Positions 1 through 64,000 of a stretch of DNA of 64,000 bases are shown piece by piece. The notes beneath the pieces were generated by a model. The model made no database searches and was not told the origin of the DNA. It saw only the letters and a list, made by a program, of their open reading frames with translations. A program made the position numbers and the translations under genes. This DNA is from Chryseobacterium sp. FH2 (GTDB lineage: Bacteria > Bacteroidota > Bacteroidia > Flavobacteriales > Weeksellaceae), in contig NZ_LFNE01000001.1 in NCBI RefSeq assembly GCF_001045455.1, positions 310,001 to 374,000 on the forward strand, read 5' to 3'. Each line of letters starts with the position of its first letter. Position 1 is the stretch's first letter.

Positions 1-970
1 TCATTGCTTTAATCTGAACATCTTCAGGAAGAGAAGAGCTGAATCCATTTACATAAATTTCTACGGTTTTCCAACCTTCAGGTTCTACGAATAGCTGATG
101 TCTCGTTCTTTCTGCAAAACGGTTAATCTTATCTTCAATACTTGGACAATATCTTGGGCCTAAACTTTGAATTGTACCATTAAACATTGGGCTTCTATCG
201 AAACCTTCACGTAGAATATCGTGTACGGTTTCGTTAGTATAAACAATATGACAGCTTAATTGTCTGGTTAATTTTGGTGTATCCGAATAGCTGAATTTTT
301 GAGGATTTTCATCTCCCTTTTGTTCTTCCATTTTAGAATAATCCAGGCTTCTTCCATCTACTCTCGGTGGAGTACCTGTTTTCATTCTTCCGGCTTCAAA
401 GCCTAAAGAAACGAGTTGCTCCGTAATACCAAAAGCTCGCGGTTCACCCATTCTTCCACCTCCTAATTGTTTATCTCCCACATGAATTAATCCATTTAGG
501 AAGGTTCCGTTTGTAAGTACTACAGCTTTTGATCTTATCTCAATTCCTAATGAAGTAATAACTCCTACAGCTTTATTATTTTCAATAATAAGCTGTTTTA
601 CCATATCCTGAAAGAAATCAAGATTTGGTGTATTTTCTAATGCCAAACGCCATTCTTCTGCGAAAAGCATTCTGTCATTCTGTGTTCTTGGAGACCACAT
701 CGCAGGACCTTTTGAAAGATTTAGCATCTTGAATTGTATGGCAGACTTATCTGCTATAATTCCTGAATACCCTCCCATTGCATCGATTTCTCTTACAATT
801 TGTCCTTTGGCAATTCCTCCCATCGCAGGGTTGCAACTCATTTGCCCAATAGTCTGCATATTCATTGTAACAAGAAGAGTTTTTGAACCCAGATTCGCCG
901 CCGCTGCCGCTGCTTCGCATCCCGCATGTCCAGCACCAACTACGATTACATCATATATTTCTGAAATCAT
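1..970 (-). CDS. mnmG: tRNA uridine-5-carboxymethylaminomethyl modification enzyme MnmG, N-terminal part (cut by window edge)
   Basis: Reading the minus strand from the ATG at 968-970 gives about 323 codons that stay open to the window edge. The N-terminus shows the FAD-binding Rossmann motif GAGHAGCEAA, followed by the MnmG signatures MSCNPAMGGIAKG and GRMKTGTPPR. MnmG works with MnmE, using FAD, NADH and methylene-tetrahydrofolate, to modify U34 of certain tRNAs in the cytoplasm. About half of the usual ~620 residues are present. It is the last gene of a minus-strand series after ybeY but is separated from it by 166 bases holding a parS-like palindrome. The assignment is firm; the C-terminal half lies outside the window. 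Confidence 0.97.
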   Translation of the reverse strand, partial: MISEIYDVIVVGAGHAGCEAAAAAANLGSKTLLVTMNMQTIGQMSCNPAMGGIAKGQIVREIDAMGGYSGIIADKSAIQFKMLNLSKGPAMWSPRTQNDRMLFAEEWRLALENTPNLDFFQDMVKQLIIENNKAVGVITSLGIEIRSKAVVLTNGTFLNGLIHVGDKQLGGGRMGEPRAFGITEQLVSLGFEAGRMKTGTPPRVDGRSLDYSKMEEQKGDENPQKFSYSDTPKLTRQLSCHIVYTNETVHDILREGFDRSPMFNGTIQSLGPRYCPSIEDKINRFAERTRHQLFVEPEGWKTVEIYVNGFSSSLPEDVQIKAM

Positions 971-1015
971 TTTATTGCTTGTTTTAAGCTTTAAATTTTT
1001 ATCTTTTTTTACAAA

Positions 1016-1031
1016 TGTTTCACGTGAAACA
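1016..1031. other. parS: parS-like centromere site (perfect 16-bp palindrome)
   Basis: The sequence TGTTTCACGTGAAACA is a perfect inverted repeat that matches the widely conserved ParB-binding parS consensus. It lies in the non-coding gap between ybeY and mnmG. In many bacteria parS sites cluster near oriC, and gidA/mnmG is a frequent origin neighbour. No parA, parB or dnaA is visible here, so origin proximity is inferred. Confidence 0.85.
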
Positions 1032-1136
1032 TTATTTAAATTTACAAGTCTAAATCGCTTGTTTTATAGTGTAAGATTAATATTAAGATTAGAAATTCAG
1101 AATTAAAAGATTTAGCATAAACTAATCTTTTAATAT

Positions 1137-1547
1137 TCAATTTTTAAATTTATCTAAATAAAAATCTTCTTTGCTTCGCATTAACTGTTCTTCTTCCTCA
1201 GTTTTATCTTTATATCCTGAAAGATGGAGAATGCCATGAGCTAAAACTCGTCTCAATTCTTCTTCGTAATCTCGGGAGAGGGTAGAAGCATTATCAGAAA
1301 TGCGCTGCAAAGATACGAAAATCTCTCCGCTTATGGTTTTACCTTTTACATAATCAAATGTAATGATATCAGTATAGTAATCATGCTGTAAATAGTCCTG
1401 ATTTACTTTTAATAAATATTCATCGTCGCAGAAGATGTAATTGATTTCTCCAAGTTTTTTTCCTTCTGAAAGAATGATGTCTTCCAGCCATGTTGTATAC
1501 TCTGTATTTACAGATTCGGGTAAGTTTTCGTAAAAGAATTGTATCAT
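1137..1547 (-). CDS. ybeY: Endoribonuclease YbeY (rRNA maturation factor)
   Basis: This 136-residue protein has the UPF0054/YbeY core, including the metal motif HGILHLSGYKD at residues 104-114. YbeY is a single-strand RNase needed for 16S rRNA 3'-end maturation and 70S quality control. The first two zinc ligands (H104, H108) are present, but the third position, His in Escherichia coli, is Asp114 here. It starts 4 bases after the stop of the upstream patatin gene, so the two are probably co-transcribed. Length is normal for the Bacteroidota form. Confidence 0.95.
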   Translation of the reverse strand: MIQFFYENLPESVNTEYTTWLEDIILSEGKKLGEINYIFCDDEYLLKVNQDYLQHDYYTDIITFDYVKGKTISGEIFVSLQRISDNASTLSRDYEEELRRVLAHGILHLSGYKDKTEEEEQLMRSKEDFYLDKFKN

Positions 1548-1551
1548 TGTT

Positions 1552-3708
1552 TTAAAACCAGTGTCCTAAAATAACACTGAATATGCCTTTTTGATTATTT
1601 TTAAGTGAGTGGCTAAAATTTAGCTTTATTTGTCCAAAAGGAGATTTATATCCTACATTGATTCCTAAAGAACTGTAATTTAATTTGACTGCATCCTCAA
1701 AACTTAAATCGTCTGAAAGATTTGCAAAAGAGAAATTTCCGCTTATGAAATAATTTTTGTTGAATTTAAATTGGAGATCATTTGAAATTAAAACAACGTT
1801 ATTAGTATTTAATTGAGCAAAATAGAATCCTCCAAAAGTTTTAAAGTTTGCAATATTCTGTTCGAAAATTCCTCCAAGCCTATATTTGTAATAAGAAGGA
1901 AGTTCATCTCCGATAGTAATCCCTCCGTATAAATTCAGGCGATAAGTAAATTGTTTTGAGATAGGGATATTAATTCTTATATCTGCCTTTACCTGAACAG
2001 GTCTTTTTTCGACTTCTGAGCTTAATAAATCTACCACTTTTCCCTCTGCTGAAAAGTAAATACCTTTGGTAGGAAAATCCCTGTCGTTTTGCGTATCGCT
2101 TTTTAAGAAAACATATGGGTTAAGGTATCTGCTGTATCTTTTGTTGCTTCCATTATTATCAGCTTCAAAATAATCGTGGCTGATACCACCACCGATTGCA
2201 AATTTATCTTTCCAGATAGATTGAATATAAGCTTCATTTCTGAACCATTTCCAGGATTCATAAGATTGATTGCTGTCATTTCTTAAATCAAAACCCATTC
2301 CGGAGGAGTAGATTCCAAAGCCTGGAATATACCCGTTATCTATAAAATAGTTTAAGTAATACCTTGGTTTATCCCCTACAATCACATCAAGTGAAAGATT
2401 AGTATTTTTAAATAAAAGCCGCTTTGCTGAATAATTTAAAAGTAAACCTGTTTTGAAAACTTCATCATAATGCAAGCCAAATTTTACAAAATGACGGGCT
2501 TCATCTTCGGTAACATACAATTTCAGATAATTGACATTATTTTCAGTAACTATATCATAATTAATAAATCTATAATTATTAGTAGCTACAAGCTTATCTA
2601 TTTTTTTATTAATACTTCCATATGTCTGCATAGAGGGTAATCGTAGCCCCATTTTCCCAAGAATATAATTTTTGCCGTAAATTTTACCTCCTTCTATGGA
2701 AATGCTGTCAATTTTATAGACATTAGAGTAAATGGGATTTATGCGTTCCCTAAGACGGTCAAACGAACGTTTAGGTAATTGATCTAAAATATCGACATAT
2801 TTTAAACCTTCGACATAACCGCTATCGAGAATTTTTTTCTTGTCATCATAGCTTGTGGCGGTCATACCTTTTAAATTAGGCTTTATATTGATATCGGTGT
2901 ATTTGTATTGTCTTCGGGTGTCTTTTTTTATTCCGAAATCGATAACCTGATTTAAAATCGCGATAATACTGTTTAAATCCTCTCTTTTTGATAAATCCTG
3001 GTTAAGGTCCACCCCGATAACGATATCGATTCCTTTATCCTTTAACGGCTTTGAAGGATAGTTTACCGTCATTGCTCCATCAATATAAATACTATCTCCG
3101 ATTTTGACAGGATCCATCAACGAAGGAAATGCAGAACTAGCCATAATAGACTGAACTAAATCTCCTTTTTCAAAAATCTTCATATCTCCACTTTCAAGAT
3201 TTGTCGCAACACACATGAAAGGAATTGGCAGTTTTGAAAAGTCATCTATGCTAGCAACATTTTTAAAAAGCTCTTTAAGTAAGTAAACATTTTTTTGTCC
3301 TGTGCTGATAGAAGAGGGAAGTGTGATTTTTCCGTTTTTAAGAGGAATTGATAAAAGATATTTATCTACAGATTTATTGAAAAAGCTTGCTTCCTGTCGG
3401 GATTTAGGATCCATAATTAAAGAATAGAAATCTGTATCCATAACAATTTTTTCAATTTCCTTTCCTGAATATCCTGAAGCGTAAAGACCTCCTACAATTG
3501 CACCCATACTGGTTCCGGAAATATAATCGACTTTTACTCCTAATGAATCCAGTACTTTAAGCACTCCGACATGTGAAAATCCTTTAGCACCACCACCGGC
3601 TAGTGAAAGTCCTATTCTGGGATTCTTTGGAATCACTAGATCCTTCTTTACCTGAGAATGGATTAAAAGCAATTGAAATACGAATAAAATTATCAGGAGC
3701 TTTCTCAT
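1552..3708 (-). CDS. Patatin-like phospholipase with C-terminal outer-membrane barrel
   Basis: This 718-residue protein starts with a hydrophobic signal peptide (about residues 1-19). The patatin domain follows: oxyanion loop GGGAKG at 38-43, nucleophile Ser67 in GTSMG, and catalytic Asp210 in DGA. The C-terminal half is a BamA/surface-antigen-like beta-barrel ending in a terminal Phe, as expected for BAM-inserted proteins. The architecture resembles the PlpD/RssA group, in which the barrel anchors a phospholipase domain at the outer membrane. It sits 5 bases after murF-alr and 4 before ybeY. The substrate cannot be read from the sequence. Confidence 0.93.
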   Translation of the reverse strand: MRKLLIILFVFQLLLIHSQVKKDLVIPKNPRIGLSLAGGGAKGFSHVGVLKVLDSLGVKVDYISGTSMGAIVGGLYASGYSGKEIEKIVMDTDFYSLIMDPKSRQEASFFNKSVDKYLLSIPLKNGKITLPSSISTGQKNVYLLKELFKNVASIDDFSKLPIPFMCVATNLESGDMKIFEKGDLVQSIMASSAFPSLMDPVKIGDSIYIDGAMTVNYPSKPLKDKGIDIVIGVDLNQDLSKREDLNSIIAILNQVIDFGIKKDTRRQYKYTDINIKPNLKGMTATSYDDKKKILDSGYVEGLKYVDILDQLPKRSFDRLRERINPIYSNVYKIDSISIEGGKIYGKNYILGKMGLRLPSMQTYGSINKKIDKLVATNNYRFINYDIVTENNVNYLKLYVTEDEARHFVKFGLHYDEVFKTGLLLNYSAKRLLFKNTNLSLDVIVGDKPRYYLNYFIDNGYIPGFGIYSSGMGFDLRNDSNQSYESWKWFRNEAYIQSIWKDKFAIGGGISHDYFEADNNGSNKRYSRYLNPYVFLKSDTQNDRDFPTKGIYFSAEGKVVDLLSSEVEKRPVQVKADIRINIPISKQFTYRLNLYGGITIGDELPSYYKYRLGGIFEQNIANFKTFGGFYFAQLNTNNVVLISNDLQFKFNKNYFISGNFSFANLSDDLSFEDAVKLNYSSLGINVGYKSPFGQIKLNFSHSLKNNQKGIFSVILGHWF

Positions 3709-3713
3709 AAGTG

Positions 3714-6161
3714 TTAGTCTTTTATGTAAATCCGTTTCACCCGAGGCGAAATAGAGGTTAATACTTCGTAGGTTATGGTTTTGCAGTAATCTGCGAATTC
3801 TTTTAAACTTGGTTTTGCATTAAAGATTGTGACAGTATCGCCCTCTTTTGCATTAGGAACATTATCTATGTTGATCATCATCATATCCATACAAATGTTT
3901 CCTATAATCGGGACTAAATTTTTGTTTACGCCAACACTTCCTATTTGATTTCCGATAAGCCTCGGAATTCCATCTGCATAACCCACAGGAATTGTGGCGA
4001 TTTTTGTGGGGTGATCAGCTTTAAATCTTCTGCTGTAGCCTACTGATTCTCCATTCTCAACCTGTGAAATCTGCGAAATTACAGTTTTGAAGCTTACGAC
4101 AGGCTGTAGTTGTTTTTGTATTTCACTATTTGGTGATTCACCTAACATTCCTATTCCGATTCTTACCATTTCATATTGATGATTGGTATAACTTGTAATT
4201 CCTGATGAATTTAAGATATGTCGGATAGGAGAATAACCCAATTTTTCTATTAAATAGCCTGAATTTTTTTCAAAAGTCCTTAATTGATGTAATGTAAATT
4301 CTTTCTCTGCCGGTATATCTGAAGACGAAAGATGGCTGAAAATACTTTGAATTTTTAAATTTTTATCACTTAAAATTTCACTTAATCTATCTAATTCAAA
4401 ATCCTTGAAACCAAGACGGTGCATACCCGTTTCAAGTTTGATATGAATAGGGTATTTTTTATCATACCCGGATTTTTGAACGGCCTCATAAAACAATTCC
4501 AAGACTCGGAAACTATAAATTTCCGGTTCCAAATTATATTGAATCACAGTATCGTAGCTGTGTTGTTCAGGGTTCATCACTACAATCGGAACTGTAATCC
4601 CTTTTTTACGAAGTTCAACTCCTTCATCCACAAATGCTACTCCAAGATAATCAATATGGTGATGCTGAAGGAATTCTGAAATTTCATAACTTCCTAATCC
4701 GTAAGCATTCGCTTTTACCATTGCCATCATTTTTGTAGAAGGTTTCAGCAAAGATTTATGATAATTAATATTATGAAGAATGGCATTTAAATTAATTTCT
4801 AAAACGGTATCATGTTTTCTAAGTTCAAGAATATCTTTAAGCCTTTCAATTTCGAATTTTCTGGCTCCTTTAAGTAAAATAATCTGATTTTCAATTTCCG
4901 TAAGGTGTTTACTGTCAACTAATTCCTGAGTATCTATAAAAGTAAAAGTTTTAGCTTTAAATAATTCACTAAAATTTGATATCTCATTACCAATCAGAAA
5001 GACAGAATCAAATTTTTGTTCATTTACCAATTCTGAAACCTCTTCATAAAGTTCTTTAGAATTTGAATTAACGCCTACAATATCCGTCAAAACCAAAGAT
5101 TTCTTCGGTTTGTTGTACTCATTTAAAAATTGAAGGGCGGTTTTGAGAGAATCTAAATCAAGATTAAAAGAATCATTGATAACAATATTATTTTTAATCC
5201 CTTCAATAGCTTCAAGCCGCATTTCGACAGCCTTCAAAGCATTGATTTTTTCAATGATTTTAGTGTTTTTGATGCTTAGTTCCTTTAATACGGTTATAAG
5301 TGCCAGAGCATTTGTTAATGTCGCTTCATCTTTTTGATAGACAGGAAAGGAAATTTCTTCATCGAAATATTTTACAACAATATTCTCATCCTTGGAAATG
5401 TTACTTTTAATAAAAACTTTGTTGTCTTCTTTAAAACCGTAAGAAATTAATTTTTTACTTGAATAAATATTTTTTATTTTATTGTCGACCAATAAGTTGT
5501 CTCCATTATAAATGATAACTTCAGAATCTTTGAAAAGTTTGATTTTTTCATCAATTAATTCCTCTTCAGACTCAAAATTTGCAAGGTGGGCTGTACCGAT
5601 ATGGGTAAGTAAGCCAATCTGTGGATGAAAAATATTTTCCAGTTTTTCCATTTCATTTGACTTAGAAATTCCGACTTCAAAAATTCCCAGTTTGTGAGAA
5701 GTGTTAATCTGAAGTAAAGAAAGCGGAAGCCCAATCTGAGAATTGAAGCTTTTTGGGCTTTTTACAGTAGAAAACTCATTCCACAGGCATTGATACAACC
5801 ATTCTTTTAAAATTGTTTTTCCATTACTTCCAGTAATTCCGATAGATTTTAAATGAGAATTTTCGAAATGATATTTAGCTAATTTCTGAAGAAATACCAC
5901 GGAATTTTTGACAATAATCCAGGTTATATTTTCAAAATTTTCATACTGATGCTCGGAAATAATCACATTGATACCTCTGTCAATGGAAGATTCGATGAAT
6001 TTTTCTCCCGAATTTTTATGAGTATTAATGGCAATAAAAGCGGTATTCTTGGTAGAATAAATAATTCTGCTGTCGAAAGCTATATTTTTGATAATTAAGC
6101 CATTGTCTCCAATGACCTGAGCATTGGTGATATCTGCAATTTGTTTTACTGTATAATTCAT
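3714..6161 (-). CDS. Bifunctional MurF / alanine racemase
   Basis: One 815-residue chain joins two peptidoglycan-precursor enzymes. Residues 1 to about 450 are a Mur ligase of the MurF type, with the ATP-binding loop GITGSNGKT (P-loop GSNGKT at 111-116); it adds D-Ala-D-Ala to UDP-MurNAc-tripeptide. Residues from about 452 form a fold-type III alanine racemase, with PLP lysine K483 in MVKANAYGLG and the catalytic-Tyr region VGYSRRF further on. The fusion is a known Bacteroidota arrangement and places D-Ala supply next to its consumer. It probably leads the transcript that continues into the patatin gene and ybeY. Confidence 0.96.
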   Translation of the reverse strand: MNYTVKQIADITNAQVIGDNGLIIKNIAFDSRIIYSTKNTAFIAINTHKNSGEKFIESSIDRGINVIISEHQYENFENITWIIVKNSVVFLQKLAKYHFENSHLKSIGITGSNGKTILKEWLYQCLWNEFSTVKSPKSFNSQIGLPLSLLQINTSHKLGIFEVGISKSNEMEKLENIFHPQIGLLTHIGTAHLANFESEEELIDEKIKLFKDSEVIIYNGDNLLVDNKIKNIYSSKKLISYGFKEDNKVFIKSNISKDENIVVKYFDEEISFPVYQKDEATLTNALALITVLKELSIKNTKIIEKINALKAVEMRLEAIEGIKNNIVINDSFNLDLDSLKTALQFLNEYNKPKKSLVLTDIVGVNSNSKELYEEVSELVNEQKFDSVFLIGNEISNFSELFKAKTFTFIDTQELVDSKHLTEIENQIILLKGARKFEIERLKDILELRKHDTVLEINLNAILHNINYHKSLLKPSTKMMAMVKANAYGLGSYEISEFLQHHHIDYLGVAFVDEGVELRKKGITVPIVVMNPEQHSYDTVIQYNLEPEIYSFRVLELFYEAVQKSGYDKKYPIHIKLETGMHRLGFKDFELDRLSEILSDKNLKIQSIFSHLSSSDIPAEKEFTLHQLRTFEKNSGYLIEKLGYSPIRHILNSSGITSYTNHQYEMVRIGIGMLGESPNSEIQKQLQPVVSFKTVISQISQVENGESVGYSRRFKADHPTKIATIPVGYADGIPRLIGNQIGSVGVNKNLVPIIGNICMDMMMINIDNVPNAKEGDTVTIFNAKPSLKEFADYCKTITYEVLTSISPRVKRIYIKD

Positions 6162-6308
6162 TGGTGCCTTACTGCTTAATATTTTGCTTTGCTGTTTTGG
6201 TGATTAAATGTAAGGGAGCAGAGTTTTATTCAAAAACTTTTACGCTTTTTCATATAATCAGAATATTTTCTAATAAATCTAGTCCTAATTTTTAAACTAA
6301 ATTTAAAA

Positions 6309-6899
6309 TTATTTTCTTTTTTTTGAAAGTACTTCATCAATAAAAACACGCCGGCTTACTGCTTCATAACTTTCTGTTTCTCCGAGTTCCACAAGATCAT
6401 TTCCTTGAGAAATTCTCATAGAGTAGTTGGCAAGATTTCCTGTTCTTTTACAAATAGCATGCACTTTTGTAACGTATTCTGCAGTTGCCATCAGATTGGG
6501 AATCGGTCCGAAGGGGCGTCCCAAAAAATCCATATCAAGACCTGCAACTACGACTCTTATACCACTATTTGCCAGTTGATTAGCTATATCTACAATGCTT
6601 TCATCAAAAAATTGTGCTTCATCAATACCCACAACATCACAATTTGAAGCCAGCAAAAGAATCTCGTTCGGGTTTTCTACTGCTGTACTGCGAATTTTAG
6701 TCTGATTATGAGAAACAACATCTTCATCCGAATATCTTGTATCCAGTTTTGGTTTAAAAATCTCTACATTTTGCCCCGCCATTTCTGCTCTTCTAAGCCT
6801 TCTGATCAACTCTTCGGTTTTTCCGGAAAACATTGAGCCACAAATAACTTCCATCCAACCACTTTGTTTGGAATGATTAATTGTATTTTCTAAAAACAT
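6309..6899 (-). CDS. tdk: Thymidine kinase (type II)
   Basis: The 196-residue protein has the Walker A loop GSMFSGKT at residues 21-28, the DEAQF magnesium motif and the lasso region near GLDMDFLG. It phosphorylates thymidine to dTMP in the salvage pathway. The zinc-binding cysteines normal for this family are largely absent: the first pair reads CKRTG instead of CxxCG, and the C-terminal pair reads SYEAVSRRVF. This looks like the flavobacterial form. It is separated from murF-alr by 147 bases and diverges from the acidic repeat gene. Confidence 0.95.
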   Translation of the reverse strand: MFLENTINHSKQSGWMEVICGSMFSGKTEELIRRLRRAEMAGQNVEIFKPKLDTRYSDEDVVSHNQTKIRSTAVENPNEILLLASNCDVVGIDEAQFFDESIVDIANQLANSGIRVVVAGLDMDFLGRPFGPIPNLMATAEYVTKVHAICKRTGNLANYSMRISQGNDLVELGETESYEAVSRRVFIDEVLSKKRK

Positions 6900-6960
6900 T
6901 TGTTAAATTAGCCGTATATTTTTAACATCAAAAGTAAGCAATTTTAACAAGATTCTTATT

Positions 6961-8394
6961 ATGCAGAACATCCAAGATTTAAAGGAAAAGATTTTTTTTG
7001 AATCCAAGAATATCATTGATATTTTGGACAAAATTAATAACGTAGATGAGTTACTTTCCAAGCAGGATCTTGTAGATGAGCTTGCGAATAGGATTTCTTT
7101 TCTGAGATTGCTGGAAAAGAATATTGAATATTTTATCCCGGAAAATTCATTTCAGGGTTTAGGAAACCAACAAAATAATAATGATTATGAAAATCATGAT
7201 TCCGGAAATGAAGTGACTGAAGAAGAGGCAATTTTTAATAATGAATTTAATGAGATTGACGAAAATGAAGAAAATACTCAAGACGATTTCAGTTACAAAG
7301 CCGAGGAGGAGGCCGTTTTTAATAATCAATTAAGCGAAATCGTTGAAAATGAGCTTCATGAAGGAATTATAAATTTTGTTGAAGAAAATGAATCTGCTGC
7401 AAAAGAAAATACTCAAAATCAAATTACAGGAGAAGAAATTTTTCATAAGCAATTGAACGAAATTGAGGAAGACGAAACATCAGAAAATCAGGAAAACAAA
7501 TTGAATTTTGTAGATGAAGATTTGATTTTAGCCAATTCTGAACCTGAAGATGATGAAGGTATTCATGAAAATATGTTTAATCAGGAAACAACAGAGGAGG
7601 AAGAGATTTTTAATAATCAGCTTAATGAGATTGATGGATTGGAGAATGGAAATTCTCAAAATAAAGATTCAGTGACTGAAGAAAGAATCCCAAGTATTTT
7701 TGACAGTGAGATTCTTGAGGAAGAGGAAATTTTGATTGAAGAAAATGAAGAACAGTTTATTTCTTCAAAAGTGGCCATCGAACAAGGAGAAATGGCGACT
7801 GATACTTCTAATGTTGATAATATTCTGAGCGAAATAAAAAATGATGCTCAAATTGAAGAACAACAAAAGGAAGTTTTTACTTCTGAAATGTCTGACAGGC
7901 GAAAAATTATAGAAATCGACAAGCCTCAAATCGAAAAAAATATACATCCTTCTGATGAAAGTTTTGAAAATACCGATGCTTATCATCAGGAGAAAAAAAT
8001 AAAATTAGCCAATATTAAAGGATTGAAAGGTGTTCATACTCTTTTTGACGATGATCCTTTGGAAAGAGAAATTCCTGTAGAAAAAAATACAGAACCTTTG
8101 GGAAAAGAAGAAGGCGGAAGTATTCTTAAGACGAATATTCCTACAGATTTCATGGAAGCTGAAAAGAAAAAGCCAGAATTTAAGCTTGATTTAAATGACA
8201 GAATTGCCTTTTCAAAAATGTTATTCGGTGGAAGCCAGTCTGAGCTGAATGATGTGGTTTCTGAACTCAACAAGTTTAAAACTCTTGACGAAGCCAAAGA
8301 ATTTTTGAGTGATCTGTATTATTCCAAAAAGTGGAATAAGGTGGATGAATATGCTCAGAGACTTTGGATATTGGTAGAAAATAAATTCTTATAA
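6961..8394 (+). CDS. Acidic repeat protein of unknown function
   Basis: This 477-residue protein has no signal peptide or membrane segment. A helical N-terminus (about 1-65) is followed by a long Glu/Asp/Asn-rich low-complexity middle. The middle contains at least four copies of a motif of the type EEExxFNNQLNEI, near residues 88, 116, 153 and 213. The last 70 residues, starting around FKLDLNDRIAFSKMLFGG, form an ordered helical domain ending in WNKVDEYAQRLW. A similar tail occurs in uncharacterised Flavobacteriia proteins as far as I recall. The gene is 9 bases from rsmI and probably shares its transcript. Function unknown; a scaffold or adaptor role would be a guess. Confidence 0.85.
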   Translation: MQNIQDLKEKIFFESKNIIDILDKINNVDELLSKQDLVDELANRISFLRLLEKNIEYFIPENSFQGLGNQQNNNDYENHDSGNEVTEEEAIFNNEFNEIDENEENTQDDFSYKAEEEAVFNNQLSEIVENELHEGIINFVEENESAAKENTQNQITGEEIFHKQLNEIEEDETSENQENKLNFVDEDLILANSEPEDDEGIHENMFNQETTEEEEIFNNQLNEIDGLENGNSQNKDSVTEERIPSIFDSEILEEEEILIEENEEQFISSKVAIEQGEMATDTSNVDNILSEIKNDAQIEEQQKEVFTSEMSDRRKIIEIDKPQIEKNIHPSDESFENTDAYHQEKKIKLANIKGLKGVHTLFDDDPLEREIPVEKNTEPLGKEEGGSILKTNIPTDFMEAEKKKPEFKLDLNDRIAFSKMLFGGSQSELNDVVSELNKFKTLDEAKEFLSDLYYSKKWNKVDEYAQRLWILVENKFL

Positions 8395-8403
8395 AATTAA
8401 ATT

Positions 8404-9078
8404 TTGAGCGGGATTCTATATTTTGTTCCTACACCGGTTGGGAACCTGGAAGATATGACTTTCAGAGCGGTAAATGTACTGAAAGAGGTGGATTATATTT
8501 TATGTGAAGACACAAGAACTTCCGGCGTGCTTTTGAAACATTTCGAAATTTCTAAACCTTTAAAATCTTATCATTTACATAATGAACATCAGGCGACGGA
8601 AAAAGTGATTATTGACCTTAAAAGCGGACAGAATATCGCCATCATTACTGATGCAGGAACACCGGGAATCTCTGATCCCGGTTATTTATTGGGAAAAGCA
8701 GGAGCTGATAATAATATTGAAATGATTTGCCTTCCCGGAGCAACGGCCTTTGTGCCTGCTTTAGTGGTTTCCGGGCTTCCTAATAATGAATTTTTATTTG
8801 CAGGATTTCTGCCTCAGAAAAAAGGCAGGCAAACGAAGCTGAAACAGCTTGCAGAGGAAAAAAAGACGATTGTTTTATATGAGAGCCCACATAAAATAAA
8901 TACAACTTTAGAACAGATTAAAGAATTATTTGGTGAAGAAACTAAAGTAAGCCTAAGCAGGGAAATTTCGAAAAAATTCGAAGAAACTAAACGCGGAACA
9001 ATCAATGAATTAATTGAATTTTCAAAAAGTAAAACTTTAAAAGGAGAAATTGTTCTAATTGTAAATAATGCTATTTAA
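8404..9078 (+). CDS. rsmI: 16S rRNA (cytidine-1402-2'-O)-methyltransferase RsmI
   Basis: This 224-residue SAM-dependent methyltransferase of the tetrapyrrole-methylase fold shows FVPTPVGNLEDMTFRA at the start, CEDTRTSG, ITDAGTPGISDPG and LPGATAFVPAL. It methylates C1402 of 16S rRNA at the 2'-O in the decoding centre. It lacks the C-terminal extension of the ~286-residue E. coli enzyme, as is usual in Flavobacteriia. Translation must begin at TTG (8404): the conserved N-terminus starts only five residues later and the next ATG lies inside the first motif. Confidence 0.95.
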   Translation: MSGILYFVPTPVGNLEDMTFRAVNVLKEVDYILCEDTRTSGVLLKHFEISKPLKSYHLHNEHQATEKVIIDLKSGQNIAIITDAGTPGISDPGYLLGKAGADNNIEMICLPGATAFVPALVVSGLPNNEFLFAGFLPQKKGRQTKLKQLAEEKKTIVLYESPHKINTTLEQIKELFGEETKVSLSREISKKFEETKRGTINELIEFSKSKTLKGEIVLIVNNAI

Positions 9079-9085
9079 TTTTTAA

Positions 9086-10564
9086 TTGAAAAAACTAATT
9101 TTTGTATTGATTTCATCGGTTTGCATTGCACAGCAGACGGATCAATACACACAAATTTTATTATCAAAAAAACTCGGAAAAGAAGTTCGTTCTTATTCAA
9201 AAGGGTACGGAATTGTGTTGGATAATAAAACCGGGAAATCAGGAATCGTCGATTCTTTGGGAAACATTACTTTTGAGGGCGTTTATAAAAATGAAATTCT
9301 GCATCTTTCGCGCAACAGATTTATTTTAAAAATTAAAGATGGGAATCTGAAGAATAAAATTGCTCTGATAGATAAAGATGGAAATCAATTGATTTCTTTA
9401 AATAATTTCCAATACAGAACTTGGGAAAATAAAGACAGATTGATCTATACAAAAGACGGAAAAGACTGTGTTTATGACTATAACGGTAAGCAAATCATTC
9501 CTGTTTCAGATAAAATAGAATTTGCGAGTGAAAACCGTTTTTTTGTGAAAAAAGACGGAGCCTGGTTTATTTACGATTATGACGGAAAGCAGGTTTCTGA
9601 CAGAGCTTTTGAAGAAGATTTACGATTTTATAAAGGCAGAACTTATTTGATAACCGGGGAAGATAAAGGTGAAGTTTTAGATAATAACGGTAAAACTTTA
9701 AGCCATATTTCTGCCCATAATATTGACAATATCAATGCTTTTCCTTTTCTTGTTACCAGAAAAGTTCCTAAAAATAAATATGGAATTATAGACGAAAACG
9801 AGAACGTTCTCGCTGATGAAATCTATGATCAGGCTTTTGTTGGAAGAGAATATATTTATTTGATTCAAGATAATAAAGTAAGCATTTTTTCTAAAAAAGA
9901 AAAGCAAGTATATCCTACTGATTTTCATTTTGTAAACCATTTGTTTGATGGGATATTTAAGACTTTAAAAGATGAAAAAAATCCTAAGATAGGAATCTTA
10001 AAAACCAGCGGAGAAATTATTTTTCCGAAAGAATATGATGTGGTAGAATCTTTTAAAATCCAGGGGAAAAACTATCTGTATGTAAGTAAAAATGATGAAG
10101 AAAAGCTTCTTGATGAAAATTTAAAAAGCATTTTAGAGGATGGCTATCAGATTGAAAAGGTTTTTTTTAATAAATTGATTCTTAGAAAAGGCGATATTTT
10201 CTATAAATTTTCACCCAATACTAAAACCTATACAGAACTTAAAAACATAACTTCTATAAAGCCGTTTCAATATTATCCCGCGATTATCTGTACCAATAAA
10301 GATAATCTTTACGGAATGCTGGATGAAGATGGAAATCAGATAATTCCTTTTGAGTATAGTGATATTTTCACTTTTTTAGGCGATAATGAAGTTGTTGTAC
10401 AAAAAGGAAATAAATTCGGAGTCAGCAATCATAAAGGAGAGCCTTTGTCCGAGGTTATTTATGATAAATATGCGGTAGATAGAAAAGGGATTAAACTCAT
10501 GAAAGGGAAAGAATCGCAATATATTTTTACTACCTCACAAAAAGACAACACTATCTTTGAATAA
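9086..10564 (+). CDS. Secreted WG-repeat protein
   Basis: The 492-residue protein begins with a signal peptide (about 1-16, cleavage near CIAQQ). Most of the rest is WG-type repeats, for example NKYGIIDENENV, KIGILKTSGEIIFP and NLYGMLDEDGNQIIPFEY, each with the core (K)xGhhDxxGxhhhP. WG repeats form beta-rich structures in secreted or surface proteins. Start is TTG at 9086; no ATG precedes the hydrophobic core. It follows rsmI by 7 bases. Molecular function is unknown. Confidence 0.88.
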   Translation: MKKLIFVLISSVCIAQQTDQYTQILLSKKLGKEVRSYSKGYGIVLDNKTGKSGIVDSLGNITFEGVYKNEILHLSRNRFILKIKDGNLKNKIALIDKDGNQLISLNNFQYRTWENKDRLIYTKDGKDCVYDYNGKQIIPVSDKIEFASENRFFVKKDGAWFIYDYDGKQVSDRAFEEDLRFYKGRTYLITGEDKGEVLDNNGKTLSHISAHNIDNINAFPFLVTRKVPKNKYGIIDENENVLADEIYDQAFVGREYIYLIQDNKVSIFSKKEKQVYPTDFHFVNHLFDGIFKTLKDEKNPKIGILKTSGEIIFPKEYDVVESFKIQGKNYLYVSKNDEEKLLDENLKSILEDGYQIEKVFFNKLILRKGDIFYKFSPNTKTYTELKNITSIKPFQYYPAIICTNKDNLYGMLDEDGNQIIPFEYSDIFTFLGDNEVVVQKGNKFGVSNHKGEPLSEVIYDKYAVDRKGIKLMKGKESQYIFTTSQKDNTIFE

Positions 10565-10641
10565 CATACATACATGACAAAAAACAGTCATAAAATTTTA
10601 CTAAAATAAGGGTTTAAAATGCATTGATTAACAATTTATAA

Positions 10642-10649
10642 TATCTTTG
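10642..10649 (+). promoter_or_regulatory. Putative -7 promoter element (TATCTTTG) for fabG
   Basis: TATCTTTG matches the Bacteroidota -7 consensus TAnnTTTG and lies 89 bases before fabG. A TTG at 10624-10626 could be the -33 element, but the 15-base spacing is short. The predicted leader of about 85 bases holds no recognised riboswitch. Confidence 0.5.
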
Positions 10650-10738
10650 CGCACCGTTTAATTTTACTAAATTTAAATATGTTAAATTAGCCAACTTTCA
10701 AAAGGCTAGTTAGTTGTAAAGAAATAATTGTCATAAAT

Positions 10739-11485
10739 ATGAAACTATTAGAAGGAAAGGTAGCGCTAATTACGGGAGCTACAAGAGGAATAGGTAAAGG
10801 AATTGCTGAAGTTTTTGCTCAACAAGGCGCAAAAGTAGCATTCACTTACGCTGGTTCTGTAGACAAAGCAAAGGAATTAGAAGCGACTTTAAGTTCTGTA
10901 ACTCAAATTAAAGGTTACCAGTCTGATGCATCAGACTACGATGCAGCTCAAAAACTTGTAGACGATGTAATGGCTGAATTTGGCAAGATTGATATCTTGG
11001 TAAACAACGCAGGAATTACAAAAGACAACCTACTTTTGAGAATGTCTAAAGACGATTGGGATACTATCATAAAAGTAAACTTAGATTCTGTATTCAATCT
11101 TACAAAAGCGGTTATTAAGCCGATGATGAAGGCAAAATCAGGTTCTATTATCAATATGAGTTCTGTAGTTGGTTTAAAAGGAAATGCAGGACAGGCAAAC
11201 TATGCGGCAACAAAAGCAGGAGTTTTAGGATTTACAAAATCTGTAGCGTTGGAATTAGGTTCAAGAGGTATTCGTTGCAATGCAGTTGCTCCGGGGTTTA
11301 TTGAAACGGAAATGACGGCTGCTTTAGATGAAAAAACCGTTCAGGCATGGAGAGATGGTATTCCTTTGAAGAGAGGAGGACAGCCGGATGATATTGCAAA
11401 CGCTTGTGTATTCTTCGGAAGCGATATGTCTGCTTACATTACAGGTCAGACATTGAATGTTGACGGTGGAATGTTGATGCCCTAA
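10739..11485 (+). CDS. fabG: 3-oxoacyl-[acyl-carrier-protein] reductase FabG
   Basis: A 248-residue short-chain dehydrogenase with the cofactor motif TGATRGIGKGIA, NNAGIT, catalytic Ser in MSSVVG, and the YxxxK pair in YAATKAG. C-terminus is VDGGMLMP. FabG performs the NADPH-dependent reduction of 3-oxoacyl-ACP in each round of fatty-acid elongation. It is a single-gene unit with its own candidate promoter and a strong terminator after it. Paralogous SDR reductases exist, but length and motifs fit FabG closely. Confidence 0.95.
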   Translation: MKLLEGKVALITGATRGIGKGIAEVFAQQGAKVAFTYAGSVDKAKELEATLSSVTQIKGYQSDASDYDAAQKLVDDVMAEFGKIDILVNNAGITKDNLLLRMSKDDWDTIIKVNLDSVFNLTKAVIKPMMKAKSGSIINMSSVVGLKGNAGQANYAATKAGVLGFTKSVALELGSRGIRCNAVAPGFIETEMTAALDEKTVQAWRDGIPLKRGGQPDDIANACVFFGSDMSAYITGQTLNVDGGMLMP

Positions 11486-11512
11486 TTAAGATTTAAGCTT
11501 AAAATTATAAAT

Positions 11513-11541
11513 AAAAATCCGTCACAGTGACGGATTTTTTT
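11513..11541. terminator. Bidirectional rho-independent terminator between fabG and DUF1835 gene
   Basis: The near-perfect palindrome AAAAATCCGTCAC/GTGACGGATTTTT is flanked by A and T tracts. It lies between the convergent fabG and DUF1835 genes and can end both transcripts. Confidence 0.88.
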
Positions 11542-12277
11542 ATTGTTTTTCTTTTAAAATTTTGTCATAAACAGCCTTGACCTGAAGATCTCCAAAACCA
11601 AGCATTTCAAATTCTTTCTGAAACTTTTCAAAAATGATATTAAAATCTGTGACTTCGTCTTCTATTAAATTTTCAATAAAATCTTCAGGACTTGTATGTA
11701 AATAAACTTCAATCACTTCTTCTAAATATTTAAAACATTGAGATAGATTTTCTGAAAGCTGTTGTAAAGAATTATTATCATTGTTTTTAAATGCTTCCCA
11801 AAGATTTAAAGCAAATTCAATATCATTTTCACGAAATAAAAATCTTGATTGTAAAGATTCTTTTAAGTCTGAGCTGCTTGAAATAGAAAATCCTTTCCAG
11901 TGATCTTTTGCAGAGGCCTTCGGATAGATTCTATAGATTTTTAAACCTTTAATTTTTGAAAGTAAGGAAATACAAAACCACATATTTACCTGGCAAAACA
12001 AATCATCTTCAAACCAAAGATTCACTTCTGAACTTTTAGGAATATTCAATGTTTTTTCAAATTCCGAAACTACTTTTTTGTAATAACTAGCGGGTGCCGA
12101 GTTATAATATTTTAACATAAAATCAGACCTTAATTTCCAAAAATCATCCAGATTCCCAGTTTGCAAAGGACCTGCAACTAAAGCTTCTCTACAAACGATA
12201 ACTTCTCCGGTAATCTGGATTTTCTTTAAATCTTCCGCAAGATAATCTCCGTTTGTTATATGAAAAATCTTCTCCAA
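11540..12277 (-). CDS. DUF1835 domain protein
   Basis: The 245-residue cytoplasmic protein begins with the DUF1835 signature: IFHITNGDYLAEDLKK, then VVCREALVAGPL-like and DFWKLRSDFM segments. The family is uncharacterised biochemically. It begins 4 bases after guaC, so the two are co-transcribed. Its stop codon lies inside the shared terminator hairpin. No catalytic motif is evident. Confidence 0.85.
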   Translation of the reverse strand: MEKIFHITNGDYLAEDLKKIQITGEVIVCREALVAGPLQTGNLDDFWKLRSDFMLKYYNSAPASYYKKVVSEFEKTLNIPKSSEVNLWFEDDLFCQVNMWFCISLLSKIKGLKIYRIYPKASAKDHWKGFSISSSSDLKESLQSRFLFRENDIEFALNLWEAFKNNDNNSLQQLSENLSQCFKYLEEVIEVYLHTSPEDFIENLIEDEVTDFNIIFEKFQKEFEMLGFGDLQVKAVYDKILKEKQ

Positions 12278-12281
12278 ATTT

Positions 12282-13322
12282 TTACTCTTTAAAAACCTGA
12301 TTTTCCTGTTCCTGAACTCTGATAAAAGTCGTTCTTTTAGATAATTCCTTCAATTTTGAGGCTCCTACATAAGTACAGGTTGAACGAACGCCGCCCAAAA
12401 TATCCTTTACCGTCTCAGAAACCGGGCCTTTGTAAGGAACTTTTACCGTTTTTCCTTCCGAAGCTCTGTATTCTGCCACTCCTCCCGAATGCTTATCCAT
12501 CGCTGTTTTTGAGCTCATCCCGTAAAATGAACGGTATTTTTTACCATTTTCTTCAATAATTTCACCGCCACTTTCATCATGACCGGCAAACATTCCGCCA
12601 AGCATCACAAAATCGGCACCGCCACCGAAAGCTTTGGCAACATCTCCCGGAACCTTACAACCACCGTCTGCGATAATATGCCCGCCTAAACCATGAGCTG
12701 CATCCGAACATTCAATAATTGCGGAAAGCTGTGGATATCCTACTCCTGTTTTTACACGGGTTGTACATACAGAACCAGGACCAATTCCTACTTTGATGAT
12801 ATCTGCTCCCACCAAAAGCAGCTCTTCTACCATTTCTCCGGTTACTACATTTCCTGCGATGATAATTTTATCAGGAAAATTGGCTCTAGCTTTTTTCACA
12901 AAGTCTACAAAATGCTCAGAATACCCATTGGCAACATCTATACAGAGAAACTCAATTTTTGGATGCTTTTCGATTATAGTTTTAATTTTTTCTTCATCAG
13001 ATTTTCCGGTTCCCGTGCTTAAAGCAATATATTGATGGATGCTTTCCGGCTGACTGTTTAAAAATTCGCTCCATTCTTCAACAGAATAATGTTTGTGAAC
13101 GGCAGTTATGATTTTATCTTTTGCTAATTCCACTGCCATTTCGAAAGTTCCTACCGTGTCCATATTGGCAGCTATAATCGGAGTTCCTGTCCATTTCTTT
13201 TTGGTATGTTTAAAGGTGAATTCTCTTTCTAAACTAACTTCTGAACGGGATTTTAATGTTGAACGTTTCGGACGAAACATTACATCCTTAAAACCCAGTT
13301 TTATATCATATTCTATTCGCAT
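12282..13322 (-). CDS. guaC: GMP reductase
   Basis: The 346-residue IMPDH/GMPR-family enzyme has the catalytic loop GPGSVCTTR, the phosphate-binding ADGGC, and the flap region [13 protein letters not shown]. The CBS pair of IMP dehydrogenase is absent, and the N-terminal [14 protein letters not shown] fits GMP reductase. It deaminates GMP to IMP with NADPH, returning guanine nucleotides to the purine pool. It diverges from the Lgt-like gene across 72 bases. Confidence 0.95.
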
Positions 13323-13381
13323 TTTGGTAAATTATTTTAAATTGTTTACTAAATAAAATTAGCAAATAATATTAAATATCT

Positions 13382-13389
13382 TACTTTTG
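13382..13389 (+). promoter_or_regulatory. Putative -7 promoter element (TACTTTTG) at the start of the Lgt-like gene
   Basis: TACTTTTG matches TAnnTTTG but ends only 5 bases before the ATG at 13395. If used, the transcript would be leaderless or nearly so. Confidence 0.4.
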
Positions 13390-13394
13390 AGTTA

Positions 13395-14138
13395 ATGGAT
13401 TTCCCTTTTACATTTCATATTTGTGGTAAAACTGTTCTTGCACATCCTATTTTTGAAACATTGGGGATGTTTATTGGGATGCGGTATTATTTTTATTTAA
13501 AGCGAAAATCTACGGAAAAACTTTCGTTCAACACTTCTGCAGCCGTTTTAATTGGAGCGACAGCTGGCGCATTAATTGGTTCAAAATTAGTAGGGAACTT
13601 AGAAAATCCTTACAAAATTTTCGAACATTTTGATTTAAAAACATTTTGGTCAAATAACACAATTGTTGGTGGATTAGCGTTTGGATTGGCTGGAGTGGAA
13701 GTAGCAAAAAAAATTGTCAAACATAAAGAAAGTACAGGAGATTTGATAGTTTTTCCATTGATGCTGGCGATTATTATCGGTAGAATCGGCTGTTTTCTTA
13801 CAGGAATTTACGAAGAAACATATGGTTTGCCTACCAATTCTATTTTTGGAATGCATCTTGGAGATCAATATTTGAGGCATCCTGTTGCATTATACGAAAT
13901 TGCTTTTTTGATCCTGCTTTGGATTGGGTTAAAGATTATTCAAAAGAAACAAAATTATCCATCAGGCTTTGTTTTTCAGGTGTTTATGGTGAGTTACTTC
14001 ACGTTCAGGTTTTTTCTGGATTTTATAAAACCGAGAGTGGAAATTTTGGGCAATTTGGGAACGATCCAGATAGTGTGCATTTGTGTAATTATTTATTACA
14101 TTTATAAAATCAAAAATACGTTATCCTTACAATCATAA
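13395..14138 (+). CDS. Divergent prolipoprotein diacylglyceryl transferase (Lgt)-family membrane protein
   Basis: This 247-residue polytopic membrane protein has the Lgt layout: N-terminal FPFTFHICG, a GRIGCFLTG motif, RHPVALYE, and FRFFLDFIKP near the end. Lgt moves diacylglycerol from phosphatidylglycerol onto lipoprotein cysteines. Compared with Lgt as I know it, the HGG motif reads TIVGGLAFG and GRxGN reads GRIGC, so two conserved polar residues appear replaced. It is also shorter than typical Lgt. The next genes encode a small membrane protein and a radical SAM enzyme, which suggests a specialised lipid or lipoprotein role rather than general Lgt activity. Confidence 0.8.
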   Translation: MDFPFTFHICGKTVLAHPIFETLGMFIGMRYYFYLKRKSTEKLSFNTSAAVLIGATAGALIGSKLVGNLENPYKIFEHFDLKTFWSNNTIVGGLAFGLAGVEVAKKIVKHKESTGDLIVFPLMLAIIIGRIGCFLTGIYEETYGLPTNSIFGMHLGDQYLRHPVALYEIAFLILLWIGLKIIQKKQNYPSGFVFQVFMVSYFTFRFFLDFIKPRVEILGNLGTIQIVCICVIIYYIYKIKNTLSLQS

Positions 14139-14150
14139 AATATTCGAATC

Positions 14151-14387
14151 ATGGAACTTTTGACACTTTTAGAAGTCGGTGACCTTGGGGGTTTGGTTTT
14201 AATGATCATTCTGATTATGCTCTTTGGAGCTTTATTCATATCTGCTATCGTTACGCTTTTCATAAAACTGATTTATGAATTGAAAGGCGGTAGAAAATTT
14301 TCTAAAAAACAGTTTATTCAGACGATGGTTATCTGTTTGTTAATCTGTGGTTTGATTAGTGGATATATTTGTGGAGGGGGAATTTAA
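14151..14387 (+). CDS. Small two-helix membrane protein
   Basis: This 78-residue protein has two hydrophobic helices (about 11-40 and 56-75) separated by a basic loop around YELKGGRKFSKKQ. No family is recognised. It lies 12 bases after the Lgt-like gene and 9 before the radical SAM gene, so it is very likely part of the same transcript and may act with them at the inner membrane. Confidence 0.75.
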   Translation: MELLTLLEVGDLGGLVLMIILIMLFGALFISAIVTLFIKLIYELKGGRKFSKKQFIQTMVICLLICGLISGYICGGGI

Positions 14388-14396
14388 AATAAAACT

Positions 14397-15800
14397 ATGC
14401 CGGTAAGAAATTATACTTATTACGATTATACGATCAGTCTTTGTCCTGAATGCCTGAAAAGGGTAGGAGCAAAGATTATCATAGAAGATGAAACCGTTTT
14501 TATGACAAAAAGATGCCCGGATCATGGTTTTTTTAAGACTAAAATTGCTTCAGATGTTCATTATTATAAAAACATCAGAAACTACAATAAAGCATCAGAA
14601 ATGCCTTTATATTTTGGAACCGATGTAGAATATGGCTGTCCTTATGATTGCGGTTTATGCGTTGATCATGAGCAGCATAGCTGTCTTTCGATTGTAGAAG
14701 TTACGGATCGTTGTAATTTGACCTGCCCGACCTGTTATGCAATGTCTTCTCCCCATTATGGAAGTCACAGAAGTCTCGAGGAAATCGAAGCTATGTTTGA
14801 TGTTATTGTTAAAAATGAAGGCGAACCTGATGTGGTGCAAATCAGTGGTGGTGAGCCGACGATCCATCCGGAATTTTTCAAAATCATGGATATTGCGAAA
14901 TCAAAACCAATTAAACATTTAATGTTGAATACCAATGGGGTACGAATTGCAAATGATCCCTGTTTTGCGGAAAAACTGGCAACGTATGCCCCGGAATTTG
15001 AAATTTACCTTCAGTTTGATTCTTTTAACCCTGACGTTTTAGAAGATTTTAGGGGAAAAGATCTAACGGATGTCAGAATGAAAGCTTTGGAGAAATTAAA
15101 TGCTTTAAATCTTTCAACAACTTTGGTTGTTGTTCTTCAGCAAGGGAAAAATACTGATGAAATCGGGAAGATTATTGACTTTGCTTTAAAACAAAAATGT
15201 GTTCGTGGAATTACTTTTCAACCTGTGGAAATTGCGGGAAGAAACAGAGAGGATTCTTCTCATCAAAAAATTACGTTAACGGAAGTGAGGCAGGAAATTT
15301 TAAACCAGTTTCCGCTTCTGAATTCTGACGATATTATTCCTGTTCCGTGTAATCCTGATGCGCTGGCAATGGGATATATTTTGAAATTGGAAGGTGAAGT
15401 TATTCCTTTAACACGTTATATCAATCCTGCGGATTTGCTGAATAACGAAACAAGAAACACAATTGTTTATGAGCAGGATACGGGATTGCAGATGCAGCTT
15501 CTGGATATTTTCAGTACAGGAATTTCTGTTGATAAAGTACAGCCGAAGGTAAATCAGCTATTATGTTGTCTTCCGGAAGTTTCTGCCCCAAATCTGGATT
15601 ATGACAATCTTTTCAGGATCATTATTATGAATTTTATGGATGCTCATGATTTTGATGTTCGGGCTGTCAAGAAATCTTGTGTTCATATCGTCAATAAAGA
15701 TTTAAAACTAATTCCTTTTGAAACAATGAATCTTTTTTATCGTGATGATAAAAGTAAATATTTGGAAGAATTGAGAAAGGAGGATAAAATTTTGTTCTAA
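14397..15800 (+). CDS. Radical SAM protein of the MJ0619/Tes (tetraether lipid synthase-like) type
   Basis: The 467-residue enzyme carries the radical SAM cluster motif CNLTCPTC (CxxxCxxC) and the SAM-binding segment ISGGEPT. Before the core are extra cysteine groups: LCPECL and RCPDHGFF (rubredoxin-like site), then GCPYDCGLCVDHEQHSC (auxiliary Fe-S site). The C-terminal part adds LLCCLPE and KKSC. This cysteine layout is that of Methanocaldococcus MJ0619, first assigned as a pterin methylase and later as the tetraether lipid synthase Tes, and of related bacterial enzymes. The tight operon with an Lgt-like protein supports a membrane-lipid or lipoprotein substrate. The exact reaction is unknown; subfamily placement is from memory of motifs. 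Confidence 0.82.
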   Translation: MPVRNYTYYDYTISLCPECLKRVGAKIIIEDETVFMTKRCPDHGFFKTKIASDVHYYKNIRNYNKASEMPLYFGTDVEYGCPYDCGLCVDHEQHSCLSIVEVTDRCNLTCPTCYAMSSPHYGSHRSLEEIEAMFDVIVKNEGEPDVVQISGGEPTIHPEFFKIMDIAKSKPIKHLMLNTNGVRIANDPCFAEKLATYAPEFEIYLQFDSFNPDVLEDFRGKDLTDVRMKALEKLNALNLSTTLVVVLQQGKNTDEIGKIIDFALKQKCVRGITFQPVEIAGRNREDSSHQKITLTEVRQEILNQFPLLNSDDIIPVPCNPDALAMGYILKLEGEVIPLTRYINPADLLNNETRNTIVYEQDTGLQMQLLDIFSTGISVDKVQPKVNQLLCCLPEVSAPNLDYDNLFRIIIMNFMDAHDFDVRAVKKSCVHIVNKDLKLIPFETMNLFYRDDKSKYLEELRKEDKILF

Positions 15801-15928
15801 ATTTCTTTGTTTTTAAATGAAAGAACAGAAATTCAAGGCTTGGAAACAGTAGAATTTTTTACGCTCACAGAATTATTTTCTTAACATTTCATTGAAGCAC
15901 AAAGAATTGCGAAATTAACGAGATAAAA

Positions 15929-15960
15929 CAAAAAAGGCGTAAAAACTTACGCTTTTTTGT
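15929..15960. terminator. Bidirectional terminator between the radical SAM gene and surE
   Basis: CAAAAAAGGCGTAA pairs with TTACGCTTTTTTG across a 4-base loop, with A and T runs on both sides. It separates two convergent units. Confidence 0.85.
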
Positions 15961-15967
15961 TTTAATT

Positions 15968-16738
15968 TTATTCAAAATTCATTACTTCCTCCAGCGTTTT
16001 CATATATTCATATGCCGTCAAATCAAACTTTACAGGAACGATTGAAATATATCCGTTTGCCAAAGCTGTTTCATCCGCATCTTCAGATTCATCCATATTG
16101 TTGAAATATCCTGTTAGCCAGTAATATTTTTTACCATGCGGATTTACTCTTTCATCAAAACTTTCTTCCCATTTTGCTTTAGCCTGTTTACAAACTTTTA
16201 TGCCTTTAATATCTTCTTTAGGAAGCTTAGGTATATTTACATTTAATACAATTCCTTTTGGCATTGGATTTTCCAAGGTTCTTCTGACAATATTTTGAAT
16301 ATATTCTTTAGCTTGGGTAAAATCTGCCTCCCAGCTGAAATCCAACAATGAAAACCCGATTGCCGGAAGGCTTTCTACACCAGCTTCTACGGCTGCAGAC
16401 ATTGTTCCGGAATAAATTACATTAATCGAAGAGTTTGCTCCGTGATTGATCCCTGAAACAACGATATCCGGTCTTCTTGTTAAGATTTTATCGAGTGCCA
16501 TTTTTACACAGTCAACAGGGGTTCCGCTACAGGAAAAATCCAATTGCGGACCATCGAGCTGTACTTCTTCATAGCTTAAGGTTGAGTTAATAGTGATAGC
16601 GTGGCCTTTGCCACTTTGTGGAGAGTTTGGTGCTACGACAACTACTTCTCCGATTTCGTTCATAAAGCTGACAAGATTTCTGATACCAGGTGCTGTAATT
16701 CCGTCGTCATTAGTTACCAGAATAAGTGGTCTTTCCAT
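15968..16738 (-). CDS. surE: 5'/3'-nucleotidase SurE
   Basis: From the ATG at 16738 the protein has about 256 residues and begins MERPLILVTNDDG, giving the metal-binding DD pair. NSPQSGKGHAIT and SGINHGAN follow, all SurE signatures. SurE dephosphorylates 5' and 3' nucleoside monophosphates and short polyphosphates. An upstream in-frame ATG at 16759 would add seven residues, but a minus-strand -7 element at 16757-16764 overlaps it. The downstream start is therefore preferred, with a leader of about 12 bases. Confidence 0.95.
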   Translation of the reverse strand: MERPLILVTNDDGITAPGIRNLVSFMNEIGEVVVVAPNSPQSGKGHAITINSTLSYEEVQLDGPQLDFSCSGTPVDCVKMALDKILTRRPDIVVSGINHGANSSINVIYSGTMSAAVEAGVESLPAIGFSLLDFSWEADFTQAKEYIQNIVRRTLENPMPKGIVLNVNIPKLPKEDIKGIKVCKQAKAKWEESFDERVNPHGKKYYWLTGYFNNMDESEDADETALANGYISIVPVKFDLTAYEYMKTLEEVMNFE

Positions 16739-16756
16739 ATTAAAATTTAATTTTAA

Positions 16757-16764
16757 CAAAAATA
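16757..16764 (-). promoter_or_regulatory. Putative -7 promoter element (TATTTTTG) for surE
   Basis: Read on the minus strand this is TATTTTTG, matching TAnnTTTG. It overlaps the longer possible start of surE and so helps fix the shorter start at 16738. Confidence 0.5.
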
Positions 16765-16883
16765 CTTAAAACTATTCGATATTTATAAATAAGGTATTAA
16801 ATTTGATAGTTTGTAACAGTAATTTAAAAATTACTACTAATTGAAATACTTTTAAAAAATTAATAAAAATACATAACAGATTT

Positions 16884-19013
16884 ATGTGGAAAAATTTCAA
16901 GCTAAATAAATTTTTACTCTTAATTCCATTAACAAGTCTAATGTTTTGTTTCAACTCGCCTAAAAATGATGATGAAAAGATGCAGACGATAATGGTGAGC
17001 GTAAAAAATACACTTTCTTATTTGCATTACAGCCCAAAACCTATCAACGATGCTTATTCGAAGGACGTTTATAAGCATTATTTCGAAATGGTAGATCCGG
17101 CGAAAAGATACTTTTTACAATCAGATATGGATGAATTTGGAAAGCATGAAACAAAGCTTGACGATTATCTGAACCTGGGAGATCTAACGTTCTATAAACT
17201 TACTATTGACAGGCTTTATCAAAGAGTTGATGAAATCGATAAAATCACTCAGGATATTTTCAGCAAACCAATCAATCTGGAAGAGGATGAAAGCCTAACT
17301 CTTGAACCCAAGCTGAAAAAGGTGCCTGCCAACAAACAGGAACAGTACAATGAATGGAAAAAGTTCATCAAATACAATATCCTTCAGGAAATCGAATCAA
17401 TGAACAGCAAAGAAGAGACTCAGAAGGAGAAAAAAGATTCGGTTCAGAAATACAAACTGAAGGATACTATCAAATTCCAGCCTCTTAGCCAGGATCAAAA
17501 GATTAAAAAAGCAACTGATGAGGTAAAAGATCTTGTGAAAGAAACATTTACAAGATTCAAAAAAAGGAAGAAAATGGATTGGTTTACAGTATATATGAAT
17601 TCTTATACTGAAGTTTTCGACCCGCATACCAACTATTATTCTCCAAAAGATAAAGAAGATTTTGATACAAATTTTACCGGAAAGGTAATAGGTATCGGAG
17701 CTATTATCCAGGAGAAGAAAGGATATCTTTATTTGGGTGCTCTTACGATTGGGGCTCCGGCTTGGAAATCAAAACAGCTATCGGAGGGGGATAAAATCTT
17801 AAAAGTAAAATCTAAACCAAAAGATGATGCTGTAAATGTTGTAGGAATGCTTTCCGATGAAGCTGTAAGGCTTATCAGAGGGGAAAAAGGAACACCCGTA
17901 ACGCTTACCGTTCAGAAAAAAGACGGAACGATTAAAGACGTTACAATGATTCGTGAAGAAGTCGCTATTGAAGATACATTTGCTAGAAGTATTGTAGTAA
18001 ATTCTCCAAATGGCAAAAAATATGGGTTTATTAACCTGCCGAGCTTTAATGCTGATTTTGAAGATGCTAAAGGAAGAAACGCTTCTGATGACATTAAAAA
18101 TGAAATTATTAAACTTAAAGCTCAAAACATCGACGGAATTGTTTTGGATTTGAGGAATAACGGTGGTGGCTCATTAACGGAAGTTGGTGATATTATGGGG
18201 CTTTTTATGAACACAGGGCCATATGTTCAGGTAAAAGACGGAAACGGAAAAATTCAGACTTTGAAGAGTAAAAGCGATGCTCCAATCTGGACGGGACCGC
18301 TTGTAATCATGCAAAACGAACTTTCTGCTTCGGCTTCTGAAATTTTGGCTGGTGTAATGCAGGATTATGGCAGAGCGATGATTATAGGTTCTCCTCAATC
18401 ATTTGGAAAAGGAACTGTTCAGACGTTTGTGGACCTAAACAGATTCTTGAATACGGAAGATGATTTTGGTTCTTTAAAACTGACAATTCAGAAATTCTAC
18501 AGAATCACGGGGGAATCTACCCAGAGAAAAGGTATTGTTTCTGATATTCAAATGAAAGACTTCTTTACCTATGCAGAAATCGGTGAAAGATATGATGATT
18601 TTGCTTTAGCTTGGGATAAAATTCCCAGTACAAATTTCCAGAAACTGAATTATTTTAATATTCAGGCTTTAGAAAAAGCAAGCAATGACAGAATGGCTAA
18701 AAACAGCAATTATCAGTTATTATTAGAATCTGCCCAGTGGAGAGAGAAACTGGATAAAGAAGGAACAATTACTCTTAATATCAATAAGTTTAACGAATTG
18801 ATGAAGCAGAGAAAGGCTCAGATTGAAAAATTCAAAGCATTAAGCAAATTTGAAAACGGGCTTCAGTTCATTATGTATCCGGCTGAGATAGAAAGAGAGA
18901 AAAAAGATGAAGCATTCAAGAAAAAATCTGAAATGTGGATTAAAAATCTGAAAAAGGATCCTTACTTACAGGAAGCAATGAATATCGTTGCAGATATGGG
19001 TACAAAATCATAA
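16884..19013 (+). CDS. prc: Tail-specific (carboxy-terminal processing) protease, S41A family
   Basis: The 709-residue periplasmic protease starts with a basic-hydrophobic signal (about 1-25). A helical N-terminal domain comes first, then a PDZ domain around residues 245-330, then the S41 catalytic core with the nucleophile in ELSASASEILAG and the lysine in SFGKGTVQ. The C-terminal helical domain matches that of Prc/Tsp. Prc degrades periplasmic proteins from unstructured C-termini and trims envelope proteins. It forms a single-gene unit ending in a strong terminator shared with sodC. Confidence 0.94.
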   Translation: MWKNFKLNKFLLLIPLTSLMFCFNSPKNDDEKMQTIMVSVKNTLSYLHYSPKPINDAYSKDVYKHYFEMVDPAKRYFLQSDMDEFGKHETKLDDYLNLGDLTFYKLTIDRLYQRVDEIDKITQDIFSKPINLEEDESLTLEPKLKKVPANKQEQYNEWKKFIKYNILQEIESMNSKEETQKEKKDSVQKYKLKDTIKFQPLSQDQKIKKATDEVKDLVKETFTRFKKRKKMDWFTVYMNSYTEVFDPHTNYYSPKDKEDFDTNFTGKVIGIGAIIQEKKGYLYLGALTIGAPAWKSKQLSEGDKILKVKSKPKDDAVNVVGMLSDEAVRLIRGEKGTPVTLTVQKKDGTIKDVTMIREEVAIEDTFARSIVVNSPNGKKYGFINLPSFNADFEDAKGRNASDDIKNEIIKLKAQNIDGIVLDLRNNGGGSLTEVGDIMGLFMNTGPYVQVKDGNGKIQTLKSKSDAPIWTGPLVIMQNELSASASEILAGVMQDYGRAMIIGSPQSFGKGTVQTFVDLNRFLNTEDDFGSLKLTIQKFYRITGESTQRKGIVSDIQMKDFFTYAEIGERYDDFALAWDKIPSTNFQKLNYFNIQALEKASNDRMAKNSNYQLLLESAQWREKLDKEGTITLNINKFNELMKQRKAQIEKFKALSKFENGLQFIMYPAEIEREKKDEAFKKKSEMWIKNLKKDPYLQEAMNIVADMGTKS

Positions 19014-19028
19014 AACAAGCTAAACATG

Positions 19029-19060
19029 AAAAAACCGCTAATGAAATTAGCGGTTTTTTT
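19029..19060. terminator. Bidirectional terminator between prc and sodC
   Basis: AAAAAACCGCTAAT pairs perfectly with ATTAGCGGTTTTTT around a GAA loop. It lies between the convergent prc and superoxide dismutase genes. Confidence 0.9.
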
Positions 19061-19076
19061 ATTGAAATAAATTGGA

Positions 19077-19580
19077 TTATTTAATTTCTATACATCCTAC
19101 TCTTCCCCCTGCATTACCAGTAGGCTGGGTATGAAAATCGTCTGCTGCGGCATGTACGATCATTCCTTTTCCTATAATGTTTTTAGATTCGTCTGCACAT
19201 CCAAGACACCATTTATTCGTTTTAAATGTCAAAGTTGCTACACCGTTTTGATCTGCAATTAGATTGCCGATATCTCCCATGTGGAAATGTTCTGCTCCCC
19301 ATTTTCCGTGGTCATCTTTTGCAGGGTTCCAGTGGCCGCCAGTGGAGGTTCCGTCTGCAGCAGAACAGTCGCCTTTTTCATGAATATGCACCGCATGAAT
19401 TCCCGGAGTAAGGTTGGTAACATCAAGTTTCATGATAACTTCGTCTCCTTTTTGAGTAAACTTTGCAGTTCCTCCTGTCTGTGTGTTGCTTTTAGACAGG
19501 ATTTGGTATGTATTTGTCGTTCCGCAAGAAACAGCAAATAAGGCATATCCTGCCAATAATGCTAATGTTTGTACTTTCAT
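19077..19580 (-). CDS. sodC: Cu/Zn superoxide dismutase family lipoprotein
   Basis: A 167-residue protein whose N-terminus ends in the lipobox-like AVSC (Cys about 19), suggesting lipidation. Copper and zinc ligands are visible: HIHEKGDC, HWNP, HFHMGD and VHAAADDF. The electrostatic-loop Arg lies in GNAGGRVGC, and two cysteines fit the structural disulphide. It dismutates superoxide to oxygen and peroxide in the periplasm or at the outer membrane. It diverges from the TonB-dependent receptor gene. Confidence 0.94.
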   Translation of the reverse strand: MKVQTLALLAGYALFAVSCGTTNTYQILSKSNTQTGGTAKFTQKGDEVIMKLDVTNLTPGIHAVHIHEKGDCSAADGTSTGGHWNPAKDDHGKWGAEHFHMGDIGNLIADQNGVATLTFKTNKWCLGCADESKNIIGKGMIVHAAADDFHTQPTGNAGGRVGCIEIK

Positions 19581-19741
19581 TTTTAAATGATTTAAAGTGA
19601 TTTTACTATAAATTTAAAAAAACATTCCCAATACACTTTATGATTAGCATCTTTTTTATGTTAAATAAGATGTTTTTTACGATTCAGAATAAAAAATTTA
19701 CAACTCAGTAAGAAAAAATTATCAGAAGTGAATTTTGATCT

Positions 19742-19749
19742 TATTTTTG
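19742..19749 (+). promoter_or_regulatory. Putative -7 promoter element (TATTTTTG) for the TonB-dependent receptor
   Basis: TATTTTTG fits TAnnTTTG and lies 18 bases before the ATG at 19768. It falls inside the longer possible reading frame (TTG at 19735), which argues for the ATG start. Confidence 0.5.
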
Positions 19750-19767
19750 AACCGAAAATTAATAATA

Positions 19768-22011
19768 ATGAAAACACAAGTACAAAAATTACTACTCCTG
19801 ATTGCTTTCTTCGGTTTTATTGTGAGTTATTCTCAGGTAAAAATCACAGGAAAGGTTACTTTTAGAAATAAGGGAGTAGCAGATATAAGTGTTACTCTAA
19901 AAGATACTTATGATGGTGCTACAACAGATGCAAATGGTAATTATTCGTTTGAAACATCAGAAAAAGGCGATCATATTCTTACGTTTACACATCCAAAATA
20001 TAACGATATTGAAAAGTCAATTGACATTGAAAATCAGACTCTTTCAGTAAATGCAGAACTTAAAGAACAAATTAATGAAATTGATGCTGTAGTTGTTTCT
20101 GCAGGTTCTATTGAAGCGAGTGACAGAAAACGGGCAACCGCTCTTTTGACTCCGATTGACATTTATACTACCGCCGGGGCAGACGGTCAGATTTCTTCAG
20201 CGTTAAATTATCTTCCGGGTGTTCAGAAAGTCGGTGAGACTGAAGGTCTGTTCATCAGAGGAGGTACAGGAACTGAATCCAAGATTTTTATGGATGGAAG
20301 TTTAATTAATAATTATTTTTCAAATTCAGTTCCCGGAATTGCAGGAAGGGACAGATTCAACACGTCACTTTTTAAAGGGAATATTTTTTCAAGTGGTGGC
20401 TATTCGGCTTTATATGGTCAGGCTCTTTCGGGTGCTTTGATGCTGGAAAGTGTTGATTTACCAGATCAAAGTTCTTATGATTTCGGAATTTCACCCATAT
20501 TTTTAAGTGCAGGATTTCAAAAATTAAGTGATGATAAAAATCATTCCTACGGAGCGACTTTAGGCTATTCTTTGCTGAGCCTAATGCAGAAGGTATTTAG
20601 TTTTAACACAGATTTTATGGATGCTCCCCAAGGATTGAACGGTGATTTTAATTTTAGAGTTAAAACAAAATCAGGTGGTTTCTTCAAATATTACGGGATG
20701 TATGATTCCAATAAAATGGGTGTGAGAGTGCCAAGTTTAGAAGCTGATGATCAGTTTAATTTGATAAGATTAAAAGGAAAAAATACATATCACAATTTAT
20801 CTTTCAGACAAAAATTCGGGAAATATCTTTTAAACGCAGGAGCTTCGTATTCTTACAACCAGTCAGATCTGAATTTTTCTACAGAAAAAAATGATATTGA
20901 AGATAATAAATCAGGATTATTAAACGAGGGGAATTATTTGAATTTCAAGGCAGTATTAGAAAGAAAGATCAACAAAATCAGTGCGGTAAGAGGTGGGTTA
21001 GAATTTAATAATACAGATGAAAAACTGGATTTTGAAGAGGTAAATAAACATTATAAAGACTTAATTTCTTCCTTTTTCTTAGAAACAGATTTGGGTTTCA
21101 GCAACCGCTTTTCAGCTAAAATAGGAGTAAGGGCAGAAAACTCTTCGTATTTAAATAAAAATAACATTGCTCCGCGTTTTGCAATAGCTTATCGTTTGGC
21201 TAAAGACTGGACAACCTCTTTTGCTTACGGTTTATTTTATCAAAACCCTGAAAGCAAATACATCAACTGGCCGGCAGATCTTGATTTTCAAAAATCCCAA
21301 CATTATATTTTTCAGGTTCAGCGAACTACCGAAGGAAGAAGTTTTAGATTTGAAGCCTTTTATAAAAAATATGATCAATTAATCAAAACCTTTACCATTA
21401 ATCCTCAGGAAAACCAAAACCAGCAGGTACAAACAGCTTTGAATAATGATGGTTATGGCTTTGCAAAAGGCTTGGAATTATTTTGGAGAGACAAAAAAAC
21501 ATTTGAAAATATCGACTATTGGATCAGTTACTCATTCCTGGATTCTAAAAGAGATTTTATGAATTATCCAATGAGTTTAAAGCCAAATTTCGCTTCAGAA
21601 CACACCCTTTCAGCAGTTGCAAAGCGATTTATTCCGGAATGGAAATTGGGAGTTAATCTCTCTTATACTTATGCAAAAGGCCGTCCGTACTACGATATGG
21701 CTACAAAAACAGAAAACGGCGAAATGGTAAACTTCACCCGGAATGAAGGAAGGCTGAAAGATTATAATGCTTTGAATTTTAGTTTGAATTATCTTCCCAA
21801 TCTTGGAAAGAAAGATGCTAAAGCTTTCACGGTTTTTGTGGTAAGTATTTCGAATATTTTAGGAACGAAGAATGTTTACGGGTACAATTTTTCACAAAAC
21901 GGATCCCGAAGTTCTGCAGTTGTCCCACCGGTAAATACATTTGTTTTTGTAGGGGCATTTATCAGCTTTGGGGTTGATAAAACACAGGATGCAATTAATA
22001 ATAATTTGTAA
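19768..22011 (+). CDS. TonB-dependent outer-membrane receptor with CarboxypepD_reg-like domain
   Basis: From the ATG at 19768 the protein has 747 residues. A signal peptide ends near SYSQ. A CarboxypepD_reg-like beta-sandwich follows (VKITGKVTFRNKGVADISV), then a plug domain with LPGVQKVGETEGLFIRGG and YGQALSGAL. The remainder is a large barrel. TonB-dependent receptors import substrates across the outer membrane using energy from ExbBD-TonB. The plug and barrel resemble receptors for small ligands rather than SusC proteins; there is no SusD partner. Substrate unknown. The next gene, a TPR-like secreted protein, has its own promoter. Confidence 0.92.
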   Translation: MKTQVQKLLLLIAFFGFIVSYSQVKITGKVTFRNKGVADISVTLKDTYDGATTDANGNYSFETSEKGDHILTFTHPKYNDIEKSIDIENQTLSVNAELKEQINEIDAVVVSAGSIEASDRKRATALLTPIDIYTTAGADGQISSALNYLPGVQKVGETEGLFIRGGTGTESKIFMDGSLINNYFSNSVPGIAGRDRFNTSLFKGNIFSSGGYSALYGQALSGALMLESVDLPDQSSYDFGISPIFLSAGFQKLSDDKNHSYGATLGYSLLSLMQKVFSFNTDFMDAPQGLNGDFNFRVKTKSGGFFKYYGMYDSNKMGVRVPSLEADDQFNLIRLKGKNTYHNLSFRQKFGKYLLNAGASYSYNQSDLNFSTEKNDIEDNKSGLLNEGNYLNFKAVLERKINKISAVRGGLEFNNTDEKLDFEEVNKHYKDLISSFFLETDLGFSNRFSAKIGVRAENSSYLNKNNIAPRFAIAYRLAKDWTTSFAYGLFYQNPESKYINWPADLDFQKSQHYIFQVQRTTEGRSFRFEAFYKKYDQLIKTFTINPQENQNQQVQTALNNDGYGFAKGLELFWRDKKTFENIDYWISYSFLDSKRDFMNYPMSLKPNFASEHTLSAVAKRFIPEWKLGVNLSYTYAKGRPYYDMATKTENGEMVNFTRNEGRLKDYNALNFSLNYLPNLGKKDAKAFTVFVVSISNILGTKNVYGYNFSQNGSRSSAVVPPVNTFVFVGAFISFGVDKTQDAINNNL

Positions 22012-22018
22012 TAATAAT

Positions 22019-22046
22019 TTGAATATCAACTAAAAATTTATCTTTG
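22019..22046 (+). promoter_or_regulatory. Putative promoter (TTG-N17-TATCTTTG)
   Basis: TTG at 22019-22021 and TATCTTTG at 22039-22046, spaced by 17 bases, match both halves of the Bacteroidota sigma-70-type promoter. The predicted leader to the ATG at 22083 is about 30 bases. Confidence 0.6.
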
Positions 22047-22082
22047 ATTAAACCGAAACTAACTTTAAAAAATTAGAAAAAA

Positions 22083-22736
22083 ATGAAAAAATATCTATTA
22101 ACATTTGCTTTAACATGTATGAGTTTATCTGCTTTTGCTCAAAGCAGTTATGAAAAAATCATGACGGAAAAAATTACCAAACTTGAAGCCGGCAAATCTG
22201 CTGATGAATTTCAGGTATTGGCAAATGACTTCGACAGGATAGGGAAAAAGGAAACGAAACAGTGGCTGCCTGCTTATTATGCAGCTTTGGCATATATCCA
22301 GAAAGGCAGAATACAGATGAGAGAAGGAAAAATGAGTGAACTTTCTGTACAGGCAAATGCTGCTGAAAAATATTTAGAACAAGCCGAAAGTATTGCAGGA
22401 AAAGACAATTCTGAGATTCATTTGCTTAAAAAAATGACGTCTTCCCTAAAAATGATGGAAAATCCTGTAGAAAGATATATGACAGACGGAATGAAAGCTA
22501 TGGAAGAACTTAAAATTGCCGAAAAACTTGACCCGAATAATCCGAGAGTTGCTTTGATTCAGGCTGAAGATACTTATTTTACTCCTGAGCAATATGGAGG
22601 AAGTAAGACAAAAGGATTGGAACAATTCAAGATAGCTTTGGATAAATTTAATGCCTTTAAACCAAAAACAGCATTAGACCCGAACTGGGGAAAAGCTGAA
22701 GCGGAATATTTCCTAGGTCAGGATGCTAAAAAATAA
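22083..22736 (+). CDS. Secreted TPR-like protein of unknown function
   Basis: The 217-residue protein has a clear signal peptide ending in SAFAQ. The rest is alpha-helical, with TPR-like helix pairs such as LPAYYAALAYIQKGRI and MEELKIAEKLDPNNPRVALIQAEDTYF. Such proteins are common next to Bacteroidota envelope genes, but no specific function is recognised. It has its own predicted promoter and a terminator downstream, so it can be expressed alone despite following the receptor gene. Confidence 0.82.
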   Translation: MKKYLLTFALTCMSLSAFAQSSYEKIMTEKITKLEAGKSADEFQVLANDFDRIGKKETKQWLPAYYAALAYIQKGRIQMREGKMSELSVQANAAEKYLEQAESIAGKDNSEIHLLKKMTSSLKMMENPVERYMTDGMKAMEELKIAEKLDPNNPRVALIQAEDTYFTPEQYGGSKTKGLEQFKIALDKFNAFKPKTALDPNWGKAEAEYFLGQDAKK

Positions 22737-22755
22737 TATGTCAAAACTTTAAAAG

Positions 22756-22783
22756 AAAGCCTTCCCCCACGGAAGGTTTTTTT
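22756..22783 (+). terminator. Rho-independent terminator after the TPR-like gene
   Basis: CCTTCC pairs with GGAAGG around a CCCAC loop and is followed by a run of seven T. Confidence 0.85.
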
Positions 22784-22848
22784 GTGCGGCTCAGTAATAA
22801 AAAATAACAGTTCAGTAAAAAATAATTTTTAATACTTTTAATATAAAC

Positions 22849-22856
22849 TAATTTTG
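22849..22856 (+). promoter_or_regulatory. Putative -7 promoter element (TAATTTTG) for the LytS/2TM gene
   Basis: TAATTTTG matches TAnnTTTG and lies 17 bases before the kinase start codon. No good -33 TTG was found. Confidence 0.45.
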
Positions 22857-22873
22857 GCTCAAGAAAATCAATA

Positions 22874-24187
22874 ATGAAACGTAAAAACTTTATCACCTTA
22901 TCATGGATATCACTGGCAACATCCATGTTTTTCTTTTTCGTATTTACGGATGAGAAGAATATTAAGAATTTTCTCCTGACAGTGCTTATTTCATTTATGT
23001 ATTCGTTCATTTTGGGGATAGGAAACGGGTTGATTAATGATTTTCTGAATAAAAAGTTTCCCTGGTCTGAAGCTACTACAAAAAGGGCTATAATAAGTGT
23101 TGTTTCAATTCTTCTTGCGAATATTATTTTAGTGTATTTCTGTAATTATATAAATTTTGTGGTTTTCCAGGGAGTAACTGCGGAAGAGTATTTTTCAGGT
23201 AAATATAACTATATCAATTGGTTTACGATAAATGTTGCACTTCTGATTTCTGCCTTTCTTCATGCAAGAGGATTCATGGAAGAACTTAAAAAGACATCAA
23301 AAAAAGAAGTTGTAGAGCAAAAATTGATCGCAAAATCAGCCAATGCACAATTTGAGAGCCTTAAAAATCAGCTGGATCCGCATTTCTTATTTAATTCTTT
23401 GAATGTTTTAAGCTCATTAATTGATGAAAACCCCAGACAGGCGCAAAAGTTTACAGCCTCAATGTCAAAGATTTACAGATATGTTTTGGAGCAGAAAGAT
23501 AAAGAGCTCGTAACCGTGGAAGATGAAATAGAGTTTGCAAAAACTTATTGCGACTTGCTGAAAACCAGATTCGAGGATAGTGTAGACTTTATTTTTGATG
23601 TTAAAAAAGAAGATTATAGAAGGTTTGTAGTTCCGCTTTCTTTACAGTTGATTCTGGAAAACTGTATTAAACATAATTTCGCAACATCTTCAAAACCTTT
23701 AATCATTAAAATATTTTCCGAAAATGATACGCTTTGCATTGAAAATAACCTGCAGGTAAGGGAGCAGATAAAGGAAAGTTCGGGAATTGGGCTGTCAAAT
23801 ATTGTTCAACGTTATTCTTTACTTACAAAACGAAATGTTTTTATTGAAAAATCCGAAGAGTATTTTAAAGTAAAACTTCCGGTATTGGCGGATAAGCCAA
23901 AGGCAGTCAGTGTAAATATTGATGATAAAGATAAAGCTTACGAAAGAGCACAAAAAAGGGTAAAAGAAATAAAAGGCTTTTACGGAAACCTTATTTCTTA
24001 CTGTATTATTATCCCGTTCCTGCTTATTTTAAACCTTATTACAAGCCCAAAAAATCTTTGGTTTTATTTCCCGATGCTGGGTTGGGGAATTGGGTTGGTT
24101 GCACACGGAATGAACGTTTTTGCAATAGGTAAAAATTGGGAAGAAAGAAAAATAAGAGAAATTCTGGAAAAACAAAACAAACAATAA
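22874..24187 (+). CDS. LytS-type sensor histidine kinase fused to a C-terminal 2TM domain
   Basis: The 437-residue protein has four N-terminal membrane helices (about 8-145). A His_kinase domain follows with the phosphoacceptor in QLDPHFLFNSLN and an ATPase region with LILENCIKHNF and SSGIGLSNIVQRY. Residues from about 350 form a 2TM domain: YERAQKRVKEIKGFYGNL, two helices, then GKNWEERKIREI. Small free-standing copies of that domain follow immediately. A LytTR regulator ends the locus and is the likely partner. The kinase core is known chemistry; the role of the 2TM module is not. Confidence 0.92.
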   Translation: MKRKNFITLSWISLATSMFFFFVFTDEKNIKNFLLTVLISFMYSFILGIGNGLINDFLNKKFPWSEATTKRAIISVVSILLANIILVYFCNYINFVVFQGVTAEEYFSGKYNYINWFTINVALLISAFLHARGFMEELKKTSKKEVVEQKLIAKSANAQFESLKNQLDPHFLFNSLNVLSSLIDENPRQAQKFTASMSKIYRYVLEQKDKELVTVEDEIEFAKTYCDLLKTRFEDSVDFIFDVKKEDYRRFVVPLSLQLILENCIKHNFATSSKPLIIKIFSENDTLCIENNLQVREQIKESSGIGLSNIVQRYSLLTKRNVFIEKSEEYFKVKLPVLADKPKAVSVNIDDKDKAYERAQKRVKEIKGFYGNLISYCIIIPFLLILNLITSPKNLWFYFPMLGWGIGLVAHGMNVFAIGKNWEERKIREILEKQNKQ

Positions 24188-24197
24188 ATGTATACTT

Positions 24198-24497
24198 ATG
24201 GAAAATATAGATGAAAATAATATCCGTTACAGGGAAGCAGCCCGAAAAGTAAAGAAAATTAAAAATTTTTATATGTTTCTATTTATTTACATTATTGTAA
24301 ATGCTTTCATTTTGTTTCTGAATTACAGAGAATTAGAGGCTGGACAAACCATCTGGAAATTCCAATATTTTGCGGTACCTTTTTTCTGGGGTATTGGTCT
24401 GATAGGGTATGGAATAAGTGTTTTTTTACCAGGGTTTATTCTGGGAAGCAAATGGGAAGAGAAAAAGATAAAAGAATTGATGGAAAAAGAGAAATAA
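24198..24497 (+). CDS. 2TM domain protein (copy 1)
   Basis: A 99-residue protein with the 2TM layout: a basic amphipathic start (YREAARKVKKIKNFYMF), two membrane helices, and GSKWEEKKIKELMEKEK at the end. It starts 10 bases after the kinase gene and a terminator follows, so kinase and copy 1 form one transcript. The domain matches the kinase's own C-terminus, which suggests membrane interaction between them. No biochemical function is known to me. Confidence 0.85.
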   Translation: MENIDENNIRYREAARKVKKIKNFYMFLFIYIIVNAFILFLNYRELEAGQTIWKFQYFAVPFFWGIGLIGYGISVFLPGFILGSKWEEKKIKELMEKEK

Positions 24498-24541
24498 TTT
24501 CGGGTTGAAAAGCCTGAACTTTCTTTCCCTGAACACAATAA

Positions 24542-24575
24542 AAAAATCCCGATTCATAATTGAGCCGGGATTTTT
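24542..24575 (+). terminator. Terminator splitting the 2TM locus
   Basis: AAAAATCCCG pairs with CGGGATTTTT and ends in a T run. It separates kinase plus copy 1 from the second set of 2TM genes, which has its own promoter. Confidence 0.82.
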
Positions 24576-24615
24576 ACAATTCAGTAATCAATTTCTACGG
24601 TTCGGTTATATAAAA

Positions 24616-24647
24616 TTGCTTTGAGGTAGTTTCCTGCCATACATTTG
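24616..24647 (+). promoter_or_regulatory. Putative promoter (TTG-N21-TACATTTG) for the 2TM-LytTR unit
   Basis: TTG at 24616-24618 and TACATTTG at 24640-24647 are spaced by 21 bases and lie 42 bases before the next 2TM gene. Both halves fit the Bacteroidota consensus. Confidence 0.55.
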
Positions 24648-24688
24648 TCTCAACAAAAACAAACAACTTAATCTTTAAAAATAAAATT

Positions 24689-24988
24689 ATGGAAACTACA
24701 TTCAACAATAACGAAAGTTTAGCCTACCAAAAAGCGGCTAAAAGAGTAAAAGAAATCAAAGGTTTCTACGGTAATCTTACTTCTTACTGTTTGGTAATTC
24801 CTTTTTTAGCCGTGTTAAATCTTATCACCGATTCCAGCCACTTGTGGGTTTTCTGGCCAATGTTGGGATGGGGAATGGGGCTTGCTGCACACGGAATTAA
24901 TACTTTCGGAATCGGAAAAGAATGGGAAGAAAAAAAAATTAAGGAATTGATGGAAGAAGAACAAAAAAATAAAAGAACATTTAATTAA
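24689..24988 (+). CDS. 2TM domain protein (copy 2)
   Basis: A 99-residue protein almost the same in pattern as the C-terminal domain of the LytS-type kinase: YQKAAKRVKEIKGFYGNL, two membrane helices with VFWPMLGWGMGLAAHG, and GKEWEEKKIKELMEE. The closeness suggests recent duplication between the kinase tail and this gene. It heads the second transcript of the locus. Confidence 0.88.
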   Translation: METTFNNNESLAYQKAAKRVKEIKGFYGNLTSYCLVIPFLAVLNLITDSSHLWVFWPMLGWGMGLAAHGINTFGIGKEWEEKKIKELMEEEQKNKRTFN

Positions 24989-25014
24989 ATAAAATAACCA
25001 TAAAAATTAGTATA

Positions 25015-25290
25015 ATGAACTACAACCAAGCACAACAAAGAGTACACGACCTGAAAAAATTCTATAAAAGTCTTACATGGTTCGGAATTGTGGTACTAAT
25101 CATTTTTTGTAATGATGTTTTCGAAAACGGAAAAATAGATTTTACATTATTCAATGGTTCGGTAATATTGACGGTTTGGGCCATTATTTTAGCAGTAAAA
25201 GGTATTAAATTATTTATTTTCAATTCAGAATGGGAAAGAAAAATGTTGCAGGAAGAAATGAGAAAGTCAAAAGAACCAGTTCAGTTTTAA
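25015..25290 (+). CDS. 2TM domain protein (copy 3, divergent)
   Basis: A 91-residue protein with the same order of parts: AQQRVHDLKKFYKSL, two membrane helices, and NSEWERKMLQEEM. The loop glycines of the other copies are missing, so it is more diverged. It lies between copy 2 and the LytTR regulator gene and is likely co-transcribed with both. Confidence 0.82.
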   Translation: MNYNQAQQRVHDLKKFYKSLTWFGIVVLIIFCNDVFENGKIDFTLFNGSVILTVWAIILAVKGIKLFIFNSEWERKMLQEEMRKSKEPVQF

Positions 25291-25344
25291 GAGCTGATAA
25301 CTTTTAAGTAATTTTATTTGAATTTTAAACCTAAACCGGGCTCA

Positions 25345-26088
25345 ATGATAAAAACAGTCATTATCGAAGACGAAAAACCTGCTTCAAGGAAATTGGAAAG
25401 AATGCTTAATGAATTTCCTGAAATCGAAGTGGTTGCGAAAATAGAATCAGTAGAACAAGGTATTCAATGGTTTTCGGAAAACGGGCATCCACAGCTTATT
25501 TTTTCAGATATTGTTTTGGGAGATGGGCTATCATTCGATATTTTTGAAAAAGTTCCTACAAAAGGTTTTATTATTTACACGACAGCTTTTGACCAGTATA
25601 CTTTGAAAGCATTCAAATTAAACAGCATCGATTATCTTTTAAAGCCTATTCTGGAAGAAGATTTAGCCGGAGCGATTGAAAAATTCAAATCATTTATTCC
25701 TTCAGATAATTCTGTCAATTCACAGGAAATTAAGCAATTAATAAAAAAAGATAAAACCACGCTTTCCAGAATTCTGGTAAAGATTGGCTATAACTTAAAG
25801 ATTGTACAGACGCATGAAGTAAGCTGCTTTTACAGCGAAAATAAAATTGTGTACTTACAGACTCAGGAGCGAATTTTCCCTTCAGATTTCACGCTGGATG
25901 AGCTTGAAGATGTATTAGATGAAAAAAAATTTTTCCGTGTAAACCGACAGTTTATTATCAATTCAGATTACATAAAAAATATCCATATTTCTCCAAACTA
26001 TAAAGTTGATTTGGATTTTCAGCCACAGGAGGATATCACGGTAAGTAGAGATCGGGTGAAAGATTTTAAAGACTGGTTAGTCAGCTAA
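25345..26088 (+). CDS. LytTR-family response regulator
   Basis: From the ATG at 25345 the protein has 247 residues. The receiver domain starts MIKTVIIEDEKPAS, has phosphoacceptor Asp55 in LIFSDIVLGDG, and the conserved Lys in YLLKP. The C-terminal LytTR DNA-binding domain includes KKFFRVNRQFIINSDYI. It probably receives phosphate from the LytS-type kinase at the other end of the locus and regulates nearby or envelope genes. A TTG at 25318 would add nine residues before the receiver fold and is less likely. Confidence 0.93.
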   Translation: MIKTVIIEDEKPASRKLERMLNEFPEIEVVAKIESVEQGIQWFSENGHPQLIFSDIVLGDGLSFDIFEKVPTKGFIIYTTAFDQYTLKAFKLNSIDYLLKPILEEDLAGAIEKFKSFIPSDNSVNSQEIKQLIKKDKTTLSRILVKIGYNLKIVQTHEVSCFYSENKIVYLQTQERIFPSDFTLDELEDVLDEKKFFRVNRQFIINSDYIKNIHISPNYKVDLDFQPQEDITVSRDRVKDFKDWLVS

Positions 26089-26147
26089 TTTTTAAATAGA
26101 GTATAGAAAATAACCTTATCTACTGATAGCCATCAACCATCAGCTAA

Positions 26148-27044
26148 TTACCTGTAATCAATACGATTAGCTTCTGTATCTTCAAGCTGTTTTATAATTG
26201 ATTTAGGAATCTCATCGCTATCAATCGGGAAGCTGATAGAGTCAGTAACAAATGTTTTTCTGTCTGCTTTCTGAAATATTTCGAATAGGGCTATCGGCTC
26301 TTGATTAAAACTGATACATGTACTTATAAAATGCAACTCATGGAGCTTATATTCTGGATTTTTCAACTTTTCCTTGATGTCTTTTATCCTTGAAATAAAA
26401 TGCCTTTGACGGATAAATGTATTACTGTTCATGATGATAAAAACATAATCTGAATATGCAGTTACTTTACCGAAATACTTATGACGGTCACCACCACTTC
26501 TTTCTATTAAATATTCACCTGAAGTTTCCGATTTGTATATTTCCATTGCAGAACGCCAGATTCGGTTGTCTTTGGCTTGCAAAGGATTTTCTGGAAGATT
26601 CCGGTTATACGAATACCAACAGCCTACCAAGCTGTCTAAAAGAAAAGTATTTTGTTTCACATTATTCATATCAATCCTCAAATCATTAAAATTAAATGAT
26701 TCGGTGTTTGAATTGATAAAATCGATATAATTTGAATATCCTAAAACTTTGACAATTATGCTGAGTTTTGCCAAATTGGGTTTGCCTAAAACAGCATTTT
26801 CGTTTTGATAATACTTCTTTAATTTATTGATAATCAAATGTTCATAAAGATAATTTGTGCCCAGTAATCCGGGTTCTTTTTTTATGTTTTTTTCTGAATT
26901 GTCATTAATAATGAGATCATTAAGTTCTGCAACTACGTAAGACCATTCAGTTTTTGATACATCTCCCCAATGATTTTTCTTTAAAAAATGCAGGCTTAAG
27001 AAATTCATCAATTTCTCCAAATGCAGAATATCCTCTTTTTTCAT
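26148..27044 (-). CDS. Unknown cytoplasmic protein
   Basis: A 298-residue protein with no signal or membrane helix. The first 120 residues are helical (ILHLEKLMNFLSLHFLKKN; a conserved-looking GYSNYIDFIN). From about residue 140, after LVGCWYSYNRN, the sequence is beta-rich and could form a small barrel or sensor-like fold (GEYLIERSGGDRHKYFGKV, DYVFIIMNSN). I recognise no family. It stands alone, divergent from the glycine-rich-domain gene. Confidence 0.75.
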   Translation of the reverse strand: MKKEDILHLEKLMNFLSLHFLKKNHWGDVSKTEWSYVVAELNDLIINDNSEKNIKKEPGLLGTNYLYEHLIINKLKKYYQNENAVLGKPNLAKLSIIVKVLGYSNYIDFINSNTESFNFNDLRIDMNNVKQNTFLLDSLVGCWYSYNRNLPENPLQAKDNRIWRSAMEIYKSETSGEYLIERSGGDRHKYFGKVTAYSDYVFIIMNSNTFIRQRHFISRIKDIKEKLKNPEYKLHELHFISTCISFNQEPIALFEIFQKADRKTFVTDSISFPIDSDEIPKSIIKQLEDTEANRIDYR

Positions 27045-27157
27045 GTATTAAATTTTATAAGACCAATATAAGATTATTTTGAAACCAAATAAGATTAGCG
27101 TAAGACTTTTATATTTTAAAATCAAAAGATATTTGGATAGAACTAAAAGATAAAAAA

Positions 27158-27883
27158 ATGGAAACAAAAATGGTATTACAAAATGACTCACTTTGGAATA
27201 GACTTCAGAGTTTTTCATTAGACCGTCCCCATGTAGATTTCCCTTTCTCAAAAAAACTGGCAAAAGAAGAAGGCTGGACGTTGGATTTTACTAAAAAAGC
27301 AATAGAAGAGTATAAAAAATTTGTTTATCTCTGCTGCATTTTACCAAATGGCGCTTCACCAAGCGAAATTGTAGATAAAGTTTGGCATATGCATCTCATT
27401 TATACTCAAAATTACTGGGAAGAGTTTTGTCCGGAGATTTTGCAGAAGAAACTTCATCATCATCCTTCAAAAGGTGGCTTTGCGGAAAAAGAGAAACACA
27501 TATATTGGTTTTCGGAAACCATAAAAAATTATAAAGAAGTTTTTCAGCAGGAGCCTCCAAAAGATATTTGGGAAAACCAGGGTGAAATTCAGTTCAAGAA
27601 ACCAAATTGGTTGAAGAAACTCAGATTAATACTGTTTTTCTCATTGCCTTTACTCCTGGTATCTTGTTTGGGCGAAGTTATTGGATCGATAATGTCAATT
27701 TTTATATCCGTAGTTGTCATTCTTACAATAGGAATTGCAATTTCTTCATTCAAAAATAATGGTAATGATAAAAATAATAACGATGGAAGTGCGGGAGGTT
27801 CAGGTTGCAGCGGAGGAAGTAGTTGTGGAGGAGGAGGCTGCGGTGGAGGATGTGGAGGAGGATGTGGTGGTTGTGGCGGATAA
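27158..27883 (+). CDS. Glycine-rich domain protein with Gly/Cys C-terminal tail
   Basis: This 241-residue protein has an N-terminal helical domain (about 10-130) with EIVDKVWHMHLIYTQNYWEEFC, a His-rich motif typical of the glycine-rich-domain (GRDP/DUF1399-like) family. A linker, two close hydrophobic helices (about 150-195), and a terminal stretch of about 30 residues made almost only of Gly, Cys and Ser follow. Function is unknown. The tail has nine cysteines in GGC spacing and could bind metal or be modified. A small membrane protein follows 18 bases later. Confidence 0.82.
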   Translation: METKMVLQNDSLWNRLQSFSLDRPHVDFPFSKKLAKEEGWTLDFTKKAIEEYKKFVYLCCILPNGASPSEIVDKVWHMHLIYTQNYWEEFCPEILQKKLHHHPSKGGFAEKEKHIYWFSETIKNYKEVFQQEPPKDIWENQGEIQFKKPNWLKKLRLILFFSLPLLLVSCLGEVIGSIMSIFISVVVILTIGIAISSFKNNGNDKNNNDGSAGGSGCSGGSSCGGGGCGGGCGGGCGGCGG

Positions 27884-27901
27884 AATAATAAATAAAAAGC
27901 T

Positions 27902-28246
27902 ATGAAAAAGATAATCATTCACACAGTTCCGTTGATAATAAGCTGGCTTTGGCTTGTTATAAATAAAGAAACCTACAACCCTATTACTTTGAAAGGCCCG
28001 GATTTTCTAAAGTTTTATTTGATTCTTTTATTAGGATTTTACAGTTCTTTTTTTCTTTTGAAAACACTCAGAGAAACTATTTCCAAAACTACATTTTATT
28101 TTATGATTTTAATTTTCTCTTTGGGAATTGTAAAACTGATAAGAGGAATTTTTTTAGGGAAACCGATTGGTTTTTTAGCTATGATTTTGATATTGGAAAG
28201 TATTGTTAACTTGATTATATGTAAATTAAACAACAACATTAAATAA
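27902..28246 (+). CDS. Small multi-pass membrane protein
   Basis: The 114-residue protein has about four hydrophobic helices and a short basic N-terminus. No family is recognised. It sits 18 bases after the Gly/Cys-tail gene and before a terminator, so the two form a likely operon. Confidence 0.7.
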   Translation: MKKIIIHTVPLIISWLWLVINKETYNPITLKGPDFLKFYLILLLGFYSSFFLLKTLRETISKTTFYFMILIFSLGIVKLIRGIFLGKPIGFLAMILILESIVNLIICKLNNNIK

Positions 28247-28267
28247 TTTTTTGAAATAATTTATAAA

Positions 28268-28300
28268 AATAAGCCTGAAATAATCTGTTCCAGGCTTATT
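28268..28300 (+). terminator. Terminator after the small membrane protein gene
   Basis: AATAAGCCTG pairs perfectly with CAGGCTTATT around a 13-base loop, followed by an AT-rich stretch. It lies before the convergent mnmA. Confidence 0.72.
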
Positions 28301-28424
28301 ATAATTTACTTCTTTTCTGTTTTATAATTCTATTTATACATATAGGAAGTAACTGCCGATAGAATAACGCTTCATATCAAATGTGATTTTTCAAGATTTG
28401 TCTTAGGATATTGTTTTTTTATAA

Positions 28425-29612
28425 CTACGCAATTACACCGCTTCCGATAAGCTCATCACCAATGTACCATGAGGCAAATTGTCCTTCTGCAATGGCCGAT
28501 TGTGGTTCTGCAAATTCCATATAAAACGCTTCTTCAAACTGGAAAATAGTTGCGGGTTGTAAATCCTGTCTGTAACGGAATCTAGCCATTACCTCCATAG
28601 ATTCTCCATTTTTTAGTCTTAAATCATCTCTTACCCAATGCACTTCAGCATTGTCTACTTTCAAGGCTTTTTTATGCAATCCTGGAAAACTGTGACCTTC
28701 TCCAACGAAAATAATATTGTTTTCCATATCTCTGGATACGATAAAACAGCTTTCTTTGTGTCCGCCGATTCCTAATCCTTTACTTTGCCCGATTGTGAAA
28801 AATTGAGCTCCCTGGTGTTTCCCGATTACTTTACCATCGGCTTTTTTATAATTGATTTTCTGGCTTAAAAATTCTAATTCATCTTGTTTTGAAGAAAATT
28901 CAGGTGTTCCCAGTGTGAAAAGCGGAGAATTTTTAAAAATTTCCACTATTTCGCCTTCTTTTGGAACCAATTGCTGTTGTAAAAATTGAGGTAAGCTCAC
29001 TTTTCCAATAAAACACAATCCCTGCGAGTCTTTTTTATCAGCCGTCACCAGACCAATTTCCTTTGCGATTTCTCTTACCTGAGGTTTTGTTAGTTCTCCG
29101 ATAGGGAATAATGCCTTAGATAATTGATCCTGGCTCAATTGGCATAGAAAATAGGACTGATCTTTATTATTATCTTTTCCTGCTAAAAGATGATAAATTT
29201 CTTTTCCGTTTTCGTCAATCGTAGAATCTACTCTTGCGTAATGTCCTGTTGCCACTTTATCGGCACCTAAAGACATTGCCGTTTTCATAAAAACATCAAA
29301 TTTTACTTCTCTGTTACACAGTACATCAGGATTCGGGGTTCTTCCTTTCTGATATTCGTCGAACATATAATCGACGATCCTTTCCTTATAAAGCTCGCTC
29401 ATATCGATTACCTGAAACGGAATTCCTAGTTTCTGGGCAACCATCAATGCGTCATTACTGTCCTCAATCCAAGGGCATTCATCTTCTAACGTCACCGAAG
29501 CATCATTCCAATTTCTCATAAATAAAGCCACCACTTCATGCCCTTGCTGCTGCAACAAATATGCTGTAACACTGGAATCTACACCTCCAGATAATCCTAC
29601 AACTACTTTCAT
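28425..29612 (-). CDS. mnmA: tRNA-specific 2-thiouridylase MnmA
   Basis: The 395-residue enzyme begins with the PP-loop GLSGGVDSS. It has the catalytic cysteines in [13 protein letters not shown] and [10 protein letters not shown], and the ATP-pyrophosphatase and C-terminal beta domains expected. MnmA adds sulphur to C2 of U34 in tRNA Lys, Glu and Gln, complementing MnmG, also in this window. It is a single gene with its own promoter element at 29652-29659. Confidence 0.96.
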
Positions 29613-29651
29613 AATAATTCTGATAAAGTTTTTATCTTTATCTTAAGGGTG

Positions 29652-29659
29652 CAAAATTA
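29652..29659 (-). promoter_or_regulatory. Putative -7 promoter element (TAATTTTG) for mnmA
   Basis: On the minus strand the sequence reads TAATTTTG, matching TAnnTTTG, about 40 bases before the mnmA start. Confidence 0.5.
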
Positions 29660-29718
29660 CAATAATCCCTTTCGCAAAAAAAGTTATAATTTTAAACATT
29701 GATAAAAACGATATTAGT

Positions 29719-30246
29719 ATGAAAAAATTTATTATTCCTTTAATGTTAATACTTTCCGGAGCAGTATTCTCGCAGGTTTCAGTAGGTGCAACCCAGCAAA
29801 ATAATAACAAATGGACTTTTGGTGGTGGAATAGGAGTCGGTTTCGGAAGTCAGAGTTCGTTTTATCTTCAGGCTTCTCCCAGAGTCGGGTACAGGCTTAC
29901 AGATGATTTGGAAGCTGGAGTAATTGGAAGTATATCGTGGCAAACATCTGATTATTACAGATCTACTATGTTTGGAGTAGGCCCTTTTGCGAACTATTAT
30001 TTTGCAAGATCATTTTATGTAGGAGCAAACCTTCAGCATTATTTTATCAGTTATAAAGACAAATATTATGATTATAAGGTGAATGAAGAAGAAACCGCTT
30101 TATACCTTGGAGGAGGATATATGCAGAGAATCGGGAATAATTCTTTTATGCAGATTGGGGTGATGTATAATGTGCTTTATAAGGAAAATTCGAGTGTATT
30201 TTCCAGCGGTCTGATTCCTAATATAGGTTTTGTAGTCGGGCTTTAA
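29719..30246 (+). CDS. Small outer-membrane beta-barrel protein
   Basis: The 175-residue protein has a signal peptide ending near AVFSQ. Alternating hydrophobic strands follow, such as FGGGIGVGFGSQSSFYLQASPRV cut into repeated strands, and YLGGGYMQRIG. This is the pattern of eight-stranded OmpX/OmpW-like barrels in Bacteroidota. Specific function is unknown. It is a single gene with a terminator after it. Confidence 0.83.
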   Translation: MKKFIIPLMLILSGAVFSQVSVGATQQNNNKWTFGGGIGVGFGSQSSFYLQASPRVGYRLTDDLEAGVIGSISWQTSDYYRSTMFGVGPFANYYFARSFYVGANLQHYFISYKDKYYDYKVNEEETALYLGGGYMQRIGNNSFMQIGVMYNVLYKENSSVFSSGLIPNIGFVVGL

Positions 30247-30274
30247 ATAAGTTTACTTAATCATTTAAATAGAA

Positions 30275-30299
30275 AATCCCGAAATTTTCTTTCGGGATT
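30275..30299. terminator. Terminator between barrel gene and secreted paralogues
   Basis: AATCCCGAAA pairs perfectly with TTTCGGGATT. It lies between convergent genes and may serve both. Confidence 0.82.
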
Positions 30300-30320
30300 C
30301 TTATTTATAAAACTTAATTC

Positions 30321-30884
30321 TTAATAAAAGATTAACCATTCTCCGCCTCCAAAAGTAAAATAACTCGCGTTAATAATATTGGTATAGGCTGATATATCTA
30401 TAATAGGAGGCTGCCCGCATTGTACATTTCCGATAGGAAAATAGCCGGCTACGTTTGTTCCGGTTATAGGATCTTTTATCCCGAATTTCATGCCCATATT
30501 TTTGGCTGCAAGACTGCTCGCAGGAATTATAGATCCGGGAAGCACATACGGTGATGTATAATTGTTATCAAGAATCCAGGTATCTATCAATGGTTTATCG
30601 GGAAAAGCAGGATTAAAAGTATTCGATTGATTTAAGTCTGCTTCATAATATGCATCCGTAGAGACAAATCCGGGATTTGGAGATTCTTTCAGTAAAGATA
30701 AGCCTGTCATACTGTTCCTTCCATCCCAAATAGGAGAGCAGCCGCCGGAAACATTTGTCTGGTCAGATTTAAATAGGCTAAATTCTACTTGATAAGAAGT
30801 AAAGTTTTGTATGTTTAGATCTGAGCCTTGTGCTGATATACAATAAGATATAATAAAAGCAGTAATTAATAATAACTTCTTCAT
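30321..30884 (-). CDS. Secreted protein, paralogue A
   Basis: The 187-residue protein has a signal peptide ending near CISAQ. The mature part has a beta-rich pattern and a conserved-looking end, IDISAYTNIINASYFTFGGG. It is clearly related to the next upstream gene: both share IQNxT at the start, a GCxP segment, and the SAYxN...YFxFGG ending. Family not recognised. It is 27 bases from its paralogue and probably co-transcribed. Confidence 0.8.
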   Translation of the reverse strand: MKKLLLITAFIISYCISAQGSDLNIQNFTSYQVEFSLFKSDQTNVSGGCSPIWDGRNSMTGLSLLKESPNPGFVSTDAYYEADLNQSNTFNPAFPDKPLIDTWILDNNYTSPYVLPGSIIPASSLAAKNMGMKFGIKDPITGTNVAGYFPIGNVQCGQPPIIDISAYTNIINASYFTFGGGEWLIFY

Positions 30885-30911
30885 TTTTATTCTGACTTGG
30901 ATTAAAAGTTT

Positions 30912-31484
30912 TTAAAAGAATACTGCCCATGTTGCTCCTCCAAAAGAGAAGTATGAACCATTAACAACAGGGTTAGGATAAGCAGATAAATCTGTAGCTA
31001 CAGTAGAGCTTCCACAAGTTTCTCCCATGAAGTAATATCCTCCAATATTTACTCCAGAGGTGTTTGTGATTCCGATTTTCATTCCTGTCCAAGTTGTAAG
31101 GTTGCTGAATGTAGCTATTATCGGAGAGGGGGTATTATTATAAGGAGGATTAAAGTTATTATTGATATTTACCCTTTCTATTAAAGGAGTTGCGGGATAT
31201 GTGGGGTTTGGTGCAAATCCTAAATTAACATTCGATTCATAATTAGCTTCACTGGGAGTGCTTGAATTTACTGCAGGAGCTAACATCATTAAATCATTTT
31301 GAATATTTCTTGCTTCAAGTACAGGTGTACATCCTGTTGCAGGACTACCCATATTAGATTTCCAAATTACGTACCCAACAAAATGTGGGGTATAATTTTG
31401 TATAAAAAGTGAGCCTGCCGGTGGGGTCTGCGCAGAGATATGATAAGAAATAAATATCACTGCAAGTAATAACAACTTTTTCAT
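30912..31484 (-). CDS. Secreted protein, paralogue B
   Basis: The 190-residue protein has a signal peptide ending near HISAQ. It shares with paralogue A the start LFIQNYT, the segment GCTPVLEARN, and the C-terminal DLSAYPNPVVNGSYFSFGG. The pair is a tandem duplication that has diverged. Function is unknown. The lipoprotein gene upstream ends 6 bases before it. Confidence 0.8.
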   Translation of the reverse strand: MKKLLLLAVIFISYHISAQTPPAGSLFIQNYTPHFVGYVIWKSNMGSPATGCTPVLEARNIQNDLMMLAPAVNSSTPSEANYESNVNLGFAPNPTYPATPLIERVNINNNFNPPYNNTPSPIIATFSNLTTWTGMKIGITNTSGVNIGGYYFMGETCGSSTVATDLSAYPNPVVNGSYFSFGGATWAVFF

Positions 31485-31490
31485 AAGGTA

Positions 31491-31874
31491 TTAGTTTTCA
31501 GATTTGAAGTTTTGATTTACCTTTTTGTTGTAGTCACCATAAACCTGAACGGCCCATTTCAAGATTTTCTCTCTGTCGTTATTTGTTTGTCTCTCAATTT
31601 CAGCAAGAGTAACACCTGTAGATGCGATTAATTCTTTTGCTGCCGGAATTAGCATGTCTTTTTTCTCATCACTCAATTCTGCTGAGGTTTTCGGCATTGC
31701 AGGAGCTGGATCTTTAATCATTGCCACTTTTTTGATGGCTCCATTAAATTTAGCAACCGCTTCAGGCTTTGTAGCCTGTGGTGTTACATTTGTTGCAATG
31801 TTGGATTCGTTTGTACAAGAAATAAAAGGTAGTAATGAAATACTAAGAAGTAAAACTGTTTTTTTCATTTTCAT
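31491..31874 (-). CDS. Small lipoprotein heading the paralogue operon
   Basis: The 127-residue protein has a lipoprotein signal with lipobox FISC (Cys about 20). The mature region is helical and Lys/Glu-rich, with ELIASTGVTLAEIERQTNND. No family is recognised. It heads a three-gene unit with the two secreted paralogues, suggesting that all three act together at the cell surface. Confidence 0.78.
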   Translation of the reverse strand: MKMKKTVLLLSISLLPFISCTNESNIATNVTPQATKPEAVAKFNGAIKKVAMIKDPAPAMPKTSAELSDEKKDMLIPAAKELIASTGVTLAEIERQTNNDREKILKWAVQVYGDYNKKVNQNFKSEN

Positions 31875-31969
31875 GATATTGATTATTTTATGTTCAATAA
31901 AGTTAATTATTTTTCTTAATTAATCAATACTAAGTGAAAAAATAAATGAGATATGTTGTGAAAATGAAA

Positions 31970-31998
31970 AAAGCACCGAGAAAAATTCCCGATGCTTT
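31970..31998 (-). terminator. Terminator of clpC (minus strand)
   Basis: On the minus strand AAGCATCGGG pairs with CTCGGTGCTT using two G-U pairs. On the plus strand the same positions would be A-C mismatches, so it should act only for clpC. Confidence 0.75.
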
Positions 31999-32018
31999 AT
32001 TATGATTAAATTATTTAT

Positions 32019-34553
32019 TTATGATTGAGAAGACTTTTCAGCCGACTTTTTGGTTTTTGAAGCTTTACCTGCCAAAGCGTCTTTTGCTTCATTAACATCT
32101 AAAGTAATAGTTTCTCCTTCGTTTAATTGCTTGTTTACCAGCATTTCTGCCAATAAATCTTCAATATATTTCTGGATAGCTCGTTTCAGTGGTCTTGCGC
32201 CGAAATCTTTGTCCCAACCTTTTTCAGAAATAAAGTTTTTCGCTTCTTCAGTTAAATCAACCTTATATCCTAATTTTTCTAACCTTCCGTACAATTTGCT
32301 TAATTCAATATCGATGATTTTCTTAATATCTTCTTTCTCAAGCGAGTTGAAGATTACAATATCATCAATTCTGTTTAAAAATTCAGGAGCAAATGCTTTT
32401 TTAAGGGCATTTTCAATTGTACTTCTGGCTCTGGTATCTGAACCTGTTTTTTTAGCTGAAGTTCCGAATCCTACACCGTCTCCGAAATCTTTAATATCTC
32501 TGGTTCCGATATTTGAAGTAAGGATAATAATTGTATTTCTAAAATCAATTTTCCTACCTAAACTATCCGTAACGTGACCTTCATCTAAAATCTGTAACAG
32601 GATATTGAATACATCCGGGTGAGCTTTTTCAATCTCATCCAAAAGAACCACAGCATAAGGTTTTCTTCTTACAGCTTCAGTCAATTGTCCGCCTTCTTCG
32701 TATCCTACATATCCCGGAGGCGCTCCGACCAATCTTGAAACCGCAAATTTTTCCATGTATTCACTCATATCAATTCTGATTAATGCCTCATCAGAATCAA
32801 ATAATTCTCTTGCCATTACTTTAGCCAGCTCAGTTTTACCAACACCTGTTGTACCAAGGAAGATAAATGTACCGATTGGGCGGTTCGGATCTTTCAGTCC
32901 GGCTCTGTTTCTTTGAATTGCCTTAACAACTTTTTTCACAGCATCTTCCTGGCCGATAACTTTTCCGTTCAGATTATTATCCATTCCGGCTAATTTATCA
33001 AGCTCGTTCTTGCCAACTTTCGTTACAGGAACTCCACTCATCATAGAAACCACTTCCGCTACATTTTCTTCCGTTACGGTTTCTTTTTTCTCTTTTACAT
33101 CTTTGTCCCACTTATCCTGAGCAGCATTCAGCTCCATTTGAAGACGTTCCTCTTCATCTTTAAGCTTTCTTGCCTCAAGATAATCCTGAGCTTTTACGGC
33201 TTTCTGCTTCATTTCTTTGATATCTTCGATTTTCTTTTCAAAATCAATGATTTCAGTAGGAACTTTCATGTTTTTAATATAAACACGGGAACCTGCTTCG
33301 TCCATCGCGTCAATTGCTTTATCCGGTAAGAAACGGTCAGTAATGTATCTTGATGTCAAATTGACACAAGCCAGAATTGCTTCCGGAGTATATACGACAT
33401 TATGATGTTCTTCGTACTTGTCCTTAATTTGATTTAAAATCTGGATGGTTTCATCAATAGAAGTAGGTTCCACCATTACTTTCTGGAATCTCCTTTCTAA
33501 AGCACCGTCTTTCTCAATATATTGACGGTATTCATCCAGGGTTGTTGCCCCGATGCATTGAATTTCGCCTCTTGCCAAAGCCGGTTTGAACATGTTTGAT
33601 GCATCTAGGCTTCCCGTAGAACTTCCTGCACCAACAATAGTGTGCAGCTCATCAATGAATAAAATGACATCTCTGTTTTTTTCCAACTCTGTCATGATAG
33701 CCTTCATTCTTTCCTCAAACTGACCACGGTATTTCGTTCCGGCAACTAAACTTGCCAAATCTAATGTGATAACTCGTTTTCCGAAAAGAACCCTGGAAAC
33801 TTTTTTCTGTTGAATTCTTAAAGCCAAACCTTCTGCGATGGCGGATTTACCAACACCAGGCTCTCCGATAAGCAACGGATTGTTTTTCTTTCTTCTCGAT
33901 AAAATTTGAGAAACTCTCTCAATTTCTTTTTCACGACCGATTACCGGGTCTAATTTCCCATCTCTAGCCAAAGAAGTCAGGTCTCTGCCAAAATTGTCCA
34001 ATGTAGGAGTTTTACTTTTTGCAGAACCTAAATTTCCTGTAGGCTTCCTCATCTGCTCAAATTCCTCTCTTTCATCATCGTCGTCATATGCACTCATTTG
34101 TGGCGCTTGCCCGGAATTTTTAAGCATGGTTTGATACTCTTTTGAAACGCCTTCATAGTCGATATCGTAAGCTCCTAATATACTTGAGGTGGGGTCTTCA
34201 TATTTGTAAAGAATGCCTAAAAGTAAATGAACGGTATTAATCTCATTACTTTTATATTGTCTGCATTCTAACTCCGCACGTTTAATAGCATGATCTGCCA
34301 TCTTGGTGAAAGAAATATTGGTAACCTCCTCAGAAATAGGATTTAGACTTGCTGTATTTAGAGTTTCAATTTTTCTTCTGATTTGTGTTAAATCCGCATT
34401 AAGGTTTTGAAGGATTTCTTTTGCAGAGTTTTCCGTTTTTATAATACCTAAAAGTAGATGTTCTGTATTAAGAAATTCACTTTTCAGCCTTTTAGCTTCG
34501 CTTTTGCTTTGTTTGAACACTTGGCTCAAACCTTGTGAAAACTTATAATCCAT
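32019..34553 (-). CDS. clpC: ATP-dependent Clp protease ATP-binding subunit, ClpC type
   Basis: The protein of about 844 residues begins MDYKFSQGLSQ; an upstream ATG adding MRYI is also possible. It has the double Clp N-domain, the first AAA module with Walker A GEPGVGKS, a short coiled middle with a UVR-like segment, and the second AAA module with GTTGVGKT, ending in a basic Lys/Ser tail. ClpC unfolds substrates for ClpP and works with adaptors in stress and quality control. It is a single-gene unit. ClpV of type VI systems is excluded by the UVR segment and domain order. Confidence 0.95.
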   Translation of the reverse strand: MDYKFSQGLSQVFKQSKSEAKRLKSEFLNTEHLLLGIIKTENSAKEILQNLNADLTQIRRKIETLNTASLNPISEEVTNISFTKMADHAIKRAELECRQYKSNEINTVHLLLGILYKYEDPTSSILGAYDIDYEGVSKEYQTMLKNSGQAPQMSAYDDDDEREEFEQMRKPTGNLGSAKSKTPTLDNFGRDLTSLARDGKLDPVIGREKEIERVSQILSRRKKNNPLLIGEPGVGKSAIAEGLALRIQQKKVSRVLFGKRVITLDLASLVAGTKYRGQFEERMKAIMTELEKNRDVILFIDELHTIVGAGSSTGSLDASNMFKPALARGEIQCIGATTLDEYRQYIEKDGALERRFQKVMVEPTSIDETIQILNQIKDKYEEHHNVVYTPEAILACVNLTSRYITDRFLPDKAIDAMDEAGSRVYIKNMKVPTEIIDFEKKIEDIKEMKQKAVKAQDYLEARKLKDEEERLQMELNAAQDKWDKDVKEKKETVTEENVAEVVSMMSGVPVTKVGKNELDKLAGMDNNLNGKVIGQEDAVKKVVKAIQRNRAGLKDPNRPIGTFIFLGTTGVGKTELAKVMARELFDSDEALIRIDMSEYMEKFAVSRLVGAPPGYVGYEEGGQLTEAVRRKPYAVVLLDEIEKAHPDVFNILLQILDEGHVTDSLGRKIDFRNTIIILTSNIGTRDIKDFGDGVGFGTSAKKTGSDTRARSTIENALKKAFAPEFLNRIDDIVIFNSLEKEDIKKIIDIELSKLYGRLEKLGYKVDLTEEAKNFISEKGWDKDFGARPLKRAIQKYIEDLLAEMLVNKQLNEGETITLDVNEAKDALAGKASKTKKSAEKSSQS

Positions 34554-34705
34554 AATATATCTCATTAGAATAAAAGCAACATTGCCATTTATTCATTATC
34601 TAAATTACAAATATTTTACCAAAAATCAATAAATGACTTTATGGCAGAAAAAATTTTATTATCTTATTGAAAATGATTAAGTTTGTTATCCTCAAAATTT
34701 CTCCC

Positions 34706-34930
34706 ATGAATCCCGAAATTGCTACATATATTGGATATTCCGCTTCACTTTTTATCGTGCTGAGTTTTATTCTTAAAGATGTAAGAAAAATTAGAATTGT
34801 CAACATGATTGGCTGTATCTGTTTTGTTATTTATGGTTTTTTCAGTGGAATGCTTTGGCCGGTAATCATACCAAACGGATTGATTTGCTTTATCCAGATT
34901 TATCATTTGATGAACGGAAAGAAAGAGTAA
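34706..34930 (+). CDS. Three-helix YgjV/SemiSWEET-like membrane protein
   Basis: From the ATG at 34706 the protein has 74 residues and three membrane helices: IGYSASLFIVLSFILKDV, IVNMIGCICFVIYGFF and a third near PVIIPNGLICF. The size and loop motifs are those of YgjV-like or half-SWEET proteins. Transport function is unproven. An upstream ATG at 34667 would add a poorly conserved tail. Its stop codon overlaps the next start, so translation is coupled with the glycosyltransferase. Confidence 0.75.
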   Translation: MNPEIATYIGYSASLFIVLSFILKDVRKIRIVNMIGCICFVIYGFFSGMLWPVIIPNGLICFIQIYHLMNGKKE

Positions 34931-36027
34931 TGAAAGATAAGAAAGTCATTATATCCGCATTCAGCAATTTATATACAGATCAACGCATAGAAAAGGTTTG
35001 CAGAACTTTATATGAAAACGGATATGAGATTGAATTGATTGGAAATGACTGGAGTGGTGCAGAAAAAATGTCTCGACCCTATTCTTTTGTCCGGCTGAAA
35101 TTAATTTCAAAAAGTTTAAAAACCGCATATTTTGAATTCAATTGGAAATTATATCATGAATTAAAAAAGAAAGCAGATAACAATACGGTTCTTCTTGCCA
35201 ATGATTTGGACGCGTTACTTCCGAATTATCTTTTGGCTAAAAAATTAAATATTCCAATAGTATTTGACAGTCATGAAATTTTTTCGGAAATGCCGGCAAT
35301 TCAGGGCAAAATGTCACAAAAACTATGGCGCTATCTTGAAAAAAAATTAATTCCCAACATAAAATTAATGATTACGGCAAGTTCAGGATATGCCGATTGG
35401 TTTAAAAATAAATATGGAATTTATCCAACGGTTGTTCAAAATGCGCCGCGAAAAATAGATTTTGATATTGAAATTCCTGTAAATACCCCGAAAATTCTTT
35501 TATATCAGGGGGTAATCAACCCATTTCGTGGAATTGACAAGGCTATTTTGGCAATGCACCATCTGGAGAATGTGATTTTTAAGATTGCAGGTGATGGTCC
35601 GAAGAAAAAAGAATATGAAGAATTAGTTATTAAAGAACATCTCCAGCATAAAATTCAGTTTTTAGGAAAATTATTGCCTGAAGATTTGAGAGAAATTACT
35701 TTGACGGCTGACTGTGGTATGAGTATCGAAGAAAATGGAGGAGAAAGTTACTTGTATTCTTTACCTAATAAAGTATTGGACTGTATTCAGGCGCGCGTTC
35801 CGTTAGTTTTGTCCAATCTTCCTGAAATGCAGAATATTAAGCAGCAATTCGATGTTGGAGAAATTATAGAAAACCATGAACCTTTATATATTGCAAGAGC
35901 AATCCAGGCGATTCTAAATAAAGGGAGAAAAATGTATTTACCGGAACTTGAAAAAGCTTCTCATATTCTCTGCTGGGAAAATGAAGAAGTAAAACTGTTA
36001 GAAGTTTTCAAAAGGGCATTCCTATAA
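34930..36027 (+). CDS. Glycosyltransferase, GT4 family
   Basis: From the ATG at 34930 the protein has 365 residues. Its N-terminal Rossmann half contains NDLDALLPNYLLAKK and FDSHEIFSEMP. The C-terminal half has the nucleotide-sugar site: LLYQGVINPFRGIDKAI, KIAGDGPKKKEY and the EX7E-like segment in SIEENGGESYLYSLPNK. It probably adds a sugar to a surface polysaccharide or lipid. The acceptor is unknown. Confidence 0.9.
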   Translation: MKDKKVIISAFSNLYTDQRIEKVCRTLYENGYEIELIGNDWSGAEKMSRPYSFVRLKLISKSLKTAYFEFNWKLYHELKKKADNNTVLLANDLDALLPNYLLAKKLNIPIVFDSHEIFSEMPAIQGKMSQKLWRYLEKKLIPNIKLMITASSGYADWFKNKYGIYPTVVQNAPRKIDFDIEIPVNTPKILLYQGVINPFRGIDKAILAMHHLENVIFKIAGDGPKKKEYEELVIKEHLQHKIQFLGKLLPEDLREITLTADCGMSIEENGGESYLYSLPNKVLDCIQARVPLVLSNLPEMQNIKQQFDVGEIIENHEPLYIARAIQAILNKGRKMYLPELEKASHILCWENEEVKLLEVFKRAFL

Positions 36028-36113
36028 TATTTCTGTTTTAATTTTAATTGAAATAAACATTTAAACATAATTGCAAATAGATTTACATATTAAATTATCT
36101 TTTTAAAATTGGT

Positions 36114-36121
36114 TATCTTTG
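36114..36121 (+). promoter_or_regulatory. Putative -7 promoter element (TATCTTTG) for sufE
   Basis: TATCTTTG lies 18 bases before the ATG at 36140 and overlaps an in-frame TTG at 36119. It therefore favours the ATG start, with a leader near 13 bases. Confidence 0.55.
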
Positions 36122-36139
36122 CAGAAAGAAAGTATAGAA

Positions 36140-36559
36140 ATGACCATTAAAGAAAAACAGCAGGAAATAATCGACGAATTTGCGTTTCTTGAAGATTGGG
36201 AGCAGAAATATGAGTATATCATAGACCTTGGAAAAGAGCTGAAAGGGCTTTCTGATGAGAAAAAAACTGACGAAAACCTGATTAAGGGTTGCCAAAGCAA
36301 AGTATGGATTGATGCTGAATTTAAAGATGGAAAATTGTTCTTTGATGCAGATTCTGACGGAATTTTGCCAAAAGGAATTGTTTCTCTTCTGGTAAGTATC
36401 TACAGTGGACATTCTACGCAGGAAATTTTAGACTCTGATTTTGAATTTATTTCTGAAATCGGGTTGCAGGAATTTCTTTCTCCTTCCAGAGCCAACGGAC
36501 TGATGGCGATGACAAAACAAATTAAATTTTACGCAGTCGCTTATCAACTGAAGTCGTAG
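36140..36559 (+). CDS. sufE: Cysteine desulfuration protein SufE
   Basis: From the ATG at 36140 the protein has 139 residues, the normal SufE length. The sulphur-accepting Cys51 lies in IKGCQSKVW. SufE takes persulphide sulphur from SufS and passes it to the SufBCD scaffold for Fe-S assembly. No other suf gene is in the window. The heptosyltransferase gene starts 2 bases after its stop, so they are co-transcribed. Confidence 0.95.
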   Translation: MTIKEKQQEIIDEFAFLEDWEQKYEYIIDLGKELKGLSDEKKTDENLIKGCQSKVWIDAEFKDGKLFFDADSDGILPKGIVSLLVSIYSGHSTQEILDSDFEFISEIGLQEFLSPSRANGLMAMTKQIKFYAVAYQLKS

Positions 36560-36561
36560 CC

Positions 36562-37527
36562 GTGACAAGAATCTTAGCATATCGTTTTTCGGCTTTTGGT
36601 GATGTTGCGATGACAGCACCGGTTTTTCGTGAGTTTTTGGAACAAAATCCTGATGTGGAAATTGTTATGGTTTCCAGAAGTAATTTTGAGAGTTTATTTG
36701 CTGATATTCCGAATGTTATATTCAAAGGAATCAACTTAGATGATTATAAAGGCTTTTTTGGATTAAACAGGTTGGCAAATGAGCTTGTGAAGGAATTCAA
36801 CCCTGATTTGATTGCAAATCTTCATGACGTTATCAGAACTAAAATTTTAGATAAAATCTACAGGAGAAAAGGCATTAAAGTCTTTAAAATTGACAAAGGC
36901 AAAGAAGAAAAAGAACGTTTGACAGACGTTTGGAATCTTCATAAAGTGCAATTAAAGAAAACGGTAGAGCGCTATGCTGATGTTTTCCGGGAAATGGGCT
37001 ACAAAGTGGAACTTTCTCATCAATTACGATCTGTTTCACAAGAAAAGTCGGGAATAGGTTTTGCTCCTTTTGCTCAACATAAAGGGAAAATGCTTCCTCT
37101 TGAGAAATCTTACGAATTGGCAAGGCATTTAGCTCAAAAAAATACAATTTATTTTTTCGGAGGAGGAAAAAAAGAAACGGAAACACTGGAAAAGTGGGAA
37201 AGCATGATTCCTAATTCCAAAAGTTTATCAGGAAAATTAAGCCTAAAAGAAGAACTAAAAAAAATATCGGAACTCGAGCTGATGATCTCTATGGATTCTG
37301 CCAATATGCATTTGGCAAGCCTTGTAGGAACCAGATGTGTTTCTGTTTGGGGATCAACCCACCCATACGCCGGATTTTTAGGATTCGGGCAAAGTGAAGA
37401 TGATGTGGTCCAGGTAAAAGATTTGACTTGCCGGCCTTGTTCTGTTTTTGGTGATAAAGAATGTTATCGCGACGACTGGGCATGCCTGGAAGAGCTTGAT
37501 ATTCAGAAAATTATCGATAAAATTTAA
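36562..37527 (+). CDS. Glycosyltransferase family 9 (heptosyltransferase-like)
   Basis: The 321-residue protein starts at GTG and begins RILAYRFSAFGDVAMTAPV, the usual GT9 opening. The C-terminal half holds FGGGKKETETLEKW and SMDSANMHLASLVGT, the nucleotide-sugar site of ADP-heptose:LPS transferases. It probably adds a sugar to the lipopolysaccharide core. Four cysteines near the end (CRPCSVFGDKECYRDDWAC) are common in this branch. Confidence 0.9.
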   Translation: MTRILAYRFSAFGDVAMTAPVFREFLEQNPDVEIVMVSRSNFESLFADIPNVIFKGINLDDYKGFFGLNRLANELVKEFNPDLIANLHDVIRTKILDKIYRRKGIKVFKIDKGKEEKERLTDVWNLHKVQLKKTVERYADVFREMGYKVELSHQLRSVSQEKSGIGFAPFAQHKGKMLPLEKSYELARHLAQKNTIYFFGGGKKETETLEKWESMIPNSKSLSGKLSLKEELKKISELELMISMDSANMHLASLVGTRCVSVWGSTHPYAGFLGFGQSEDDVVQVKDLTCRPCSVFGDKECYRDDWACLEELDIQKIIDKI

Positions 37528-37568
37528 AATAAGGAAAAGGCTCCTATTAGGAGCCTTTTCCTTATTTT
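37526..37568. terminator. Long bidirectional terminator, perfect 19-bp stem
   Basis: AAAATAAGGAAAAGGCTCC pairs perfectly with its complement at 37550-37568 around TATTA. The stem includes the stop codons of both the GT9 gene and the convergent secreted-protein gene. Confidence 0.9.
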
Positions 37569-38056
37569 AAAGGAGTTTCAATATATGCTTTTTTCTGTTT
37601 TTCTTCTGCGGTATAAATTTCTTTATTGTTGATATCAGTCAGTTTTATGTAATCTCCTGATCTATTTACTTTTAAAGTTATTTTCTTTTTATCGGAAGGA
37701 TTTGTGAGAATGATTGTGTTACCTTTCATTGTAACATCTAATTCAATCTCTTTTGTATCATATAAAACGTTAGATTTTTTAATATCCTGATCAACAAGTT
37801 TTACCTGTTTTTTGGGTGAACAAAGTTCCAGATATGCTTTTTCATTACTTTCAAAGATTAATATTTTTAAAAATACTTGTTTCGCTTTAATATAAACCAC
37901 ATTTTTGGTATCGATATAATGACTGTATGTTGCGTTATCTGTGAAGGAAAGATCCGTAAGTTTTGAAGATTTTATGACTTCAGGAACTTGTTTTTTCTGT
38001 GAATAGATGTTTTGGAACGTAACTGTTAATACTAACGATAAAAATAGTGCTTTCAT
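37562..38056 (-). CDS. Secreted protein, last gene of the PAAR-like cassette
   Basis: The 164-residue protein has a signal peptide ending near NIYSQ. The mature part is Lys-rich and beta-like. No family is recognised. It is 15 bases from the gene before it and ends in the long terminator, so it is the last gene of the six-gene unit headed at 43897. A role in protection against the cassette's large protein is possible but inferred only from position. Confidence 0.75.
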   Translation of the reverse strand: MKALFLSLVLTVTFQNIYSQKKQVPEVIKSSKLTDLSFTDNATYSHYIDTKNVVYIKAKQVFLKILIFESNEKAYLELCSPKKQVKLVDQDIKKSNVLYDTKEIELDVTMKGNTIILTNPSDKKKITLKVNRSGDYIKLTDINNKEIYTAEEKQKKAYIETPLK

Positions 38057-38071
38057 TTATAATTTATTAAA

Positions 38072-38617
38072 TTATTTCTTCTCCATGAAGTTTTGAAGTT
38101 GGCTTTTCATTCTAAATTCAAACAAAAATAAGAAAAGATAATAGAACGTTCCGAAGAGGAAAGATTTTTCAGAAAGGTGAAACCATTTGGTCAGAATAGC
38201 AGAAATTACGAGTAAAACAATTCCTGCAATCATCACAATAAAGTTGAAAAAGTCTGTATTGCTTTCCACTTCTCCATTCAAATGATTATTGATAATGGGC
38301 TGAATAGCGGCGATGAAAATAGGCAAAGAAAACAGAATATCCTGTGTTATAAATAAAATGAGTATTGGAACAAAGATCAATGCAATCAAAAAAACAGAGA
38401 AAAATATTTTTCCTGTTCCTTTTTCATTTACGAAAGAAAACCAAAAATAAAGACTCAGGAACCAGAACAATTGCATGAATGGTGTATATAGTACAAAATC
38501 GAGCTTTAAGGCATAAAATTCCCGGCCTGTAAAAAAGCATTGCTTCAAATACAACAATGCCATTAATAGGTATATCCAAGTAGAGGAAGAACGTAAAATA
38601 TTTAATATTCTTCGCAT
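38072..38617 (-). CDS. Multi-pass membrane protein in the PAAR-like cassette
   Basis: The 181-residue protein has about five hydrophobic helices, the first near YLLMALLYLKQCF, and a basic C-terminus ending RMKSQLQNFMEKK. No family is recognised. It is 7 bases from the lipoprotein gene and 15 from the secreted-protein gene. By location it could be an inner-membrane immunity factor. Confidence 0.72.
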   Translation of the reverse strand: MRRILNILRSSSTWIYLLMALLYLKQCFFTGREFYALKLDFVLYTPFMQLFWFLSLYFWFSFVNEKGTGKIFFSVFLIALIFVPILILFITQDILFSLPIFIAAIQPIINNHLNGEVESNTDFFNFIVMIAGIVLLVISAILTKWFHLSEKSFLFGTFYYLFLFLFEFRMKSQLQNFMEKK

Positions 38618-38624
38618 AAATCTT

Positions 38625-39521
38625 TTATCTGATAACTTCTAAAGGCGCACCTTTTTTCGGACGGTGAAGAACCAAATCATAAATTTCTGTACTGTTATCT
38701 TTCAGTTTAGCCTGAAGTGGAGATTCGTCTTTGCTTTTGCTGTCGGTTCTGATAAGCGCTACCATTCTTCCTTGTCCGTAAAATGCCAATTTATAGTTTT
38801 CTAACGGCAAAACCTCTGTAATATTTTGAATCGTAGCGGTTGTTTCAGATTTATCCTGTTGAATATCTGAATCGCTGAAGTATAAGGCTTTATCAATTTC
38901 AGTATCTCTTGTTTTCGTTTTAGCTAAAAAAGAAGAGACATCTTTCTTTTGAAGAATATCTCGAAAGTTATTGTAAACGGCTAAAACTTCCTTTAAAAGA
39001 ACGTCTTTATCTTCATTTAATAAAGTCTCAGATTGTGACCACCCGACAACTTTGTAAGGAACAGTTGAGGTGAAATCCCAAATTTGGGTAAATTCTTTCA
39101 CTTTTTTGGATTTTTCAGTGTCAAATTTACAGTCGACGATGGTTTCATAATCCGGAGAATCCATGCTTGCATATTTTAATACTCTGAATTTATAATATTT
39201 AAGTTCTGTATCATCCAATTCTTTGTCGGATTTTAAAGCAATTTTAATGCTTTGTTTTCCAGAACCTAAAATTTCTCTGTTGATAGGAATGGTAAGATTT
39301 GTCGCTCCGGTTTGATAATAATAAGCAACTAAAATATCATTAATATAAACCTGAAAATCTCCCGAAGCATCGAGACTTAGAGCATAAAAAGGGCCGGATG
39401 TATTTTGTTTCATTTTGTTTTCGTGATTAGTATTAAGACTTGATGTTTGTATGTTGCTGTCTTTTTTCTGACAACTTATGATATTGAAAAACAGCAGCGC
39501 AAATAAAATGTTCTTACTCAT
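38625..39521 (-). CDS. Lipoprotein in the PAAR-like cassette
   Basis: The 298-residue protein has a lipoprotein signal with lipobox IISC (Cys about 17). The mature part starts with a beta-rich region, LSLDASGDFQVYINDILVAYY, that looks like a binding module. A helical region and a strand-rich end follow. It begins 4 bases after the 956-residue gene. A periplasmic lipoprotein directly after a candidate effector is a common immunity arrangement; this is inference. Confidence 0.76.
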   Translation of the reverse strand: MSKNILFALLFFNIISCQKKDSNIQTSSLNTNHENKMKQNTSGPFYALSLDASGDFQVYINDILVAYYYQTGATNLTIPINREILGSGKQSIKIALKSDKELDDTELKYYKFRVLKYASMDSPDYETIVDCKFDTEKSKKVKEFTQIWDFTSTVPYKVVGWSQSETLLNEDKDVLLKEVLAVYNNFRDILQKKDVSSFLAKTKTRDTEIDKALYFSDSDIQQDKSETTATIQNITEVLPLENYKLAFYGQGRMVALIRTDSKSKDESPLQAKLKDNSTEIYDLVLHRPKKGAPLEVIR

Positions 39522-39525
39522 TACA

Positions 39526-42396
39526 TTAATATTTATTTTCTTTTCCTTCTCCGAAGGTCATGCTTACGGGAGTTCCCGTATAACTAGGTATCAGTTTAAA
39601 TGGATCCAGCGTCTCAGGCGCTTTATTTTTAGAATTTCTCTTCATTGAAAATTTATAATAAACCGTTACCATAAGACCGGAAAATTTGGTTGTAATATCT
39701 ACCTTGTTATCCCAGTCAAAATTTGGACTTAAAGTTATTTTAAATGAACAATCTGCTTTTACTCCCGCCTGTAGCTCCACTTCAGGGAATTTATTGATTT
39801 GCTTGTTGCTCATTGCCAATCCCATTTCCAGCTCCAGTTTTCCGCCAAAAGTTCCGGAAAGTTTCATGTCTGAATCCCATCTCTGACCTTCGGGCTTGGC
39901 ATCATTCCATTTAATATAAGCTTCTTCGAGTGCTAAATTAGCATAAAAAGTAAGATCTATACGGTAGTTTATACTTAAAGAATTGAAAGACATTTTTTCA
40001 ATAAGCCAGGTCGTCAAATCCAGAAAAGTGATAAACTTTCCGTACACCGGAATTTTATCGGCTAAGGCGAGTAAATCAATTTTTAAATCTCCACCAATGA
40101 GAGGGGCGCATTTTACTTTTCCGGCAATTTCTAAACCTACGAAATCACCACTTTTGGCAAATTTCCAGCTGACTCCTGCAGACGGAGCGGGAGGGAGCAG
40201 AGAAAGGCTCATCATGCTTCTTCTTCCCGCAAGTGATGGTGGAAGGGTATCTGCTGCATCTCTGGCGTCTTTTGCGCCTGCAATTTTATCGGCAAGATCA
40301 TAGACAGATTTTAAAATGCCGATCATTTTTCGGTATTTTTCAGCGAATTTCCAGCTTAACTCGTGAGATTCTCCACCATTGAAGGTAACTTTAGCCGAAA
40401 GACCAAAATTTCCTTTCATCGTTCCATAATAACGATTGGCGGCTGTTCCTATTTTCTTTTGGCCGTCTTTTGCATTTTTGTTGTTAGTATTTTCCTCGCG
40501 GCGCAAATCTCCGAGCGCGCCCACATCGCCTGTGTTTCTAACATCTCTCAATGAAATGGAATCTCTTGTAGCCTTACTTTCTGTCCCGTAAATATCATAA
40601 GTTGGTTCAGAATTTCCGAACCAAACGGGATCTGTGGTGTTGTACAGAATATTAAACGACCATTCTACATCAGGAAAAATTCTTATTCTCGCTAATTGAT
40701 TCGGATATCTGCATGTAGATATTGGAACAAAATAAGACTGAATTTTGTCTTTCGATAAAAAGAAATAATTGGCCAGCCATGCATCTGCTACAGGAACATC
40801 ATTAAATTCGTTTTTAGCGACGACAACGGTTTTATTATAGTAATAGCTTAAATTTAATTCTAACTTGTTCTCACCAATATAATTAAAATCAACACCTTCT
40901 TTCCAGTCCTGAACATCAGAAACGTCTCCCGATGGAGCTTTGTTTGGATCGGCATAAACGTCTGTGTCATTCGCCTGAGTTGGGTCAGTTTTAGTGGAAT
41001 AACCTTTTTTTGTCCAGTGTGGGGCTAGCACTCTGTCCATTAAAAATAAATTTTGCGGATGATCGTGCTTTTCCCCCTCAGGAAGAAGAACACCGGTACA
41101 AAGCACATTTTTATTCTCAAGCTTATCTAAGGTGATCGATACTTTTTTCTTTTTCTTATCTCCGGTTACAATGTCATATGTACTGATGGTTTTATCCATT
41201 TTATCTGTTGCATCTTCATCAAAAATGACAAGAGGAGCTTTGGTTTTATCATCTTCATCAGCGATTGAAATTTTGCTGTACCCGCACGGATCAAACTCTT
41301 TCTTTTGATATTCTATATCACCGATATATTGAATCATGTTTGACTTTCTTACCTCCATTTGTTTAAGAATAGTCTCGGTAGATTCATATTTTACGGCAAA
41401 AACGGACGAAACTTCCACTTCGTCAAAGTCTCTGTGAGAATCTGCAACCTTTCGAATTTGGTTGGAGTCTGGCTGAAAAGTGTATTCTTTTTTAGTTTTT
41501 TTATTGGTTACCTTTATTTTAACCGAATAATTCTTCGTTTTCTGATCCTTTTTATGAAGCTTGTCTCTCCAAGAAGGATCAATGTAAACAGGAAATTCAT
41601 AACCAATATTTGCTGAAGTCAAAGAAACACTTCCGTTGGCTTTTTTTATTACAGGAGAATAGTCTTGTAATTTTCCTTTAATAATTGGTTCCTGAACAAT
41701 TACGTTATTATTTTCATCGGTAAGATGTATCTCGACTTCCAAATCCGCATAAGTTGGTTCTACTTCAATTTTTCCATACTTTTCAAGATACTGATCGCTG
41801 ATTTTCAAAGGAAGCATGTGAGCCCAAGCATAAAATTTTATGGTTTCGCCATAAGAATAATAGCCGTCATTGATTCTAAATTCTTTTATTTCAGGATCTA
41901 TCTTCTGTTTATCGAAATAAGCTAAATAAATTTTAGGTTTATCAATCGTAAGAAAAAGGAAATTGAGCCCTTTTCCGGGAACCATGCTGAAAACCTCCAT
42001 TCTATGATAGTTTCCAAGCCAAACGTCATTGGATTCGGGTGTGATTTCTATTGTAGACCCCTGTTTGTACTGCATATCAATTCCCATAAATTCTACGGGT
42101 TTCGGACCGCCGCCTAAATCTGCCCAAAGAGGAAGTTTTTCTCCTTTCGGTGTTTTTTTAGCTTCTTCCCAAAGATAGGATAGAATGAAGGCCCATTTTG
42201 CTTCAGCAACGGTGGTGTTCGGATTAGAAGTTCTTTCTCCCAGAATCGTGGAGTCATTTTCTAAAACGAAACGGTGTTTCCTTCCGCTTAATAAATAAAG
42301 TACAGCGTCTGGAACAACCGTAAATGCTTTTGTGCCGTCAATTTCATGATAGCAGGCTTTTATACCTCTTACAATTTCTCCCATGTTATTTTGCAT
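39526..42396 (-). CDS. Large protein linked to DUF4280 PAAR-like protein; candidate effector
   Basis: The 956-residue protein has no signal peptide and no clear membrane domain. The N-terminal 120 residues (VPDAVLYLLSGRKHRFVL, AKWAFILSYLWEEAKK) look like a globular head. Beta-rich Ig-like stretches follow to about 350, then a mixed region to about 640. A helical stretch (KIAGAKDARDAADTLPP) and a beta-rich C-terminal third with LALADKIPVYGKFITFLD complete it. The start overlaps the end of the DUF4280 gene by 11 bases, so the two are translationally coupled. No enzyme motif was recognised. Cargo of a type VI-like spike is the best guess. Confidence 0.8.
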   Translation of the reverse strand: MQNNMGEIVRGIKACYHEIDGTKAFTVVPDAVLYLLSGRKHRFVLENDSTILGERTSNPNTTVAEAKWAFILSYLWEEAKKTPKGEKLPLWADLGGGPKPVEFMGIDMQYKQGSTIEITPESNDVWLGNYHRMEVFSMVPGKGLNFLFLTIDKPKIYLAYFDKQKIDPEIKEFRINDGYYSYGETIKFYAWAHMLPLKISDQYLEKYGKIEVEPTYADLEVEIHLTDENNNVIVQEPIIKGKLQDYSPVIKKANGSVSLTSANIGYEFPVYIDPSWRDKLHKKDQKTKNYSVKIKVTNKKTKKEYTFQPDSNQIRKVADSHRDFDEVEVSSVFAVKYESTETILKQMEVRKSNMIQYIGDIEYQKKEFDPCGYSKISIADEDDKTKAPLVIFDEDATDKMDKTISTYDIVTGDKKKKKVSITLDKLENKNVLCTGVLLPEGEKHDHPQNLFLMDRVLAPHWTKKGYSTKTDPTQANDTDVYADPNKAPSGDVSDVQDWKEGVDFNYIGENKLELNLSYYYNKTVVVAKNEFNDVPVADAWLANYFFLSKDKIQSYFVPISTCRYPNQLARIRIFPDVEWSFNILYNTTDPVWFGNSEPTYDIYGTESKATRDSISLRDVRNTGDVGALGDLRREENTNNKNAKDGQKKIGTAANRYYGTMKGNFGLSAKVTFNGGESHELSWKFAEKYRKMIGILKSVYDLADKIAGAKDARDAADTLPPSLAGRRSMMSLSLLPPAPSAGVSWKFAKSGDFVGLEIAGKVKCAPLIGGDLKIDLLALADKIPVYGKFITFLDLTTWLIEKMSFNSLSINYRIDLTFYANLALEEAYIKWNDAKPEGQRWDSDMKLSGTFGGKLELEMGLAMSNKQINKFPEVELQAGVKADCSFKITLSPNFDWDNKVDITTKFSGLMVTVYYKFSMKRNSKNKAPETLDPFKLIPSYTGTPVSMTFGEGKENKY

Positions 42397-42862
42397 TTAA
42401 ATGATCGTACGGGTAAGTAAGATTATAGTTTTTCATGTCTATAATCGGGCTTATGTGGGACTGAAGCTCTTCATCGGCGCCTTGAATATTGCTTTGAGAG
42501 GGCTCACCGATTTGCCCGGTTTTCATGATGCTTATGCAGTCTTTTCCTCCAATAGGGCAGGTTGCTTTGCTGTCCTGAAGCAAGATATAACCATCGGGGG
42601 GAGAATATTTTTCTTTTTCATAAAAACCGCTCCATTCCGTCACGGTAGCCACGCAGGGAGCATTATTCATTTTTTTGCAAGAACCAAAAGTGTTTTTCTC
42701 GAAAGTAGTTCCGATATCTTTGTGAGTGGCGGCCAATTTTGTACTGCCGTTAAGATCATTGATGAAATATTTTTGCTGGGTGAGTACTTTTAATGCATCC
42801 GGAGTAGTACCAAACTGACATTGGCACAAGGCTCCCTGTACTACTTTTTCTTTTAAAGACAT
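42386..42862 (-). CDS. DUF4280 PAAR-like spike protein
   Basis: The 158-residue protein opens VVQGALCQCQFGTTPDAL, then ATHKDIG and FGSCKKMNNAPC, then LLQDSKATCPIGGKDCISIMKTGQ. This is the DUF4280 pattern, a family related to PAAR spike-tip proteins with several conserved cysteines. PAAR proteins cap the VgrG spike of type VI systems and carry effectors. No Tss or VgrG gene lies in the window. The short gene ends in an overlap with the 956-residue candidate effector. Confidence 0.9.
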   Translation of the reverse strand: MSLKEKVVQGALCQCQFGTTPDALKVLTQQKYFINDLNGSTKLAATHKDIGTTFEKNTFGSCKKMNNAPCVATVTEWSGFYEKEKYSPPDGYILLQDSKATCPIGGKDCISIMKTGQIGEPSQSNIQGADEELQSHISPIIDMKNYNLTYPYDHLNAK

Positions 42863-42916
42863 ATTAATATAATTTGTGTGGTGTGTAAATTTAGTGTTTT
42901 TTATTCAAACAGGTTT

Positions 42917-43897
42917 TTACCAGTCATTTTCATATTCATTTTTATAAAACCCCCAACGGTTAGGCTCAGAAACGACAAGTCCACCAGTGATAAAAGGACT
43001 GGTTCTGCTTAATTCTTTATCTTTAAATTCTTCAGTATTTTCCTGATATTGGGTGTAATTTATTCTTTTTACAAAAATTTTATTTCCTGACCAATCTTTT
43101 GTGTAAACTTCAAAATAAGCCTGAATATGCATTGGGAAATGATGATAAAGATCCATATCAAAAATGACTTTTAAACTCATGAAATAATGTTGATCTGGAT
43201 TGTTTTCAGGAACAAAATGAGAATGTGCATTTTGTTCGTGACTTTCAAATTCAATAACAAATGAATGATAATTTGTCGGGATTTTATTAATGGTCTGAAT
43301 TCCAGTAAATTTTAAAGGGGATTTGTAAGGAACAACTGCCAAATAAAGAGAGGTTTCCGCCTTTCTTGTTTCTCCGTAGTCAATGAATTTTGGGTGAAAA
43401 AAAACGTTCCAAAACCAATCGTATTGGAGGCTCCTTTCTAAAGCTGTTTTATTGTCAATTTTTTTATCGACAGTGAGGAGAAAATTAGTCAATGATTCAC
43501 CAGAATATTTTTCTAAAATTTTAGATTTTTCCTGAATCCAACGTTCTTTTATTTCCTTAATATTAATGATTTCGTTGCTGGAAAGCCCCTTTTCATTGAT
43601 ATGAGTCGTAACAGGATATAGAGATTTTGAAACCGAATTTGAAAGCATTTCGCTAATGCTGTCTGGTTTGTGCTGATCAAAAAACACGTTCTCTTTAATG
43701 ATGCTTAAAAAGCCTTTGTGGCTCTCGATATTTAAATCAACAGTAACGTTATAATCAATTCTTTTTAATGGAATTTCTTCGCTGTTTGAGAAATATTTTA
43801 CGGAAACATTATACTTCCTTTGCTGTAAACCCTGTGGTTTTATTCGAAGGGTGTTGAGTCGTCTTAATATTTCTTTTTTTGACATGGATATGTCCAT
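42917..43897 (-). CDS. Unknown protein heading the PAAR-like cassette
   Basis: The 326-residue protein has no signal peptide or membrane helix. It has a helical middle (EIKERWIQEKSKILEKY) and beta-rich ends, and finishes GLVVSEPNRWGFYKN. No family is recognised. It is the first gene of the cassette, 54 bases before the DUF4280 gene, with a -7 element upstream. A loading adaptor or chaperone for the spike/effector is plausible from its position, nothing more. Confidence 0.75.
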   Translation of the reverse strand: MDISMSKKEILRRLNTLRIKPQGLQQRKYNVSVKYFSNSEEIPLKRIDYNVTVDLNIESHKGFLSIIKENVFFDQHKPDSISEMLSNSVSKSLYPVTTHINEKGLSSNEIINIKEIKERWIQEKSKILEKYSGESLTNFLLTVDKKIDNKTALERSLQYDWFWNVFFHPKFIDYGETRKAETSLYLAVVPYKSPLKFTGIQTINKIPTNYHSFVIEFESHEQNAHSHFVPENNPDQHYFMSLKVIFDMDLYHHFPMHIQAYFEVYTKDWSGNKIFVKRINYTQYQENTEEFKDKELSRTSPFITGGLVVSEPNRWGFYKNEYENDW

Positions 43898-43939
43898 AAT
43901 TCATTCATTTTAGCCTTCAGACATAAAGTTTTATTGTTC

Positions 43940-43947
43940 CAAATTTA
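43940..43947 (-). promoter_or_regulatory. Putative -7 promoter element (TAAATTTG) of the PAAR-like cassette
   Basis: On the minus strand the sequence reads TAAATTTG, matching TAnnTTTG, about 43 bases before the first gene of the cassette. No convincing -33 TTG was found. Confidence 0.45.
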
Positions 43948-44050
43948 ATAAATAGAATATAAATGACTGAAAATTTAAACTCAATCACAGAAATTGAGAT
44001 GAAATTGAATATTTGGTTTAAAACTTTTATATTGCATTAAAACAACACAC

Positions 44051-44527
44051 ATGGAAACAATTAAAGTTTTTTCAAACGGCGGAAAATTATTTTATAGTGA
44101 AGGAAATTTTGATAAATGGTGTGTTTATTATGAATCCGGGGAAAAACCAATGTTTCCCCCAACAGATAAATATTACTTTAAATACTTGCTGAGAAGCAGT
44201 AGAATGTATTCTACAATTTATGATGATTTATTTTCTGTTTTTAATCAGACAACAGATAGGGTAGAAGAAGAGGTCTTACAAAATATTGTAATTCTTTCTC
44301 AAAAGTATGGAGCTTATGCTATTCAGTTTGAAATTTTATTCACTGTAATTTATTGTGCGATGATTTCTGAAGAGAAAAAGGAGCATACAAGATTGGGAAA
44401 AAGAATTAAAATGCTTGGCATTCATCAATTATTAAAAGAAAATTTTAGCGTTGACGAAGCTGCGGATTTCAGCAGAAATAAAAGCTGGAAAGTATTAGCA
44501 GCAGAATGCAATAAATATGGTTTTTAG
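44051..44527 (+). CDS. DUF7004-like conserved protein
   Basis: The 158-residue cytoplasmic protein begins IKVFSNGGKLFYSEGNFDKWCVY and has the helical segment LFTVIYCAMISEEKKEHTRLG cut by KRIKMLGIHQLL. This pattern matches the DUF7004 family as I recall it. Function unknown. It faces the Dam-type methyltransferase gene with only 1 base between the two stops. Confidence 0.72.
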   Translation: METIKVFSNGGKLFYSEGNFDKWCVYYESGEKPMFPPTDKYYFKYLLRSSRMYSTIYDDLFSVFNQTTDRVEEEVLQNIVILSQKYGAYAIQFEILFTVIYCAMISEEKKEHTRLGKRIKMLGIHQLLKENFSVDEAADFSRNKSWKVLAAECNKYGF

Positions 44528-44528
44528 A

Positions 44529-45416
44529 TTAATAATTTTTAATTAAAAGTTCCGTAATACTTCCTCTCGCCGTACCTTTCGAATTAATACTTCTCTTAGC
44601 TAGGACTCTCTCAATATTAAAGTCTTTATACAAATTATCAAAATATTGATTTTCAATATCAATATTTTTCATGTCAGAATTGCTTAGCAACCACGAAACA
44701 TTTTTATCATTCAGTTTTTTGCAAAATTCTGATAATCTTTCCTGCTCAGCATCAGAAAACTCTTCAAAATTGTAAGAATTGAAAGATGCGGTTTTGCTTA
44801 AAGGCTTATAAGGCGGGTCGAAGTAAAAAAAAGTGTTTCCGCTGATATATTTTTCAGTTTTGCTATAATCATCATGTAGAATGATAACTTTTTTCAGAAA
44901 TTTGTGAATGTTTTTCAGGTTTTCAATGTCGTAAATTCCCGGAGTTTTGTGTTTACCAAAAGGAACATTGAATCCATTCTTTTTGTTCACCCGATACAGG
45001 CCATTGAAGCATGTTTTATTTAAATAAATGAAAAGAGCGGCCTGTTTGTAACCTTCGTCAATTTCAGAATTAAAAATACTTCTGTTTTCTAAGAAGAAAT
45101 TTCGTTTCCCCTCCATGTCTTCAATAGAATTATGAATGGACTTTAGCTTCTCCAGTTCATTGAGGAAGTTTTTGAAATCGTTTTTAATGCTGAGGTAGGT
45201 ATTAACCAGTTTTTCGTTTTTATCAGCAATTACAAACTTTTTGATGTTTTTGAATTGGTTTCCAACTTTGAAAAGCATGGCACCACTCCCGATAAAAGGT
45301 TCAATATAAGTGTCAAAGTTTTCAAAATCAGGAGGAAGATTTCCGATAAGGGACTCCATAAGCTGGGATTTTCCGCCCGCCCATTTCAAAAAAGGTTTAA
45401 TATTGCTGTTTTCCAT
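44529..45416 (-). CDS. Dam-family adenine-N6 DNA methyltransferase (orphan)
   Basis: The 295-residue enzyme has the SAM-binding start PFLKWAGGKSQL and EPFIGSGAMLF, the catalytic DPPY in FFYFDPPYKPL, and a C-terminal NSKGTARGSITELLI like that of DpnIIA/Dam enzymes. These usually methylate A in GATC. No restriction endonuclease is beside it. The target site is inferred from family only. Confidence 0.9.
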   Translation of the reverse strand: MENSNIKPFLKWAGGKSQLMESLIGNLPPDFENFDTYIEPFIGSGAMLFKVGNQFKNIKKFVIADKNEKLVNTYLSIKNDFKNFLNELEKLKSIHNSIEDMEGKRNFFLENRSIFNSEIDEGYKQAALFIYLNKTCFNGLYRVNKKNGFNVPFGKHKTPGIYDIENLKNIHKFLKKVIILHDDYSKTEKYISGNTFFYFDPPYKPLSKTASFNSYNFEEFSDAEQERLSEFCKKLNDKNVSWLLSNSDMKNIDIENQYFDNLYKDFNIERVLAKRSINSKGTARGSITELLIKNY

Positions 45417-45425
45417 TAATTATTT

Positions 45426-45433
45426 CAAAAATA
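45426..45433 (-). promoter_or_regulatory. Putative -7 promoter element (TATTTTTG) for the Dam-type gene
   Basis: On the minus strand it reads TATTTTTG, 10 bases before the start codon. The implied leader is very short. Confidence 0.4.
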
Positions 45434-45528
45434 GCCCTTTGAAAAAGGACGAAGAGAAGATTCAAAGGTATTAAAATTTGGTATTATAATAAATACAAAA
45501 GCCAACACTTTGAATAGGCATAAATAAA

Positions 45529-45556
45529 AAAAATCTCCCAATATATTGAGAGATTT
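45529..45556 (-). terminator. Terminator after the tRNA-Val pair
   Basis: On the minus strand AAATCTC pairs with GAGATTT around a loop containing CAATATATTG and runs into eight T. It lies 2 bases beyond the second tRNA-Val. Confidence 0.78.
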
Positions 45557-45558
45557 TG

Positions 45559-45633
45559 TGGGCCCTGAGGGATTCGAACCCCCGACCCTCTGGGTGTAAA
45601 CCAGATGCTCTGAACCAACTGAGCTAAGAGCCC
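45559..45633 (-). tRNA. tRNA-Val (anticodon TAC), second of the pair
   Basis: The 75-nt sequence has a seven-pair acceptor stem (GGGCTCT with AGGGCCC, one G-U pair), D-arm with AGCTCAGTTGG, anticodon stem-loop CTGGTTTACACCCAG with TAC at the centre, and T-arm GGTTCGAATCC. The discriminator is A; CCA is not encoded. Except for the acceptor stem it is identical to the next copy. Confidence 0.97.
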
Positions 45634-45662
45634 TAAATTTTTAAAAGTCTTAGGAACTTTTG

Positions 45663-45737
45663 TGGGCGATGAGGGATTCGAACCCCCGACCCTCTGGGTG
45701 TAAACCAGATGCTCTGAACCAACTGAGCTAATCGCCC
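45663..45737 (-). tRNA. tRNA-Val (anticodon TAC), first of the pair
   Basis: The 75-nt sequence has a perfect acceptor stem GGGCGAT/ATCGCCC, the same D-arm, anticodon arm (TAC) and T-arm as the second copy, discriminator A, and no encoded CCA. It is 29 bases upstream of the second copy on the same strand and both are likely cut from one transcript. Confidence 0.97.
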
Positions 45738-45779
45738 TCTGTAACGTTATTTCCGTTTAGAGTGGTGCAAATATACGAC

Positions 45780-47024
45780 TTATTTGGAAATCTCCAAATT
45801 TTTTTCTAAAAATTCTCCCACAACAAAGTTGCTTCCACCAATAAAAATCATTTCTTCATTTGTACATCTCTCTTTTGCAGAAAGATACGCTTCCTGTACA
45901 GAATCGAAAATTATATAAGAAATTTTTGCCTCAATCAGCAAATCTTCATAGTCTTTCGGGTGCCTCCCCCTGTTGATCGAAGGTTTAGCAAAATAAAATT
46001 CCGAATTTCCAGGTAAAATCTTCATCACTTCGTCAATTTTTTTGTCATTCACAAACCCTAAAACAATATGTTTATATTTATCGATTGAGCGCAACTGAGC
46101 GAAAACCAGCTCCAAACCGGCTTGATTGTGTGCTGTATCACAAACAGTAAGTGGTTTTTTTGAAAATTCAAACCAGCGACCGATAAATTTTGTGTTTTTG
46201 TGAACGTGTAAAAGCCCGTCTTCAATATTTTTATCGGAAATGATAAAATTTAATTTTTTTAATTCTTCAATCAAGGCTAAAACTACTTTAATATTTTTCT
46301 CCTGATAATTTCCTTTTAAATCCGATTTTACATCTGTTTTTAATAAAGTTGCATCAATAAAAGGAGCATTTTCTTTTGCAGCTTTATTTTTAATGATATT
46401 CTTCACTACTTTATTCTCATCTCCGGAAATAACGGGGATATTATTTTTAATGATTCCGGCCTTTTCTCCTGCGATTTCTTCAATGGTATCTCCTAAAATG
46501 TTTTGATGATCAAGCTGTACATTTGTAATGGCGGAAACCAATGGCTTGATGATGTTTGTTGAATCTAATCTTCCTCCCAGGCCCACTTCGATAACGGCGA
46601 AATCTACTTTTTGCTGATAGAAATATTCAAAGGCCATGACGGTAGTGAATTCAAAAAATGAAGGACGAATATCTTCAGGTAGTTGTTTTAACTTTTGGAT
46701 AAAATTAAAAACAAATTCTTTGTCGCAATTTTTGCCATCCACTTTTATACGTTCCGTAAAATCAATGAGATGGGGTGAGTTATATAAACCGGTTTTATAC
46801 CCTGATTCTTGTAAAACAGAGGCCAGCATATTACTTGAAGAACCTTTCCCGTTTGTGCCTCCGATATGAACACATTTAATCTTTTCCTGTGGGTTTCCGA
46901 AAAACTCACAAAGCTTAATGATATTATCCAAACCCGGTTTATAAGCCTTTTGTCCATCGATTTGATAGTTCGGAGCCTGTACGAAAAGCCAGTCTACAGC
47001 TTCCTGATATTGTTCCTTTGTCAT
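45780..47024 (-). CDS. folC: Folylpolyglutamate synthase / dihydrofolate synthase
   Basis: The 414-residue Mur-ligase-fold enzyme has the ATP loop HIGGTNGKGSSSN near residue 57, LFNSPHLIDFTERIKV-type residues, and GLGGRLDSTN. FolC makes dihydrofolate from dihydropteroate and adds glutamates to folates. It is a single gene, divergent from the TolC-like gene and followed by the tRNA pair. Confidence 0.95.
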   Translation of the reverse strand: MTKEQYQEAVDWLFVQAPNYQIDGQKAYKPGLDNIIKLCEFFGNPQEKIKCVHIGGTNGKGSSSNMLASVLQESGYKTGLYNSPHLIDFTERIKVDGKNCDKEFVFNFIQKLKQLPEDIRPSFFEFTTVMAFEYFYQQKVDFAVIEVGLGGRLDSTNIIKPLVSAITNVQLDHQNILGDTIEEIAGEKAGIIKNNIPVISGDENKVVKNIIKNKAAKENAPFIDATLLKTDVKSDLKGNYQEKNIKVVLALIEELKKLNFIISDKNIEDGLLHVHKNTKFIGRWFEFSKKPLTVCDTAHNQAGLELVFAQLRSIDKYKHIVLGFVNDKKIDEVMKILPGNSEFYFAKPSINRGRHPKDYEDLLIEAKISYIIFDSVQEAYLSAKERCTNEEMIFIGGSNFVVGEFLEKNLEISK

Positions 47025-47085
47025 CCTGCAAAATTCATAAAAGTTTTTGAAAAAAAATATTAATTTTTACAAACTGTAACTTTTT

Positions 47086-47093
47086 TATATTTG
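47086..47093 (+). promoter_or_regulatory. Putative -7 promoter element (TATATTTG) for the TolC-like gene
   Basis: TATATTTG matches TAnnTTTG and is 29 bases before the start codon at 47123. No -33 TTG at a usual distance. Confidence 0.5.
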
Positions 47094-47122
47094 GCTCGTC
47101 TAATTCGGAAAAGCTTATAAAT

Positions 47123-48463
47123 ATGAAAAAAGTTTGGATTATTGTTTTTGGATTAACTTGTTTGGGCATACATGCCCAGAAAAAGTGGTCTTTGAGAGAA
47201 TGTGTAGACTACGCAGTGAAACATAATCTTCAGGTGATCCAAAATGAATATTCAAAACAATCTCAGGATAATAACCTAAGAATTGCAAAGAAAAACTCTT
47301 TACCATCTGTTTCTGCAAATATCGGAAATACCGTGAGTTTTGGGCAGATATCGTTCGGGACGGGGAGTTTGAGAAATGACAAATACAGTAATAATGCAAA
47401 CATTAATGCTGATGTTTTGGTTTACAACAATGGAAGACTGGATAAAACGATCAGAAAAGTAGAATTTGATGTAGAAGCAAGCTTGTTTGATATTGAAACC
47501 GTTAAAAATGATATTTCGCTTCAAATCGCTCAGCAATATTTAACGACTTTATTGAATAAAGAAATTGTGAAGATTTCTGAAGCAGCCGTTGAAAATGCCC
47601 AAAAACAACATGATAGAGCAAAAATCACCACGGAAGTCGGAACAACGGCTCAAACTGTTTTTGCGGAAGCCCAAGCTGCGTTGGCAAGAGAAAAGCAAAA
47701 TCTTAAAACTGCTGAAATTAATGTGGGAAGAAGTTTATTTGCTTTGGCTCAGCTGCTTCAGTTGCAGGAATATAAGGATTTTGATGTAGAAGATGTTGTA
47801 GTTTCGGATCAGCTAACACCGGAGCTGAGATCTGTTGATGATGTTTTAAAGACTGCTTACGAAACACAGCCGCAAATAAAAGCTGCAGAAAGCAGAATAA
47901 AAGCTGCAGAAGCTCAAATTGAAGTTGATAAGACCGCTTTTTGGCCTACTGTAACGGCAAGTGCAGGTATTGGCAGTTTCTATAATAATCTTTTGACTAC
48001 GGATAATGTAGGCTCGGTATCGGTCTATATAAAAGAAAGAGGTTTATTTCCTCAGTATAAAGACAATTTTGGACAGCAGGCTGCATTGTCTGTAAACATT
48101 CCGATTTTTAATAAAGGAATTACAAAATTGCAGGTAGAGCAGTCGAGATTGAATGAAAGTGTTGCTAAAAATACTTTGGAGCAGCAAAAACAGACGGTAA
48201 GACAAAATGTTCAGCAGGCACAATTTGATGTTGATGCAAATTATGAAATATATTTATCGGCGGTAGAAACAGAGAAAAGTACAAAACTTGCATTGGATTT
48301 TGCGGATAAAAGTTATGCGGCCGGAAGATCAACAATCTATGATGTGAATGTTGCAAGAAACAATTATGCGAATGCACAGGGTTCTGTGGCTCAGGCTAAA
48401 TTTAATTATCTTTTCAGTCTTAAATTGTTGAATTTCTATGCAGGAATTCCATTAAGTTTGTAA
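47123..48463 (+). CDS. TolC-family outer-membrane efflux protein
   Basis: The 446-residue protein has a signal peptide ending near IHAQ, then SLRECVDYAVKHNLQV, the usual TolC-family opening. Long helical repeats with A/Q-rich heptads and two membrane-strand regions follow. TolC-type proteins form trimeric exit ducts for efflux pumps or type I secretion. No membrane-fusion or pump gene is adjacent, so the partner is elsewhere. Confidence 0.93.
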   Translation: MKKVWIIVFGLTCLGIHAQKKWSLRECVDYAVKHNLQVIQNEYSKQSQDNNLRIAKKNSLPSVSANIGNTVSFGQISFGTGSLRNDKYSNNANINADVLVYNNGRLDKTIRKVEFDVEASLFDIETVKNDISLQIAQQYLTTLLNKEIVKISEAAVENAQKQHDRAKITTEVGTTAQTVFAEAQAALAREKQNLKTAEINVGRSLFALAQLLQLQEYKDFDVEDVVVSDQLTPELRSVDDVLKTAYETQPQIKAAESRIKAAEAQIEVDKTAFWPTVTASAGIGSFYNNLLTTDNVGSVSVYIKERGLFPQYKDNFGQQAALSVNIPIFNKGITKLQVEQSRLNESVAKNTLEQQKQTVRQNVQQAQFDVDANYEIYLSAVETEKSTKLALDFADKSYAAGRSTIYDVNVARNNYANAQGSVAQAKFNYLFSLKLLNFYAGIPLSL

Positions 48464-48464
48464 A

Positions 48465-49055
48465 ATGTCTATTCAATCCTTAGAAAAATATTTACCACAA
48501 AACACGCTTCAGTATTTAAAAATCTGGTTTTCAGATTACTATATTCATATTAAAATAACTCGAAATAGGAATTCGAAACTGGGAGATTACAGAAAGCTTC
48601 CGGACAATTCTCACGAGATTACGATTAATTCCACACTTGCACCACAGCTTTTTTTCTTTGTTCTCACCCATGAGCTGGCTCATTTGATTGCTTTTGAAAA
48701 ATATGGCAGAAAAATCTCTCCACATGGTAATGAATGGAAGGAAACTTTCAGGCAAATGCTTCTGCAAAGCCTTGATATTTATGAAGAAGAACTGAAGCCT
48801 ATCATTGTGCGATTTTCCCAATCTCCCAAAGCTAATTTTATGGCAAGTCCGGATTTGGTAAAGTATTTTCATATTGAAAAACAGGAAGATAACCTCCGGT
48901 TTATTGAAGAACTAAAAAAAGGGGAGTATTTCCTTTACCGCAATGAAAAGTATTTATTAGAAGGTCTGATTAAAAAAAACTATCTTTGTAAGAACCTGGC
49001 TACTGGAAGGAAGTATTCTTTCAAACCTTTGGCGAGGGTAGAAAAATGTAGTTAA
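48465..49055 (+). CDS. SprT-like zinc metalloprotease-domain protein
   Basis: The 196-residue protein has the zinc motif THELAHLIAFEKYGRKISPHG: HExxH-type with a third His in SPHGNEW. This is the SprT-like fold shared with Spartan. The C-terminal part carries a small domain with two cysteines (KKNYLCKNLATG). It starts 2 bases after the TolC-like gene and 2 before manC. Protease activity is plausible but unproven for bacterial SprT. Confidence 0.88.
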   Translation: MSIQSLEKYLPQNTLQYLKIWFSDYYIHIKITRNRNSKLGDYRKLPDNSHEITINSTLAPQLFFFVLTHELAHLIAFEKYGRKISPHGNEWKETFRQMLLQSLDIYEEELKPIIVRFSQSPKANFMASPDLVKYFHIEKQEDNLRFIEELKKGEYFLYRNEKYLLEGLIKKNYLCKNLATGRKYSFKPLARVEKCS

Positions 49056-49057
49056 GC

Positions 49058-50140
49058 ATGTCAAAATCAGATAAATACTGTGTGATAATGGCCGGTGGAA
49101 TCGGAAGCAGATTCTGGCCGATGAGTACGCAGAAATTTCCAAAACAATTTCAGGATATTTTAGGAGTCGGGCGTACGATGATTCAGCAAACGTATGACAG
49201 AATCAGCAGGTTAATTCCTAATGAAAATATATTTGTAATAACAAATAAAGAATACATGGAGCTTTCTCATCAGCAGCTTCCGGAAATTCCGGTTGATAAT
49301 ATCGTTGGTGAACCTCTAATGAAGAATACGGCAGCATGTAATCTGTATATGGCAAATAAAATTGCAGAGATTGATCCTAATGCAACGATGGTTGTTTTGC
49401 CTGCTGATCATTTGATTCTGAAAGAAGAAACTTTTCTTGAAAAGATAGAATTGGCTTTTGATCTGGCTTCAAAGCACGAATATCTGGTTACTTTAGGAAT
49501 CACACCTACGAGACCAGATACGGGATACGGGTATATTCAGTTTGTTGATAAACATGATTCTGAATACTATAAAGTAAAAACTTTTACCGAAAAACCCATT
49601 CTGGAAATTGCCAAAAGTTTCTTAGAAAGTGGCGATTTTCTGTGGAATGCAGGGATTTTCATTTGGAATGTGAAAAGTATTTATCATGCATTTGAGACCT
49701 ATCTTCCGGAAATGACACAGCATTTTATGGCTTGTGAGTATAATGCGGAGAGTGAAAAAAACTGTATAGAGCTTATTTATCCTAAAGTTCAAAAAGTTTC
49801 TATCGATAACGGGATTTTAGAAAAAGCTAAAAACGTTTATGTGATTCCCGCAGATTTAGGATGGAGTGATCTTGGAACATGGACTTCAGTTTATGAAAAC
49901 ACGGAAAAAGATGATAATGGAAATGCTGTAAAATTAAAACATCTTTTAGCGTATAATTCCAAAGGAAATATTATTCGGTTAAGAAACAATAATAAAGCGG
50001 TGATAATTGACGGGTTAGAGAATTATATCATTGTAGACACCGATAAAGCACTTCTGATTTGCCCAAGAGATAATGATCAGCTTATAAAAGATTACGTCCT
50101 TGATTTGAAGAACTTCAAAAAAGGAGATAAATTCATGTAA
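49058..50140 (+). CDS. manC: Mannose-1-phosphate guanylyltransferase
   Basis: The 360-residue enzyme has the nucleotidyltransferase motif VIMAGGIGSRFWPMST, the metal site VVLPADHLI, and the FTEKP segment. It makes GDP-mannose from GTP and mannose-1-phosphate for surface glycans. The C-terminal isomerase domain of two-domain ManC proteins is absent; the end is a left-handed beta-helix-like tail. It overlaps no neighbour. Confidence 0.94.
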   Translation: MSKSDKYCVIMAGGIGSRFWPMSTQKFPKQFQDILGVGRTMIQQTYDRISRLIPNENIFVITNKEYMELSHQQLPEIPVDNIVGEPLMKNTAACNLYMANKIAEIDPNATMVVLPADHLILKEETFLEKIELAFDLASKHEYLVTLGITPTRPDTGYGYIQFVDKHDSEYYKVKTFTEKPILEIAKSFLESGDFLWNAGIFIWNVKSIYHAFETYLPEMTQHFMACEYNAESEKNCIELIYPKVQKVSIDNGILEKAKNVYVIPADLGWSDLGTWTSVYENTEKDDNGNAVKLKHLLAYNSKGNIIRLRNNNKAVIIDGLENYIIVDTDKALLICPRDNDQLIKDYVLDLKNFKKGDKFM

Positions 50141-50172
50141 AATATTGGCATAATTTCTGCCAGGTTCTGATT

Positions 50173-50844
50173 ATGACAAAAATTACGTCCAAATTTATAC
50201 TGTTTATCTTCTTGATTTTAGGCGTTTTATCCTATTCTCAGGTAAAGAAAAAATTTATTAATATTCCAACAGCCTTGAATGGGATTATTCCCAATGACAG
50301 GGTTGATTTTTGGGTATTAGTCCATAATGAATATGGAAAGGATACCGAAGTAAGAACCTCCGGGACGAAGAAAGATTATATTCCCCAATCTTCCGGATTT
50401 GATTTGTTTCCTGACGACGACAGCTTCTATTATATTGTTTATTCCTCTGCTGGAAAAATAAATTATGTAGTTGATTTTGAAGGTTTAAAGGATTTTATCG
50501 GGAAAATAGATAATGCCGATGAAGCTTCAATCGCAGCTACTATTGATGGATACCTTATTGACGAAGAATTTAAAGATGTTGCTGCAAATTATTATGAAGA
50601 TGCTTCCGCTTATTATTTAGATTTAGGGAAGATTACATCAAAAGAATGTCCTTATCAGAAAAAACATTTTACCTTAACGGTAAATAAAAAGTCAGGAACT
50701 ATAACTGATGTAAAGGATAACGGAACCTATATTGAGCTTTATAATAAAAAGTGCGCAAATAATCCTAGACTTTTGAAAATCGAGAAAAAAGAGGAGCCAA
50801 AAGATGAGTCTAAAAAATCAAACAAATCCACAAAACGCAGATGA
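50173..50844 (+). CDS. Secreted protein of unknown function
   Basis: The 223-residue protein has a signal peptide ending near LSYSQ, a beta-rich mature region, and a highly charged C-terminus (KKEEPKDESKKSNKSTKRR). Two cysteines near residues 158 and 195 could form a disulphide. No family recognised. Its last 41 bases overlap the GNAT gene in another frame. Confidence 0.78.
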   Translation: MTKITSKFILFIFLILGVLSYSQVKKKFINIPTALNGIIPNDRVDFWVLVHNEYGKDTEVRTSGTKKDYIPQSSGFDLFPDDDSFYYIVYSSAGKINYVVDFEGLKDFIGKIDNADEASIAATIDGYLIDEEFKDVAANYYEDASAYYLDLGKITSKECPYQKKHFTLTVNKKSGTITDVKDNGTYIELYNKKCANNPRLLKIEKKEEPKDESKKSNKSTKRR

Positions 50845-51346
50845 TTTTTACGAAACAGAGCGGTTAATTATTCGTCCGATGTCATTGGACGATAAGGAAT
50901 TTATCTTTGAACTTTATAACAGACCAAAGTTTATAAAATACATTGGCAATCGTAATATAAAAACGGTTTCTGATGCCGAAAATTATATTAAAAACAGGTT
51001 TCTTCCCCAGATGGAGAAACTGGGTTTTGGAAATTATTTAATAGTTACGAAAGAAGGAAATCACAAAATAGGAGGGGTGGGAATCTTCGAGCGGGAAGGT
51101 TTGGATGTTGTAGATATAGGCTTTTCGCTTTTAGAAGAATTTGAAGGAAAAGGCTATGCTTATGAAGCTGCTTTGAAAGTAAAATCTGTCGGAATGGGAG
51201 ATTTTGGACTGAAAAAGATTTCTGCCATTACTTCAAAAGATAATTTTTCTTCACAGAGATTAATTGAAAAATTAGGGCTAAAATTTCAAAAACATGTTAC
51301 TCTTCCAGACGAAGACGAAGAGCTCATGTATTATGAAACAGAATAA
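50804..51346 (+). CDS. GNAT-family N-acetyltransferase
   Basis: The 180-residue protein has the RimJ/RimL-type layout: ETERLIIRPMSLDD at the start of the fold, DIGFSLLEEFEGKGYAYEA as the acetyl-CoA site, and SSQRLIEKLGLKF. Substrate unknown. The start codon at 50804 lies inside the end of the upstream gene; the fold begins about 17 residues later, so a slightly later start cannot be excluded. Confidence 0.9.
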   Translation: MSLKNQTNPQNADDFYETERLIIRPMSLDDKEFIFELYNRPKFIKYIGNRNIKTVSDAENYIKNRFLPQMEKLGFGNYLIVTKEGNHKIGGVGIFEREGLDVVDIGFSLLEEFEGKGYAYEAALKVKSVGMGDFGLKKISAITSKDNFSSQRLIEKLGLKFQKHVTLPDEDEELMYYETE

Positions 51347-51357
51347 TTTAGTGGTTA

Positions 51358-51426
51358 ATTTGTCATCCTGAGAGCAACTCAACAATGTTTTTATAACTTC
51401 GGACAGATGCTTTCAGTATGACAAAT
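51358..51426. repeat. Intergenic inverted repeat, REP-like
   Basis: ATTTGTCATCCTGA and TCAGTATGACAAAT are inverted copies with one mismatch, 41 bases apart. The arms resemble the GTCATnCTGA sequences that recur between genes in many Bacteroidota. It lies in the 95-base gap between convergent genes. Confidence 0.6.
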
Positions 51427-51441
51427 AAAGTGAAAGATAAT

Positions 51442-51891
51442 TTATCCTCCCAAAATCTGTTCAGCAGCAGTTTTTGAAGTCACTTTTTCTATAACCCTTG
51501 TACAAATCCCTTTTTCATCAAAAATAAATGTAGTTCTTACAATCCCCATATAAGTTTTTCCAAAAGTCTTTTTCTCTTGCCATACCCCAAATTTTTCAAT
51601 GATATCTTTGTTTTCATCGGCGATCAGATCATAAGGAAAAGCATATTTGCTGTGGAAGTTTTTCTGTTTTTTTACAGTATCTCCGCTTATTCCAAGAAGT
51701 TGGAAACCGGCTTTTTCTAATTTAGAATAATTGTCACTCAGATTACAGGCTTCAACCGTACATGTCGGAGTGTTTGCCTGGGGATAAAAGAAAACGACTA
51801 ATTTATTTCCAATCAATTTTTCAGAATCTATGGTTTCCCCATCTTGATTTATTCCTTTAAATTGTGGTAATTTATCTCCAACTTTCAGCAT
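51442..51891 (-). CDS. bcp: Thioredoxin-dependent peroxiredoxin (BCP/PrxQ)
   Basis: The 149-residue protein has the peroxidatic Cys44 in TPTCTVEAC and resolving Cys49 four residues on, the atypical 2-Cys pattern of BCP/PrxQ. It reduces hydrogen peroxide and alkyl hydroperoxides using thioredoxin. A single-gene unit by spacing, with 156 bases on its 5' side. Confidence 0.93.
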   Translation of the reverse strand: MLKVGDKLPQFKGINQDGETIDSEKLIGNKLVVFFYPQANTPTCTVEACNLSDNYSKLEKAGFQLLGISGDTVKKQKNFHSKYAFPYDLIADENKDIIEKFGVWQEKKTFGKTYMGIVRTTFIFDEKGICTRVIEKVTSKTAAEQILGG

Positions 51892-52047
51892 AATATTCGA
51901 TTTTGAAAGCTAAAATAATAAAAATATTGTTGTATTGAGGGTTTGAGAACTTCTTTAGTTTAAGTCTCTGCCGTTTTAAACGAATTGTTACTATTAATAC
52001 GGAAACAATAATTGGATCTTTTTATTCCTTCATTAATTAAAGTGGTT

Positions 52048-52878
52048 TTAATCTAGCTCAATCGGATTATATGGTTTTGCTTTTACGGTCTCCCTTATTA
52101 CATTACCTTCGGCATCATAAGAAGAACCATGAAAGAAAGCCGGATTATCATGATAGGTTTTTTGAATTTCTCTAAATTTTTTTCTGGTTATTTTAAAAAT
52201 TTGATCTTCATTCCTTAAATAGATATTCATAGGCTTTTTATCCATTGCTATTGCTGTAAAATGATAATGATTTTTCCTGTCCTCAATCTCCATAATCAAA
52301 CCGGGTAACCCATTAAAAAGATAAGGGCCATTGTTTATTGGAATATCTTTAGAATACCAAGCTGTATATTTTCTTCCGCGAAATTCCGCGGTTGCTTTGT
52401 AACAAGTGTATCCAAGAATACTTTTAGTGTCATTTCCTAGTTTCCAGATAATAGCTGGCTGTTCTTCGGTATACTGATAATTATCTCTTGCTTTATCCTG
52501 AATGGTTATACTATTTTTATTGAGATCCCGAAGAACAACGGGTTTCCATTTCGGATAGACAGGTAATATCTGGTTCATTTCTTTTGCGCTCACGTTGTTT
52601 TGATGGCTAAACTTTTCTGCCAATGAATCGTATTTTATGGTGTTTAGCTCAAAAAATTTAGAAAAATTTTTTCCCAACTCCAATACACATATAACTTCTT
52701 TTTTGTTGACTGATTTAGGATTTGAAACGTAATTTAATTGATAATACACATTTTGTATGCTTTTATCAAACATCTCTATACTATATTTATCGGGAGGAAG
52801 AGAAAAATTTCCTAATACAGTTTGAGATTTTACCAAAATACAAAACATGCAAATTAATGTACTGATGTAATATTTCAT
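52048..52878 (-). CDS. GLPGLI-family secreted protein
   Basis: The 276-residue protein has a signal peptide ending near LVKSQ and carries the family motif FNGLPGLIMEIED, after YTAWYSKDIPINNGPY. The family is restricted to Bacteroidota and has no settled function. Upstream by 65 bases is a gene for a small secreted Cys-containing peptide, possibly in the same transcript. Confidence 0.9.
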   Translation of the reverse strand: MKYYISTLICMFCILVKSQTVLGNFSLPPDKYSIEMFDKSIQNVYYQLNYVSNPKSVNKKEVICVLELGKNFSKFFELNTIKYDSLAEKFSHQNNVSAKEMNQILPVYPKWKPVVLRDLNKNSITIQDKARDNYQYTEEQPAIIWKLGNDTKSILGYTCYKATAEFRGRKYTAWYSKDIPINNGPYLFNGLPGLIMEIEDRKNHYHFTAIAMDKKPMNIYLRNEDQIFKITRKKFREIQKTYHDNPAFFHGSSYDAEGNVIRETVKAKPYNPIELD

Positions 52879-52943
52879 ATATTAAAAAAAATTAAATCCG
52901 TACAAATAATTGTACGGAATGATTAAGGTCAAGGGAATAATTA

Positions 52944-53183
52944 TTAACATTTAATATCGTTGAAATCCTGCTGCGCATCAAGGAATTCAGCAACCGTATT
53001 ATAATTTGAAGCTTGTAACCAATAAACAGCTCCACATGGCGCGATACATTGTATCCATTGAGCGGGTAATTTGAACGTGATTGTTTCTTTTTCAATCTCA
53101 GGTTTGCTCTCTACAAGATCTTTTGCATTCATCATTATTCCTGTGATCCCAAATAATGAGGCTAATAAAATAATTTTTTTCAT
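52944..53183 (-). CDS. Small secreted peptide with paired cysteines
   Basis: The 79-residue product has a signal-like N-terminus (about 1-20: IILLASLFGITGIMM) and a mature part with WIQCIAPCGAVYWLQ and a C-terminal Cys. Three cysteines and an aromatic core suggest a small disulphide-bonded or peptide-like product. No family recognised. It lies directly upstream of the GLPGLI gene on the same strand. Confidence 0.7.
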   Translation of the reverse strand: MKKIILLASLFGITGIMMNAKDLVESKPEIEKETITFKLPAQWIQCIAPCGAVYWLQASNYNTVAEFLDAQQDFNDIKC

Positions 53184-53345
53184 AATGTTTTTAGAATGTT
53201 AAAATTAAAAAAAATAACTAATTGAAATTGCTATGCATAAAAATTTCATTACAAAAATTGAAAATAATTTTGTTTAACCTATGTGTTTCATACATAAAGA
53301 ATGTACATTATTACTTTTTTAGTATTTTTGACTAAAATCTTCAAA

Positions 53346-53726
53346 ATGTATATAAAGACAGACCAAATAAGAAAGCTGAGAAGGGAAAAAGATTTCTCTT
53401 AGGAATATATGGTAGAAATGCTAGATCTTTCTCAGTTTCAATATTCAAGGATTGAAAACGGAGAATGCAGCATAGATTTGGAGAAAACAAGTAAAATTGC
53501 AGAAGTTTTGGGTACTAATCCATTAGATATTATAGAGTTTTCGGATAAACAAGCTTTTTTTAATTGTTCACAATCAGGCAATATGAATGTCATTAACAAT
53601 AATGAAAGTTTTGAGAAAGAAAGAGAAGCTTATCTTGTACAAATAAAAGAGCTAAAAGAAGATAAAGAATTTCTGAAGCAGGAAAATTTATCCTTAAAGA
53701 AAATGTTAGAGAAACTGGTAAAATGA
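53346..53726 (+). pseudogene. XRE-family regulator with an in-frame amber codon in the helix-turn-helix
   Basis: From the ATG at 53346 the frame encodes MYIKTDQIRKLRREKDFS, then TAG at 53400-53402, then EYMVEMLDLSQFQYSRIENG. These two parts together form an ordinary HTH_3 domain; the stop stands where Gln is usual. Without it the gene would encode 126 residues, ending in a coiled coil (KELKEDKEFLKQENLSLKKM). A start at 53409 would give 105 residues lacking helix 1 of the DNA-binding domain. Reading error, recent nonsense mutation or a functional short form are all possible. It overlaps nth by 4 bases. Confidence 0.82.
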
Positions 53727-54343
53727 CAAAAAAGCAAAGAGCAGAGCTCGTTCAGGTTGAATTAGAAAAATTATATCCTGAAGTTCCTATTCCGTTAGAT
53801 CATACGAATGCTTATACTTTAATGGTTGCTGTTGCGCTTTCTGCACAGACGACCGACAAAAAAGTGAATCAGGTAACACCCAAACTTTTCAAAGTAGCAG
53901 GAACACCTGAAAAAATGGCAAAATTGGAGGTTGAAGAAATCAGGGAGCTCATCAAAGAAATAGGGCTCTCAAATACAAAAGCCAAAAACCTAAAGAGGAT
54001 GGCAGAGCTTTTATTGGAAAGGCACAATGGAGTAGTGCCTCAAACATACGAAGAGCTGGAAGCTTTACCGGGTGTTGGCCATAAAACAGCTTCTGTGGTG
54101 ATGAGCCAGGGCTTCGGGTTTCCTGCTTTCCCTGTTGATACGCACATTCACAGACTGATGACCCAATGGAAGCTTACTTCAGGAAAAAACGTAATAGAAA
54201 CGGAGCGGGATGCTAAAAATATTTGGAAAGAAGAGGTTTGGAATAAACTTCACTTACAAATTATTTTCTACGGAAGAGAATATTCTCCTGCGAGAGGAAA
54301 GGGGGAAAAGGATTTTATTACAAAAATGATGTTTGAGAAATAA
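53723..54343 (+). CDS. nth: Endonuclease III (Nth) without the Fe-S cluster
   Basis: The 206-residue DNA glycosylase/AP lyase has the helix-hairpin-helix LPGVGHKTA with catalytic Lys and the catalytic Asp in FPVDTHIHR. It removes oxidised pyrimidines in base-excision repair. The four C-terminal cysteines that hold the [4Fe-4S] cluster in E. coli are missing; the end reads YGREYSPARGKGEKDF. The ATG overlaps the upstream regulator's stop, so the two are coupled. Confidence 0.93.
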   Translation: MTKKQRAELVQVELEKLYPEVPIPLDHTNAYTLMVAVALSAQTTDKKVNQVTPKLFKVAGTPEKMAKLEVEEIRELIKEIGLSNTKAKNLKRMAELLLERHNGVVPQTYEELEALPGVGHKTASVVMSQGFGFPAFPVDTHIHRLMTQWKLTSGKNVIETERDAKNIWKEEVWNKLHLQIIFYGREYSPARGKGEKDFITKMMFEK

Positions 54344-54348
54344 AAATT

Positions 54349-54370
54349 CCCCCTGGAGGGGTAGATTTTT
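54349..54370 (+). terminator. Weak candidate terminator after nth
   Basis: CCCC and GGGG separated by CTGGA are followed by TAGATTTTT. The stem is short, so this is tentative. Confidence 0.4.
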
Positions 54371-54398
54371 GTAAAACAAAGACGGGGTTAATCAATAT

Positions 54399-54845
54399 TC
54401 ATACATCCAACAGTCTCCTATGATAATTGATCTGCCCCAAATGATAACTCAAATGACCGAATAAGTGAGTCAGAAAATAGCCTGTTGTCATTTTGTACCC
54501 TAAAGCTTCAAGGGGATATTCTTTTTCCAAATCATTTCCGTTGAGCTGATTCAGGGTTTTGATAACAATGTCTAATGTGCCTTCAACTTTTTCAGTTAAT
54601 TCAGTTTTTGGAATATTTTTTAAAGAAAACTCAAGTTCTCTGTTTCTTACATATCCTGAATTTCCAAGAATTGCTCCAACATAATGATTGAGATTCCCCA
54701 CCAAATGAAGGCAAAGATTACCTCCGGAATTCAAAATATTCTTATCTGTCTCCCAAAGTGATTTTTCATTTTGGTAAGACTCAATTTCTGTTTTTAATTT
54801 ATTTAAATCTCTGGCGTAAAGAGATTTTAGAGATTCTGTTATCAT
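54399..54845 (-). CDS. DinB-family protein
   Basis: The 148-residue four-helix protein has LHLVGNLNHYVG and the C-terminal HLFGHLSYHLGQINYHRRL, whose His residues are the usual metal ligands. DinB-like proteins include thiol-dependent transferases; the substrate here is unknown. Single gene, convergent with nth. Confidence 0.86.
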   Translation of the reverse strand: MITESLKSLYARDLNKLKTEIESYQNEKSLWETDKNILNSGGNLCLHLVGNLNHYVGAILGNSGYVRNRELEFSLKNIPKTELTEKVEGTLDIVIKTLNQLNGNDLEKEYPLEALGYKMTTGYFLTHLFGHLSYHLGQINYHRRLLDV

Positions 54846-54881
54846 TTTTTTTGATTAAAATTAAAGTATACATCTAAATAA

Positions 54882-54908
54882 AAAAACCACAAAAATTAAT
54901 TTGTGATT
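54882..54908 (-). terminator. Terminator of the DUF885 gene (minus strand)
   Basis: On the minus strand ATCACAAA pairs with TTTGTGGT around TTAATT and runs into seven T. It lies 19 bases past the DUF885 stop codon. Confidence 0.78.
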
Positions 54909-54926
54909 TTCATATTTTGTTGAAAT

Positions 54927-56723
54927 TTATTTCTGCTTTTTCGCCCAAAGTTCCATTTTTCTGTTTAAAACGTCTAAAGGAAGACATCCCTGACTCAAAA
55001 CTTCATCATGGAAACTTGCTAAATTGAATTTGTTTCCAAGCTCTTTCTGATATTTTTCTCTCAATTCACGGATTCTCAGGGAACCTATTTTATATCCCAA
55101 CGCCTGTCCAGGCATTGCCATATATCGTTCTACTTCAGCAGTTGCACCTGCTTCATCGTAAGAAATATTGCTTAAGAAATATTTGATGGCCTCTTCTCTT
55201 GACATTTTTCCGGAATGTAAACCTGTATCAACAACCAATCTCACGGCTCTCAACATTTGGTCACTCAAATATCCCATTTTTTGATAGGGGTCTGTATAAA
55301 GCCCGAATTCAGGGCCCAGGGTTTCACAATAATGCGCCCAGCCCTCACCATACGCTCCAAACCAGCCAAATCTCATGAATTTTGGAAGTTTTGTATTTTC
55401 CTGCTGTAAAGAAACCTGATAATGATGTCCCGGAATTGCCTCGTGTAAGAAAAGAGACTCCATTCCGGAAGTAACATTGAATTTTTCCGGATCCGGAAGT
55501 GGGACGTAGAAAATCCCGGGTCTTTTTCCATCAGGAGTTCCCTGGATATATTCTGCGCTGGCACTGGCCTCCCTGAATTTTTCCGTTTGTCTGATTTCAA
55601 ATTTTGTTTTAGGAGTTATGCTGAACATTGTTTTCAGCTTTGGAGTAATTTTCGTTAAAATCCCATTAAAAGCATCTAAAACTTCTTTTGAAGTCTTGTA
55701 AGGCATTGCTTTAGGATCTGTTTTTATATAATTGATAAATTCTTCCAACGTTCCTGTGAAGCCAACCTGCTGTTTCACTTTTTCCATTTCTGAACGGAGC
55801 ATAGCAACCTGCTGTAATCCTATTTTATTGATTTCCTCAGGTGACATATGGGTTGTCGTCCAGCTTTTTGCATAATATTGATAAATCTCCTTTCCGTTTG
55901 GTAAGCTGTTGTAACCATCTGTTTCTCTTGCCTTGGGCAGATATTCTTTTTCTAAAAACTCACCCATTTTTGTATAAGCAGGAATGATTTTCTTCGTAAT
56001 AGCATCTTTGTAAAGTGTAGAAAATTTATCTTTTTGAGCCTGTGTAAAATCTTTAGGGAATTTTTTTATGGGTCCGTAGAAAATATTTTTATCTAAATCA
56101 GTTGAGGTGATTTCCTCTGATTTCATCTGAGGAATCATTTTGATTACCAGTTTTTTAGGCAAAACAAATTTATTATTGATTCCTTCACGGAAATTGTCTT
56201 TTGCGGCATCCATCCAGTCTGGAAATTTTTCCATTCTTTTCAGCCAGTCATTATAATCTTTTTCTGTTTTAAACGGTTGGCTGCCTTCTCCGCTTCCATA
56301 CAAAGGAAAACTCAATGGAAGTCCTCCAAATTGTGTAAACGGAATATATTCCGGATGATAAGCGTAGGCTTCAATTTTATCTTTTAATGTAAAATCCAAA
56401 ACATCGTACACTACTTTATCGTCGTCGGAAAGGCTTTTGTAATCAACATTATCCAACTGTTTCTGAACCGAATTGTAAAAAGCAACTTCCCCGGAAATGA
56501 AATCTTTATCAATATTAATAGGTAGCTGATCGTTATACCTTGTATCTCCTTGAGAAGTAGCGTCTAAAGGATATAATTTAAGATATTGCTCATAATAATT
56601 TGAAGCAATGGAATCCAGATTGGATGGAGTAACTTTCGTTAGCGGAGAATCGGATTTCTTGCAGGAAGCAAGACTTATCACGAGTCCGAACCCTAAAATA
56701 CTTTTCGATAAAATGTTTTTCAT
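54927..56723 (-). CDS. DUF885-family lipoprotein (putative metallopeptidase)
   Basis: The 598-residue protein has a lipoprotein signal with lipobox LASC (Cys about 22). It has the family's metal motif HEAIPGHHYQV, GWAHYCETLG and PGQALGYKIG. DUF885 proteins resemble M32-like zinc carboxypeptidases. Substrate unknown. Single-gene unit with its own -7 element and terminator. Confidence 0.92.
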   Translation of the reverse strand: MKNILSKSILGFGLVISLASCKKSDSPLTKVTPSNLDSIASNYYEQYLKLYPLDATSQGDTRYNDQLPINIDKDFISGEVAFYNSVQKQLDNVDYKSLSDDDKVVYDVLDFTLKDKIEAYAYHPEYIPFTQFGGLPLSFPLYGSGEGSQPFKTEKDYNDWLKRMEKFPDWMDAAKDNFREGINNKFVLPKKLVIKMIPQMKSEEITSTDLDKNIFYGPIKKFPKDFTQAQKDKFSTLYKDAITKKIIPAYTKMGEFLEKEYLPKARETDGYNSLPNGKEIYQYYAKSWTTTHMSPEEINKIGLQQVAMLRSEMEKVKQQVGFTGTLEEFINYIKTDPKAMPYKTSKEVLDAFNGILTKITPKLKTMFSITPKTKFEIRQTEKFREASASAEYIQGTPDGKRPGIFYVPLPDPEKFNVTSGMESLFLHEAIPGHHYQVSLQQENTKLPKFMRFGWFGAYGEGWAHYCETLGPEFGLYTDPYQKMGYLSDQMLRAVRLVVDTGLHSGKMSREEAIKYFLSNISYDEAGATAEVERYMAMPGQALGYKIGSLRIRELREKYQKELGNKFNLASFHDEVLSQGCLPLDVLNRKMELWAKKQK

Positions 56724-56744
56724 TCTTCAGAATCTTTATGTAAA

Positions 56745-56752
56745 CAAAAATA
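56745..56752 (-). promoter_or_regulatory. Putative -7 promoter element (TATTTTTG) for the DUF885 gene
   Basis: On the minus strand the sequence is TATTTTTG, 22 bases before the start codon. Confidence 0.45.
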
Positions 56753-56839
56753 GCTATTCTTGAGATATTCCGGATTATTAATTAAAGTTGATTTTAAAAA
56801 AATACTTTTCAAAAAATTTTTCACATTCAATCAATTTTT

Positions 56840-56847
56840 TATCTTTG
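56840..56847 (+). promoter_or_regulatory. Putative -7 promoter element (TATCTTTG)
   Basis: TATCTTTG matches the Bacteroidota -7 consensus, 49 bases before the acidic-protein gene at 56896. No -33 TTG at a normal distance. Confidence 0.5.
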
Positions 56848-56895
56848 CTGAAAACGTTTAACAATCATATTATTACAGCTCTTTTTTAAGAAATA

Positions 56896-57357
56896 ATGAA
56901 AGGGATTTTAAAAATTTACCATCCGGAGGAAACGCTAAAGTACAATATTAGAAATACTTATTGCAAAGCAGTTTACAGCAATCAAAAACACTTTTTAGAA
57001 GTTGAGATTATTACGGATGACAGTGTGGATCACGTAGATGATGATTCTTTACAGTATAAATTTCCTCAGCTTTCACTTGAAGTGTTCGATTTTCCTATCG
57101 AATCATCAGAAATAGAAGGGAAAACCATCAACATCAATGATTCTGATGAAGATACTTACACAGAAGTTGATCTGTTTGATGATGAAGATGCCTATATTTA
57201 TGATAATGAGCTTTTTTTCGAGAAGAACGAAGAAGGAGAACTTCAGGTAATCTGGAAAGGAAACATTGATGATTTTTACACAGGATCGGATACTCCTATT
57301 CCTTTTAGATTAAAATGCGAATTTAAACAAGACGATATTGAGGTAGACGAAGATTAG
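56896..57357 (+). CDS. Acidic conserved hypothetical protein
   Basis: The 153-residue protein has no signal or membrane helix. It is beta-rich at the start (GILKIYHPEETLKYNIRNTY) and very rich in Asp/Glu in the middle and end, finishing DDIEVDED. I recognise no family beyond similarity to uncharacterised Flavobacteriia proteins. It has its own -7 element and stands 182 bases before exbB. Confidence 0.75.
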   Translation: MKGILKIYHPEETLKYNIRNTYCKAVYSNQKHFLEVEIITDDSVDHVDDDSLQYKFPQLSLEVFDFPIESSEIEGKTININDSDEDTYTEVDLFDDEDAYIYDNELFFEKNEEGELQVIWKGNIDDFYTGSDTPIPFRLKCEFKQDDIEVDED

Positions 57358-57499
57358 AAATAGTCTTTATGTTCAGTATTTTTTATATCAGATTTCTTTT
57401 CAAATCTATTTTGGAAAGAAATTTGCTGTTTGCAATAATATAAATTAATTTTAAGTTGTTTTTAAGCAATTTTTAAGACATCAATTAATAATATTCAAT

Positions 57500-57507
57500 T
57501 ACTTTTG
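57500..57507 (+). promoter_or_regulatory. Putative -7 promoter element (TACTTTTG) for exbB-exbD-tonB
   Basis: TACTTTTG matches TAnnTTTG, 33 bases before the exbB start codon. It would drive the three-gene energy-transducer operon. Confidence 0.5.
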
Positions 57508-57539
57508 TCGTTTAAACCTTTATTAAAATATTCACAGGA

Positions 57540-58244
57540 ATGCTGTTAACGGAACTTACTCAGATTTTATTTGCACAAATCGCTACACCTGCAGTTGCCG
57601 CAGAAGATTTAGAATTTTCATTTTGGAAAATAATGTTCCACGGGGGAGCTTTCGCTAAAATAGTGATGGTTACGGTTTTAGCACTGGGAGTGTTTTCCGT
57701 GTATCTGTTTTTTGAGCGTTTTTTCTTTATTAAAAGGCTGACTTCAAAGACGGATTCCAATTTTATGGATAATATTGAAGACTTCATCAAAGAAGGGAAA
57801 ATAGAATCGGCAGCAGATTACTGTAAAAGACAAAATTCTCCTGAAGGAAGGATTTTGGAAAAAGGAATTTCAAGATTGGGACGCCCTGTTTCTGATATTG
57901 TAAGCGCAATGGAATCTCAGGCTCAGGTAGAAGTGGCAAATATGGAGAAAAACCTGAATCTTTTGGCTGTTGTACCAAGTATTGCTCCGATGTTAGGGCT
58001 TTTAGGAACGGTTATCGGGATGATTATTGCTTTCTTTAATTTATCCCATGCAACCGGCTCGTTTTCGCCGAAAACACTATCTGAAGGTATTTATACTGCC
58101 TTGGGACAAACGGCTGTTGGTTTGGCTGTGGCTATTCCTGCAAACTTTTTCTACAATATTCTTTTAACGAGAATTGATAAGTTTGTATTGAAAGCTCAAA
58201 ATATGTCTGGAGAATTTTTAGACCTTATCAATAAACCTTTATAA
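57540..58244 (+). CDS. exbB: MotA/TolQ/ExbB proton-channel protein
   Basis: The 234-residue protein has three membrane helices: one near KIVMVTVLALGVFSVYLFF, and two C-terminal ones including LAVVPSIAPMLGLLGTVIGM and LGQTAVGLAVAIPANFF. This is the ExbB/TolQ layout. With ExbD it uses the proton gradient to power TonB. It is followed 8 bases later by exbD. Confidence 0.94.
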   Translation: MLLTELTQILFAQIATPAVAAEDLEFSFWKIMFHGGAFAKIVMVTVLALGVFSVYLFFERFFFIKRLTSKTDSNFMDNIEDFIKEGKIESAADYCKRQNSPEGRILEKGISRLGRPVSDIVSAMESQAQVEVANMEKNLNLLAVVPSIAPMLGLLGTVIGMIIAFFNLSHATGSFSPKTLSEGIYTALGQTAVGLAVAIPANFFYNILLTRIDKFVLKAQNMSGEFLDLINKPL

Positions 58245-58252
58245 TCTTTCTT

Positions 58253-58651
58253 ATGAAAATTCAAAGAAGAAATAAAGCGAATCCGGAATTCAGTTTGGCA
58301 GCGATGACAGACGTTATCTTGCTGATGTTAATCTTTTTTATGATTACATCGTCGGCTGCCAATCAGAGTGCGATTGATGTAAAATTACCTCAAGCAGGTG
58401 CTGTGGATGATAATATTCCCAACCCTTTGACGGTAAGCATCAAACCGGACGGATCATATTTTGTGGATGACAGTCCGATTACAAAAGATCAGTTGGAACC
58501 CACCATTGTAAATAAACTTACAAACCAGACAAACAGATCTTTTACGATAAGAGCGGACGAAAATACAATGCATAAAGACGTTGTTTTTGTAATGGAAATC
58601 GCTGAAAAACATAAATTTAATATTGCCATTGCAACGGTTAAAGATAAGTAG
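58253..58651 (+). CDS. exbD: ExbD/TolR biopolymer transport protein
   Basis: The 132-residue protein has one N-terminal membrane helix with the essential Asp in LAAMTDVILLMLIFFM, then a periplasmic domain. It is the proton-relay partner of ExbB. It lies between exbB and the TonB-like gene, making a complete energy-transducing set. Confidence 0.94.
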   Translation: MKIQRRNKANPEFSLAAMTDVILLMLIFFMITSSAANQSAIDVKLPQAGAVDDNIPNPLTVSIKPDGSYFVDDSPITKDQLEPTIVNKLTNQTNRSFTIRADENTMHKDVVFVMEIAEKHKFNIAIATVKDK

Positions 58652-58685
58652 CACATCCGGGACTTCCGGTAAGGATCATTTCAAG

Positions 58686-59576
58686 ATGAGAAGCCATATT
58701 ATAAACAGAGACGAGGAAAATAGAGATAAGGTAAAAAGTGCATTGCTTTCCATCCTTATCTGGTCTGCAATTTTGTTATTTGTTTTTTTATATAAATTGA
58801 AACCGGAAATTGATCAGGAACCTGAAGTAATCACCACTATGCTTGTCAATTTCGGGGATAACAGAAATGGAAACGGTATCGAAGAACCTGCAGAGCAGGA
58901 AGGCAGCTTGGCAGCAGCAACTGAAGAGGTGATTCCGGAACCTGTAGAGACACCTGTACCTGAAACAAAAACAGTTATTAAGCCGGAGCCAAAGCCGGAG
59001 CCGGAACCAAAGAAAACAGAGGTGAAGGAAAAGGTTATTACGGGAAATAATTCTAAAGTTACAGTTCCTAAAAAAGAAGAATCTAAAAAAGCAGATAAAA
59101 AAGCTACAACAGCTACAAGTTCTTCAAAAAATACGACAAAATCCGGTGCAACAACGGCTAATTCTAAAACAGGGAACGGTGACGGAAAAGGAAATGCTGC
59201 AATTGGTAACTTAATTAAAGGAAGAGGAACAAAAGCAGGAAGCCAGGGAACAGGAGACGGGATCGGAAATGCGGGAGATCCTTTAGGCGGAGACGGAAAT
59301 GGTGATAGTAAAGTAGGAATTGACCGAAAATTGATTGGCTATATTCCGGGGACGATGGGAAGAGGAGGGGCACAGCCGGCAAACAGCTGTACAGCAAGCG
59401 GAACCATTACAATTGCTTATACCGTAGATAAAGCAGGGAACGTGGTTTCAGCAAGAAGGGCTAGCGGTACGTCTGATCCATGTATTGCTTCAAATGCTAT
59501 CTCATGGGTTAAGAAATATGTAAAGGCTGAAAAAGCAAGCACATCCTCCACCGGAACATATAAAATTACATTCTAA
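58686..59576 (+). CDS. TonB-like energy transducer
   Basis: From the ATG at 58686 the protein has 296 residues. One membrane helix (SILIWSAILLFVFLYKL) precedes a Pro/Glu/Lys-rich spacer (KPEPKPEPEPKKT), a Gly/Asn-rich stretch, and a C-terminal domain with CTASGTITIAYTVDKAGNVV, the TonB-box-binding fold. It connects ExbBD to outer-membrane receptors such as the one at 19.8 kb. A start at 58623 overlapping exbD would add residues with no TonB-like features. Confidence 0.9.
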   Translation: MRSHIINRDEENRDKVKSALLSILIWSAILLFVFLYKLKPEIDQEPEVITTMLVNFGDNRNGNGIEEPAEQEGSLAAATEEVIPEPVETPVPETKTVIKPEPKPEPEPKKTEVKEKVITGNNSKVTVPKKEESKKADKKATTATSSSKNTTKSGATTANSKTGNGDGKGNAAIGNLIKGRGTKAGSQGTGDGIGNAGDPLGGDGNGDSKVGIDRKLIGYIPGTMGRGGAQPANSCTASGTITIAYTVDKAGNVVSARRASGTSDPCIASNAISWVKKYVKAEKASTSSTGTYKITF

Positions 59577-59582
59577 AAATAC

Positions 59583-59608
59583 AAAGCACTTTATTATTCA
59601 AGTGCTTT
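59583..59608. terminator. Terminator between the TonB-like gene and the convergent unknown gene
   Basis: AAAGCACTT pairs with AAGTGCTTT around an eight-base loop and runs into T. It serves the exbB-exbD-tonB operon. Confidence 0.83.
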
Positions 59609-59986
59609 TTTTATTTCGTTGATTCTGTTGATTACAGGAAGCGCGAAAATCCCGCTGGTTTGAAGATATAGCTCGTAGAATGTTTTTGCTTTATCTAAAA
59701 AGTCTTTATTGTCTGCTCCTTTACCGTTAAAATAAAAAAGATTCCCCAACATTTCATAATAATCTTTGTGATCTCTTTCCTGCCTTTCATTGACGAGCTC
59801 AATAATTTCTTCTTTTGTTTTTGACGAAATTGCTGTAAAATCAATCTTGAAAATATCTTTCATTAACGAATCAAAATCTAATTCTTTCTGCATTAAACTT
59901 TCTTCCGGTTTATCCAGAATCAGTTTTTCTAATGCTTGAGTTAACTGACGTATTAATCGTAATGTGAATTCTTTATCTGTGATCAT
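59594..59986 (-). CDS. Unknown helical protein
   Basis: The 130-residue protein is all helical and charged, with a TPR-like final part (DKAKTFYELYLQTSGIFALP). No signal peptide. It somewhat resembles uncharacterised DUF6483-type proteins, but I am not sure. Single gene, convergent with the TonB-like gene. Confidence 0.75.
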   Translation of the reverse strand: MITDKEFTLRLIRQLTQALEKLILDKPEESLMQKELDFDSLMKDIFKIDFTAISSKTKEEIIELVNERQERDHKDYYEMLGNLFYFNGKGADNKDFLDKAKTFYELYLQTSGIFALPVINRINEIKKALE

Positions 59987-60033
59987 AAGTTTGGTTTAAA
60001 TTAAGATGAAAAAATTAATATGGGATTTTAAAA

Positions 60034-61437
60034 TTATGCAAAAAATAAATATGCCAATGCGATAGAAACAATAACGCCAACTAGATCCGCCAAAAGCATG
60101 GCAATTACTGTATATCTCGTGTTCTTTATGGCTACAGCTCCAAAATAAACTGCAATCACGTAAAATGTTGTATCTGAGCTTCCCTGTAGAACCGCCGCCA
60201 ATTTTCCCTGAAAGCTGTCTGATCCGAAAGTCGACATAGTATCAACCATCATTCCGCGGGCTCCGGAACCTGACAAAGGCTTGATTAAAGCTGTCGGAAG
60301 GCCATCTACAAAGCGAGGGTCAAAATGCGCAGCATTGGCCACCCATTTCATTCCGTCAATAATAACATCAAAAACCCCTGAGGTTCTTAGCAAAGAAATT
60401 GCAATAAGCATTCCGACCAGATAAGGAATAATCTTTACACAGGTTGTGAAACCTTCTTTTGCTCCTTCAATAAAAGCATCAAAAACGTTGATTTTTTTAT
60501 AAACCGCTCCCAGAACTATTGCCAGAAAAATGAATAGAATTAACCCATTACTTAGAACTTTACTGAAATCATCCAATTGATCCTTGCTTAATTGAACTAA
60601 ATATAAAACCAGCAGGGCAATAACTGCCGAAATTCCCCCAACATAAGCGATAACAACAGGTCTTAATAAATTTATTTTTTGATACAAAGAAACAATGATC
60701 ATTGCTGCTAAAGTTGCTGCAAAGGTTGCAATCATACACGGAAGAAATATATCTGTCGGTGTTTTTGATCCCATTGAAGCCCGGATTGCAATAATAGAAA
60801 CCGGAATCAAAGTCATTCCTCCGGCGTGAAGGCAAAGGAACATAATTTGGGAATTACTTGCCGTGTCTTTATTGGGATTTAAGGTTTGCAGGCTTTCCAT
60901 GGCTTTTAAACCAAAGGGTGTTGCGGCATTATCCAGCCCTAAGAGATTTGCGCTGAAGTTCATCAGCATATGCCCGAAAGCGGGATGGTTTTTAGGGATA
61001 TCAGGAAATAATTTCGAAAAAAATGGCTGGATTAGCCTACTTAAAAGATTGATTCCGCCGGCTTTTTCCGCGATGCTCATAAACCCCATGAATAAGGTCA
61101 TAATTCCAATTAATCCAAGACAAATTTTTACGGCAGTTTCAGAAGTTCCGATAACGCCGTCTGCTTCCTGAACGCGGTAAACTTTTACCTCTTGTTGTAA
61201 AGAATCTGTTTTATAGTGAATTCTGCTGTCTGCAAAATTGGTTTTTTTCATCAAACTGTCCCGGACGACAGGAGAAAGTGTATTCATTTTTTGTGTTGCA
61301 ATCTGTACAGTATCGCCGCCTTTTCCTACAACCATATCGTTGAAAATGGTTTTATAATGACTTGATGAGACGTATTTTATACTTGCAATAGCAATGGCAA
61401 TAATAATAAAAGCCGACCAAATTCTGCTGAGAACCAT
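60034..61437 (-). CDS. SpmAB-type nucleoside-recognition membrane protein
   Basis: The 467-residue protein has about ten membrane helices in two halves. Each half carries the nucleoside-recognition (Gate) domain; the first has ANLLGLDNAATPFGLKAM, the SpmA mark, and the second resembles SpmB (LIKPLSGSGARGMMVD). In Bacillus the two are separate proteins tied to spore maturation; this organism group does not sporulate, so the substrate is unknown. Confidence 0.92.
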   Translation of the reverse strand: MVLSRIWSAFIIIAIAIASIKYVSSSHYKTIFNDMVVGKGGDTVQIATQKMNTLSPVVRDSLMKKTNFADSRIHYKTDSLQQEVKVYRVQEADGVIGTSETAVKICLGLIGIMTLFMGFMSIAEKAGGINLLSRLIQPFFSKLFPDIPKNHPAFGHMLMNFSANLLGLDNAATPFGLKAMESLQTLNPNKDTASNSQIMFLCLHAGGMTLIPVSIIAIRASMGSKTPTDIFLPCMIATFAATLAAMIIVSLYQKINLLRPVVIAYVGGISAVIALLVLYLVQLSKDQLDDFSKVLSNGLILFIFLAIVLGAVYKKINVFDAFIEGAKEGFTTCVKIIPYLVGMLIAISLLRTSGVFDVIIDGMKWVANAAHFDPRFVDGLPTALIKPLSGSGARGMMVDTMSTFGSDSFQGKLAAVLQGSSDTTFYVIAVYFGAVAIKNTRYTVIAMLLADLVGVIVSIALAYLFFA

Positions 61438-61488
61438 TTGATTAAATTAAAATTTTAGAAAAGATAATAAATTAAATTTAATGAAAAA

Positions 61489-62001
61489 CTATTTGTCTTC
61501 AAGATAGACTAAATGTCCTCCAAAATCATCATCTAAGTTTTTCAACACTTTTGCGTCCTTCATTTTCTTCACTAAAGCGTCAATGAAGAAACTTTTTTCA
61601 AAAAACTGCCGGTGAATTCCCGGTAACAATTCCATAAAATAGTCCATTCCTATTTTGTTATTGTGAAGATCCATCTTTGTTTCTAAAGGCTTATTGGGAA
61701 ACAATTCTTCATGTAAATCTGTTATTCTTTTGCAGAAATCCAATGCTTTTTCAGGTGATGAAACTTTGCAGCAGTACATCATGATAAAGGAACTCCAGAG
61801 CGCATGTCTGAAAGCATTTCCAATTCCGTTATTAGATGCTGTTTTCGGAAATTTTTTCTGAGCTATAGTAAAAGCCTGAACGGTTGCATGAAAGCTTAAC
61901 AGAGAGAACAAAGGATGCGGTAGCACGAGCGATAAAAGGCGCATTATCTTTTTAAAGCTCATACTTCGAATTGTATTAAAAAATATTTTGAAAGTCCTCA
62001 T
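61489..62001 (-). CDS. DUF6973-like protein
   Basis: From the ATG at 62001 the protein has 170 residues. It has NNGIGNAFRHALWSSFIM, the core I associate with DUF6973, then DLHEELFPN and MDLHNNKIGMDYFM. His and Asp residues in these motifs suggest a metal site, not verified. An ATG at 62022 would put the start inside the accD terminator, so the later start is preferred. Confidence 0.78.
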   Translation of the reverse strand: MRTFKIFFNTIRSMSFKKIMRLLSLVLPHPLFSLLSFHATVQAFTIAQKKFPKTASNNGIGNAFRHALWSSFIMMYCCKVSSPEKALDFCKRITDLHEELFPNKPLETKMDLHNNKIGMDYFMELLPGIHRQFFEKSFFIDALVKKMKDAKVLKNLDDDFGGHLVYLEDK

Positions 62002-62009
62002 AAATAAAA

Positions 62010-62035
62010 AATCTCTCCCCAATTAGAGAGAGATT
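62010..62035 (-). terminator. Terminator of accD (minus strand)
   Basis: On the minus strand AATCTCTC pairs with GAGAGATT and runs into six T. It lies 22 bases past the accD stop codon. Confidence 0.8.
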
Positions 62036-62056
62036 ATGTTGTATTTGTTACAAATA

Positions 62057-62911
62057 TTAAGCATTTACTGCCAATAAATTTACTGTTTTAGATACAGTCT
62101 CCTTAATTTCAGTTCTTTTCACGATAAAATCAACAAATCCTTTTTCCTGAAGAAATTCTGATGTCTGAAAACCTTCCGGTAAATCTCTGCCGATGGTTTC
62201 ACGGATAACTCTTGGTCCGGCAAAGCCAATTAAAGCTTTTGGTTCCGCCATAATGATATCTGCTGTCATTGCGAAAGAAGCTGTAATTCCTCCAAAAGTA
62301 GGGTCACACAGGTAAGCAATGTATAAAAGTCCCGCTTCTGAAAGCTGAGCCAATTTTGCCTGTACTTTTGCCAATTGCATCAAAGAATATGTTGCTTCCT
62401 GCATTCTCGCACCTCCTGACTGACAAATAATCATATAGGGGAGCTTTTTTGCGATACAGTAGTCAATTGCCCTTCTGATTTTTTCACCCATTACAGAGCC
62501 TAAAGATCCTCCGATAAAAGCGAAATCCATACAAGAAACCACCATTTCTGTCCCGTTTACCGTACCTACACCGTTTCTGATAGAATCGGTAAGTTTGGTT
62601 TTTGCTTTTACTTCTTTTAAACGATCTGCGTAAGGTTTTGTATCTTTAAAGTTTAGGATGTCTATACTTTCAACATTAGCGTCTAATTCAGTGAATTTAC
62701 CTTCGTCAAAAAGGATATCAAAAAATTCTGCACTTCCTATTCTTACATGAAATCCGTCTTCTGGAGAAACATAATTATTTCTTTTAAGTTCTTCATGCTC
62801 AACTACTTTTCCTGAAGGAGTCTGATGCCAAAGACCTTTGGGAACGTCTTTTTTCTCATCAGTAGAAGTTGTAATGTTTTGTGCTTTTCTTTTAAACCAC
62901 TCGAATGCCAT
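62057..62911 (-). CDS. accD: Acetyl-CoA carboxylase carboxyltransferase beta subunit, lacking the zinc ribbon
   Basis: The 284-residue enzyme has the crotonase-like core with [20 protein letters not shown]-type residues ([15 protein letters not shown]), [16 protein letters not shown] and [12 protein letters not shown]. It transfers carboxyl from biotin to acetyl-CoA in the first step of fatty-acid synthesis. The N-terminal zinc ribbon, which should have four cysteines, reads [16 protein letters not shown] ... [11 protein letters not shown] with none. It follows fba on the same strand and has repeats and a promoter element upstream. Confidence 0.95.
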
Positions 62912-62917
62912 CTTGTC

Positions 62918-62988
62918 TGTATTAATGTATAAATGTAAAATGTATTAATGTAAAAGCCTTCACTATGATTACTTTTTACATTAATACA
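62918..62988. repeat. Three copies of TGTATTAATGTA before accD, two making an inverted repeat
   Basis: TGTATTAATGTA occurs at 62918-62929 and 62941-62952, and inverted at 62977-62988. The last two extend to a 15-pair inverted repeat (62941-62955 with 62974-62988). Confidence 0.72.
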
Positions 62989-62994
62989 AATGTA
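62987..62994 (-). promoter_or_regulatory. Putative -7 promoter element (TACATTTG) for accD
   Basis: On the minus strand the sequence reads TACATTTG and abuts the inverted TGTATTAATGTA copy. The implied leader is about 70 bases. Confidence 0.5.
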
Positions 62995-63000
62995 CAGTTC

Positions 63001-64000
63001 TTATTTTAAAGTATTTACGTTATTTAAATCTTCAAACGCTTTTACCAGTCTTGCAGAGAACGTTTCTTCGCCTTTTCTCATCCAGACTCTTGGGTCATAG
63101 AATTTCTTATTAGGCTTTTCTTCTCCTTCCGGGTTTCCGATTTGAGTTCTTAAATAATCGATATTTTGTACCATATAATCTCTGATTCCTTCTGTATAAG
63201 CAAACTGAAGGTCAGTATCGATGTTCATTTTGATTACACCGTAGTCAATAGCTTCTCTGATTTCTTCCAAAGTAGATCCAGAACCACCGTGGAATACGAA
63301 ATTCACTGGCTTTTCGCCAGTTCCGAATTTTTCCTGAACATATTTCTGAGAATTATCAAGAATTTTTGGAGTAAGAACTACGTTTCCTGGTTTGTAAACT
63401 CCGTGTACGTTTCCGAAAGCGGCAGCAATTGTAAAATTGTCAGAAACAGCCTTCAGTTTTTCATAAGTGTAAGCGATATCTTCCGGTTGAGTATACAATT
63501 TAGAGTTGTCTACGTCAGAGTTATCAACACCATCTTCTTCACCTCCCGTAACGCCAATCTCAACTTCCAAAGTCATCTGCATTTTAGCCATTCTTTCGAA
63601 ATATTGAGTAGAAATTTCTAAGTTTTCCTCTAAAGGTTCTTCAGAAAGATCCAGCATGTGAGAAGAGTAAAGAGATTTTCCTGTTTTTTTATAAAAATCT
63701 TCACTGGCATCCAGCAATCCATCAATCCAAGGCAACAGTTTCTTTGCACAGTGGTCTGTGTGAAGAATAACAGTAGCTCCGTAAGCTTCTGCAAGTGTAT
63801 GAATATGTTTTGCTCCGGCGATTGCTCCTAAAATAGCCGCTTTCTGACCGTCATTGCTTAATCCTTTTCCTGCATTGTAAGCAGCTCCACCATTAGAGAA
63901 CTGAATAATAACAGGTGAGTTTAGTTTTGCTGCAGTTTCCATAACCGCATTTACGTTGCTTGAACCAATTACGTTTACTGCTGGTAATGCAAATTTATTT
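63001..64000 (-). CDS. fbaA: Class II fructose-bisphosphate aldolase (5' end cut by window edge)
   Basis: The frame is open to the window edge: the residues before Met at 63942 read FALPAVNVIGSSNVNAV, the usual FbaA opening, so that Met is internal. About 333 of ~355 residues are present. Zinc and catalytic residues lie in LHTDHCAKK, FGNVHGVYKPG and FVFHGGSGS. The enzyme splits fructose-1,6-bisphosphate in glycolysis and works in reverse in gluconeogenesis. accD follows after 89 bases on the same strand. Confidence 0.96.
   Translation of the reverse strand, partial: NKFALPAVNVIGSSNVNAVMETAAKLNSPVIIQFSNGGAAYNAGKGLSNDGQKAAILGAIAGAKHIHTLAEAYGATVILHTDHCAKKLLPWIDGLLDASEDFYKKTGKSLYSSHMLDLSEEPLEENLEISTQYFERMAKMQMTLEVEIGVTGGEEDGVDNSDVDNSKLYTQPEDIAYTYEKLKAVSDNFTIAAAFGNVHGVYKPGNVVLTPKILDNSQKYVQEKFGTGEKPVNFVFHGGSGSTLEEIREAIDYGVIKMNIDTDLQFAYTEGIRDYMVQNIDYLRTQIGNPEGEEKPNKKFYDPRVWMRKGEETFSARLVKAFEDLNNVNTLK

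Follow-up and report, generated by a model that had tools for sequence, protein, structure and literature searches.

A conserved set of an Lgt paralogue, a small membrane protein and a Tes-related radical SAM protein as a candidate protein-lipidation module in Bacteroidota

The window analyzed here, a 64,000-nucleotide stretch of the genome of Chryseobacterium sp. FH2, carries at 13395-15800 a compact set of three genes, all on the + strand in the list of open reading frames (ORFs): an Lgt paralogue (Lgt2, 247 aa, Lgt fold; 13395..14138), a small two-helix membrane protein (SMP, 78 aa; 14151..14387), and a radical SAM protein related to Tes and TrsS (rSAM, 467 aa; 14397..15800). The explanation that we favor, and to which we give about an even chance, is that SMP is the acceptor in a protein-lipidation module: Lgt2 would lipidate the terminal cysteine of SMP, and rSAM would modify either the lipid itself or SMP once lipidated, the chemistry of both steps being our inference. 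Literature searches returned no published description of the Lgt2-SMP-rSAM gene set. If the proposal holds, the set would represent a second bacterial route of protein lipidation besides Lgt-LspA-Lnt, one directed at the C-termini of tiny membrane proteins and linked to radical chemistry. It would also assign functions to the class of “second” Lgt homologues that have Cys at the Asn146 position, and to a radical SAM branch so far labelled by its likeness to Tes or TrsS.

The three genes are separated by 12 bases (Lgt2/SMP) and 9 bases (SMP/rSAM), and the three-gene set given in the preliminary description is confirmed. A terminator-like hairpin (12 pairs followed by a T run; 15931..15958, + strand) lies in the interval between the rSAM gene and a convergent ORF (15968-16759, - strand), although such hairpins were found 3 times over the whole window vs. 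1.6 expected. A promoter scan yielded 7 sites vs. 11.5 expected, and no promoter is proposed from it.

Next, we evaluated how consistently these genes occur together. An Lgt homologue was found 5′ of rSAM in 78 of 80 named loci, i.e., the best 80 of at least 580 rSAM relatives, those nearest to the window and all Bacteroidota by title, and it adjoined or lay near rSAM in 20 of the 22 loci above the PF23545 cut-off in the phylum sample. The latter frequency is far beyond chance adjacency in a genome of ~4 Mb, and conservation of the pair across Bacteroidota, which had been suggested as a check, is thus well supported. Among the same best 80 of at least 580 relatives, 41 loci were scored as lacking an intervening SMP (a set including L061, which does have one), and in 32 of them the Lgt2 ORF runs into the start of rSAM. 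Genera with the module include, among the relatives listed, Chryseobacterium, Flavobacterium, Sphingobacterium, and Chitinophaga. Lgt also adjoins rSAM in three actinomycete records, extending the module to two phyla: plasmids of M. avium and M. branderi encode an Lgt, a pair of small proteins whose C-termini read [AG]xC-TGLNP or VGVC-TGLNP, and an rSAM of ~27% identity. Plasmid searches with rSAM and with the Tes-type protein L162 returned few records (10 and 9), most of them in common, while L162 had no match among viral contigs. Another Lgt was also present in all 23 searched genomes with an Lgt paralogue. Exceptions to the arrangement were a genome with a module-type Lgt and no rSAM within the 15 kb fetched (G134), one with Lgt and rSAM on separate contigs, far from contig ends and with no SMP seen by either (G377), a locus with no recognizable SMP (L112), and one with no Lgt upstream (L120). 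Two deep lineages carry an additional ICMT-family methyltransferase; eukaryotic members of this family act on C-terminal lipidated cysteines.

The small membrane protein had been listed in the preliminary description with no role assigned, and is likely the key to the locus. Most copies share a typical C-terminus, with a K/R-rich loop, a helix, and then a cysteine 1–16 residues from the end; in the window this is C74 (codon 14370..14372, + strand), within the C-terminal pseudo-lipobox LISGYI-C-GGGI. When hydrophobic small ORFs were selected blind to cysteine, an end-Cys was present in 85 of 91 adjacent to the enzyme genes and in 9 of 37 elsewhere in the same loci, 5 of these 9 looking like further SMPs (Fisher 7e-15, a value that overstates the contrast because related loci are treated as independent). 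The surrounding motif was described from 93 SMPs, drawn from 98 ORFs in which a hydrophobic stretch precedes a Cys located within the 22 C-terminal residues; this set is circular for the Cys itself, for which the blind comparison serves as the test, and one member, an L076 ORF, is probably spurious. Across these 93, position -4 was [GS] in 91, position +1 was [GST] in 89, position -1 was Ile or Val in 60, and the Cys was followed by exactly three terminal residues in 22, while K/R residues averaged 3.4 ahead of the last helix and 0.13 in the tail. The core of the classic lipobox is [LIVMFWSTAG]2-[LIVMFYSTAGCQ]-[AGS]-C. It fits only 11 of the 93, and the window SMP, with Ile at -1, misses it. 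Alignment A5 pairs C66 of Chryseobacterium SMPs with the terminal Cys of Flavobacterium-type SMPs; C74 is preferred, as it is kept, whereas the Chryseobacterium SMPs L053, L065, and L070 have a residue other than Cys at the C66 position.

SMP sequences are otherwise highly variable, at 30–91% identity where BLAST matches at all, whereas rSAM is far more conserved (63–95% in alignment A1), as expected if SMP is a substrate. SMPs nonetheless evolve under purifying selection, with pN of 0.04–0.20 vs. pS of 0.54–0.90 in 7 of 7 pairs. Two to three SMP copies occur in 13 of the 80 loci (again the best 80 of at least 580 relatives), a 14th candidate, the L076 pair, being discounted as spurious; some extra copies, in L092, L102, and L113, lack the Cys. 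A search of its own genome for SMP paralogues returned a single match, the window SMP itself. No curated Pfam or NCBIfam family scored above cut-off for the window SMP, and SMP relatives had no match in Pfam (6 scanned) or NCBIfam (6 scanned). Overall, the conserved terminal cysteine suggests, from sequence, that SMP is the substrate.

Lgt2 is a divergent Lgt homologue, as first described: it passes the Pfam LGT gathering score (78.8 vs. 24.9 bits) and falls far under both NCBIfam Lgt equivalog cut-offs (40.4 vs. 334 and 35.8 vs. 118.9 bits). Its predicted model shares the fold of Lgt 5AZB, the sole Foldseek match at E ≤ 0.001 (1.2e-7). Counterparts of R143, E202, Y235, and R239 are retained as R130, E168, Y201, and R205, and E243 is replaced by D209; all four are found in 29 of 29 module-type Lgts aligned (including L043, which has no nearby rSAM), the E243 position being E or D. 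Y26 is replaced by His, H103 by Val (V91), and N146 by Cys (C133; codon 13791..13793, + strand), and the module-type Lgts likewise have Cys at Asn146 in 29 of 29, no His103, and His at Tyr26 in 26 of 29. Of the five residues essential to the E. coli enzyme (Y26, H103, R143, N146, R239), only R143 and R239 are thus kept, a test that is not strict, as other Lgts also vary at H103 and N146. The two lost residues noted earlier are indeed changed, but their conservation in true Lgts is not universal: seven main Lgts of other Bacteroidota (L183-L189) have Tyr for His103 and Cys for Asn146. Since these enzymes share both losses, the missing residues by themselves are no proof of lost function, and we rejected the idea that they prove a dead or new Lgt; on residue comparison, the Tyr26, His103, and Asn146 changes could reflect a weak or different activity. 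In a tree of 22 of the 29 module-type and 26 of 27 other Lgts, with L191, the module Lgt of L132, left out, module-type Lgts of both phyla formed one branch against main Lgts (support 99/97), and the deep splits within this branch agree with those seen for rSAM.

Both sequence and fold relate rSAM to Tes. The cysteine layout read from the sequence at the outset is entirely present: a rubredoxin-like metal site (C16-x2-C19-x20-C40-x2-H43; 14442..14525), an N-terminal auxiliary cluster motif (C81-x3-C85-x2-C88 with H91/H94, 14637..14678; GCPYDCGLC at residues 80-88), and the radical SAM cluster motif (C106-x3-C110-x2-C113, 14712..14735; CNLTCPTC at 106-113), all on the + strand. These CX2CX20CX2H, CX3CX2C, and CX3CX2C motifs are invariant in alignments A1 and A3, and the first is spaced like the rubredoxin site of Tes, given as C9X2C12X20C33X2H36 in the available text of PMC9433317. 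Pfam matches were Radical_SAM (1.5e-25) and the HMPTM zinc ribbon (3.9e-20). By sequence, Tes 7TOL is the nearest relative in the PDB (1.3e-61), and Tes is also the nearest solved structure to the predicted model (VIA Z 31.7 over 416 residues, against 16.8 for the next family), a model with a mean pLDDT of 70.5 and values below 50 for residues 371-380 and 387-396.

Placement within the tetraether lipid synthase group itself, as suggested by the preliminary description, was rejected because score, tree, and C-terminal residues all disagree. rSAM reaches 272.5 bits against the NCBIfam Tes model NF045702 (cut-off 450), which L162, from the same phylum sample, passes at 493.8 bits. In the rSAM tree, where long branches were flagged and Tes is represented by two rows only, one of them pieces, the Tes pair (100/99) is separate from the 26-row group that includes the window rSAM (91/86). 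Tes C438, Y459, and C470 align with I410, I431, and E442 of rSAM, while M411 aligns with Tes Met439. Conversely, C318 (in VPCN; 15348..15350), C390-C391 (15564..15569), and C428 (15678..15680), all + strand, are invariant in 31 Bacteroidota sequences of A3; Tes 7TOL has Ser at the C318 position and non-Cys residues at C390-C391, and C428 corresponds in the alignment to the second Cys in the CC pair of Tes. The best NCBIfam model is TrsS NF045646, matched over near full length; membership there was rejected by score (320.2 bits, cut-off 490).

A modification of lipids or lipoproteins, as the preliminary description suggested, is still how the pair is naturally read. Under the favored explanation, SMP would span the inner membrane such that the K/R-rich loop faces the cytosol and the last helix ends on the periplasmic side, which would place C74 where an Lgt-type active site works. 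Lgt2, which retains the Lgt residues around the diacylglyceryl unit and lacks His103, part of the proposed acceptor site, would transfer a diacylglyceryl-type lipid onto the terminal thiol of SMP, presumably as a thioether. rSAM, probably cytosolic, would generate a 5′-deoxyadenosyl radical and act on a hydrophobic partner, either the donor lipid ahead of its transfer or SMP that has already been lipidated. A more elaborate version, which we consider quite improbable, is a membrane-spanning lipoprotein anchor: rSAM would weld a tail of the diacylglyceryl group on the periplasmic Cys to an inner-leaflet lipid (or form a C-S link), stapling SMP through the bilayer. Such an anchor would parallel bacterial lipoproteins, but at the C-terminus and with a radical modification, and would formally resemble eukaryotic CaaX proteins, given the 22 of 93 SMPs ending in Cys plus three residues and the ICMT-family genes in two lineages.

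Could the set act on lipids with no protein substrate? Here rSAM would couple or modify acyl tails like Tes or Mss, Lgt2 would move or release the lipid, and SMP would be an accessory. Tes being the nearest solved structure, the rubredoxin and N-auxiliary motifs in common, and M411 matching Tes Met439 all speak for this rather doubtful reading, which comes near to that of the preliminary description. However, rSAM scores too low for Tes and falls outside its branch, C438, Y459, and C470 are replaced (although Tes altered at Y459 or at M439 retains activity), and the SMP cysteine and the extra SMP copies are left with no account. Tetraether-type lipid synthesis is thus possible but less supported than SMP lipidation.

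We also regard it as unlikely that SMP is a small subunit or anchor recruiting soluble rSAM to the membrane or to Lgt2, with a structural or redox terminal Cys. In most loci, a small hydrophobic protein is indeed encoded next to the enzymes, either overlapping or at a short distance, but an interface should be conserved in a subunit, and here mainly the near-end motif is kept across lineages; two to three tandem copies would be unusual, and the Cys would lie on the periplasmic side, away from the rSAM clusters. Finally, the Lgt fold may have been recruited for another hydrophobic donor in a TrsS-like thiol, metal, or cofactor system in which rSAM matures a small membrane redox protein. TrsS outscores Tes as a model for rSAM (320 vs. 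272 bits), relatives adjoin methyltransferases and DUF4395, and one record has CcdA and a disulfide oxidoreductase, yet the TrsS cut-off is missed (320 vs. 490), five methyltransferase-linked plasmid loci have no annotated Lgt, and Lgt2 retains the diacylglyceryl-pocket residues, so that we judge this very unlikely.

Among known systems, the DybA/DybH RiPP-lipoprotein hybrid (preprint, PMC12636315) likewise involves a small enzyme-modified peptide in Bacteroidota, whose Cys is proposed to be lipidated by Lgt. In contrast to the module, the available text describes a lipobox of the classic type at the N-terminus, use of the general lipoprotein pathway, and an iron enzyme of the MNIO family, and reports no dedicated Lgt paralogue or radical SAM enzyme. 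TrsS (NF045646) is the top NCBIfam model for rSAM, whereas rSAM has an Lgt partner and no methyltransferase partner in the window. Tes/GDGT-MAS (MJ0619; 7TOL/7TOM; NF045702) shares domain order, rubredoxin spacing, cluster motifs, and fold, but rSAM scores below its cut-off, falls in another branch, has its own invariant C318, C390, and C391 and no counterparts of C438, Y459, and C470, and is nearly always found near an Lgt paralogue and SMP. Mss, a bacterial membrane-spanning lipid synthase, is likewise described as Tes-like and reported to couple fatty acyl tails in the available text of PMC13274423. For MSMEG_5408, the second Lgt homologue of Mycobacterium smegmatis, the available text of PMC13251419 gives Y26H and N146C and presumes a low Lgt activity; by these published residues it resembles module-type Lgts, which have Cys at the latter position in 29 of 29 and His at the former in 26 of 29, and we take this as a lead only. 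Lgt itself (phosphatidylglycerol-prolipoprotein diacylglyceryl transferase, 5AZB) shares with Lgt2 the fold and the R143/E202/Y235/R239 counterparts, whereas Lgt2 lies below the equivalog cut-offs, on a separate branch, and is a second copy besides another Lgt.

Three ORFs on the forward strand make up the module: an Lgt homologue (Lgt2, 13395-14138, +; Pfam LGT, 78.8 bits), a 78-aa small membrane protein (SMP, 14151-14387, +) and a Tes/TrsS-related radical SAM protein (rSAM, 14397-15800, +; Pfam Radical_SAM and HMPTM zinc ribbon). The ORFs are separated by 12 and 9 bases, and a terminator-like hairpin lies 3' of the rSAM ORF (15931-15958). The rSAM was patchily distributed, i.e., detected at E ≤ 1e-30 in 11 of 60 genomes of a family sample and 18 of 295 of a class sample. 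A genome-contig scan yielded at least 580 relatives, and we compared the best 80 loci, all Bacteroidota by title and including Chryseobacterium, Elizabethkingia, Epilithonimonas, Sphingobacterium, Apibacter, Chitinophaga, Niabella, Flavobacterium, Aquimarina and Lewinella. Among these 80, the exceptions to an Lgt homologue ≤1.8 kb upstream of the rSAM were L101, whose sequence starts just 309 bases before the rSAM, and the Lewinella locus L120, with no Lgt within the stretch read. No SMP was scored between the two genes in 41 of the Lgt-linked loci, and in 32 of these the Lgt ORF ran over the rSAM start. A second survey of 247 genomes of the phylum (PF23545 cut-off), partially overlapping the earlier genome samples, gave 22 loci: the Lgt homologue was inside the 3-kb locus in 18 and ~1 kb downstream of the rSAM in genomes G446 and G477, while G377 carried both genes on separate contigs and the rSAM of G402 was a Tes by score. 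Overall, the Lgt-rSAM pairing singled out in the preliminary description is conserved in Bacteroidota (linked in 78 of the best 80 loci and 20 of the 22 PF23545 loci).

The gene set also persists in distant forms. It was retained in other lineages of the phylum at rSAM identities of 55% (L131), 38% (L132) and 36% (L133). The order Lgt, rSAM, SMP was conserved in L131 and L165, the latter with two SMPs ending in VGPG[SA]C. A five-gene variant comprising rSAM, ICMT-family methyltransferase, DUF4395, Lgt paralogue and SMP was found in L132 (L132:4486-8088) and L133 (L133:3435-6941), where the SMPs end in LLFGAC-M or LIFGSC-L, a near-classic lipobox. Three actinomycete records of a plasmid collection encoded an rSAM with ~27% identity, alongside an Lgt and two small proteins with SMP-like ends (M. 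avium, M. branderi) or a small protein and an Lgt (Nonomuraea). An actinomycete-type module (L163) also occurs in genome G424, which is assigned to the window's phylum. The rSAM of L163 shares 64% identity with the M. avium protein, and a transfer between phyla may lie behind this. Tes/TrsS-like rSAMs also lay directly 5' of a methyltransferase-domain gene on an M. vanbaalenii plasmid (L196) and four haloarchaeal plasmids (L198, L199, L202, L204); no Lgt was annotated in the part opened of any of these five records.

In the rSAM tree (37 rows, long branches flagged), 26 Bacteroidota-type proteins formed one group (91/86), among them L161, which lacks an adjoining Lgt. Tes, represented by two rows (L162 and pieces of PDB 7TOL), formed a separate group (100/99) adjoined by haloarchaeal rSAMs, and actinomycete-type module proteins plus L163 formed a third (100/100). 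The Lgt tree (48 rows, including 26 main Lgts, all from the window's phylum) set the module-type Lgts of Bacteroidota and Actinomycetota, including an unlinked copy from genome G134, opposite the main Lgts (99/97). Since the deep splits follow the same order in both trees (actinomycete type; L132 and L133; the rest), the topologies fit a long shared inheritance of Lgt2 and rSAM. Around the G134 copy (L043/L130), neither rSAM nor SMP was recognised within 15 kb.

Lgt2 is a paralogue of Lgt: its own genome encodes a further Lgt on another contig (178.6 bits vs 78.3 bits for Lgt2), and a PF01790 search of 24 genomes found at least one extra Lgt match in all 23 with a module-type Lgt. The 24th, G402, has one Lgt only, and a Tes-type rSAM in place of the module. 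The sole PDB match to the Lgt2 structure model (pLDDT 88.8) at E ≤ 0.001 was E. coli Lgt (5AZB, E 1.2e-7). By sequence alignment and motifs, R130, E168, Y201 and R205 (R143, E202, Y235 and R239 of Lgt) were conserved in 29/29 module-type Lgts, and E243 was matched by Glu in 17 proteins and by Asp (D209 in Lgt2) in the other 12. Cys replaced Asn146 in all 29 and His replaced Tyr26 in 26; His103 had given way to V, M, L or T. In the available text of Mao et al. 2016 (PMC4728403), the four conserved residues surround the diacylglyceryl moiety, and the HGGL motif is the proposed binder of the lipobox peptide; in this light, module-type Lgts look to have retained the donor pocket and altered the proposed acceptor site. 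The divergence at two Lgt-conserved residues noted previously is real (His103, Asn146), yet these are not universal marks of Lgt, as L183-L189, seven main Lgts from other members of the Bacteroidota, have Tyr for His103 and Cys for Asn146, and also lack Y235. Likewise, the accessible part of PMC13251419 describes H103 as not absolutely conserved and N146 as Cys in distant Lgts. The same text reports Y26H and N146C, the module-type signature, for MSMEG_5408, a second M. smegmatis Lgt homologue.

The rSAM is a relative of Tes, but its assignment to the Tes group was not supported. The nearest solved structure by sequence was Tes (7TOL), and the moderate-confidence structure model (pLDDT 70.5) matched 7TOM (Z 31.7, rmsd 3.5, 416 residues) and 7TOL (Z 31.6) far above the next family (16.8). 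The rSAM shares its rubredoxin, N-auxiliary and radical SAM motifs with Tes, and invariant M411 aligns with Met439 of Tes. However, the score against NCBIfam Tes was 272.5 bits (cut-off 450), the tree group is separate, and C438, Y459 and C470 of Tes (C9 as numbered in PMC9433317 matched to residue 29 of the aligned chain) align with I410, I431 and E442. C318, C390, C391 and C428 were invariant in 31/31 Bacteroidota sequences, from which we infer a third cluster with ligands other than those of Tes, so that the reaction is perhaps unlike Tes coupling. As a counterpoint, the available portion of PMC9433317 states that Tes variants at Y459 and M439 retain activity; it also describes a substrate carbon bonded to cluster sulfur ahead of carbon-carbon coupling. 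Actinomycete-type rSAMs have the C-terminal CC and PFC and lack the N-auxiliary cysteines. In the phylum sample, L162:6864-8321 (G402) scored 493.8 bits, above the Tes cut-off, and has no adjoining Lgt.

The SMP, present once in its own genome, matched no curated family, nor did the relatives scanned. In the best 80 loci it lies between Lgt and rSAM or directly 3' of rSAM, and was found in 76 under a rule requiring an end cysteine; 13 loci hold two or three copies (L076 discounted). Among 91 adjacent hydrophobic small ORFs from the loci listed, picked regardless of cysteine content, 85 had a cysteine near the C-terminus after the hydrophobic stretch, against 9 of 37 elsewhere in those loci, 5 of which resemble further SMPs (Fisher 7e-15, overstated because the loci are related). 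Aligned on this cysteine, 93 SMPs had Gly/Ser at -4 in 91, Gly/Ser/Thr at +1 in 89 and Ile/Val at -1 in 60, with tails of 1-16 residues. Given a mean of 3.4 K/R before the last helix and 0.13 after, the positive-inside rule would place the cysteine in the periplasm. Purifying selection acts on the SMPs of Chryseobacterium: in 7/7 pairs, pN was 0.04-0.20 and pS 0.54-0.90.

We see roughly even chances that the SMP is the acceptor of an Lgt-like transfer, after which the rSAM would modify the lipid or the lipidated SMP. Pointing this way are the conserved enzymes beside a fast-changing SMP with one fixed modification-type site, the repeated SMP copies, and an Lgt branch nearly confined to the module setting. 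Alternatively, the enzymes could form a pathway acting on lipid only, or the SMP could serve as a subunit. The rSAM might also have a TrsS-like thiol or metal role: TrsS was its best-scoring NCBIfam model, at 320.2 bits (cut-off 490). In PMC13188914, TrsS figures just as a table entry with no function given.

No gene set combining both enzymes was found in open-licence PMC text, judged by titles and the start of abstracts. On the same basis, the one fitting item in literature on the lipobox, isoprenylcysteine, Lgt and Chryseobacterium was a preprint describing a RiPP-lipoprotein hybrid (PMC12636315), whose accessible text does not use the term "radical SAM". Unlike the module, that hybrid system combines a classic N-terminal lipobox with an MNIO enzyme.
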